Positions 1 to 28,743 of a stretch of DNA of 28,743 bases are shown here, piece after piece. Within the stretch, counting starts at the first letter, position 1. Each line of letters begins with the position of its first letter. Made by a program: the position numbers and the translations under genes. Source of the stretch: a virus; IMG/VR virus record IMGVR_UViG_3300012944_000171, positions 1 through 28,743 of that record, one strand, 5' to 3'. The notes below the pieces were generated by a model. The model saw only the letters and a program-made list of their open reading frames with translations, was not told the DNA's origin and made no database searches.

Positions 1-190
1 CGAACGACATATCTTGTGTCGGACCCATTGGTGAACCATCATCACCTGGTCCCAATGGTCCCTGAGGAGCCATGGATTGAGAACCTAGATGAGCCATCTG
101 AGGGTCCGCTTCCTGTGGAAAACCAGGGGCAATAGTCTGAGCTATGTTCCTACCACGATATGCGTGTGAACTTTTAGTTTGTTTTTTCAT
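1..190 (-). CDS. Gly/Pro/Met-rich protein, N-terminal part only
   Basis: The reading frame starts at an ATG at 190 and runs off the left edge, so only 63 residues are visible. It is rich in Gly, Pro, Gln and Met and contains the motif AHLGSQSMAP, which is close to AHEGSQSIAP in the next gene upstream. The start lies three bases after the upstream stop, so the two are probably translated together. No family is recognised. Low complexity and position in the minus-strand block suggest a virion or tail-associated protein, but this is inference. Confidence 0.7.
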   Translation of the reverse strand, partial: MKKQTKSSHAYRGRNIAQTIAPGFPQEADPQMAHLGSQSMAPQGPLGPGDDGSPMGPTQDMSF

Positions 191-193
191 CTA

Positions 194-412
194 TTATTTT
201 CCACGACTATATTCAGAAGGTTCATAATCCCCTGTATCTTTTCTTTGTGTATAAGGAATAGTCGCTTTACTTAATTCACTAGGAGTTGTGAGAGCATTAG
301 GTGCTATAGATTGAGAACCTTCGTGTGCAGATTGAGTTGTACCTACAGATGGGAAAGCTTCATCAATCCTTTGATTCAGTCTCTGTTGGTGTTCTTGATG
401 ATAATCAGCCAT
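194..412 (-). CDS. Small hydrophilic protein with AHEGS motif (72 aa)
   Basis: The ATG at 412 overlaps the upstream stop in a TAATG junction, typical of coupled phage genes. The product is hydrophilic, with an N-terminal helical stretch rich in Gln, His and Arg (about residues 4-18) and then a Ser/Thr/Pro-rich part containing AHEGSQSIAP. That motif recurs in both flanking genes, so the three look like diverged copies or carry a shared short binding motif. No known family is recognised. Confidence 0.75.
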   Translation of the reverse strand: MADYHQEHQQRLNQRIDEAFPSVGTTQSAHEGSQSIAPNALTTPSELSKATIPYTQRKDTGDYEPSEYSRGK

Positions 413-612
413 TACATATCCATACCAGAGGGAGCACCATGCTCTAGACGAGTCGGTGAACCAGAACCTACTTTACCGGCGGTATACCCACCTGGATCGT
501 GGACTGGAGCGCCAGCACTACCGTCGTGGGACATAGAGCCTTCGTGGGCTCGTGTTGCTGTTCCTTTTAAATTATCGTAAGAAGGAACGTTATTTAGACC
601 ATATTGTACCAT
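412..612 (-). CDS. Small Gly-rich protein with AHEGS motif (66 aa)
   Basis: A hydrophilic 66-residue protein rich in Gly, Ser, His and Asp. It contains AHEGSMSHDGSAGAP around residues 22-36, which matches the motif in the next two genes downstream. No transmembrane segment or signal peptide is visible. It sits in a minus-strand run with 1-base overlaps and is probably co-transcribed with the tail-type genes upstream. Function unknown. Confidence 0.7.
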   Translation of the reverse strand: MVQYGLNNVPSYDNLKGTATRAHEGSMSHDGSAGAPVHDPGGYTAGKVGSGSPTRLEHGAPSGMDM

Positions 613-621
613 ATTTATCCT

Positions 622-744
622 TTATTGAAATGTCTGCCGGTTTCTACGGCTATCGTTAATGTTGCTTAGCGGTTTCTGCTTAGGTGGGACACTCATACTT
701 ACCGCTTTTCTAGGTCTTCCACCTAGTTTGCCTAGCGCTTGCAT
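622..744 (-). CDS. Short basic protein with GGRPRK motif (40 aa)
   Basis: This frame continues past the end of the DWPLP-repeat gene. An ATG at 744 lies four bases after that gene's stop (749-751), with an AAGGA directly before it, giving a 40-residue basic protein with LGKLGGRPRK near its start. The frame is open up to an ATG at 858, so a 78-residue version overlapping the upstream gene by 110 bases is possible. The motif resembles an AT-hook-like basic patch, which is a weak hint of nucleic-acid binding. The start is uncertain. Confidence 0.5.
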   Translation of the reverse strand: MQALGKLGGRPRKAVSMSVPPKQKPLSNINDSRRNRQTFQ

Positions 745-748
745 TTCC

Positions 749-1531
749 TTATTTTTTCCGTCTGGTAGCGGTTGTTTGGGCAGCAACAGCTGCTCTCTTA
801 TCTGCTGAGATAGCGTCCGCTTTTGCGAAGCCTCCGATTGATCCATATTTACGAGCAATGGCAGAATAAACTTCCTTTTCTGTTATATATCTACCAGATC
901 CTATTGAAGAAGGTGGCGGAGGTGCAGGTGGTGGAGGTAAAGTATTTATCATACTAAACCCAATAAATTCATCTATTCTTAAATAATCTTTAGGTAATGG
1001 CCAATTATACTGAGCTGTAGGTTTATTGACACTTATTTTAGGCAATTCTCTATTGTTATTAAACCAGAATTGATCAATAGGTAAAAGAGGCGATCTGGGA
1101 AGTGGATAATCAGTTTGCTTGAATGGTGGAGGAGGCGGAGGCTTTAGAGTAGTTAAGACTAGGTTTTGAATCCATGTCTGATCTATTCTATAATCATCAG
1201 GTGTAAAATTCCATTCAAATGCAAATGGATTTAATGTTGATGTTATTCTAAAACTAGAAGTTTCGGTATAATTATAATCTACATAAGGAAGTTTTTGAGG
1301 TAATTGCCAATCATACTGATTAAACGGTAACGAAGCTATTGAAATAGTAGGAGTTATTAAGATCCTAATATTATTTTGAATAATAGGAGGAGCTAATGGT
1401 GTAGGTAAGGGCCAGTCATGTTGAGCAAAAGGTTTAATACCCAATAAAAGAGTATTAGCCGGCCAAATCCAAGTATAATTTGGAAGTCTTAAGTGATCTC
1501 TAGGATTTGAACCTTGGACAAAATGAGCCAT
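749..1531 (-). CDS. DWPLP-repeat protein (260 aa)
   Basis: The protein is built from about five diverged repeats of 35-45 residues. Four carry a core of the type QxDWPLP (QHDWPLP, QYDWQLP, QTDYPLP, QYNWPLP), usually after PF or PT and followed by a proline-rich linker and a short Ile/Leu/Trp segment. Poly-proline runs lie between repeats 3 and 4 and after repeat 5. The C-terminus (about residues 215-260) is helical, Ala- and Lys-rich. The N-terminus (MAHFVQG) resembles that of the next gene upstream (MSFVQG). Similar aromatic-proline repeats occur in uncharacterised proteins of environmental phages, from memory. Function unknown; a virion-associated role is inferred from position. Confidence 0.85.
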   Translation of the reverse strand: MAHFVQGSNPRDHLRLPNYTWIWPANTLLLGIKPFAQHDWPLPTPLAPPIIQNNIRILITPTISIASLPFNQYDWQLPQKLPYVDYNYTETSSFRITSTLNPFAFEWNFTPDDYRIDQTWIQNLVLTTLKPPPPPPFKQTDYPLPRSPLLPIDQFWFNNNRELPKISVNKPTAQYNWPLPKDYLRIDEFIGFSMINTLPPPPAPPPPSSIGSGRYITEKEVYSAIARKYGSIGGFAKADAISADKRAAVAAQTTATRRKK

Positions 1532-2206
1532 TTACATCAAAATAGTAGAAAAGAAAGGAGTATTTACTGGCGGTTTAATTGCAATTACAAAAGCTGGGTA
1601 AGTTTGTGTTTGTGTGGGAGTAAAAGTTCCTGCTACTGTTCCAGGAGAAGCTAAAACTTTTGTATCCTCAGTTACCATAGGAAGAGCTGTATTCACTAAT
1701 ACAGTATTTCTAAGAGTAAAACCAGTTCCTGCAGTTGGTGTTCCTGTGCCTCCAGAATTAAAACAACCACCTACAATTATATCGTTAGGTATAGTTGTGG
1801 TCACATTACCAGAAGTTATAGCATCTGTAGTGACTGACCCAACTACTGAATTCTGTCCAGTATGCACATCGGTAGGATTCGAAACTCCTAAACACCCGCT
1901 CTCTTCAATAGCTATAAGAGATATCGTACCTGATTGAGTTGAACTGGCAACTACAGATGTAGGAGAACCTGAAATGTTTCCTAAAATAAATGTAGCTGTT
2001 TGCGAATTAACACCACCGGTAGTTATACTATCGAGTATGGCTGCAGACACGCCCCCTACCGTAACTGATAAAGTAGGAGTAAACCCATTTTGAGATACAA
2101 TACCCCATACAGTATTACCTGTAGTAACTCCAGCACCAAATGTTGCTGTTAAAGTACTTTGAGAAGTAGCTCCTGAAGTAGCTGTAGTTCCTTGAACAAA
2201 TGACAT
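1532..2206 (-). CDS. Beta-rich Thr/Ser/Gly protein, probably virion surface (224 aa)
   Basis: The composition is dominated by Thr, Ser, Gly and Val with few charged residues, in alternating patterns typical of beta sandwiches in phage tail and appendage proteins. The start MSFVQG followed by a Ser/Thr-rich stretch resembles the N-termini of other environmental phage beta-sandwich proteins. No signal peptide or membrane segment is seen. Its start is three bases from the stop of the beta-helix gene, indicating one transcript. A role in adhesion or as a virion decoration is inferred, not shown. Confidence 0.8.
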   Translation of the reverse strand: MSFVQGTTATSGATSQSTLTATFGAGVTTGNTVWGIVSQNGFTPTLSVTVGGVSAAILDSITTGGVNSQTATFILGNISGSPTSVVASSTQSGTISLIAIEESGCLGVSNPTDVHTGQNSVVGSVTTDAITSGNVTTTIPNDIIVGGCFNSGGTGTPTAGTGFTLRNTVLVNTALPMVTEDTKVLASPGTVAGTFTPTQTQTYPAFVIAIKPPVNTPFFSTILM

Positions 2207-2209
2207 AAA

Positions 2210-3793
2210 TTATAGTCCACACGGTACGGTTATAAGACTACGCATTACTCTGACATTTACACCATCCCAATACAAACCACCGCAAATACCTTTACACCAT
2301 ACTGGATAATCTGGATTAGGTGCACATGTTTTATTAGGCAACTGATAACCCTTACCAGAACATCCTGCGCAAGAGGCTTGCAAATCGGAGATTATAGATG
2401 GTACTGTTAAAGTTGACGTTAGCGGATCATATCCCATGCATTGAGTCACACTCTGAAAAGAACTACAATTTGGAGGACCATTCTGATTATTGATTAAATC
2501 AGTTACATTAGTGAATAAAGGATTTGTATATATGTTTATGCCGACATTCGCACCATTGAATGCCACTGCATTATTTCCTGGGTCACAACTACCAGGGCAA
2601 CTGGTATGTGCACCTTTGAGTATATTTTCAACGCCAGTACCTCCGATTACGGCATTTGGCTGCGGATTTCCAACTTCAAGAGCAAAGACCCCACCACCTC
2701 CAGTATTCGTTGAATTTGGTTCTTGAACTATGTTTTTACATAGAGTAGTGGCCCATGGACTTGTTGAACCATTAAATGTAATTCCTCCATAATTTCCACC
2801 TACTGGAAATCCATTAATACTGTTATTATACATAGTATTATTACAAATATTAAAGGGAGTTTGTATTCCTATTCCACCACCAGCATAAAAGATATTTATG
2901 CCAAATGTATGGCTTGTGTAAATAATATTATTAGTTAACACAGTCTTTTGAGAATAATTTAAACGATCAAAAGAATCTAAATTAACACCCTCCCCATCTG
3001 AATTCGAGGAACATCCAGGACCTACTGAATTCCACACGCCGTTGCCATGAATAAATATGTGCGTGCCAGCAACCGTATCAAAATTCTGTGGACTGACGGG
3101 ATTAATTGAACCTCCGCACACAGATGGTCCGTCAGTATTTCCACGCTCGGCTATATTTCCCACTACCGCCCAATAATCAAAACTTGTCGTACTTGCACAA
3201 GGACCGGCTAAAAATGAAGAACCTGAGTTTATGCTTTCATTATTGATAAAGGCAACATGATGTAAAGTTGACGCAACGGAACACGCATCCATAAAGAATG
3301 AACTACTTTGACCGCTAGTATTAGGAGTAGTCGATGACCAACCCATAACAGCCCAATTACTCTTGTTAATATCAAAAGTATTTCCACTACTAGTCAACGT
3401 ATTATTACATGCACCAACAAACGTACCACCGCAAAGCATGGTAGCGAAGTATATTCCTCCAGTACTGTCTATTCCACCGCTGGTTGATGGACAATCTGAC
3501 GATGTACCCCAGGTATTGAACTGTCTTGCATAATTTCCTGTAGCATCAATTATTACATCTCCACACTTTACAGAATGATTTGGTGTCAACCATGCAGTAG
3601 CTGGAGTCAATCCATTATTAGCATCATTTCCGGTTTGTGAAAGATAGTAAAGATGTAAAGGCGTAAAAATAGGATCACTTGAAGATGGAACAAAAGAAGG
3701 GGGAGTCACTACAGGTTGAGCTGTTGCAACTGTTATTGAAATACCTACTATTGCTACAAGAGATAAAAAGAAAAGACCTATTGTTTTAATCAT
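2210..3793 (-). CDS. Right-handed beta-helix protein with signal peptide (527 aa)
   Basis: Residues 1-26 form a good Sec-type signal sequence: a Lys near the start, then a hydrophobic core ending near ATAQ. A segment of the type YYLSQTGNDANNG (about residues 49-61) is the usual opening of parallel beta-helix proteins (pectate-lyase/PbH1 group). The body is Asn/Gly/Ser/Thr-rich with repeated short strands, as in phage tailspikes and polysaccharide lyases. The last 70 residues contain about seven cysteines, suggesting disulphides. A cleavable signal is odd for a virion tailspike; the protein may instead be exported, or the segment may act as a membrane anchor. The start overlaps the next downstream reading frame's stop pattern cleanly, and the 206-residue upstream gene ends in an ATGA junction at 3790-3793. 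Confidence 0.85.
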   Translation of the reverse strand: MIKTIGLFFLSLVAIVGISITVATAQPVVTPPSFVPSSSDPIFTPLHLYYLSQTGNDANNGLTPATAWLTPNHSVKCGDVIIDATGNYARQFNTWGTSSDCPSTSGGIDSTGGIYFATMLCGGTFVGACNNTLTSSGNTFDINKSNWAVMGWSSTTPNTSGQSSSFFMDACSVASTLHHVAFINNESINSGSSFLAGPCASTTSFDYWAVVGNIAERGNTDGPSVCGGSINPVSPQNFDTVAGTHIFIHGNGVWNSVGPGCSSNSDGEGVNLDSFDRLNYSQKTVLTNNIIYTSHTFGINIFYAGGGIGIQTPFNICNNTMYNNSINGFPVGGNYGGITFNGSTSPWATTLCKNIVQEPNSTNTGGGGVFALEVGNPQPNAVIGGTGVENILKGAHTSCPGSCDPGNNAVAFNGANVGINIYTNPLFTNVTDLINNQNGPPNCSSFQSVTQCMGYDPLTSTLTVPSIISDLQASCAGCSGKGYQLPNKTCAPNPDYPVWCKGICGGLYWDGVNVRVMRSLITVPCGL

Positions 3794-4410
3794 GGTATTG
3801 TGAACACCGATAAATTTTGAATAACATCACCTGTTGCTTGAAATAAGAAATTAACATTAATACCGTTTGATTCTGCTTGTGTAAGCGCATAGTCATATTG
3901 ACCATTTCCTAAGTTAGTTACTATTCCTAGGCCGGTGGATTGTGCTCCACCGTCCTTTGAAACAATTACAGAGACAGAAGCGGAAGGATCTGCTATTCCT
4001 GACGTAGAAAACATACAAGCGGTAATATGTTGTCCAGGTATATTTTTATGAAGACCTCCTGTTAAGAACATTAGGTTTTCAGGTAATGCGTTACTAGCAG
4101 GAGCAGTCATTAGAAAACTCACACAATTTCCATTGGTTTCTGCTTGAGATGGAGAATAATTATATATTCCATTTCCTAATTCTGTTACTGCGCCTGAACC
4201 AGTAACTTGTGGACCGCCGTCAGCAGATGTTCGAACTGTTACTCCAGAACCTAATCCTATTAGTGGTAAATCATCAGTTACTTTGATTAAACCAAATGTA
4301 AAGTTCTGACCAGCAACATTCTGCAGGAGACTCATATCAGATAGATTTCCTATTACAACTGGAGTACCAGCACTAAATGTAATTCCTGAGCTTCTGAATG
4401 TGATGGCCAT
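3790..4410 (-). CDS. Structural-type protein with internal duplication (206 aa)
   Basis: Two copies of a domain of about 60 residues can be aligned by eye. Both have the pattern S-x-D-G-G-x-Q-x-T-G, then LGNG-x-Y-x-Y, then QAE-x-NG and a hydrophobic strand. The first copy is at about residues 60-120 and the second at about 145-206. Such modules occur in phage tail or neck-fibre proteins, from general knowledge. It overlaps the beta-helix gene by four bases (ATGA), so translation is probably coupled. A role as an adaptor or base for the beta-helix protein is inferred from adjacency only. Confidence 0.8.
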   Translation of the reverse strand: MAITFRSSGITFSAGTPVVIGNLSDMSLLQNVAGQNFTFGLIKVTDDLPLIGLGSGVTVRTSADGGPQVTGSGAVTELGNGIYNYSPSQAETNGNCVSFLMTAPASNALPENLMFLTGGLHKNIPGQHITACMFSTSGIADPSASVSVIVSKDGGAQSTGLGIVTNLGNGQYDYALTQAESNGINVNFLFQATGDVIQNLSVFTIP

Positions 4411-4416
4411 AAAACA

Positions 4417-4953
4417 TCAATACGGCTCGTAAATAATATGAACGTTAGAAGTAGTAGAAGAGCCAGTACCTGCTGATAGATTCAAGAGCATTGCCTGACC
4501 GAAGGTTACGGGAGGGCCTGCTGCAAAGACAGCATTACCAACTAAAGTGAACTGTTGGGTAGGAGCTGCATTCCAGCGTATAATGCCACCGAAGGTATTA
4601 AGACCGACGTTGATCTTAGCTGCGGTAATAGCATTAGATGCTTGCGGTTGTGTAGTTGTAGCTGCAATGTATGTAGTGTTTGCAACAGGAGTTGAATTCG
4701 ACTGCATAGGACCGTCGCCATTTGGAGCAGCTAGGGCAGTAGGGCCGCCAGTCTGTGCAGTAGAAATGGGAACAAATGAGAATGCACCTATAGTTGATGC
4801 AGATGCAGTACCAGAAATAAGAATCTCATTAATGTCCGTCACTTGAGTAGTGGACGAACCCACCATTGCCATATAACCACTAGACGTTGCATTGGTTGCA
4901 AGAGCAGTCGGAGGAAAGGTTACTCCATACGTATGGAAATTTCGTTTAGCCAA
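4417..4953 (-). CDS. Ala/Thr-rich virion-type protein (178 aa)
   Basis: A low-charge protein rich in Ala, Thr, Gly, Pro and Asn, with a basic N-terminus (MAKRNFHTYG). Its composition resembles beta-rich minor structural proteins of phages. No signal or membrane segment is seen. It lies six bases upstream of the duplicated-domain gene on the same strand. No specific family is recognised; a virion protein is the most likely reading. Confidence 0.75.
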   Translation of the reverse strand: MAKRNFHTYGVTFPPTALATNATSSGYMAMVGSSTTQVTDINEILISGTASASTIGAFSFVPISTAQTGGPTALAAPNGDGPMQSNSTPVANTTYIAATTTQPQASNAITAAKINVGLNTFGGIIRWNAAPTQQFTLVGNAVFAAGPPVTFGQAMLLNLSAGTGSSTTSNVHIIYEPY

Positions 4954-4958
4954 TTTTA

Positions 4959-5306
4959 TTATTCCTTAAGGTTAACTAAGAAGGAATGACCTTCTTCTAA
5001 TTGTTGTGTATAAGTTTTATGTACATAGTCAGGTAATCTTTGCTCTATACCACAATTATCACAAATATACTTATTGCAAGCTTGACAATAAGATCTTTCT
5101 CGTGTACGGTGTGGGTTCATAATAACAACAGTACCACAATGACTACAATGATTGGTCTTAGCTTCATAGAGTTTTTCTCCAGATGCTTCCGTACTGTATC
5201 CTAGAGCCTTGGCTTCTTCAGGAGTAAATCCTGGAGATGCTCTGTGGTCTAGCATTAAATAGCCTTCGTGTAATTGTTTATTAGAAATAGAATGAATATT
5301 ACTCAT
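4959..5306 (-). CDS. Zinc-ribbon protein of the DHRASPG type (115 aa)
   Basis: Four CxxC-type pairs (CSHC, CQAC and CDNC plus a nearby Cys) between about residues 54 and 87 predict one or two zinc-binding ribbons. The segment MLDHRASPGFTPE and the RTRERSYC stretch match a small conserved protein that I recall from environmental phages, of unknown function. The first ATG (5306) has no Shine-Dalgarno sequence and lies almost at the predicted transcription start. A second ATG at 5255 (residue 18) has a GAAGG seven bases ahead. The conserved part just before residue 18 favours the longer form. It is the first gene of the leftward transcript. Confidence 0.85.
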   Translation of the reverse strand: MSNIHSISNKQLHEGYLMLDHRASPGFTPEEAKALGYSTEASGEKLYEAKTNHCSHCGTVVIMNPHRTRERSYCQACNKYICDNCGIEQRLPDYVHKTYTQQLEEGHSFLVNLKE

Positions 5307-5313
5307 ACCTACT

Positions 5314-5342
5314 ATTATACACTAATTAGAAAAGGATGTCAA
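5314..5342 (-). promoter_or_regulatory. Consensus sigma70-type promoter reading left
   Basis: On the minus strand TTGACA (5342-5337) and TATAAT (5319-5314) are separated by exactly 17 bases, a perfect match to the housekeeping consensus. Transcription would begin about position 5307, at the ATG of the zinc-ribbon gene, giving an almost leaderless message for the leftward tail-type genes. Confidence 0.85.
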
Positions 5343-5349
5343 GAAGAAA

Positions 5350-5508
5350 ATGAAGATTGGTAAAATATATATTATGGAAGAAGATGAAGATAAACCTTGG
5401 ATCAAACTAGAGTTCAATGTAGATGGGATGCTTAGTTGGAAGAATGTAGATAATATTAAAATAGTCGGTATTGGATACGAATCATATGACAATGCTGAAC
5501 AGATTTGA
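5350..5508 (+). CDS. Small acidic protein (52 aa)
   Basis: The ATG at 5350 follows an AAGAAG-type purine run and opens a 52-residue acidic protein (MKIGKIYIMEEDED at the N-terminus). It lies head-to-head with the leftward zinc-ribbon gene and overlaps the next rightward gene by about 20 bases. The sequence is protein-like, with alternating hydrophobic and charged residues and Trp. No family is recognised. Confidence 0.6.
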   Translation: MKIGKIYIMEEDEDKPWIKLEFNVDGMLSWKNVDNIKIVGIGYESYDNAEQI

Positions 5509-5869
5509 TTTCATCTCTTATCTGAAGAGACACCTAATGTTGGGTCAAGTAGATCCTTGGAGAAAGACATTAGAGGATGAACCTATTTATACTTTGCTAT
5601 TAGATCTCAACACTGCTTATGAAGAATGTAAACGTTGGTCCAATCAAGATATTTCAAGACAAGAGTTTATTGATTATCTTAAGATAAACGATATTTATTT
5701 GTTCAAGAACGTAGATGAATTTAAAACAGTAAAAGAAAAGAAAAAACCTAAGGAATCATCTGTTAAGACTAAGAAATCTATGAGTCAAGAACAAAGGGAA
5801 ATCTTACGAAATCGTATGATTAAAATCAACAGTGAGAGAAAAGGCTCGATCTCCGAAAACCCTCAGTAA
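5486..5869 (+). CDS. Hydrophilic helical protein (127 aa)
   Basis: The frame is open from a TTG at 5471, but ATG codons at 5486 and 5492 are more likely starts. The first 75 residues look like a compact helical domain with many Asp, Tyr and Leu. The C-terminal third is a basic linker and a helix with SQEQREILRNRMIKIN. Similar Glu/Arg-rich C-terminal helices occur in small phage proteins of unknown function. No catalytic motif is seen. Confidence 0.7.
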   Translation: MTMLNRFDFISYLKRHLMLGQVDPWRKTLEDEPIYTLLLDLNTAYEECKRWSNQDISRQEFIDYLKINDIYLFKNVDEFKTVKEKKKPKESSVKTKKSMSQEQREILRNRMIKINSERKGSISENPQ

Positions 5870-5879
5870 GTTCCTGAGA

Positions 5880-5942
5880 AAAACCTCAGTAAAATCGTAA
5901 CTCAGATATAATCTAGCGTCGAATCTTTTTTACTGAGGTTTT
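5880..5942 (+). promoter_or_regulatory. 15-bp inverted repeat flanking a TATAAT box
   Basis: The 15-base arm AAAACCTCAGTAAAA (5880-5894) recurs as an exact inverted copy at 5928-5942, with 33 bases between. The spacer holds a perfect TATAAT at 5907-5912 but no good -35 box 17 bases upstream. A third partial copy, CCTCAGTAA, lies at 5861-5869 at the end of the previous gene. This could be a two-site operator around a promoter, or a weak terminator hairpin; the sequence alone does not decide. Confidence 0.5.
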
Positions 5943-5969
5943 CTTGATATTTATCAATAAGGAGAAGTA

Positions 5970-6059
5970 ATGAAGAAATGTAGCAATTGTGGATGGATTT
6001 ACAGGAAAGAAATCAAAGAATGTCCTCGTTGTTTTAGTTTGGATTATATAAATGTATGA
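5970..6059 (+). CDS. Minimal zinc-ribbon peptide (29 aa)
   Basis: A strong AAGGAGA lies a few bases before the ATG at 5970. The 29-residue product has CSNC and CPRC pairs separated by a basic segment, the minimum for a zinc knuckle or rubredoxin-like ribbon. Its stop overlaps the next gene, whose ATG is at 6052. A nucleic-acid-binding or protein-binding role is possible; no family is assigned. Confidence 0.6.
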   Translation: MKKCSNCGWIYRKEIKECPRCFSLDYINV

Positions 6060-6198
6060 ATTATTAATAGCAATTCCTATTTCTATTATCTATGTGGGAT
6101 TTATATTTTATATGGGTAAAAGAATTAAATATTCTCGAACATTATTTTTACCGAGATGTAGTTATTATAAAAAATTGTTCGATACTTCTAAGGTGTAG
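6052..6198 (+). CDS. Small single-span membrane protein (48 aa)
   Basis: The ATG at 6052 overlaps the end of the zinc-ribbon peptide. Residues 3-21 form one clear transmembrane helix, followed by a basic, Tyr-rich tail (MGKRIKYSRT onward), which would stay in the cytoplasm. No lysis or superinfection-exclusion motif is recognised. Host-membrane targeting is inferred from the single helix. Confidence 0.6.
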   Translation: MYELLIAIPISIIYVGFIFYMGKRIKYSRTLFLPRCSYYKKLFDTSKV

Positions 6199-6200
6199 AA

Positions 6201-6413
6201 ATGGAAAAACATTATTTATTAGACTCTAGTGTTTCTAAAGAAGATAGAAAGATTATTACTGATGCATTTAGAAACTTTATTAAATTTCATGAAGAGAGAA
6301 TAAAATTGGCGAGTAATTCTCGAGGTGTAGTTCACCGCGCCTACCCCCCGGGGTGTACCCCCTGCTACGGGTGGTGGCGGGAGGGTCATATTGTAGCCAA
6401 AGCTACACTCTGA
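6201..6413 (+). CDS. Small protein with GC-rich structured 3' end (70 aa)
   Basis: The ATG at 6201 lies two bases after the previous stop. Residues 1-45 are an AT-rich, charged helical segment like those of neighbouring genes. From about residue 46 the DNA abruptly becomes GC-rich, and residues HRAYPPGCTPCYGWW are encoded by a 12-position imperfect stem (6335-6346 with 6369-6380). A second perfect hairpin covers the last codons. The C-terminus looks like read-through into an inserted palindromic element rather than original coding sequence. Confidence 0.55.
   Translation: MEKHYLLDSSVSKEDRKIITDAFRNFIKFHEERIKLASNSRGVVHRAYPPGCTPCYGWWREGHIVAKATL
6335..6407 (+). repeat. GC-rich palindromic element at a gene 3' end
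   Basis: CCGCGCCTACCC (6335-6346) can pair with GGGTGGTGGCGG (6369-6380) with two mismatches, enclosing a GGGG/CCCC mini-hairpin. TGTAGC (6392-6397) pairs exactly with GCTACA (6402-6407). The GC content is far above the flanks. It may be a mobile palindromic repeat or a transcript-end structure. Confidence 0.55.
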
Positions 6414-6758
6414 TACGCATAGTATGTATGTTAGCATACCTTACATACTATAGCTTACTACGTAAAGTGTAGCGTATATATAGCGTATGTAATACATGCG
6501 TAATCCTATATTAGGTCGGAAAAACACCGAATAGCCGCATTTGTATTTGAATAACGCACTCGTTAACAAATCTAATGATGGCGTAATTATTTGTCTCTCA
6601 CCTTGATATTACCTTAATGCAGCCTTGACAATGACACAATCAAGGATTAGAATGATATCAACAATAAGAAAAGACTATCACTTGATGATAGTGCTGTTTC
6701 TCATCGTTAACCAGACCCAAGCATTGCCTACACCTTGCCCGTTCAAGAGGTGGAAGCA
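6414..6758. other. 345-base intergenic region with palindromes and a promoter
   Basis: No convincing gene is seen; the open frame at 6625-6996 is a shadow of the next gene. The left part is full of short palindromes: ATAGTATGTA (6419-6428) pairs exactly with TACATACTAT (6442-6451), and GCGTA/TACGC-like words recur to 6510. The right part holds a strong promoter (6625-6653) and a 7-bp hairpin, ACTATCA/TGATAGT (6674-6692), in the expected leader. The region could hold regulatory sites or a replication-associated element. Confidence 0.6.
6625..6653 (+). promoter_or_regulatory. Strong sigma70-type promoter
   Basis: TTGACA (6625-6630) and TAGAAT (6648-6653) are 17 bases apart, 11 of 12 consensus positions. 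The message would start near 6660 and read the genes at 6759 and 7130, ending at the terminator at 8409-8438, so it defines a compact two-gene unit. Confidence 0.8.
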
Positions 6759-7073
6759 ATGTACGACTATTCAATACATCGGACTATTAATGGTCCGCAT
6801 AATCCGCAATGGTCCTTTGTTGAGGATAAATGTTGTGAACGTGCGGAATACCATTGGCGAAAGAAAATGGCCGCAGACAAATGTGAAGTACAATGCGCCC
6901 ATTGTAAACGTATCTGCGAGTTCAACGATTACATCCGTGGTGTTAAACCAATGGATAAACCAAACTATCTCGTTCCTGCTATTCGATACGAGGTAGAGTT
7001 TCAGTACGATCGTGTAATCTTATGGACTAAACTAAAGTCCTGGGATTACTTCTATCTAGCCTCAACATACTAA
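6759..7073 (+). CDS. Cysteine-containing protein (104 aa)
   Basis: The ATG at 6759 has an AGAGGTGG ribosome site ahead; an earlier TTG at 6735 is less likely. The protein contains CC at about residue 26, CEVQCAHC around residues 40-47 and a further Cys, plausibly a zinc site. The second half is beta-rich with aromatic residues. It is the first gene after the strong promoter and precedes the 420-residue gene. No known family is recognised. Confidence 0.75.
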   Translation: MYDYSIHRTINGPHNPQWSFVEDKCCERAEYHWRKKMAADKCEVQCAHCKRICEFNDYIRGVKPMDKPNYLVPAIRYEVEFQYDRVILWTKLKSWDYFYLASTY

Positions 7074-7129
7074 CATACCACGGGCAAGATGCGGGCAATG
7101 CAAGGGTCTACAACATCAAGGTGAATACA

Positions 7130-8392
7130 ATGGCACGTATGTCTCAGACACGTACAACCACCAAGCCTGTTGCTGAACCGAAGTCTCCGTCTGCGGATGC
7201 TATCGCAGAGTGGAAGAAACAACAGGCAATGAAGGATACAGACCCTGTTGCTGCCAATGTGCAGGTTAACGTGTATGCTGAAGATGCAGAGATTAACGCC
7301 ATGCTCACCCGTGCAGGTGAGTTTGGTATCGCACTCGACAGCCATGCTGAGTATCAACAGGGTGCGAGTGAGATAGCCAAGGCTAAGGAAGTTGATGACT
7401 ACAAGGCAATAGCGTTTCTGAAATACCTAGAGACGTTCCTGTCATCGGCGCAATTGGCTTATTTACCGTGGCCCGGTATGACCAAGTCTGAAGCGGATGC
7501 AAAGAACATTCGCAACACTGCCTCTAATGAAAGCCCGTTACTGTTCGACAAGCCTGTGAACAGCGGTGGGCGTTCTAAGGTAGAGACGTTCTACGGTAAG
7601 CTAATCAAGAGCACGAAACTCGGTCAAGAGGCGCAAGCAATCCTTGACGAACTCGACAAGGAAGAGGCCAGAGCAAAGCTTACTCCGAGTGAGGCACGGG
7701 AACGTGGTAACTTTGTTGCTGATAAATCATCGGCAACACGGCGTCTCAACAATCTGGTATCTGCCATGCGAACGGCAGCGCATGTGCATTTGCTCATCAA
7801 AGACATCACAAAGAAACTGCCGCATATCGTGATTGAGTGGATACGGGAACCTACCGAAAAGGAAATACCGAAGGATTCCGACCTTACAATGCTCAACATT
7901 CCGGAAGCAGGGGAAGTTGTGCATTCCACTCAATGCCTCATGATCTACAGCACCAAGGGTTATGCTTCCCCAGCTCAAGCCTATAAGAAAGCCCGACCCT
8001 TCTCGCTCGGATCATTCAAGAGGTGGAAACCGGATCGTGCAATCGAGAAGGCATCCAAGAGATTGACTGCACCTAGCGTTACGGTCGATGATCTTATCGA
8101 TAGTGCGAAAACTCCGCCTAAAACACCGGCGCCCGGGTCTGTTCCCAAGGCGCGAGACGTTACCAACTGGACACAATTGGTGGAAAACCTAGACGCCATC
8201 GTGACCTATGAAATCGGACAACCGGCAACCCAAGGCGCACGGTCTGCCGAGTTCGCAGGTAGCATCGGCGCTACTGACGACACGCTCTATTCCGCGTATC
8301 AACTCTATCGAATGTTGCGTGCAGCATTCGACGGCAACCCGGCACTCGAACCGAAGGCAAAAGAAATCCACGCGGCGCGCACCAAGATATAA
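7130..8392 (+). CDS. Large phage protein of unknown function (420 aa)
   Basis: The ATG at 7130 has AAGGTG six bases upstream; a GTG at 7121 is the alternative. The protein is largely helical: a Pro/Ser-rich N-terminus (residues 1-30), an alpha-helical middle with many charged residues (about 40-230, including a KVETFYGKLIKS helix), a more beta-like stretch around 225-285, and a Pro/Thr-rich linker near 325-350 before a final helical part. Codons are GC-richer than in the neighbours, as in the 465-residue gene at 11818, suggesting high expression or separate origin. It sits alone between a strong promoter and a strong terminator. I do not recognise a domain. Confidence 0.85.
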   Translation: MARMSQTRTTTKPVAEPKSPSADAIAEWKKQQAMKDTDPVAANVQVNVYAEDAEINAMLTRAGEFGIALDSHAEYQQGASEIAKAKEVDDYKAIAFLKYLETFLSSAQLAYLPWPGMTKSEADAKNIRNTASNESPLLFDKPVNSGGRSKVETFYGKLIKSTKLGQEAQAILDELDKEEARAKLTPSEARERGNFVADKSSATRRLNNLVSAMRTAAHVHLLIKDITKKLPHIVIEWIREPTEKEIPKDSDLTMLNIPEAGEVVHSTQCLMIYSTKGYASPAQAYKKARPFSLGSFKRWKPDRAIEKASKRLTAPSVTVDDLIDSAKTPPKTPAPGSVPKARDVTNWTQLVENLDAIVTYEIGQPATQGARSAEFAGSIGATDDTLYSAYQLYRMLRAAFDGNPALEPKAKEIHAARTKI

Positions 8393-8408
8393 TCCCGACT
8401 AACGACAA

Positions 8409-8438
8409 CCCCCGGCCAGCAATGGCCGGGGGTTTTTT
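8409..8438 (+). terminator. Rho-independent terminator
   Basis: CCCCCGGCCA (8409-8418) pairs perfectly with TGGCCGGGGG (8423-8432) around a four-base loop and is followed by six T. It lies 17 bases after the 420-residue gene. Confidence 0.95.
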
Positions 8439-8470
8439 ATTGTCCTCTTTATAGTCCTATTCCTATTTAA

Positions 8471-8498
8471 CCTATAGCCTAGTAAAACTAGACATAGG
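8471..8498 (+). repeat. Small interrupted hairpin in a 206-base gap
   Basis: CCTAT (8471-8475) pairs with ATAGG (8494-8498) and CTAG (8479-8482) with CTAG (8488-8491), directly before a GGGAGGGAG run. It sits in the non-coding gap 8393-8598. The rest of that gap is AT-rich before the next ATG and shows no clear promoter. Confidence 0.4.
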
Positions 8499-8598
8499 GA
8501 GGGAGCGAAGCAACGACCTGTCACAAACGCCAATGAAGCTGGAAAACTTTGAAACACAAATAATATTAAGAAACTAATATAATTGATAAATAGTTTTT

Positions 8599-8886
8599 AT
8601 GAAGTATGTGTGCATATATGTAAACGAGACTTACCAATTTGACAAGATGACTAAATTAGTTTACTATATGGGTATAATCGGAGATAAGGGAATGAGAGTG
8701 ATAACATCAGTTAACTCACAGGTTATCGAACAGATAGGTTACGACACGTATACCCGTACGTGCCACGTAATCATTAACGGTTCTACTTATTTCTATTTAA
8801 ACGTTTCATTTAAAGACTTCCGTAGGTTCTATGAGGCTGACTCCAAAGGATCGTTCTTCAATAGGTATGTACGGGGGAGGTGGTGA
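8599..8886 (+). CDS. Tyr/Phe-rich basic protein (95 aa)
   Basis: A beta-rich 95-residue protein with many Tyr, Phe, Val and Arg (MKYVCIYVNETY at the start). No good ribosome site precedes the ATG at 8599, so initiation may be weak or the message short-leadered. The stop overlaps the next start (TGATG at 8884-8888), coupling the two genes. No family is recognised. Confidence 0.7.
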   Translation: MKYVCIYVNETYQFDKMTKLVYYMGIIGDKGMRVITSVNSQVIEQIGYDTYTRTCHVIINGSTYFYLNVSFKDFRRFYEADSKGSFFNRYVRGRW

Positions 8887-9326
8887 TGTCTAAACGTCCA
8901 CGTAAATCAGGGATGCGACGTGCATATCTCAAGAAGACTTCGCATAGCTACGACAACAGTCCAGATAGCACGTTAAAAGCTGCTATTGGACTAGGTAGAA
9001 ACATCAATCCAATAACAGCTACTCCGAATAGAGCTAGGCTGTGGTTGGATAAGAATAAACACACACCGACCATGACCAAACCTATGGTTGAGCGTGTAGA
9101 GTCATGGCGTGTTGCTGTTAAAGAACAGACAAATGAATACTCTTGTGTATTAGTTGATACACCTCTACGGCGTGTACGTTTATTCTTTACTGGTTTCTCT
9201 GTTCGTGAAACTTACTGGTTTACTTGGTTTGATCCTATACTTGAGACTGAGCGAGTCTCAATAACTTACGGTAGTAAGGTGATTGCCATGGGTCACTTTG
9301 CTAAAGGATCAATCACATGGAAATAG
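8886..9326 (+). CDS. Basic protein of unknown function (146 aa)
   Basis: GGAGG (8876-8880) sets the start at the ATG at 8886 rather than the GTG codons at 8880 and 8883. The N-terminus is strongly basic (MSKRPRKSGMRRAYLKK) and could bind nucleic acid. The C-terminal half is beta-rich with many aromatic residues (FFTGFS, YWFTWFD). It overlaps the upstream gene by three bases. No family is recognised. Confidence 0.75.
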   Translation: MSKRPRKSGMRRAYLKKTSHSYDNSPDSTLKAAIGLGRNINPITATPNRARLWLDKNKHTPTMTKPMVERVESWRVAVKEQTNEYSCVLVDTPLRRVRLFFTGFSVRETYWFTWFDPILETERVSITYGSKVIAMGHFAKGSITWK

Positions 9327-9334
9327 GTGAATGA

Positions 9335-9565
9335 ATGTGCAAAGTGAGGTTGACACATGACGATGTCTGGACTTGTCCTAGTAAGCTTGACTGTGCTTTG
9401 CATGGCAATTGCTTACAGCAAGTACATAAGGGTTATCACGCATGTGCGCCATATCCCGGTGCACCAAACTACAAAGTACCTGCCCGATATCACGAAAACT
9501 ACTACATTCTAGCAAACTTCTTTACACTAATGAGGCATCTATATGAGAAAGATACGGGGGTGTAG
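9335..9565 (+). CDS. Cys/His-rich small protein (76 aa)
   Basis: Five cysteines and several histidines in the first 40 residues (for example CPSKLDCALHGNC) suggest metal binding. The ATG at 9335 follows an AGGTGA. The 3' end overlaps the next gene by 23 bases. Many small Cys-rich proteins occur along this strand. Function unknown. Confidence 0.65.
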   Translation: MCKVRLTHDDVWTCPSKLDCALHGNCLQQVHKGYHACAPYPGAPNYKVPARYHENYYILANFFTLMRHLYEKDTGV

Positions 9566-9851
9566 AGTATGCACACTGGGTGATTGTATGTGTCACCGAG
9601 TGATTCGATGGAACAACATACGCAACATACAGACTCCTCCTGATTTTCAGGAGGGATACCAGCGTAAGTATTTGATTAACACTTACCACATCGATCCTTC
9701 TGATAGGACGAACGCCGACAGATACATTGAAATCTTACAGAACTGGAACTTACCTGCGTTCCATCCTAATCGCAGGTACCAAGGGGATGATGGATATCGC
9801 AGGTTTATCCATGATCTCGATGCACTTAAACCCAAACCTGTACCATGGTGA
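9543..9851 (+). CDS. Small protein with N-terminal Cys cluster (102 aa)
   Basis: The first 20 residues hold four cysteines and a histidine (CRVC, CMCH), a possible zinc knuckle. They are followed by a charged, aromatic-rich segment with several Asn, Asp and Pro. It overlaps the upstream gene by 23 bases and the next gene begins three bases after its stop. No family is recognised. Confidence 0.65.
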   Translation: MRKIRGCRVCTLGDCMCHRVIRWNNIRNIQTPPDFQEGYQRKYLINTYHIDPSDRTNADRYIEILQNWNLPAFHPNRRYQGDDGYRRFIHDLDALKPKPVPW

Positions 9852-9854
9852 AAC

Positions 9855-10064
9855 ATGACCACTACCAAACAAGCGTTTCTTCTCAACGATGGCGCTCGCT
9901 TTAGGTTTATGGGCGAAGAATATAAACTCATAAGCCAAGATGAGTACTACGACGGCGAAATCGAAGACACCAAGGGACAGCGGCATAACTTTAATACATG
10001 TGCAACAGTGGAGCTTATTGAAGATGGGCCGGATAATCCTGTTGTTAATCCTTCTAACAACTAG
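9855..10064 (+). CDS. Small beta-rich protein (69 aa)
   Basis: ATG at 9855 shortly after the previous stop. The pattern of strands (ARFRFMGEEYKLISQ, then YYDGEIEDTKG, then ATVELIED) resembles a small SH3-like or OB-like barrel, a guess from the alternation of hydrophobic residues only. The last 41 bases overlap the secreted-protein gene that follows. Function unknown. Confidence 0.65.
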   Translation: MTTTKQAFLLNDGARFRFMGEEYKLISQDEYYDGEIEDTKGQRHNFNTCATVELIEDGPDNPVVNPSNN

Positions 10065-10308
10065 TCCTCTTCACGCTCAACAACGTGGGATGTACTGGAA
10101 TGATTGGAGTCAGCAATGGGAATGGCGGGGTGGTGGAGAACCCACACGTCCATATCCTCCTGGTCCCTCATATCCAGAGGGACAAATACCCAGGCGAGAC
10201 TTAGATTGCCTGGGTGAGAACTGTTACCGTGAGTATCGAAACTTCAACGGTAGGAGAAAGGAGATATGCTATCGACCTAATGGTCAGGCATATTACTGTT
10301 ACTACTAG
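10024..10308 (+). CDS. Exported small protein (94 aa)
   Basis: The frame is open from 9940, but the ATG at 10024 opens directly onto a signal peptide, MGRIILLLILLTTSPLHA, with a Sec-type cleavage site after HA. A GGAG lies 10 bases upstream. The mature part is Trp/Tyr/Pro/Gly-rich (MYWNDWSQQWEW) with four Cys, two as a DCLGENC pair, so disulphides in the periplasm are likely. There is no lipobox, so it is not a typical outer spanin. Role unknown. Confidence 0.75.
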   Translation: MGRIILLLILLTTSPLHAQQRGMYWNDWSQQWEWRGGGEPTRPYPPGPSYPEGQIPRRDLDCLGENCYREYRNFNGRRKEICYRPNGQAYYCYY

Positions 10309-10316
10309 CTTCAGTC

Positions 10317-10341
10317 CTACTGCATTCGATAAGTGCAGTAG
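10317..10341 (+). repeat. 8-bp perfect hairpin between genes
   Basis: CTACTGCA (10317-10324) pairs exactly with TGCAGTAG (10334-10341) around a nine-base loop. It lies just before the ribosome site (GGAG, 10358-10361) of the next gene. There is no T run, so it is probably an RNA processing or stability element rather than a terminator. Confidence 0.5.
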
Positions 10342-10369
10342 AGCGGGGGCCAGCAACGGAGAACATCCC

Positions 10370-10651
10370 ATGGCTAAACTTACCAAACATACACCACCTC
10401 CCGCACCTCCTCGTGAGATTAGTGCTAAGCCTGTTGTATTTGATCCTACGCCTAAAGAAGAAAGAAGACCGGAGCCTGTTGATATGGATGCTGCCATACT
10501 CAGTGAGTTGAAACATGAGTTGGCAATAGCATCAATAGTTATGCATGTGTGGAAGACAAAACCGCGTATCTTCAGGATGATATGCATAGCTGTTGATGTG
10601 GATTATATGGATATTTATGAGTGGGCGAAGGAGAAATTAAGATGCACCTGA
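10370..10651 (+). CDS. Pro-rich plus helical protein (93 aa)
   Basis: GGAG eight bases upstream selects the ATG at 10370 within a longer open frame. Residues 1-38 are Pro- and Lys-rich and probably disordered. Residues 39-93 form amphipathic helices with AAILSELKHELAIAS and end in a C-terminal Cys-Thr. The gene overlaps the next small membrane-protein gene by ten bases. No family is recognised. Confidence 0.65.
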   Translation: MAKLTKHTPPPAPPREISAKPVVFDPTPKEERRPEPVDMDAAILSELKHELAIASIVMHVWKTKPRIFRMICIAVDVDYMDIYEWAKEKLRCT

Positions 10652-10746
10652 TCCCTGATCTACACCCACATATGTGGGTTGAATTGACTATAATCCTGAT
10701 TGCTTTGTTCATTTACTTTATCTTCAGGGATAACAGGAGGCAATGA
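10642..10746 (+). CDS. Tiny single-span membrane protein (34 aa)
   Basis: AAGGAG lies eight bases before the ATG at 10642. Residues 11-28 form one hydrophobic helix, ending in FRDNRRQ, so the basic tail is probably cytoplasmic. It overlaps the upstream gene by ten bases, and the next gene starts four bases after its stop. It is too short to assign; small membrane effectors and holin-like peptides are possibilities. Confidence 0.6.
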   Translation: MHLIPDLHPHMWVELTIILIALFIYFIFRDNRRQ

Positions 10747-10750
10747 CAGG

Positions 10751-10936
10751 ATGGCATGGCGTGTATGCAAAGTACCGGGTTGCCGTAAGAAGAAACCAAT
10801 ACAACCGTTTGGCACAACTACGAGACATCCTTGGTTGTGTTTCGTACATAGACAAGAACTTCAACAACAAAGAATAGATCACTTAGCCCGAGTAGCTAAT
10901 GTTAAACGATTAACTAGACTCTTTACCTCGAAATAA
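10751..10936 (+). CDS. Basic zinc-finger-like protein (61 aa)
   Basis: An AGGAGG about ten bases upstream supports the ATG at 10751. The motif CKVPGC, later LCFVH, gives a possible C-C-C-H zinc site, followed by a long basic helix (RQELQQQRIDHLARVANVKR). The architecture suggests DNA or RNA binding. A rho-independent terminator follows immediately, so this ends a transcript. Confidence 0.65.
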   Translation: MAWRVCKVPGCRKKKPIQPFGTTTRHPWLCFVHRQELQQQRIDHLARVANVKRLTRLFTSK

Positions 10937-10963
10937 AACCTCCGCGTGATACCGGAGGTTTTT
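10937..10963 (+). terminator. Rho-independent terminator
   Basis: AACCTCCG (10937-10944) pairs exactly with CGGAGGTT (10953-10960), followed by a T run of five from 10959. It begins at the base after the stop of the zinc-finger-like gene. Confidence 0.85.
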
Positions 10964-10965
10964 CC

Positions 10966-11306
10966 AGCCGCTCATTCACGCCTCAGACCCGTGAATGCAT
11001 CTGCAGGGATGTCGGATGTGAGCTGTACCCCAGCGTGGCTCGCGGTTGGTTTTTTTAGCTGGCGAAAGCCAGCGTCGACGTTGCCTCTTGGCAACTCGAA
11101 AGCCTGGAGAGAACGCTTCCCCACGGACCCCCGGCGAACTCTCTGGGCCTCGCCCCTCAGTATCTTAGCTTGCCCTTGGGTACTGAGGGGCACTTATTCT
11201 CATGGGACTCTGTTAAGGAGAAATCTCAGCCTCGTAGGCAAGCGAAGATAAAGCTGTTGAAGACGCGAGCCTGTCCTTCAACTAACAGAGTCCCACCAGA
11301 ATAAGA
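10966..11306 (+). ncRNA. Candidate structured RNA upstream of a membrane-protein gene
   Basis: No credible gene lies here, but the strand folds strongly. Visible stems: CATTCACG (10973-10980) with CGTGAATG (10990-10997); GCTGGC-GAAA-GCCAGC (11058-11073); GTTGCC-TCTT-GGCAAC (11080-11095); GAGAG/CTCTC (11107-11111, 11139-11143); CCCCTCAGTA (11153-11162) with TACTGAGGGG (11181-11190). A two-part 20-bp stem (11193-11200 and 11203-11214 with 11284-11295 and 11298-11305) closes a 69-base domain. A T7 run at 11050-11056 may divide it into two RNAs. The last stem ends two bases before the ATG at 11308, so a cis-acting role is also possible. No Rfam family is recognised. Confidence 0.65.
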
Positions 11307-11319
11307 CATGGAGCAGAAC

Positions 11320-11814
11320 ATGTTCGAGGCGATGGTTGCTTACATAGACACATCTCAATTTGTTAAATGGATGCAACTCAATCCTCTACTATTCTTAGGA
11401 ATACTAGGATTTTGCTTAGTTACGAGTTACTTTTTCTTTCCCCTTGTAGTCTCCATCTTTCTCTATCTTAGAAACAAACGTCTAAGATGGAAATGGTGGA
11501 TACTTAGGGGGAAACAAATGAGTAAAAGGGCAAGAAACTTCGAACTAGCGGAGGCTTTAGATACTTTGCTAGCTGAGTGGGTTACTAAAGGAAAACTAAC
11601 ACGAAAAGAAAAACGTCGTTATCTACGAAACCTAGAAATGACGTTTGAACTCGAACCAGGAGACTTGACACCACGGCCAAACGTGCATGAACGCAAACGT
11701 CGAACACTTGGTCGCTTATCTGCTGACACAGCGAACAAGTTTACTGAGAAAGTGTCAGCAGCCTCACAACCACTCACAAAACGGTTGTCTTCCCTTATAT
11801 CTGGAAAGGTATAA
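11320..11814 (+). CDS. Membrane protein with basic cytoplasmic domain (164 aa)
   Basis: A GGAG six bases upstream favours the ATG at 11320 over the one at 11308. Residues about 22-50 are strongly hydrophobic, one long or two short helices. A highly basic segment follows (RNKRLRWKWW), then a charged helical domain (about 65-164) with KLTRKEKRRYLR. The positive-inside rule places the C-terminal domain in the cytoplasm. It directly follows the structured RNA and precedes the 465-residue gene by three bases. No family is recognised. Confidence 0.75.
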   Translation: MFEAMVAYIDTSQFVKWMQLNPLLFLGILGFCLVTSYFFFPLVVSIFLYLRNKRLRWKWWILRGKQMSKRARNFELAEALDTLLAEWVTKGKLTRKEKRRYLRNLEMTFELEPGDLTPRPNVHERKRRTLGRLSADTANKFTEKVSAASQPLTKRLSSLISGKV

Positions 11815-11817
11815 CAC

Positions 11818-13215
11818 ATGTCGACTGTTAGCCGGACTTGTTTGATCTATTCGAACAAAGGCAATCTTCCTCCGGAAGATTACTTGGCACGAGCCGCTGC
11901 CAAGTATAACTCTTGGTATGGCTTTGCATTCGTACAAGACGGCGAGATCATGTACGACATGGCCGCCGAGAGTGCTACTGCCGACGGTATCAAACGTTTT
12001 CTTCAAACCGAAGAGATCAAGGGAGTCGACAAGATCGTCATCCTCGGCAAGGAAGCGAACAGTGTCACTCTTGATCCGAAGGACTCGAACCATCCGAACA
12101 TTCAACCGATCATCCTGATCGAAGACGGCGAAGGTGACGCCGCGATACCCAAGTGTCTCGTGTTCATCGACGGCGAGTTCCCTGGATTGGAAATGAACAC
12201 CGCGCCCGAAGGACGACCGTATCTGTTCTGCGGTCAGTATCTCAATCCCAAGATACAGGAGAAATGGGAAGACTCTGGTGGAGATATTGCGAAGTTTCTC
12301 GACAAGATCAAACGTCCCGTCTTCCAGACGGACATCGAGAACTACGACAAGGAAATCTCTGTTGCCGTACTGTGTCCCGGTGACGGCGGTTTCATTTACT
12401 TCGCAGCGAAGGACTCTCACGATTACCCGTGGGGTTTTACCAACGATACCTGTGGATGGGAGGACAAAGTCCCTACGACTGGGAGTCCCTCTTCATCGTC
12501 AGTGACTCCTGGTAAGCGGGGAAAGTTCTCAGCTTCGATGATGAGTGGTACGAGTGCAGCGGCTGCGAGCACTGCAACTGGGGCCGGTTCAACGGGCGAC
12601 ACTTCTACTTCATCAGTTGTCCTATACGAAGGACAGATGCCCGCTAACATTATCAAGGCTGCTGATATGAAAGCCTTGTATAAGAAATATCACGGACGTG
12701 ACGAACCTCCGGGATGGAAGAACGGTAGACCATGGGTGTCTATTCTCCCCAATATGGTGGACAACGCACGGCAACAGGGATGGAACGTTCGTACATCAAA
12801 ACACCTCGCTGCTTCGTCTCCCATATCAGCTGGCGGTACAGAGGCTCCGCCGCAAATCCTCAATGATGTGATGAAGGAGAAACTACTGAAGTTCGTCAGT
12901 GCTATCGATGCGAACACTCAGCAAGTCGTATCTCCTGAAGAAATGGAGAAGAACGAGACAGCGTCCCCAACATTCTGGGATGAGACTGGGTGGACTCTTG
13001 AGACTGGAATGAAAGTCTTCGGAGGACCGAAGGAAGAGCACCGTACTACATTGATTAAAGAAAATCCCACTGCTGCTGCGAAACTCATTCGTGACTTGTG
13101 TTACGCTCTCTTTCGCCAAGAAGCTCAGATCGAAGCGCTCACAGAACCTACGTCTGGAGCATCAACTAAGCCTCCGGTTGTTGCTACCTCAGCGAAGAAG
13201 TTCTCCATGAGATAG
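11818..13215 (+). CDS. Large protein, possible class II amidotransferase-like N-terminus (465 aa)
   Basis: Residues 8-45 read C-L-I-Y-S-N-K-G, then A-x-x-x-YNSWYGFAFVQDGEI. This resembles the opening of class II (Ntn-type) glutamine amidotransferases, where a Cys near the N-terminus is followed by N-x-x-G-x-G. A later segment with SNHPNIQP could match the conserved NHP turn. The Cys is at residue 8, so a propeptide would have to be removed; the call is weak. A Ser/Thr/Ala/Gly-rich linker (about 222-265) separates an unassigned C-terminal half with an Ala/Pro-rich tail. Codons are GC-richer than in most neighbours, like the 420-residue gene. Hairpins and a tRNA follow its stop. Alternative: an unrelated phage protein of unknown function. 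Confidence 0.75.
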   Translation: MSTVSRTCLIYSNKGNLPPEDYLARAAAKYNSWYGFAFVQDGEIMYDMAAESATADGIKRFLQTEEIKGVDKIVILGKEANSVTLDPKDSNHPNIQPIILIEDGEGDAAIPKCLVFIDGEFPGLEMNTAPEGRPYLFCGQYLNPKIQEKWEDSGGDIAKFLDKIKRPVFQTDIENYDKEISVAVLCPGDGGFIYFAAKDSHDYPWGFTNDTCGWEDKVPTTGSPSSSSVTPGKRGKFSASMMSGTSAAAASTATGAGSTGDTSTSSVVLYEGQMPANIIKAADMKALYKKYHGRDEPPGWKNGRPWVSILPNMVDNARQQGWNVRTSKHLAASSPISAGGTEAPPQILNDVMKEKLLKFVSAIDANTQQVVSPEEMEKNETASPTFWDETGWTLETGMKVFGGPKEEHRTTLIKENPTAAAKLIRDLCYALFRQEAQIEALTEPTSGASTKPPVVATSAKKFSMR

Positions 13216-13306
13216 TACGCAGTCTACCCTAGGACCCCCAGGACTGCGTACTTAGCCGCCAAAGGCGGCGGCAGCCCCCGGTCTTGCGCCACGCTGGATC
13301 GGGGGC
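13215..13306 (+). repeat. Three consecutive strong hairpins before the tRNA
   Basis: Hairpin 1: GTACGCAGTC (13215-13224) with GACTGCGTAC (13242-13251), 10 bp perfect. Hairpin 2: GCCGCC-AAA-GGCGGC (13255-13269). Hairpin 3: GCCCCCGGTC (13274-13283) with GATCGGGGGC (13297-13306), 10 bp with one G-T. None is followed by a T run, so a simple terminator is unlikely. They may protect or process the 3' end of the upstream message and the 5' side of the tRNA. Confidence 0.7.
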
Positions 13307-13311
13307 ACTAC

Positions 13312-13386
13312 AGTACCGTGGCCGAACGGTTCAGGCACACGACCGATAATCGTGCTAAGGTGGTTCGACTCCACCCGGTACTACCA
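13312..13386 (+). tRNA. tRNA-Ile (GAT), CCA encoded
   Basis: A complete cloverleaf: acceptor AGTACCG pairs exactly with CGGTACT; D arm GCC/GGC with GG in its loop; anticodon stem CACGA/TCGTG (13338-13342, 13350-13354) around loop CCGATAA; T arm GGTGG-TTCGACT-CCACC; discriminator A and encoded CCA (13384-13386). The anticodon GAT (13345-13347) reads ATC and ATT. The base before the anticodon is C, not the almost universal T33, which is unusual and may reduce function. Confidence 0.92.
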
Positions 13387-13417
13387 TTAATTAGTCAATT
13401 TACGCGGAGTCACCACG

Positions 13418-14227
13418 ATGCAGAGCCCATTCAGCAAGAAGAAGATAAACCAAGATTGGTTGAATAAGATTGCAGAGGAGACTGAATGTACATCCGATGC
13501 ACCGGAGTTGGCACGTTGTGACTTCCACAATCTCTTTGTCATAGACGATATGCAAAGAGGGAGAAAATACCACAAGATCTTATCCGAAGGTAATGCCACA
13601 CTAGTGGCAACAGCCTTCACTGAAGCACAGTTTCATTGTTGGAAACGTGTTCCCGATGAACCTGAGACAACCGCCATACAAAGTACAACTGATGTAGTGA
13701 CTAGTCCTGAAGAAATATTTACAGTAAAAGAAGGAAAGAAAATATCATTAGGCTTTGCCTATGATCTATCCCCTCCTGTGCGTAAGAGAGAACTTCCTCC
13801 TGCTCCGCCTATCAGCGTGAGCGAGTCTCTCGTCATCGCAATCCCCAAAGAAGATCAACTAACCACCACTGAATGGGTCGAAGCCAATAGACATCGTAAT
13901 CGTTACGATCATTGGGCTAAGATCAAAGGTGAACTGTGGAAAGTACCATCTGACCATTTCTATTCTCTTGACAAATTCATGGGAAATGGTAAAGTATTCA
14001 AACGTAGCCGAGTGTTGCTTGAAGTACCGTTGAAGATGCTATATCGCAATGGTTCGCACACTCACATCGAACGAGTTATTCCCACACAAGAAGCCTACAT
14101 GTACATGGGTGTACGTGCGTTCTGGGAACCTCAGATCGATGGAGGCTACTATTTTCAACCCATGCCCATTTACAACAACAGTAGTCTGAATAGAAAATAC
14201 TATTGCTATACCAAACTGGAGGATTAA
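13418..14227 (+). CDS. Gamma-glutamylcyclotransferase/AIG2-like protein (269 aa)
   Basis: The ATG at 13418 has GGAG eight bases upstream. The segment NLFVIDDMQRGRKYHKIL then LVATAF (about residues 38-68) resembles the YGTL-x-x-G opening of the GGCT/AIG2 fold. GELWKVPSDHFYSLDKFMG followed by FKRSRVLLEV (about 170-200) matches the family's G-x-x-Y/W-x-V, then LD-x-x-E/M-G, then Y-x-R pattern. Known members cleave gamma-glutamyl amines or dipeptides to release 5-oxoproline. The usual YG loop is replaced by ID, so activity is uncertain. Its stop is followed at once, in the same frame, by the primase-helicase, which lacks an ATG. With the possible amidotransferase upstream, glutamine or glutamyl chemistry is a tentative theme. 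Confidence 0.7.
   Translation: MQSPFSKKKINQDWLNKIAEETECTSDAPELARCDFHNLFVIDDMQRGRKYHKILSEGNATLVATAFTEAQFHCWKRVPDEPETTAIQSTTDVVTSPEEIFTVKEGKKISLGFAYDLSPPVRKRELPPAPPISVSESLVIAIPKEDQLTTTEWVEANRHRNRYDHWAKIKGELWKVPSDHFYSLDKFMGNGKVFKRSRVLLEVPLKMLYRNGSHTHIERVIPTQEAYMYMGVRAFWEPQIDGGYYFQPMPIYNNSSLNRKYYCYTKLED
14218..14222 (+). promoter_or_regulatory. Shine-Dalgarno GGAGG that selects an ACG start
   Basis: GGAGG ends five bases before an ACG codon at 14228. No ATG, GTG or TTG occurs in frame before the zinc finger of the primase-helicase, so this site points to ACG initiation, unless the TAA at 14225 is read through. Confidence 0.6.
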
Positions 14228-15757
14228 ACGAGTACAATCATTGAACAACACATTCCCTGTGACCGTTGTGGTTCTTCAGATGCTAAGTGTATTTGGGACG
14301 ACGATCATGGGTTTTGTTTCTCTTGTCAACACTATTTTCCTCCAAGGGGATCGGAGCGATCCGAAGCCAAGGAATATACATATGAGTATGTTCCTTGGCG
14401 TGGGGTAACAAGAGAGACAATGCAATTCTACGGCACCAAGACTAAAGTCGATGGTGATGGTAAACCCATTGAGATTATATTTCCTTATCCTAACAATGCT
14501 AATAAGATTAGAAAGATTGCGGATAAAGAGTTTAGAACTGAGGGTGATACAGCCAAAGCCGGTTTATTTGGTCGTGATAAATTCTCGGCCGGTAGTAGCA
14601 AGTTCGTTACTATCTGTGAAGGAGAACTCGATGCTCAATCGCTCTATCAAACTCTCCACTCTCCTGTGGTCAGCGTTCGTAGCAGTACTACTGCTGCTAG
14701 CGACGTTGCTTTGGATCGATCCTGGGTTGACTCTTTCGAGAGGATATACCTCTGCTTTGATAACGACAGAGCAGGCAAAGAAGCTTTATCACTCGTTGCC
14801 CGGTTATTCGACTATAACCGAGTATTTCAAGTAAAGCTTTCCAAAAGGAAAGATCCGAATGAATATATCCAGGCAGGTGAGGCAGCAGAGTTAAAGCATA
14901 TCTGGTGGAACTCCAAGAATTACCTGCCTGATACTATTGTTTCTTCCTTTGAAGAGTTTGAAGAAATACTAAGTACTGATCTACAGTACGGTTTCCCATA
15001 TCCGTGGCAAACACTTACGGATATGACTTATGGTATCCGAACATCGGAGTCTGTTCTTATTACTGCAATGGAAGGCGTGGGCAAGACAGAGTTCATGCAC
15101 GCCATTGAGTATAAGTTCCTAAAGGAGACTGATGAAAATGTTGCAAGTATCTTCCTCGAAGAACCAAAGCGAAGACATCTTCAGAGCATTGCGAGTCTTG
15201 AGCTCGGTAGACCTGCGCATATTCCCGCGCCTGATCTATCACAAACTGATATCATGGCTGCTGTCCGAAAAGCTATACAGACGGATAGCCGTTACCACCT
15301 GTACAACCACTTTGGGAGTGTGGATCCAGACACACTACTCGACGCAATTCGGTTTCTCCGTACTGCCCGTGGCTGTAGGCGTATCCTGTGCGACGGTATT
15401 ACTCTGGGGGTTAGCGGTCTTCAAGGAGAAGATGAGAGGAAAGCTCTCGATTACCTCACTAACAGATTAGAAATGATGGTGAAGGAATTAGACTTTTCTT
15501 TCATCTTCAGTAGCCACGTGAATGATAACTATCAAACACGTGGTTCCCGTAATACTTCTAAGGTTGCGGATATCCGTATTGATTTAACTAGGGACTTGAC
15601 CAATGCCGACAACACCATCAGAAACACCACAGATATCTCAGTCTCAAAGAACAGATTCTGTGGACGAACTGGACCTGCTGGTCGACTCTTATTTAACCCT
15701 AACACGTATTCCTACGTGGAGGCAGCCAATGACAACCAACGGGAGATGGCAGCGTGA
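14228..15757 (+). CDS. T7 gp4-like primase-helicase
   Basis: A bifunctional replication enzyme that unwinds DNA 5' to 3' and makes RNA primers. Counting ACG (14228) as residue 1, a zinc finger (HIPCDRCGSSD, then FCFSC; Cys 11, 14, 30, 33) closely matches the T7 gp4 N-terminus. It is followed by WRGVTRETMQFYG, a TOPRIM domain with EGE (near 131) and DND (near 178), Walker A GVGKT (near 285), a Walker-B-like segment ILCDG, a FIFSSH motif, and NRFCGRTG bearing the likely arginine finger. The length of 509 is close to T7 gp4 (566). An internal ATG at 14420 (residue 65) is in the same place as the start of T7 gp4B, the helicase-only form. The start codon is near-cognate; see findings. Confidence 0.93.
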   Translation, partial: TSTIIEQHIPCDRCGSSDAKCIWDDDHGFCFSCQHYFPPRGSERSEAKEYTYEYVPWRGVTRETMQFYGTKTKVDGDGKPIEIIFPYPNNANKIRKIADKEFRTEGDTAKAGLFGRDKFSAGSSKFVTICEGELDAQSLYQTLHSPVVSVRSSTTAASDVALDRSWVDSFERIYLCFDNDRAGKEALSLVARLFDYNRVFQVKLSKRKDPNEYIQAGEAAELKHIWWNSKNYLPDTIVSSFEEFEEILSTDLQYGFPYPWQTLTDMTYGIRTSESVLITAMEGVGKTEFMHAIEYKFLKETDENVASIFLEEPKRRHLQSIASLELGRPAHIPAPDLSQTDIMAAVRKAIQTDSRYHLYNHFGSVDPDTLLDAIRFLRTARGCRRILCDGITLGVSGLQGEDERKALDYLTNRLEMMVKELDFSFIFSSHVNDNYQTRGSRNTSKVADIRIDLTRDLTNADNTIRNTTDISVSKNRFCGRTGPAGRLLFNPNTYSYVEAANDNQREMAA

Positions 15758-16031
15758 AACTCCTCACTATTGCACTTGCGGCAATGTTCATATCTTTCAC
15801 TGCACATGCAGGAACTGCGAAGCAATCCGAATTGAATTGGTTAGAGACAATCATTCAAACTCTGACAGGAACGCAGGCCACGACGGAGAACCCAAAGACT
15901 ATTCATACGACCATAAGAAAAAGCCACCTCCACAAACATGGCCACCGACATGCCAGTACAATCCACAAGTCCCATGCATCTGCTGGGGTTACGAAATCCC
16001 CTGTCCACACAAAGAACGAAAAACTCTATGA
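15729..16031 (+). CDS. Cys-rich protein in a double-coded region (100 aa)
   Basis: A perfect GGAGG (15718-15722) lies six bases before the ATG at 15729, inside the end of the helicase gene. The product has CTCG and CTCRNC (about residues 19-32), a likely zinc ribbon, then a charged, Pro-rich part and a second Cys cluster, VPCICWGYEIPCPHK, near the C-terminus. Most of it is read in another frame by the secreted-protein gene at 15754. The Cys spacing and ribosome site argue that it is real. No family is recognised. Confidence 0.6.
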   Translation: MTTNGRWQRETPHYCTCGNVHIFHCTCRNCEAIRIELVRDNHSNSDRNAGHDGEPKDYSYDHKKKPPPQTWPPTCQYNPQVPCICWGYEIPCPHKERKTL

Positions 16032-16095
16032 AGAGTTCCAAATCTGGTACTACAAACAATTATTCAACCCTATGGCACCAGAGTATCAAAAATGA
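15754..16095 (+). CDS. Exported His-rich protein, GTG start (113 aa)
   Basis: GGGAG lies eight bases before the GTG at 15754. The first 19 residues (MKLLTIALAAMFISFTAHA) form a classic signal peptide, so the product should be exported to the periplasm. The mature part has a His/Lys/Thr-rich middle (SHLHKHGHRHAST) that could bind metal and an aromatic C-terminal helix. It is nested for 278 bases with the Cys-rich gene at 15729 in a different frame. There is no lipobox, so it is not an obvious spanin. Confidence 0.65.
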   Translation: MKLLTIALAAMFISFTAHAGTAKQSELNWLETIIQTLTGTQATTENPKTIHTTIRKSHLHKHGHRHASTIHKSHASAGVTKSPVHTKNEKLYEEFQIWYYKQLFNPMAPEYQK

Positions 16096-16268
16096 ACAAG
16101 CTACGACAAATTGTTGAGATTGCGCGTCTTAATATGAACGATAGAGGAGACACTACAATACCTCGATTTTACATTATGAAAGCAATTGCAACAATGGAAG
16201 ACGCTGAATTCAGAGATCTTTCTCGAATTATAAGCTTGGGATTTACGGAGGACATGCAAGATGTCTAG
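16092..16268 (+). CDS. Small helical protein (58 aa)
   Basis: The ATG at 16092 overlaps the upstream stop (ATGA). The product is a helical 58-residue protein (MNKLRQIVEIARLNMNDRGD) ending in GFTEDMQDV. It overlaps the next gene by eight bases. Protein-like composition and coupling on both sides support it. Function unknown. Confidence 0.65.
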   Translation: MNKLRQIVEIARLNMNDRGDTTIPRFYIMKAIATMEDAEFRDLSRIISLGFTEDMQDV

Positions 16269-16479
16269 TAGGCACATCCTTACGGAAAGCTCAAAGTTTC
16301 CAGGAATGTGGTTGATCTGTTATCCAGATGGAACATTGAGCGATATGCTGAATTATACAAGAGCATACGATTATATAATGGAGGTTAATAATGAATTTGC
16401 ACGAAAAGGAGAAAGAATTGGAGAACTCAGAAAACCAGTCCAACGTCGTAGCCCTAAGCGACGTAGACCGAGCGGATAG
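16261..16479 (+). CDS. Small basic protein (72 aa)
   Basis: GGAGG about nine bases before the ATG at 16261. The first 50 residues look like a small mixed fold (FPGMWLICYPDGTLSDM is strand-turn-helix). The tail is strongly basic (RKPVQRRSPKRRR). The last 89 bases are also read by the next gene in another frame. A possible nucleic-acid-binding tail; no family is recognised. Confidence 0.65.
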   Translation: MSSRHILTESSKFPGMWLICYPDGTLSDMLNYTRAYDYIMEVNNEFARKGERIGELRKPVQRRSPKRRRPSG

Positions 16480-16717
16480 GTATCCAGATTGGTTGACACC
16501 TATGAACAGACTTAGTAAATTTGTAGTTAAAGAACGGGATCGATTTCATCCTAGTCCGTTTTTACCATCCTACACAAAGATTATTAATCATGAAGAGTGT
16601 GTAGAATTGATAGAGCATCACCCTAGTGGGGACACAATACAATATGCTATTGCTAAGGCATTTTGTGTTAAATATATGTTGGTAGAGATAGTAGATGAAT
16701 ATACTGGGACCGTATAA
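16391..16717 (+). CDS. Protein of unknown function (108 aa)
   Basis: TGGAGGT shortly before the ATG at 16391 gives a strong start inside the upstream gene. The N-terminal 30 residues are Glu/Asn/Lys-rich. The remainder has FHPSPFLPSYTKII and a helix around residues 65-95. The next small gene begins inside its last codons. No motif is recognised. Confidence 0.65.
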   Translation: MNLHEKEKELENSENQSNVVALSDVDRADRYPDWLTPMNRLSKFVVKERDRFHPSPFLPSYTKIINHEECVELIEHHPSGDTIQYAIAKAFCVKYMLVEIVDEYTGTV

Positions 16718-16838
16718 TGCTGCTGATTGGAAACTGCTGTTAATATTGAAGAATAACTTCAAGAAGAAGCATTTATACGCTACAGAAACAGCATTAGTGA
16801 AAGAAAAGCAATTATATTTAAAAATAATACATAAATAG
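16695..16838 (+). CDS. Small Lys/Leu-rich protein (47 aa)
   Basis: The ATG at 16695 overlaps the upstream gene by 23 bases, with a GAGAT-like ribosome site ahead. The product is short, basic and helical (DWKLLLILKNNFKKKHLY). It ends this run of overlapping genes; a 169-base gap with a promoter and repeats follows. Function unknown. Confidence 0.5.
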   Translation: MNILGPYNAADWKLLLILKNNFKKKHLYATETALVKEKQLYLKIIHK

Positions 16839-16850
16839 TTAAAATAATGC

Positions 16851-16879
16851 TTGACAAAGGATATTTTATACTGTAGGTT
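16851..16879 (+). promoter_or_regulatory. Possible promoter for the polymerase operon
   Basis: A perfect TTGACA (16851-16856) is followed 17 bases later by TAGGTT (16874-16879), a poor -10 box with TG directly before it. Position, just before the polymerase operon and after the previous gene run, supports a promoter. Confidence 0.5.
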
Positions 16880-16933
16880 AACACCTTCTTCTTTTCCCTT
16901 TTTCTTCTTACAATGAAAATAAGATAGATATAA

Positions 16934-17010
16934 CAGCCGGTATATAAGAGGCGTAATATAACCGCCGATAACCCAAGAGGCGTAATACAGCCGGATAAGG
17001 AGGCGTAGTG
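16934..17010 (+). repeat. Three tandem AAGAGGCGTAATA-type repeats
   Basis: AAGAGGCGTAATA occurs exactly at 16946-16958 and 16975-16987. A variant, AAGGAGGCGTAGTG, at 16997-17010 serves as ribosome site and GTG start of the next gene. Each is preceded by a GCCGG- or GCCGAT-type word (CAGCCGG at 16934 and 16988). Iterons, operator sites and duplicated leader sequences are all possible. Confidence 0.65.
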
Positions 17011-17175
17011 TTAAGATTATTTAAGATTACTGATCAAGACATAATAGCTTTAAGAGAAGTTATTGAAGGTTGTTATTTCTTTGAACCTCAAGATAAGATT
17101 AAAGACTACTATGATAAAGTAGATTACTTTAAACAGTTATTTGCTAAAGATATATTTGAAGAAGATTGTATTTGA
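17008..17175 (+). CDS. Small acidic protein before the polymerase (55 aa)
   Basis: AAGGAGG four bases before a GTG at 17008 gives a 55-residue, Asp/Tyr/Phe-rich helical protein (MLRLFKITDQDIIALRE). Its stop overlaps the TTG start of the DNA polymerase by four bases, so polymerase translation is probably coupled to it. It may act mainly as a leader cistron or as a polymerase partner; no family is recognised. Confidence 0.65.
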   Translation: MLRLFKITDQDIIALREVIEGCYFFEPQDKIKDYYDKVDYFKQLFAKDIFEEDCI

Positions 17176-19109
17176 GAGTAGTTATTGATATAGAAGCCAA
17201 TGGTAAAGATAACCCTACTAAGATATGGGTTATCTGTTGCTTGGATATCGACACTGGTGAACTACATACCTTCAGGAGAGTCAGTGATGATCCCGTACAG
17301 AAAGAAAAGTTTCTGGATTTTAGTAAGTGCGTTGATACTTGGATTGGCCATAATATTATCGCTTATGACCTCCCCGTTCTCTCCTCTCTTCTTTCTCTTC
17401 AAACTCCTCCTATTAATTGTAATCGGTGCATTGACACTCTTATTGTTAGCAAACTTAATAATTACTCCAGAAGACAGGGACACTCTCTAGAGTCTTATGG
17501 AGAAGAGCTAAACTACCCCAAGAACCTCTTCTCCGACTGGTCCAAGTACTCTCAAGAACTGGAGGATCGCTGTGCAACAGACGTTAGACTTGGTCTACTG
17601 GTTTACAATGCTCTGCTCAATAGTTACATTAAGCATAGCTGCAATAAGTCCGCAATCACTCTCGAACAAGAGTTTCAGCAGGATTGCCTGGAGCTTAGCA
17701 ATACTGGCTTTGGGTTTGCCACTCCTAAATGCCATGTTCTTCTAGAGAAGGTAACCAAGGAACTTAAGGAATTAGACGATGACATCGGACGATCCTTTCC
17801 TCCAAGACTTTATTGCATTCGTGAAATCACACCGAAGTACACCAAATACGGGACTCTTAATAGAACGGATTTCAGGTGGGTACCAAGTGGTGATTTATCG
17901 GAGTACAATGGAGGCTCGTTTTGTAGATGTGTATTCAGACCATTCAATCCCAGCTCTCATAAACAAATTATTAGCGTCTTGTCTAGTGCTGGATGGCATC
18001 CAACAAGCAAAACAAAAACACACATTGAGGCCCTCCGCAACAGACAGACTCTCCCAAGCAGGCTTGAGGAGATACAAAAGACCGGGTGGAAGATCAACGA
18101 AGAAAACTTAAGTACTTTACCTTCTACTGCTCCTGGTCCTGCCCGTGCCCTTGCTAGGCGCATCCTCCTTGAGTCCAGACGTCGAACCCTAACTGAATGG
18201 TTGGGGTTAGTATCTAACGACTCGGACCGCATTCATGGACATTTCTTATCCATAGGCGCCTGGACTCATAGGATGGCTCACCAGAAGCCAAACATGGCTA
18301 ATATTCCCAATATCCATGATCTGGATGGAAAGGTTAAGTTGTTGGGAGCAGAGATGCGTGCCTTGTTTATCGCCCCGAAAGGTAGACTTCTAGTCGGGGT
18401 TGATGCTGAAGGAATTCAGCTCCGCATCTTTGCTCACTACATCGACGATGAAGAATTTACTTACGCCCTAGTCCATGGAAAGAAGGAAGACAAAAGTGAC
18501 CCACACAGCCTCAACCAGCGAATATTGGGTAGTGTATGTCGAAGTAGGGCAGCTGCCAAGCGCTTCGTCTATGCGCTTCTCCTCGGTGCGGGAATTGGAA
18601 AACTTTCTGAGATTCTTGGATGTGAACGAACACAGGCGGAAAGTGCTCTTACGAAACTTATGGAGCGTTACACCGGCTTCGACTACCTTAAGAGAACTAC
18701 CATTCCGAGGGATGCTCGTAGAGGCTGGTTTACAGGCTTGGATGGACGACGCGTTAATATACCTGGAGTGGACGTGGGCGAGAGAAGGCATCTGGCTATG
18801 TCTGGGTATCTTCAGTCGGGAGAAGCCATTATAATGAAGAAAGCAAGATTAAGTTGGAAGAAAAAGATTGACTTAATCTTTCCAAAGGAATATAACATAA
18901 AGTTAGTTAACTTCGTACATGATGAGTGGCAAACAGAAACACCTAATGATTTAATGATTGCTCATCAAGTAGCGGAAATACAATGTCAATCTCTAGTAGA
19001 AACAGGAGTAGAACTTAAACTAAAGTGTCCATTAGCAGGTAGCTATGGAGAGAGCCACAATGACCCGAAGACCTGGACGATTGGTAGTAACTGGAAAGTC
19101 ACTCATTAG
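17172..19109 (+). CDS. T7-like family A DNA polymerase
   Basis: The replicative polymerase with 3'-5' proofreading. Counting the TTG at 17172 as residue 1, the exonuclease motifs are VIDIEAN (D6, E8), GHNIIAYD (about 59-66) and CATDVRL (D137). Polymerase motifs: A, GVDAEGIQLR (D411); B, RAAAKRFVYALLLGAG (about 459-474, with the fingers Lys and Tyr); C, FVHDEW (H583, D584, E585). All are in T7 gp5 order. It has 645 residues against 704 in T7 gp5, so some thumb or loop sequence is shorter. No ATG is available; TTG at 17172 has GAAGAAG seven bases ahead, and TTG at 17166 is the alternative. T7 gp5 uses host thioredoxin for processivity; whether this one does is not visible. Confidence 0.95.
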   Translation: MRVVIDIEANGKDNPTKIWVICCLDIDTGELHTFRRVSDDPVQKEKFLDFSKCVDTWIGHNIIAYDLPVLSSLLSLQTPPINCNRCIDTLIVSKLNNYSRRQGHSLESYGEELNYPKNLFSDWSKYSQELEDRCATDVRLGLLVYNALLNSYIKHSCNKSAITLEQEFQQDCLELSNTGFGFATPKCHVLLEKVTKELKELDDDIGRSFPPRLYCIREITPKYTKYGTLNRTDFRWVPSGDLSEYNGGSFCRCVFRPFNPSSHKQIISVLSSAGWHPTSKTKTHIEALRNRQTLPSRLEEIQKTGWKINEENLSTLPSTAPGPARALARRILLESRRRTLTEWLGLVSNDSDRIHGHFLSIGAWTHRMAHQKPNMANIPNIHDLDGKVKLLGAEMRALFIAPKGRLLVGVDAEGIQLRIFAHYIDDEEFTYALVHGKKEDKSDPHSLNQRILGSVCRSRAAAKRFVYALLLGAGIGKLSEILGCERTQAESALTKLMERYTGFDYLKRTTIPRDARRGWFTGLDGRRVNIPGVDVGERRHLAMSGYLQSGEAIIMKKARLSWKKKIDLIFPKEYNIKLVNFVHDEWQTETPNDLMIAHQVAEIQCQSLVETGVELKLKCPLAGSYGESHNDPKTWTIGSNWKVTH

Positions 19110-19266
19110 TTGTCAAGGAAAGAAAAGATATAGATCGGAAGGTGAAGCAAGAAATGCAAGAGCTAGATACCTTAAACAATATGGAGAAAACGGAACTAAC
19201 GTTTACCACTGTCCAGTCTGTTTTGGCTGGCACTTAACAAGAAGGCAATATAAAAGAAAGAAATGA
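19060..19266 (+). CDS. WHLT-type zinc-ribbon protein (68 aa)
   Basis: The C-terminus carries VYHCPVCFGWHLTRRQYKRKK, and an earlier Cys lies in SCQGKKRYRSEGEA. This C...C-P-x-C-x-x-W-H-L-T pattern is a widespread small phage/bacterial zinc ribbon of unknown role. The basic tail suggests nucleic-acid binding. A GGAGAGAG region precedes the ATG at 19060; an ATG at 19045 would add five residues. It overlaps the end of the polymerase gene. Confidence 0.8.
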   Translation: MTRRPGRLVVTGKSLISCQGKKRYRSEGEARNARARYLKQYGENGTNVYHCPVCFGWHLTRRQYKRKK

Positions 19267-19433
19267 AAACATATACATTTGAATTTGAATATATGGTACC
19301 AGAGTTTGCTACTGTGACTGTGGAGACCAAAGAAGATGAGATGCCAAAGATTAAGGATTTGGCAATGGCAGAGTTTACCCGGATGTACCCAGAAGCCATT
19401 GATCCGGAGATTGTTAATACTACCAGTGACTGA
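19263..19433 (+). CDS. Small acidic protein before SSB (56 aa)
   Basis: The ATG at 19263 overlaps the previous stop (ATGA). An acidic, 56-residue protein with a strand-rich first half (YTFEFEYMVPEFATVTVE) and a helical second half (KIKDLAMAEFTRMYPE). Its last bases overlap the GTG start of the SSB gene. Function unknown. Confidence 0.7.
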   Translation: MKTYTFEFEYMVPEFATVTVETKEDEMPKIKDLAMAEFTRMYPEAIDPEIVNTTSD

Positions 19434-19908
19434 ATACGTTTATTTAAGTGGTAAGTGTAAGTGGTGTAAGACTACTGCACCTAATCAATTCGGAGATTGG
19501 AAGACTGACCTTTATCCAGATGATAAATCTTTAACAAAGATTATGGAACTTAAGGCAAGAGGTCTTAAGAATACTCTGAAGAAAGATGAAGATGGGCCGT
19601 TCATAGCCTTCAAACGTCCCATGACAAAGATGATGAAAGGCAGAGCAGTTAACTTTACAAATCCAGTAGTGCTTAATAAAGATGGAGTTCCTATTAATGA
19701 AGCAATAGGCAATGGTTCGGAAGTTACACTTAAACTATTGATTTATCCATTTATGTCTCCTGGTGGTGCCAAAGGTATTGGTGCTAGATGGGAGTCAGTG
19801 CGAGTAGATAACTTAGTTCCCTGGGAACTGAAAGACTTCGCAGAACCAGCCGAAAGAGAAGCTATCTTTGGACTTAAAGAAGCACCTAAAGGTGATTATA
19901 ACTTTTAA
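19426..19908 (+). CDS. gp2.5-like single-stranded DNA-binding protein
   Basis: The pattern VYLSGKCKWCKTTAPNQFGDWKTDLY, then ARGLKNTLKKDEDGPFIAFKRP, then IGNGSEVTLKLLIYPF and VRVDNLVPWE follows the OB-fold ssDNA-binding family of T7-like and cyanophages. It would coat unwound strands and bind polymerase and helicase. The C-terminus ends in a phenylalanine (KGDYNF), as in T7 gp2.5, whose terminal Phe contacts partners, though the acidic tail is short. The frame is open from 19336, but homology begins near the GTG at 19426, which overlaps the previous stop by eight bases. It lies directly after the polymerase, as expected for a replication protein. Confidence 0.8.
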   Translation: MTEYVYLSGKCKWCKTTAPNQFGDWKTDLYPDDKSLTKIMELKARGLKNTLKKDEDGPFIAFKRPMTKMMKGRAVNFTNPVVLNKDGVPINEAIGNGSEVTLKLLIYPFMSPGGAKGIGARWESVRVDNLVPWELKDFAEPAEREAIFGLKEAPKGDYNF

Positions 19909-19924
19909 TAATAAGGAGAATAAC

Positions 19925-20134
19925 ATGTATCTTACTACAGAGAAGATTAACATCAACGATGCGGACTCAACACGTTCTCACTATGTGAGAGCATGGTCCA
20001 CCCGAGAAGCAGCTGAGGATTATGCTAAGCGTAAGGCTCAGGCTAACAATGGTGCACCCGAGTCCCAGGTATTCATGCTTATTTCTACTACCAAGACTTC
20101 AGGTGTCTATGAGTCTGAGGTTAAACTAGTCTAA
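19925..20134 (+). CDS. Small protein, paralogue 1 of 3 (69 aa)
   Basis: AAGGAG six bases before the ATG at 19925 sets the start within a longer open frame. The fold looks like strand-helix-strand: TREAAEDYAKRKAQANN helix, then QVFMLISTTK strand. The next two genes share the same plan: x-E-A, an Ala-rich helix, a strand ending in a basic residue, and an acidic end. Function unknown. Confidence 0.75.
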   Translation: MYLTTEKININDADSTRSHYVRAWSTREAAEDYAKRKAQANNGAPESQVFMLISTTKTSGVYESEVKLV

Positions 20135-20156
20135 AAACAAGAAGGAAACAAGACCA

Positions 20157-20366
20157 ATGTCTTTACCCGTTAAAGAACAATGGATGGATGGTGATTGTTT
20201 TAATCGGTTTAACACCAGAGAAGAAGCCATTGCATCTGCTACTGCACATGCACAGCGTGGACAGTATGATGTGCTGATCTGGAGGTCCGTGGCTGTTGCC
20301 CGGTATCCGTTTTCCGCAATCACTATTGAGGAGATTGTACCAGCGGTGGCACAAGCCTCAAGTTAA
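20157..20366 (+). CDS. Small protein, paralogue 2 of 3 (69 aa)
   Basis: AAGGAAAC before the ATG at 20157. It contains TREEAIASATAHAQRG, then DVLIWRSVAVARYP and TIEEIVP. These align by eye with gene 3 (DAVTKKAAMAAKN, YLVLKAIKRVSIP, TITDLV) and more loosely with gene 1. They are probably tandem duplicates after the SSB gene. Function unknown. Confidence 0.75.
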   Translation: MSLPVKEQWMDGDCFNRFNTREEAIASATAHAQRGQYDVLIWRSVAVARYPFSAITIEEIVPAVAQASS

Positions 20367-20383
20367 TGTAGAAAGTATTCCAA

Positions 20384-20686
20384 ATGTCTAATTCATTTGA
20401 AGATTTTTGGGATGAAGATGAAGATTATTTTTGTGAGTGTTGCGAATGTTTCACTTGCATTTGTTCAAAAGAGGAGACTAACATGACTATTGATTTCACG
20501 AAACCAGTTTACCTTGCCAGCTGCTTTGACGCTTGTGGCTTGACGAATGATCTGGATGCAGTCACCAAGAAGGCAGCCATGGCTGCGAAGAACGATCGAG
20601 AAGGGGATGATTATCTCGTCCTTAAGGCGATCAAACGTGTAAGCATTCCAATGACGGATGCCACCATTACTGATCTTGTTGCCTGA
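20384..20686 (+). CDS. Small protein, paralogue 3 of 3, with acidic Cys-rich extension (100 or 67 aa)
   Basis: GAGGAG six bases before an ATG at 20483 marks a good internal start, giving a 67-residue copy of the paralogue family (MTIDFTKPVYLASCF). The frame is open back to an ATG at 20384, adding a very acidic stretch (EDFWDEDEDYFCECCECF) with seven cysteines. Either the two frames fused after losing a stop, or both forms are made. The extension is unlike the rest and may bind metal. Confidence 0.7.
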   Translation: MSNSFEDFWDEDEDYFCECCECFTCICSKEETNMTIDFTKPVYLASCFDACGLTNDLDAVTKKAAMAAKNDREGDDYLVLKAIKRVSIPMTDATITDLVA

Positions 20687-20826
20687 CTACTCACCTAGTT
20701 AGGCATCTCCTGCCAGTTACAAAGAACCTGGTAGAGCCCGCGGTCAAAGGTTTCAATACCAATGTGCGCGGCGGGCACAGTTTATTTATAGTTAGGCAAT
20801 TTGCCCACTCACTTGGAGTAACGATC
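20687..20826 (+). other. 140-base gap with short hairpins
   Basis: GCCCGC (about 20737) can pair with GCGGGC (about 20771), enclosing GGT/ACC (GGTTTCAATACC). CCAG/CTGG (20713-20732) forms a smaller stem. No gene or T run is seen. It leads into the gene at 20827. Confidence 0.4.
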
Positions 20827-21069
20827 ATGTCTATCTTTCGCACAACTCACCTACACAATAACGATAAGATAGAGAAGTTCCATCCCTCCAAGGAAGAGGC
20901 GGTGACCTTCTTGACTATCAAAGCTTTCGAAGACTTTCTGGGAAACATTCCCACTAAAGGAATGAACTTAGAAAAGAGAGCTGACACTGCAAGACAACTT
21001 CTTCCTGCTCTTCTAGATAAACTAGATAAAATTGAAGAAAGCATTCAACAATTTGATCTTCAGAAATAG
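20827..21069 (+). CDS. Helical protein before the RNA region (80 aa)
   Basis: A GGAG ahead of the ATG at 20827 selects it over the upstream 20764 start. The N-terminus is His/Asn-rich. Residues 20-80 are helical, with a Leu-rich amphipathic end (ARQLLPALLDKLDKIEESIQQ) likely to form a coiled coil. It is the last protein gene before the 1.6-kb non-coding stretch. Function unknown. Confidence 0.7.
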   Translation: MSIFRTTHLHNNDKIEKFHPSKEEAVTFLTIKAFEDFLGNIPTKGMNLEKRADTARQLLPALLDKLDKIEESIQQFDLQK

Positions 21070-21079
21070 TTTGTTACTC

Positions 21080-22680
21080 AGCCACTAGTCGCATATATCA
21101 CCGGGTGGTAATAATCCCTGGTAATACTGATCAGGGTACCGAGTGCAACTCAGCCTAGAAAAGTCCCCGTGTCCGATACTATACGTTCGATGCCACGTTC
21201 CGGATTGAAACGTTAGGAAACTTCCGCAGACGAAGATACGTATAAGTCGTAACTTGGGAACCTGGGTGAGTGGTGATGGAGTGGTGACCATCCTAGTGAG
21301 GAGAGACCCGGCACATACCGTAAAGTATGTCCTTAAAGGTGTGAAAGCAGACTGAGGCTTCTCAATCCATTTAGCTGCAGGATACAAAAAGCAGCATAGA
21401 AGGGCTACATCAGTACAAGTACTGGTTCGAGTCCAGTCCTACTCGGCTGACAGATACCGAGAGTGTGGCGCAACAACTGGCAGACGCAACTGATGATGCC
21501 ACCCGCAACGTCACCTGTGGAGGCTAAAAACGGAGACAGTAGGACACACACCCCTATGTCCGGTGGCAGACGATCAGCGTGATTGCATCCTTGATGGTCT
21601 CCAACGCCTAATCCGGGGCTTCTGGCCCAAGGTCAATCAAATATAGGGTAGTGTCATCCACGCCTCACGTGGAGTAGCTTTGAATACCAGTCTCATACGT
21701 AACAACTTGTGAGGATGTACTCATGAGCCTGGAACGAGGTATAGTATGAGACAAGTAAGATACACATCGTTCTTCGGACGGAGAGTAGGTTCCGAGATGG
21801 TTCAAATCCATCAAAGGTCGTTGGGCGGCCAGATGCTTTTCCTCAATGGCAGCACGAAAGAGCTTGGTAAAGGAACCGAGGCCAGTCCTAAGCGTCTTCT
21901 CTTGGAGTCCCCAGGAAATAAACTGACTCGTAAGTTAATCACATTGGCAGAAGTGAGACAGTCTTGTGTACCAGGCCACCGCTGAAAGAATGCGGACTGG
22001 AGTAGACAGCATCAGATTGGTGCGCATCAAGGCCACCTAGGTGCTTCCTCTATTGTTTGCAAGGTACCTCTCAAGGATGCATGCAGGGTGCAACCTGTGT
22101 ATTCTGACTACCAATCAGAATGTGGTGAGACGAACGACGTTGAAGAGGTGAAGAAGAGTGTGATCCGAAAGCAAGGGTTTCTTAGGTGTAGACTGTTAGG
22201 GTTCATTTACCCTTCTGGTTGTTGTTTCCCTCCTTTGAAGAGCAGAGCAACATTAATGATCACCGATGAACAATGCCCATTCCAAGCAGCAACGATCAGT
22301 TATTATCCCTGGTCCACGACACAGTATGCCGTGTGCTATAGTGTGCAAACTCACATTGACCGTCTTGTCCTAGATGTAGGAAAGAATGGTGACGAGCAGT
22401 AGAATGTGTAGCCAATGTAGCGGTAGGCGTAGTTAACTCCGGCTTTCTTACATGGCTGGTTATCCCTATTAGCGAACGAGAAGTATCAGGCAACTGAGTA
22501 CGCTGACTGATTCGGTCCGGAAAGGTATTCTACATAAGTCTCTTGTGAGATATTCTTACTTCTAGTTACCCAGCTCCGGCTATCTACCGCAGGCTGGACC
22601 ATCCTAGAGATTGGAGGTGTTGGATGAGGTATAAGTATATTACTCCACCTATCCGCCCCCCTTAAGTTCATCAATACGCC
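21080..22680 (+). ncRNA. Candidate giant structured RNA (about 1.6 kb)
   Basis: No credible gene exists here, yet exact short stems are everywhere: CCCTG/CAGGG (21116, 21132); GATGG/CCATC (21275, 21288); ACATAC/GTATGT (21313, 21325); GCTGC/GCAGC (21374, 21391); TCCAC/GTGGA (21657, 21669); GTCTCATAC/GTATGAGAC (21690, 21744); GGTTCC/GGAACC (21788, 21872); CCAG-CCGC/GCGG-CTGG (21971-22000); ATTCTGA/TCAGAAT (22101, 22115); CCAGC/GCTGG (22570, 22593). Two hairpins look like tRNA T arms (ACTGG-TTCGAGT-CCAGT at 21421 and GATGG-TTCAAAT-CCATC at 21796), but no cloverleaf surrounds either. The CCTACTC after the first (21438) is complementary to GAGTAGG at 21783. Size and phage context recall the GOLLD and ROOL ornate RNAs; identity is not established. 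Confidence 0.65.
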
Positions 22681-22697
22681 GAAGAGAGGAGGATTCC

Positions 22698-22967
22698 ATG
22701 TTCGGCATGTATCCATACACACAACCTCCGGTGAAATCTATGAAAGAACAAATAGAAGAAGCGGAGTTTCTCTTAGACTTTATGAAAAAGAAATTCGAAA
22801 AGAAAGATGATAAAGGACCAACTAAGTTGAAAGATAAGAAGTTCTCCCTATGGGAAACTGGTTTAGTATTGGCAGTAGTTAGTTTTATCTGTGCAGTTCC
22901 TATAGTAACATATCAATTACATTCCCTATTAATGTTGAAACAGGCGATGGATGCGGTGATGAAATGA
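22698..22967 (+). CDS. Single-span membrane protein with helical head (89 aa)
   Basis: AGGAGG five bases before the ATG at 22698. Residues 14-50 form a charged helix or coiled coil (EEAEFLLDFMKKKFEKK). Residues about 53-78 are one transmembrane helix (GLVLAVVSFICAVPIVTY). The basic head suggests an N-in orientation. It overlaps the next gene in an ATGA junction. It could be a membrane-associated factor of the phage; no lysis motif is recognised. Confidence 0.75.
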   Translation: MFGMYPYTQPPVKSMKEQIEEAEFLLDFMKKKFEKKDDKGPTKLKDKKFSLWETGLVLAVVSFICAVPIVTYQLHSLLMLKQAMDAVMK

Positions 22968-23173
22968 AAATGACTGTTGTTCATCGAAGATGGCGATACG
23001 TAGATAATCGTGGACTAAAATTAGTGGCAACAAGAGAATACAAACGAATAATGAAACTTTGGAATATGACTAATTTAATTTACTTTCACCATTATATCTG
23101 TGAAATTAACCGTTATGATGGTGCTCCTTATGATGTAATACATATTGAAATCGATACACACTCTAGTACCTGA
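22964..23173 (+). CDS. Basic protein rich in Arg, Tyr and His (69 aa)
   Basis: ATGA overlap with the membrane-protein gene. A basic 69-residue protein (HRRWRYVDNRGLK) with aromatic residues and a mixed fold. The last 29 bases overlap the nuclease gene that follows. Function unknown. Confidence 0.65.
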   Translation: MKMTVVHRRWRYVDNRGLKLVATREYKRIMKLWNMTNLIYFHHYICEINRYDGAPYDVIHIEIDTHSST

Positions 23174-24011
23174 CGTTTATGCACTCTTGCAAACAAAAGG
23201 ATGGTACAATGGCGATCTTACTGAATACTTTACGACGGTATGCAATCAAAGGCTTCGATCCCAATGGGACAACAACTCAGATATCAGTGGCAGCTTGCGA
23301 CTCTCGCGAATGGGAGATTGTTGTCCAAGAGCTCTCTGGTATTCGGTCCATAAACCAGGAGAAGCTGAACCATTGCCTCCGTGGGCTAACTTCAAATATA
23401 CCTACGGACATATAATCGAAGCATTAGCCTTAACCCTAGCTAAGGCGGCTGGACATAGAGTCGAGGGAGAACAGGATGAGCTAAATGTCTTGGGTATCAA
23501 AGGTCATCGCGACGCTATTATTGACGGCTGTGTGGTGGACGTTAAATCTGCTACAAGCTTCAAAGTGGCAGAAAGCAAACGGGGATCTTTGGAGAAGAAC
23601 GACAGTTTTGGTTACCTCGATCAGCTTGATGGTTATGTACTTGGATCTGCTAATGATCCTCTGGTTACTGTAAAAGATAAAGGATATCTCTGGTTCATCG
23701 ATAAAACTTTGGGGCACATGAATGTCTACGAACATACCGCGCGATTTGGACGAATACGGGATCGCATTAACGAATATAAGATCATCACTGAGTCACGCAC
23801 AGCGCCTACTTGTACTTGCAGAACGAGACCTTCAGGTGCGTCCGGAAACATCGAGCTTGATGTTAAGGCAAGCTATTCTGCGTATAAACACGTCTGCTTT
23901 CCAACTCTTAGAACTTTCCTCTACGCTGACGGACCTAAATATCTCACTCATGTTGTTCGGCGTCCTGAAGTCCCAGAAATCGACAGACAAGGAAGAATAG
24001 TCTATCACTAG
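23145..24011 (+). CDS. PD-(D/E)XK exonuclease, RecB/Cas4-like (288 aa)
   Basis: Motifs in order: LRLSRMGDCCPRALWY (about 51-66), typical of this nuclease group; YGHIIE (88-92); GHRDAIIDG (120-128) with the catalytic Asp; VDVKS (131-135) with the D-x-K signature. Two Cys in CTCR and a later Cys in the C-terminal part might hold a metal. Such proteins act as phage recombination or degradation exonucleases, and this one may replace T7 gp6. The only usual start in frame is a TTG at 23145; the upstream stop is at 23136, and no good ribosome site is seen. The stop overlaps the endonuclease I frame by eight bases. Confidence 0.85.
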   Translation: MKSIHTLVPDVYALLQTKGWYNGDLTEYFTTVCNQRLRSQWDNNSDISGSLRLSRMGDCCPRALWYSVHKPGEAEPLPPWANFKYTYGHIIEALALTLAKAAGHRVEGEQDELNVLGIKGHRDAIIDGCVVDVKSATSFKVAESKRGSLEKNDSFGYLDQLDGYVLGSANDPLVTVKDKGYLWFIDKTLGHMNVYEHTARFGRIRDRINEYKIITESRTAPTCTCRTRPSGASGNIELDVKASYSAYKHVCFPTLRTFLYADGPKYLTHVVRRPEVPEIDRQGRIVYH

Positions 24012-24354
24012 AAATAAATTCGAGGAAAGAACTCGACAGCATTTAAAAAGAAAGAAGATAAACTTTGATTACGAAGTCTCTAAAATACCTTACATCATCA
24101 CGGGGAACTATATCCCTGATTTTACTATTGTCACTAGCGACGGCAGTGTTTGGTTTCTTGAATGCAAAGGACATTTCAGAGCAACAGATAAGCGGAAGCT
24201 TGCTGCTGTTAAACGGTGTAATAGCAATCTTGATATCCGAATTCTCTTTTATCGACGAGTTGAGAAAAACATCCGATGGGCCGAGAAACATGGATTCCCC
24301 TGGGCAATAGAAACAATCCCTACGGAGTGGTTAAATGTACACACTGGATCTTAA
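24004..24354 (+). CDS. T7 endonuclease I (gp3)-like Holliday-junction resolvase (116 aa)
   Basis: Counting ATC (24004) as residue 1: NKFEERTRQHLKRKKINFDYE, YIPDF (Asp 39) and FLECKG (Glu 53, Lys 55) match the catalytic E, D, E-x-K of T7 endonuclease I, and LDIRILFYR and IPTEWL match its C-terminal half. It would cut branched DNA during replication and packaging. No ATG, GTG or TTG exists in frame before the catalytic residues (stop at 23998). ATC at 24004, ten bases after an AAGGA and overlapping the nuclease stop, is the best start. At 116 residues it is shorter than T7 gp3 (149), which carries extra ends. Confidence 0.88.
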   Translation: MTRNKFEERTRQHLKRKKINFDYEVSKIPYIITGNYIPDFTIVTSDGSVWFLECKGHFRATDKRKLAAVKRCNSNLDIRILFYRRVEKNIRWAEKHGFPWAIETIPTEWLNVHTGS

Positions 24355-24496
24355 TAAAGAAGAATTTGCTCTAATTCGACTTGCTGTAGCCAAATCACTA
24401 GACACTCTAGCGAAAGAAGATTTATCTTCTTTATTATCTATAATTAGTAAATTTACAAAACTCCTTAAAGAGGATAAGAGCAATGAAACCATATAA
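24335..24496 (+). CDS. Small helical protein (53 aa)
   Basis: GGAG seven bases before the ATG at 24335, within the end of the endonuclease gene. A 53-residue, Leu/Lys/Glu-rich helical protein (FALIRLAVAKSLDTLAKEDL). It overlaps the next gene by 14 bases. Possibly a partner or coiled-coil peptide; function unknown. Confidence 0.65.
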   Translation: MYTLDLNKEEFALIRLAVAKSLDTLAKEDLSSLLSIISKFTKLLKEDKSNETI

Positions 24497-24716
24497 AGGT
24501 GAGATACACAACTGGCGTAAAGTTGCTTGTAACTTCGGAGGATGGCCAACTACTCCTTTCGGAGCTACTGGTTATTTCTGTATAAGAGGAAATCCGGTAG
24601 GGCATCCTACGTTTGTCGCTTGGATACTAACCTCTCGTGTTATTTCAATAGATGAGAAGGGTATGTGTGAAACACAGAACTCAATGTATAAACTAATAGG
24701 ATTGGAACAATGTTAA
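24483..24716 (+). CDS. Small Gly/aromatic protein (77 aa)
   Basis: GAGGA before the ATG at 24483. The sequence is Gly-, Trp- and Pro-rich at first (NFGGWPTTPFGATGYF), then a short strand and a C-terminal helix ending in Cys. The stop overlaps the next ATG at 24710. No family is recognised. Confidence 0.65.
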   Translation: MKPYKGEIHNWRKVACNFGGWPTTPFGATGYFCIRGNPVGHPTFVAWILTSRVISIDEKGMCETQNSMYKLIGLEQC

Positions 24717-24877
24717 AATTTCTTGAAGCTTTTATGTTTTATATATATGGAGTAGCATCTGGAGTTGCTATAGCAATACTAACATTTATAGGTACTCATA
24801 ATTGTTACTCAACATTAGGAGGAGCAGGACTTATCTGCTCTACACATAGTTTTAGTTTTGATTTCTTATTCCATTGA
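24710..24877 (+). CDS. Small membrane protein (55 aa)
   Basis: The ATG at 24710 lies inside the last codons of the upstream gene. Residues 8-28 are one hydrophobic helix (YIYGVASGVAIAILTF), followed by a short Ser/Gly/Cys-rich segment and an aromatic tail. It is probably inserted in the inner membrane. Function unknown. Confidence 0.6.
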   Translation: MLKFLEAFMFYIYGVASGVAIAILTFIGTHNCYSTLGGAGLICSTHSFSFDFLFH

Positions 24878-25037
24878 TGAAATAAACAAAGTGCTCCAGA
24901 CCTATACCTTTGAAGATATAGCGGAGCACAATGATGTACTTATTGAAGACGTACTTGAAATGTTGATTAAAGAATACCATTGGGAATTACCTAAGCCCGC
25001 GCCGCTTTGCGGCGACGACGCGAGCTATGCTCGCTAG
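24858..25037 (+). CDS. Small helical protein with palindromic 3' end (59 aa)
   Basis: A helix-rich sequence (YTFEDIAEHNDVLIEDVLEMLIKEY) resembles small helix-turn-helix-like phage proteins that end in a LP turn. The last 14 residues are encoded by two GC-rich hairpins, as in the gene at 6201. The start is unclear: TTG 24858 and GTG 24891 are in frame, neither with a ribosome site. The tail may be an inserted palindrome that now supplies the stop codon. Confidence 0.55.
   Translation: MISYSIDEINKVLQTYTFEDIAEHNDVLIEDVLEMLIKEYHWELPKPAPLCGDDASYAR
25001..25034 (+). repeat. Two trinucleotide-loop GC hairpins
   Basis: GCCGC-TTT-GCGGC (25001-25013) and GCGAGC-TAT-GCTCGC (25020-25034) lie back to back in an AT-rich neighbourhood, at the end of one gene and just before the ribosome site of the next. 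Their design resembles GCCGCC-AAA-GGCGGC at 13255. Confidence 0.7.
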
Positions 25038-25050
25038 AGGAGCCATTACA

Positions 25051-25308
25051 ATGAGTTTCTATGCAAATGTAACGTTTAAAACACCTTCTAAGATTTCAGC
25101 AGGAAAATATGAAGGTAAATCTTGTGATGATTTATATAATATAAAAGAAGCAACAGATGAATTAGAAAATAATGTTGAACTTGCAAAGAATAAATTAGAT
25201 AATATTATGAAAGGTTGGGCGTTAAATAGAACAGACATTTCATATGGTTTCAACGGTTCTCCTAAATCTGGGTGGGAATTATGGTATCAAAGGTATTATG
25301 ACAAATGA
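25051..25308 (+). CDS. Small protein of unknown function (85 aa)
   Basis: GAGGAG eight bases before the ATG at 25051 overrules the longer frame from 25027. It has an N-terminal strand (FYANVTFKTPS), then a helix with many Asn, Glu and Lys (EATDELENNVELAKNKLD), then a Trp/Tyr-rich end. Its stop overlaps the next ATG. Function unknown. Confidence 0.7.
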   Translation: MSFYANVTFKTPSKISAGKYEGKSCDDLYNIKEATDELENNVELAKNKLDNIMKGWALNRTDISYGFNGSPKSGWELWYQRYYDK

Positions 25309-25451
25309 AACATCCGCAAGATAAAGCACAAAGGCTTTACATAAATGATCAAAAGAAAAGAAAGAAAGCTAACAGAGGAAGTAAAGAAGACGTTCATGAT
25401 GGATCTCTTGACTCCCTTCGTTCCGACGATGAAGCAGAACGAGACAATTAA
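25305..25451 (+). CDS. Small charged protein (48 aa)
   Basis: ATGA overlap at 25305-25308. A 48-residue Lys/Arg- then Asp/Ser-rich protein, probably disordered. More than two thirds of it is read in another frame by the gene at 25345, so one of the two may be spurious; the overlap junction favours translation of this frame too. Confidence 0.45.
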   Translation: MKHPQDKAQRLYINDQKKRKKANRGSKEDVHDGSLDSLRSDDEAERDN

Positions 25452-25518
25452 AGATTTGTCCATTCGAACAACTGCCAATCATTTACATATTACTTATTTA
25501 ATAGAGGAGGAGGTGTAA
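25345..25518 (+). CDS. Small helical protein (57 aa)
   Basis: The ATG at 25345 starts within the 48-residue gene. The product is basic, then hydrophobic-helical (TFMMDLLTPFVPTMK), with an end resembling a helix-turn-helix half (IKDLSIRTTANHLHITYLI). The ribosome site is weak. The GGAGGAGG near its stop serves the next gene. Confidence 0.55.
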   Translation: MIKRKERKLTEEVKKTFMMDLLTPFVPTMKQNETIKDLSIRTTANHLHITYLIEEEV

Positions 25519-25522
25519 TACT

Positions 25523-25756
25523 ATAGTCCATAATTATGCAAAAGAAAACAAGTGGGAAGACTCTACTGTGCAAGTAAAGCGTAGAGAGGCGCGAAATAAA
25601 GCTCGTCTCCACGCAATGAAAGCAGGGAAAGTCCACAAAGGAGATATGAAGGAGTTAGATCATGTTGGATACCACCGCACTGGTTCGCTCGATCGCGTCC
25701 CCACCCGCGTTGTCTCACGACACGCCAATCGTATCAGACAACCTCCCCGTCACTGA
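25523..25756 (+). CDS. HNH-endonuclease-like protein, probable ATA start (77 aa)
   Basis: The core VKRREARNKARLHAMKAGKVHKGDM, then ELDHV, then RVVSRHANR follows small phage HNH-type proteins (R-x-x-R-x-x-A-R, GKV-x-KGD, x-x-DH, N/T-R-V-V-S-R-x-x-N-R). The DH is present; the usual Gly-Asn turn is changed to a His-Arg-Thr-Gly stretch, so cutting activity is uncertain. Protein-like sequence extends upstream of the GTG at 25568 to an ATA at 25523, which lies ten bases after a strong GGAGGAGG; no ATG/GTG/TTG is available there. Role: self-propagating or packaging-associated nicking, by analogy. Confidence 0.7.
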   Translation: MVHNYAKENKWEDSTVQVKRREARNKARLHAMKAGKVHKGDMKELDHVGYHRTGSLDRVPTRVVSRHANRIRQPPRH

Positions 25757-25907
25757 CGACACACCATTGTCGTCTGAAGATATTATGACGATCGATACTA
25801 ATCGTCGTCCAGCTCTTGCTCAGTTCTTCCAGGATTCGGAAGATTTGACAGATGAGGAAGATGATCCTCTCGGAGATCATATCTGGGAAGACGATACAAT
25901 TGATTAA
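25662..25907 (+). CDS. Acidic protein (81 aa)
   Basis: GAAGGAG seven bases before the ATG at 25662, inside the HNH-like gene (95-base overlap). The first half is Ser/Thr/Pro-rich; the second half is very acidic (DSEDLTDEEDD, WEDDTID), with a short helix between. DNA-mimic or partner-binding tails look like this, but nothing specific can be assigned. An internal ATG at 25785 is an alternative start. It is followed by a long-stem terminator. Confidence 0.65.
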   Translation: MLDTTALVRSIASPPALSHDTPIVSDNLPVTDDTPLSSEDIMTIDTNRRPALAQFFQDSEDLTDEEDDPLGDHIWEDDTID

Positions 25908-25913
25908 CTAACT

Positions 25914-25974
25914 GAAGCCCACGGCAGTAATATCCGTGAGGAGCGTTAATAATACGCAGCCGTGGGCTTCTTTT
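25914..25974 (+). terminator. Long-stem terminator-like hairpin
   Basis: GAAGCCCACGGC (25914-25925) pairs perfectly with GCCGTGGGCTTC (25959-25970), followed by TTTT. The loop of 33 bases is large for a simple terminator and may itself fold. It lies between the acidic-protein gene and the next ribosome site. Confidence 0.75.
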
Positions 25975-25985
25975 AAGGAGATTAT

Positions 25986-26573
25986 GTGAATAAACAAAAG
26001 AAAGAACAATTAAGGAGAAAGATGCATAAGCATAACGATGGTTGTATAACAACTAAGACTATTACCACTAGTAATGAACTAGGTTCACTGAGGACTACAT
26101 TTATTCCAAATCTGATTAACTTAGTTAATTTAACACCTCAATTTCCAGAGGTTACGAAACAGGAGAAGAATATGTATTTCAGTAAAGATACCCAGGACTA
26201 CCAGGCACGTAATCGTCTCTATTATCGTGCACAGGATGCCACCCAAGAGCATGAGAATCATCTTCGTGATGTGTATCATCTGAATGATACTGACATTACT
26301 ACGTGGTCTCAGGAAGATGCAATCCAAGCACTTAAGGATGGCAAGTTTGTCTTCCGTCGGCCGGAGGATGCAAAGAAACCCGGTAATTTCCATTACTATG
26401 GTCTCGATGTTCGATATCGTGATCCTTCAAAGCCGGCTGATGAGGTTGGTTTTAATACCGCAAGGAATACTCTTCGTGAGTCCTTCGAGATGGTGGTCGA
26501 TCACATCGCTGTCGCAGACCCCAAGGATGCTCTGAAGAAGGTCGATTCCTTCCGTGAACACAAGTTTCATTAA
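25986..26573 (+). CDS. Two-part protein with possible internal start (195 or 133 aa)
   Basis: AAGGAG precedes a GTG at 25986. A second good ribosome site (AGGAGA) precedes an in-frame ATG at 26172. The first 62 residues are AT-rich in DNA and Lys/Asn/Thr-rich. From residue 63 on, codons become GC-richer and the protein is charged and helical (YQARNRLYYRAQDATQEHENHLRD), with a central FVFRRPEDAKKPG turn. Long and short forms may both be made, or two genes have fused. Function unknown. Confidence 0.7.
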   Translation: MNKQKKEQLRRKMHKHNDGCITTKTITTSNELGSLRTTFIPNLINLVNLTPQFPEVTKQEKNMYFSKDTQDYQARNRLYYRAQDATQEHENHLRDVYHLNDTDITTWSQEDAIQALKDGKFVFRRPEDAKKPGNFHYYGLDVRYRDPSKPADEVGFNTARNTLRESFEMVVDHIAVADPKDALKKVDSFREHKFH

Positions 26574-26591
26574 TCTACGAAGAGAGTGGAT

Positions 26592-26669
26592 CATCAGAGG
26601 TCGGGTCAGTATACCGAAGCAGAAAGTGGTCTCTGATGTAAGAAACTAAAAGGGGTACCCGCACACCCC
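26592..26669 (+). repeat. Two hairpins after the last rightward gene
   Basis: CATCAGAG (26592-26599) pairs exactly with CTCTGATG (26631-26638). GGGGT (26652-26656) pairs with ACCCC (26665-26669). Both lie between the stop at 26573 and the terminator and are probably part of a structured 3' end. Confidence 0.6.
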
Positions 26670-26674
26670 ACATG

Positions 26675-26714
26675 ACTAAACCCCGGCACCGAAAGGTGAC
26701 CGGGGTTTTTTAGT
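26675..26714. terminator. Bidirectional terminator between converging genes
   Basis: AAACCCCGG (26678-26686) pairs with CCGGGGTTT (26700-26708), and CACC/GGTG extends the stem around a GAAA loop. A T run (26706-26711) follows on the plus strand, with a shorter one from the AAA on the minus strand. The site separates the rightward genes from the leftward one. Confidence 0.9.
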
Positions 26715-26743
26715 GTCTAATTACTGCTTATTGATTTATTTAG

Positions 26744-28743
26744 TTATTTTTGAGATTCTTTATCTATTGTATTTTTCATCTTTTCATACCAATCTTTATA
26801 AGCTTTAGGAATATCTGGAGTGTCCCAATCTTTAGAAGTTATCGGTTTATTTTCAGATCTGGGATGATAATCATAAGGCTTCTCAGATTCTATAGGTCCA
26901 CCTTCGAATTGATTCTTATACCAATCTGATAAAGCTTTCTCATATTCAGGATCTCCTTTATTAGGAAATACACCTTCGGCTGGATTATATGGTTCTGTTT
27001 TACCAGGAGCTAGTTCTTCACCAGATGCTCTGTTCTGTCTAGTCTTCCAATCATATCCTTTTAAGCTATTAAGTTTACCAGCTACAGCGTTTCTAGTAGT
27101 TCCCAATTCCTTAGCTATTTCAGAGAAAGACATTCCTTCTTCATGCATACGGATAAGTCTATTTACATTCTCAGAATGAGCCCATAAAGATAAATCTCTC
27201 TTTATAGCTCCGCTTGCAATACCTCCAGCTCTACCCATAATACCGCCTAATTCACCAGGACCTATAACATCTTCAGGTTTAAGCTCTTTAAGAAAGTTTA
27301 ATACTTTACTTCCTTCTAAGCCATGTTTAGCAGCTAAATCTTGTATGGACTTCTCTTGACTAGGTGAAAATGGAGTATAGTTTTTATCGGACATAGGTTT
27401 ATATTCAGGATATGGCGTTACTTGTCCTTCAACTCCGGTATCTGATTCTACATCGCTAAACTTTCTACGACTTTCTAAAGCACCTTGTAGTCGACCTCTA
27501 TAGTCTTCTCTAGTTGCATTTAATTCCTCTGGAGTCTGTTGAGGAGAAGATTGGAACCACCAGTTCTTTACTTGGCCTTTGCCATGAGGAACATCTAAAG
27601 GAGATGGAAATCCTTGAGCAGGAGAGAATCTCTCATTAAAAGTATTCTCAGGATTTGAACTTTCCCTTTGGTCATTCATTGCGTGATAAAGATTTCTATG
27701 CTCAGCCATAATAGTAGAGTTAGCTTTCATAGTGAAGGGTTCTACTGTACCAGGTTTATCTGGTTCTTTATTAACTGTGGGAGAATCTATAGATGGATTG
27801 TCTTGCCCTGTCTTCTCCCATGCTTTAAGTGTACCTTCTACTTTAGAATGAGTTAAGATAGCTAACTTCTTACCTTGGTTATTATTAATAGCATCTCTGA
27901 TACCTGCCTGGGATCTATCTTTGAAATCATTAAAACTCTCTGCACCACCGACAGGTTCATTTGGTGTCTTATCTACAGCATCTTTCATCTTCTGGGTATT
28001 CTTATCGTCGCAAGGCTGTCCTTCTAGACTGCCCATATCCCATGTGTTTAGTTTATCATCGAACTGTGGAACTATGCCTAGCTTAGCAGCAATGATATGA
28101 GCAGATTCTTTAGCTCTAGGAAGACTAGAGGATACAATAGCATCTACACCTTCTGATTTAAGTTGTCTAGCAGCAGTCTCTGCTTGCTTACGTCCTACGT
28201 CTGTTAACTTAGAATTTTTGGTTCTAATGACATTATCTTCATTATCTTCTGTCTCTCCATGACGTACGAAGAATAGTTTATGATCATCGCCAGAAGGATT
28301 TAATACATTACCAGGTTCAACTCTTTTAAAATAGTCTTGGAGTTTCTTCTGCCCATGCATTTCTAAATTAGTAGGACCTGGAGTAAATCCATATCTTCCT
28401 TCACCTAACTCATTCCAACGACCTCCTTGATATTCTCCAGTAGAGTATTTACTCTCTTCAGAGAATGTAGGATGATTGGGCTTTTTGAATGTATCTGGAT
28501 AATGTTGCCCTTCTCCAGGCACGAAGTCAGGATTCTCTTTATGAAAGCCTTGCATATCATAATCTTTACTATCCTCAGGACCATACTTTTGACTATAAGT
28601 CTTTTGCTCTTCAGAGTTTAATGGAGTATCAAACTTGTTGGCTTGATAAACATCTGTCTTAGGATCATAATTAGGACTTTTAGTTAAATCATTCTTAATA
28701 GGATTATCTAAATGATAGTCTACTGCATCTTCATATACTTTAC
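26744..28743 (-). CDS. Very large protein with histidine-phosphatase and GcrA-like domains, 3' part
   Basis: The frame stays open from the stop at 26744 to the right edge (over 660 codons), so the start is not in view. Residues counted from a Met at 28555: a histidine-phosphatase (phosphoglycerate-mutase) domain at about 93-250, with VRHGETEDN (RHG at 98-100), SSSLPRAKES, ESFNDF and ILTHS, so the catalytic His and RHG are intact. Then a helical region (about 400-460) and a GcrA-like helix-turn-helix, MSFSEIAKELGTTRNAVAGKL (about 475-495). The rest is a Pro/Gly/Lys/Asp-rich linker. Long multi-domain proteins of this kind are often injected virion proteins; that role is inferred. GcrA-like domains are typical of alphaproteobacteria. 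Confidence 0.85.
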   Translation of the reverse strand, partial: KVYEDAVDYHLDNPIKNDLTKSPNYDPKTDVYQANKFDTPLNSEEQKTYSQKYGPEDSKDYDMQGFHKENPDFVPGEGQHYPDTFKKPNHPTFSEESKYSTGEYQGGRWNELGEGRYGFTPGPTNLEMHGQKKLQDYFKRVEPGNVLNPSGDDHKLFFVRHGETEDNEDNVIRTKNSKLTDVGRKQAETAARQLKSEGVDAIVSSSLPRAKESAHIIAAKLGIVPQFDDKLNTWDMGSLEGQPCDDKNTQKMKDAVDKTPNEPVGGAESFNDFKDRSQAGIRDAINNNQGKKLAILTHSKVEGTLKAWEKTGQDNPSIDSPTVNKEPDKPGTVEPFTMKANSTIMAEHRNLYHAMNDQRESSNPENTFNERFSPAQGFPSPLDVPHGKGQVKNWWFQSSPQQTPEELNATREDYRGRLQGALESRRKFSDVESDTGVEGQVTPYPEYKPMSDKNYTPFSPSQEKSIQDLAAKHGLEGSKVLNFLKELKPEDVIGPGELGGIMGRAGGIASGAIKRDLSLWAHSENVNRLIRMHEEGMSFSEIAKELGTTRNAVAGKLNSLKGYDWKTRQNRASGEELAPGKTEPYNPAEGVFPNKGDPEYEKALSDWYKNQFEGGPIESEKPYDYHPRSENKPITSKDWDTPDIPKAYKDWYEKMKNTIDKESQK

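Follow-up and report, generated by a model that had tools for sequence, protein, structure and literature searches.

This locus raises the question of whether the replication genes of a phage start on codons other than ATG, and what such starts would do. The window, that is the whole stretch of DNA analysed, is a virus record of 28.7 kb (IMG/VR IMGVR_UViG_3300012944_000171). The initial annotation had reported six non-ATG starts and all six were found: ACG for the primase-helicase (14228), TTG for the DNA polymerase (17172), GTG for the single-stranded DNA-binding protein (SSB, 19426), TTG for a Cas4/RecB-like nuclease (23145), ATC for endonuclease I (24004) and ATA for an ORF called HNH-like (25523). 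Only three of the six, ACG, ATC and ATA, are near-cognate codons; TTG and GTG are ordinary bacterial start codons.

The replication module and its relatives

The replication module of the window comprises a primase-helicase, a family A polymerase, a gp2.5-like SSB, a Cas4-domain exonuclease and a T7-type endonuclease I, and 79 IMG/VR relatives of it were gathered. The two close relatives, G001 (50.8 kb) and G002 (23.7 kb), each come from another assembly, and only G001 covers the endonuclease I and HNH-like starts. More distant kin are the Zobellviridae/Cobavirinae roseophages (SIO1, CRP-4/5, ICBM1-3, P12053L), whose polymerase, primase, Cas4-like nuclease and endonuclease I modules are homologous to those of the window. 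In those checked, however, polymerase and primase begin with ATG, where the window has TTG and ACG.

The assignment of endonuclease I to the T7 type follows from a match to Pfam PF05367 (E-value 1.7e-15, 57.4 bits for a gathering score of 29.1). The HNH label of the ORF at 25523 found no support: the ORF had no Pfam hit, hence no HNH profile match, and corresponds to PHROG 4590, of unknown function. No relative was found in a search with the 195-aa ORF at 25986.

Start codons in the window

The features at the primase start are the following:
13418..14227, plus strand: ORF of unknown function (family 6) upstream of the primase; its stop TAA (14225-14227) abuts the ACG, in the same frame
14193..14298, plus strand: conserved block of 106 nt covering the upstream stop, the Shine-Dalgarno (SD) motif and the ACG; three phages compared together show a single difference in it
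14218..14222, plus strand: SD motif GGAGG, 5 nt before the ACG; GGAGGA duplex of -9.3 kcal/mol
14228..15757, plus strand: primase-helicase, ACG start, 509 codons
14420..14422, plus strand: first internal ATG of the primase ORF, kept in both close relatives

The first ATG, GTG or TTG of the primase ORF is codon 65, downstream of a zinc finger whose sequence begins within about ten codons of the ACG. Fifty-four homologs having a canonical start align into the stretch before codon 65, and the ACG AGT ACA ATC of the window aligns with ATG AGT AAA ATT of a relative (L005). The ACG and its context are identical in G001 and G002, hence in three of the three closest phages, window included. The 106-nt block around it is the longest conserved run in these three phages, which agree at only 72% of their jointly aligned sites, and it compares with a maximum of 69 over 2000 codon permutations. 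Recent recombination, as an alternative, could explain this conservation. RNA folding over the primase start revealed nothing unusual (z-score of -0.04). Speculatively, the ATG at 14420 might serve as the start of a helicase-only form of the protein.

The other two near-cognate starts lie further downstream:
23145..24011, plus strand: Cas4/RecB-like nuclease, beginning with a TTG that lies within the 3' end of the preceding ORF (stop 23171-23173)
23988..23994, plus strand: SD-like CAAGGAA, 9 nt before the ATC; -5.4 kcal/mol
24004..24354, plus strand: endonuclease I; the ATC start precedes the Cas4-like stop TAG (24009-24011) by 5 nt
25345..25518, plus strand: small ORF upstream of the HNH-like ORF; its stop TAA (25516-25518) is separated from the ATA by 4 nt
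25507..25515, plus strand: strong SD motif GAGGAGGTG, 7 nt before the ATA; -13.0 kcal/mol
25523..25756, plus strand: HNH-like ORF (PHROG 4590), ATA start

Between its two bounding stops the endonuclease I ORF (24001-24354) contains no ATG, GTG or TTG at all; the ATC is its second codon, and ATC ACT AGA AAT aligns with TTG CCT AGA AAC of a relative (L024). The HNH-like ORF has none of the three canonical codons before codon 22, and its start, from ATA GTC CAT onwards, aligns codon for codon with ATG GTT CAT AAC TAT in another (L033). Both codons are identical in G001, which makes each conserved in two of the two closest phages covering the gene, window included. Three of the features anticipated for attenuation by a near-cognate start were observed: no canonical start before conserved coding sequence, a plausible SD motif and a conserved codon.

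The two remaining starts are those of the polymerase and the SSB:
17172..19109, plus strand: family A DNA polymerase; its TTG shares bases with the TGA of ORF 17008-17175 (TTGA)
19426..19908, plus strand: gp2.5-like SSB, GTG overlapping the end of ORF 19263-19433

A second in-frame TTG lies at 17166, and the one at 17172 is that which aligns with the relatives. The polymerase starts with TTG in G002 and with ATG in G001, so that this TTG is not strictly maintained. The expectation that non-ATG codons would be conserved in close relatives holds for ACG, ATC and ATA, which are retained and not replaced by ATG, and only in part for the polymerase. As a separate observation, the conserved run that ranks second in length in the three phages (19398-19469) is located at the SSB GTG and at the 3' end of the upstream ORF that overlaps it.

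Near-cognate starts across the clade

We surveyed 1154 homolog-supported ORFs in 78 contigs. An ORF was flagged when its first ATG, GTG or TTG, if any, came 12 codons or more into the conserved region while at least 3 homologs had one nearby. A laxer missing-start flag, which marked 217 ORFs, was discarded as over-inclusive because the alignments overrun. The strict flag marked 35 of the 1154 ORFs, fragments among them; those set aside on inspection as fragments or frameshifts were L054, the L080 polymerase fragment and the old SIO1 sequence. After inspection, about 18 of the 288 ORFs of replication families were flagged (9 primases, 3 polymerases, 3 endonucleases I, 2 HNH-like and 1 Cas4), versus 1 of 213 in ten structural families (including tail fibre, internal virion proteins, capsid, portal and terminase), these being plain counts in which relatedness is not corrected for. 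The single structural exception is a tail-appendage ORF on the G008 contig (the genome of locus L033), with ATC or ATT behind GAGGA.

Near-cognate cases elsewhere in the clade include CTG twice and ATA once for the polymerase, ATA for endonuclease I and ATA twice for Cas4. The Cas4 of G004, in which ATA stands at the column of the relatives' ATG, was added by hand. Where placement is best, the codon is AUN, CUG or ACG, and not AAG or AGG. The SD motif is weak in the primases of L006 and L026 and modest in the L037 polymerase and the G012 Cas4, and consequently not every case is secure. On the primase tree the near-cognate label needs six changes, and well-supported branches make five of these unavoidable; judged from this tree, near-cognate primase starts arose at least 5-6 times independently within the clade.

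The TTG and GTG starts are also far commoner in polymerase, primase, Cas4 and endonuclease I than in structural genes. Non-ATG starts amount to 119 of 220 in these four families versus 54 of 213 in the structural ones (Fisher p about 1e-9, uncorrected for relatedness; the 'NONE' class of this tally is unreliable for long structural proteins). SSB genes are mostly ATG-started throughout the clade. Among 14 marine isolates no credible near-cognate case was detected, only old sequencing errors and artefacts. The primase of Roseobacter phage CRP-9 was rejected as an isolate lacking a start, since an ordinary GTG stands behind AAGGAGG and the annotation is simply too short.

Arrangement at upstream stops

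In translational coupling, a ribosome that terminates on one gene goes on to initiate on the following one. The layout found is the one that coupling calls for, with starts that overlap or adjoin the stop of the upstream gene: in all clade cases but one, this stop lies within -9 to +20 nt of the near-cognate codon. Start and stop overlap exactly in five cases, four as ATAA and one as CTGA. In a broad survey of gene starts ATAA was not enriched over CTAA, TTAA or GTAA, so we do not propose a special motif and take the form of the overlap as no more than suggestive.

Proposed mechanism and known systems

We consider it likely that primase, endonuclease I and the HNH-like ORF use near-cognate starts, that initiation there is SD-driven and coupled to the upstream gene, and that the weak codons limit enzyme dose. 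The ordinary initiator fMet-tRNA, on ordinary ribosomes, would initiate at ACG, ATC and ATA with the aid of the SD motif, and ribosomes that terminate on the upstream gene, at the start codon or only a few nucleotides from it, would provide coupled initiation or re-initiation. Near-cognate codons pairing imperfectly with the initiator tRNA, little protein would be made, and the catalytic replication enzymes would be kept to small amounts compared with neighbouring genes. For the polymerase and the Cas4-like nuclease, TTG may have the same effect in a milder form. The initial annotation had suggested such tuning through weak, coupled initiation, and the comparative data fit it: the conserved start columns, SD motifs, adjacent upstream stops, repeated origins, enrichment in replication genes and mainly ATG-started SSB genes. 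As far as sequence comparison goes, they point to initiation at these codons that would be weak and coupled, with low dose as the probable selected outcome.

Comparable systems are documented in cellular genes and plasmids. AUN starts are known in infC (AUU in E. coli, AUA in S. aureus), pcnB (AUU), ccpN (AUA) and cvfC1 (AUU) (PMC13009471 and references in it), and in S. aureus reporters AUU and AUA behind extended SD motifs yield about 10% of AUG (PMC13009471). These genes resemble those of the window in having an AUN start behind an SD motif, but they are not phage replication genes, and infC is subject to IF3 feedback. IF3 represses non-canonical start codons, among them the GTC of Streptomyces sigR (PMC5472188). 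The parallel with our proposal is that, within a coupled operon, the dose of a single protein depends on a near-cognate start; sigR differs in its GTC codon, in encoding a sigma factor and in being the first gene of its pair. The plasmid RepFIB rep gene, widely misannotated, has a CTG start with a GGAGG ribosome-binding site and makes just enough Rep (PMC11983097). It shares with the window genes a replication function, a near-cognate start and a good ribosome-binding site, whereas it is a single plasmid initiator gene, uses CTG and was tested by mutation. PMC2268962 describes re-initiation in E. coli as a process that depends on SD and IF3.

Alternative explanations

The main remaining rival is tolerated drift: coupling to the upstream gene would leave the identity of the start codon under little selection, and weak codons would persist or arise by chance. 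Most near-cognate starts do sit in a coupled layout, their origins are scattered over the primase tree and the ATAA overlaps show no overall enrichment; if coupling relaxes selection on the start codon, a closely similar pattern would result with no need of tuning. It accounts poorly, however, for the ACG block being the longest DNA run conserved in common by three phages, and structural genes, often also near upstream stops, mostly keep ATG. On balance we regard drift as unlikely, though well ahead of the explanations that follow.

Recoding would fuse the replication ORFs to the upstream protein, by stop readthrough for the primase or frameshifting for endonuclease I. The window primase is indeed in frame with the upstream ORF, a single TAA between them, and endonuclease I overlaps the Cas4-like gene. 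Yet among 32 relatives the frame relation between upstream gene and primase takes all three values (18, 7 and 7), which argues against such fusions; in addition, other relatives have ordinary starts at the primase position and SD motifs sit directly before the near-cognate codons. Frameshift or readthrough, which the initial annotation had named as a possible refutation, is thus very unlikely.

The same annotation had also offered an unusual initiation mechanism. An altered initiator tRNA, IF3 or ribosome, at the level of phage or host, could let near-cognate codons serve generally, and it is true that two lineages (the window group and G004) have three near-cognate genes each and that G001 and G004 come from one metagenome. 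However, since the structural genes of the same genomes retain canonical starts and ARAGORN found no initiator-like tRNA (the tRNA-Ile(GAU) of the window has an A1-U72 pair), we judge this slightly less probable still; moreover, these codons are known to work weakly on ordinary ribosomes. That assembly or sequencing errors destroyed ordinary starts is hardly credible, even for metagenome contigs with a relative (L054) showing frameshift-like damage, because identical codons occur in contigs of different assemblies with synonymous divergence around them.

Returning to near-cognate starts as a limit on enzyme dose, an extension that we hold to be improbable is a shared translational brake, by which primase, endonuclease I and others would depend through these starts on IF3 level or upstream translation. 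Were it true, the host initiation state would time the onset of replication and the ultraconserved block at the primase start would be part of the switch.

Near-cognate starts are rare and usually curiosities of a single gene. In this single phage clade they have appeared independently and repeatedly among replication genes, and phage enzyme dosing at initiation thereby becomes testable. Our literature search retrieved no report of near-cognate starts in phage replication genes, although one may still exist. For annotation, gene callers limited to ATG, GTG and TTG would drop the primase zinc finger (the first 64 codons) and miss endonuclease I entirely.

Additional observations

The annotated primase of phage CRP-9 (L155 7259) is about 60 codons short, the GTG lying upstream. 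In the window, a tRNA-Ile(GAU) was identified at 13312-13386 on the plus strand (Rfam, 55 bits), for which the close relatives showed no counterpart at the corresponding position. Its anticodon loop is CCGATAA, in which C33 replaces the almost universal U33. It was the sole credible Rfam match over the window and over an ORF-poor stretch at 21070-22690. The latter, about 1.6 kb with few long ORFs, holds several GGTTCGAGTCC-like tRNA-style T-loop sequences, called by neither ARAGORN nor Rfam, and is roughly 75% identical in G001 and G002.

Follow-up and report, generated by a model that had tools for sequence, protein, structure and literature searches.

A clade-wide phage cassette linking a putative giant structured RNA with a circularly permuted tRNA-like domain to a Pro-Pro-stop mini-ORF and a small predicted membrane protein

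The window, the whole 28,743-nucleotide stretch of DNA that was analyzed (IMG/VR record IMGVR_UViG_3300012944_000171), is the 28.7-kb record of a virus that encodes a T7-like DNA polymerase, a primase-helicase, a Gp2.5-like SSB, and a Cas4-like exonuclease. Using gene prediction with codon scoring, the longest intergenic gap in the window was placed at positions 21070 to 22739 (1,670 bases), or at 21070 to 22697 (1,628 bases) if the next gene starts at 22698; the second-longest gap in the same prediction was 656 bases. An earlier reading of this DNA from its letters alone (the sequence-only reading) had described a gene-free stretch of approximately 1.6 kb here. The gap is real and by far the longest in the window, but it is not wholly noncoding, as it includes a conserved 13-codon ORF at 22624 to 22665; chance ORFs inside the gap gave no Pfam match. 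Elsewhere, the window carries an ordinary tRNA-Ile (GAT) gene (13312 to 13386) and, on the strand opposite to the replication genes (26744 to 28555, minus), a gene for a 603-amino-acid protein that has an RHGE segment resembling histidine phosphatases and, at its C terminus, a segment resembling an HTH.

The many stems that had been noticed in the gap are, by themselves, not beyond chance: single-sequence folding gave MFE z scores of -1.65 for the first half and +0.48 for the second, so that structure could be established only through comparison across loci, where it was seen. Searches of the window's gap against Rfam at gathering and permissive thresholds gave no credible match, a DNA similarity search of the window against phage isolates and plasmids found none, and scans for intrinsic terminators and sigma-70 promoters returned nothing usable. 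On the window alone, the claim of a giant RNA would stay undecided.

To obtain relatives, IMG/VR was searched with the DNA polymerase and the exonuclease, yielding 75 distinct SSB-to-exonuclease regions from uncultured phages. A noncoding gap is present in all 75, with lengths of about 1.0 to 3.2 kb (10th to 90th percentile, 1.2 to 2.2 kb; median, 1,670 bases). The SSB-exonuclease interval is short in relatives with polymerase identity below about 45%, and the gap is absent from 43 more distant (outgroup) loci, in whose intervals the RNA, the mini-ORF, and the small membrane ORF are all missing together. A search of genome contigs for relatives returned distant ones only. As the named cultured hosts of the nearest isolates by exonuclease, at only 41% identity, are Alphaproteobacteria, the host of the clade is probably, but not certainly, alphaproteobacterial. 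Exonuclease relatives (about 40%) were also seen on two contigs binned as Dependentiae and Altiarchaeales MAGs (L160 and L161), which are probably misbinned phage contigs. Several relatives carry a tRNA-Leu (TAA) gene several kilobases upstream of the polymerase. The features of the window are collected in Table 1. The identity of its RNA region to those of L002 and L003 is a mosaic of invariant and variable blocks, and of the 25 indels between the window and L081/L002, a relative with 75% identity, 19 have lengths not divisible by 3.

TABLE 1 Features of the SSB-to-exonuclease region of the window
Feature	Position	Strand	Basis
Upstream flank: Gp2.5-like SSB	19336-19908	+	phrog_112, E=4.5e-6
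Invariant 5' block (TTTGTTACT..GCCACTAGTCGCATATATCAC), probable 5' boundary or promoter	21069-21105	+	Nearly identical in window, L002, and L003
Putative giant structured RNA element (5' end approximate)	21070-22623	+	Longest noncoding gap; noncoding at same place in 75 loci; identity 74-75% to L002/L003
Circularly permuted tRNA-like domain	21408-21495	+	Model R1 match 21421-21487; T, acceptor, and D helices covary in 36 matches
Anticodon-position closing stem, 5' strand CATCAGT	21408-21414	+	Pairs with ACTGATG at 21489-21495, 7 bp
T-arm ACTGG-TTCGAGT-CCAGT	21421-21437	+	T-arm motif scans and model R1
Acceptor-position hairpin CTCGG/CCGAG, loop-capped, no CCA	21442-21461	+	Compensatory CTCGA/TCGAG in L002 and L003
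D-arm TGGCG..GG..CGC	21466-21487	+	D-arm motif test, model R1, covariation
Hairpin GUCACC/GGAGAC with invariant loop GGAGGCUAAAA (21519-21529)	21510-21537	+	18 loci on plus strand, 0 on minus; stem covaries
Second T-arm GATGG-TTCAAAT-CCATC	21796-21812	+	GGACG/CGTCT instead in L003; weak model match, E=0.1
Shine-Dalgarno (SD) GGAGG of mini-ORF	22613-22617	+	5' of start
Mini-ORF MRYKYITPPIRPP, ending Pro-Pro-UAA, 13 codons	22624-22665	+	73/73 complete loci, all 51 clusters; 7 held-out contigs; 0/43 outgroups
Hairpin 3' of mini-ORF; 17-nt loop (22684-22700) has SD and ATG of next gene	22674-22710	+	Folding
89-aa protein, one predicted C-terminal membrane helix	22698-22967	+	Same type 3' of mini-ORF in nearly all 73 loci
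Downstream flank: Cas4-domain exonuclease	23145-24011	+	phrog_1990, E=8.9e-18

From the comparison of loci, the RNA, of roughly 1.1 to 2.2 kb, is predicted to fold around a circularly permuted tRNA-like domain, in which a T-arm, an acceptor hairpin, and a tRNA-Leu-like D-arm follow one another and are closed by a stem at the anticodon position. The motif GGTTCRANYCC occurs 104 times on the plus strand of the gaps, never on the minus strand, and eight times in 706 kb elsewhere, and the three outer T-arm pairs, which were not used in finding the motif, are all complementary in 77 of the 104 (about 5% expected). A complete D-arm lies 3' of 19 of 120 T-arms, compared with 1.0 expected after shuffling, and the segment from T-arm to D-arm closes as a stem in 13 of these 19, compared with 15%. 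As a loose descriptor of the whole permuted cloverleaf found hardly more matches than in shuffled flanks (49 versus about 41), the D-arm motif test and a covariance model were used instead. This model, R1, was built from six other loci with the window left out and finds the window at 21421 to 21487 with an E value of 1.8e-8 (927 kb searched); it matches dozens of loci, nearly all strong matches lying within gaps and on the plus strand. In an alignment of 36 matches, which was fitted to R1 itself, 98.2% of cells pair, falling to 39 to 54% in slid controls, and double changes number 112, compared with 30 after shuffling.

The details of the domain vary among loci. The acceptor is capped by a tetraloop in L128 (CTACC-GAAA-GGTAG) and L099, and its hairpin is missing in L017, L103, L090, and L131. 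The anticodon-position stem, of 7 bp in the window, has 10, 10, 8, and 8 bp of differing sequence in L090, L012, L101, and L103, respectively; a closing stem of at least 6 bp is found in 16 of 25 domains, compared with 28% after shuffling, and at its anticodon end the domain leads into the remainder of the RNA. In 21 of the 75 loci no T-arm has all five pairs, and the full domain is not recognized everywhere. Extra hairpins are found inside the D-loop, just 5' of the conserved GG, at L003:14250-14343 and L025:15201-15283. Because the predicted acceptor end is loop-closed or absent, the domain cannot be charged as encoded, and it keeps the sequence elements of the elbow (T-loop and D-loop GG); together these make binding by elbow-recognizing factors or the ribosome more likely than a decoding role.

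Further hairpins are conserved in the RNA. Besides that with the loop GGAGGCUAAAA, one has an invariant loop, G-UCUCAUUAG-C, on a variable, covarying stem, with no minus-strand matches. Coding by GGAGGCUAAAA (AUG-GAG-GCU-AAA in some loci) was considered and rejected, as the start is not kept and the stem covaries. For a seven-member cluster of loci, alignment folding outperformed column-shuffled controls over most of the RNA's length (mean z = -4.3); the mean z of -1.5 for the window's own set comes from three members, too few to decide. The invariant loops GGAGGCUAAAA and UCUCAUUAGC share the complementary 5-mers GCUAA/UUAGC, and GUCUCAUUAGC loops occur, for example, at L122:847 and L122:996. 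A long-range kissing contact between the GGAGGCUAAAA and UCUCAUUAGC loops is possible from this complementarity, and covariation is uninformative on it since both are invariant.

At the 3' end of the RNA, an SD-led mini-ORF ending in Pro-Pro-stop was found in 73 of the 75 regions, the two misses being contigs cut short. Its length ranges from 9 to 33 codons (mostly 12 to 14 or 20 to 24), every listed mini-ORF has an SD plus an ATG, GTG, or TTG start, and the SD lies 5 to 9 nt from the start in 69 of 74. The stop is UAA in 72 of 74, with Arg or Gln preceding Pro-Pro in 57 of 74, whereas a Pro-Pro-stop end was seen only once in 345 mini-ORFs of the minus strand and three times in 1,075 others of the plus strand. 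In a held-out test, the mini-ORF was present in all seven new contigs, one of which has the same peptide as L087, and in none of eight new outgroups. Synonymous changes alone or mainly separate some related mini-ORFs (7 to 0 for L097 versus L121), but not those of other loci. The third base of the first Pro codon is free, all four being used; of the 74 mini-ORF ends (for example, 22660-22665 in the window), 63 have CCU as their second Pro codon, compared with 44% in pol genes. This excess over pol codon usage indicates some constraint beyond the peptide, and the bias suggests that it may act on the tRNA-Pro isoacceptor or on the RNA sequence CCUUAA. A k-mer search had flagged CCNCCTTAA near the 3' end, and its interpretation as an anti-Shine-Dalgarno mimic was dropped, as the free third base and the in-frame starts show it to be the end of the mini-ORF.

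At the level of sequence, the mini-ORF has the layout of a stalling leader, namely a short ORF with an SD and an arrest-prone end, followed by a hairpin and a gene. The peptides of L119, L097, L121, L129, L135, L096, and L114 end in KPRPP, which recalls the PRPP core of ribosome-targeting, proline-rich antimicrobial peptides. In Escherichia coli, a C-terminal Pro-Pro at the stop codon impairs release and holds ribosomes (YbeL-PP; PMC3834316, PMC3985003). We consider it somewhat probable that the mini-ORF is a programmed-pause leader.

A strong, GC-rich hairpin lies within about 4 to 20 nt of the mini-ORF stop in most loci, and across 73 loci the 60 nt 3' of the stop have an MFE of -18.6 kcal/mol, compared with -11.5 kcal/mol after shuffling. 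Among the loci read, a hairpin that clearly encloses the SD and ATG of the next gene was seen only in the window and L081; in most others it sits between the mini-ORF and the SD, which makes for a poorer fit to classical translational attenuation. The product of the small ORF that follows matches no Pfam or PHROG family; it begins variably, often with many prolines, is rich in Lys and Glu in its central part, and in nearly all loci ends in a hydrophobic helix. The designation membrane protein is a prediction, as 24 of the 73 small proteins pass a strict helix cutoff and the remainder were judged by eye from an SPxxGP-type hydrophobic end. Pro-Pro occurs within the first 25 residues of 38 of the 73 (for example, L017:11240-11563 and L105:4347-4670), so early elongation may be slow too.

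These loci share a clade-wide phage cassette consisting, in order, of a giant structured RNA, a Pro-Pro-stop mini-ORF, a hairpin rich in GC, and a small ORF that in almost all cases encodes a predicted membrane protein. Its existence and anatomy we regard as close to certain; that the noncoding part is a single RNA, with the ends given in Table 1, is assumed. Strand-specific motifs, covarying helices, and clade-wide synteny bear out the proposal that this phage replication region carries a giant structured RNA; relatives were found in viral metagenomes, as had been suggested, with helices that covary among them. A conserved protein frame, which would have spoken against an RNA, is confined to the last 14 codons and absent from the 1.5 kb upstream. 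The sequence-only reading had included neither the permuted tRNA-like domain, nor the mini-ORF with its Pro-Pro-stop end, nor the linked gene for a membrane protein.

The explanation that we favor for the whole, with the function that we infer and in which we place about even confidence, is a translation-engaging giant-RNA cassette whose mini-ORF serves as a programmed termination-pause leader. A transcript of the RNA and the gene would be produced together, and a ribosome would initiate at the strong SD of the mini-ORF and pause at Pro-Pro-UAA, since C-terminal Pro-Pro slows release. The paused ribosome would end at, or reach into, the hairpin 4 to 20 nt downstream and so gate expression of the membrane protein. 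The giant RNA would be the working partner of that protein, a scaffold whose tRNA-like elbow would engage the translation apparatus or factors that bind tRNA, and the co-encoded protein might hold it at the membrane, as OapA does OLE RNA. This translation-directed, membrane-tethered role of the RNA is a possibility to which we give less than even odds. A bifunctional RNA, in which the mini-ORF would park a ribosome at the 3' end, the tRNA-like domain would engage the same or a neighboring ribosome, and the membrane protein would tether the complex, is a speculative extension that we think unlikely; if it were true, the phage would make a membrane-bound RNA-ribosome particle without known counterpart.

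It is possible, if doubtful, that the element acts purely in cis, the 1.6 kb being a long structured 5' leader of a membrane-protein/exonuclease operon, with a tRNA-like domain that senses a tRNA-binding factor, a mini-ORF that encodes a stalling leader peptide, and no free trans-acting RNA. The strict order of RNA, mini-ORF, hairpin, and gene in 73 loci, the joint absence of all parts from the outgroups, and the SD and ATG within the hairpin loop of the window agree with such a leader; however, 1.1 to 2.2 kb is far above the length of known leaders, the majority of the conserved hairpins are located over 500 nt upstream of the gene, and indels of tens of bases are tolerated. A GOLLD/ROOL-like RNA-only particle, in which the tRNA-like modules would be structural blocks and the mini-ORF would belong to the next gene only, seems unlikely. 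The RNA is large, phage-borne, ornate, and covarying, and GOLLD and ROOL form nanocages, with GOLLD binding ribosomes in pull-downs (PMC12286853), but neither Rfam model matches even at permissive thresholds, and the RNA and the mini-ORF always go together (73 of 73 loci versus none of 43 outgroups).

The several T-arm domains per RNA in L012, L024, and L101, and the proposal that YrlA is a competitive inhibitor of an anticodon nuclease (PMC7790460), would suit a tRNA decoy, with the permuted domains as competitive inhibitors of a host tRNA-cutting defense or of tRNA-binding enzymes. Such a decoy is improbable: the domain has neither the anticodon loop, the usual target, nor a CCA end, and the giant scaffold and mini-ORF would be unneeded. 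We give very little credence to a phage tmRNA-like ribosome-rescue RNA that combines a tRNA-like domain and an internal frame on one molecule. Its permuted domain would be as in two-piece tmRNA precursors, which carry one (PMC3985003), and the beta_tmRNA model touches a module in L141, but the acceptor is tetraloop-capped or absent, the D-arm is tRNA-Leu-like, and the ORF has its own SD and start and a Pro-Pro end that brings stalling about instead of relieving it. T-arm motifs that resemble tRNA and broken ORFs could suggest decayed tRNA genes, chance, or a gene read in another code, all so improbable as to be negligible; this reading is refuted by covariation, with compensatory changes throughout, and ARAGORN finds no tRNA in the SSB-exonuclease intervals, the order is T-acceptor-D and not acceptor-D-anticodon-T, and indels shift the frame.

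Among known RNAs, GOLLD is likewise a very large, elaborate, covarying phage-encoded RNA, in which tRNAs are sometimes found in the linker and with which ribosomes copurify in pull-downs (PMC12286853); the RNA described here differs in its permuted, capped tRNA-like part, its obligatory mini-ORF, and its linked membrane protein and is about twice as long. ROOL is also a large phage RNA but differs in length, motifs, and gene context. The Rfam models of GOLLD, ROOL, and OLE gave no match, permissive thresholds included, the window's stretch having been searched to E<=5 for the first two; without a match to GOLLD or ROOL, the option of a new class in the sequence-only reading was the right branch. 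OLE RNA, which is held at the membrane by OapA (PMC12286853), is comparable as a large ornate RNA whose partner is a membrane protein, here one encoded next door, but OLE is bacterial rather than phage borne, and the small protein here, which matches no family, has a single helix predicted at its C terminus.

Judged by its predicted fold, the nearest relative of the tRNA-like module is the tRNA mimic in the bacterial Y RNA YrlA, which likewise has a permuted T-arm, closed acceptor, and D-arm, with the RNA ends at the anticodon side. The resemblance is limited to this module, YrlA being an RNA of 90 to 150 nt with an Rsr-binding basal stem (PMC8394870). The Rfam YrlA model scored 39.6 bits in L141 (E=3.4e-5) and 29.4 bits in L024 (E=0.028), both below the gathering threshold (69 bits), and did not match the window. 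The module at L141:2768-2895, a canonical-looking permuted tRNA with a 7-bp acceptor and a 4-bp D-stem near the 5' end of the gap, may be a separate small RNA, a phage Y RNA upstream of the giant RNA. Two-piece tmRNA is similar in that one RNA has both a short reading frame and a tRNA-like domain in permuted order; here, however, no CCA end is possible as encoded, the frame has its own start codon, and the window has no tmRNA model match. An open acceptor with CCA or a processing site was not found, the acceptors being capped or missing, nor was a tag frame without a start codon, as the listed mini-ORFs have an SD and a start. Termination-stalling ORFs such as YbeL-PP are alike in that C-terminal prolines before the stop slow release, and TnaC is a further ORF of this kind with a C-terminal proline before its stop; what differs here is that the C-terminal Pro-Pro is universal and located at the 3' end of a giant structured RNA.

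The element is not GOLLD, ROOL, OLE, or tmRNA, as each fails at least one defining feature that was tested, and no description of such an element was found in the openly accessible literature that was searched. Although large ornate phage RNAs form a recognized descriptive category, the element is new in kind, as a tRNA-like domain in permuted order, an obligatory mini-ORF ending in Pro-Pro-stop, and a linked membrane protein are not known to be combined in any class. As an RNA class, it joins the largest structured RNAs of phages; it occurs throughout a broad uncultured clade and is absent from Rfam and the isolates searched, and it may show how a tRNA-like module can undergo circular permutation and become part of a large scaffold. 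Strong functional clues set it apart from GOLLD and ROOL, RNAs without an assigned role: its tRNA elbow, universal termination-pause peptide, and linked membrane protein make a role in translation directly testable.
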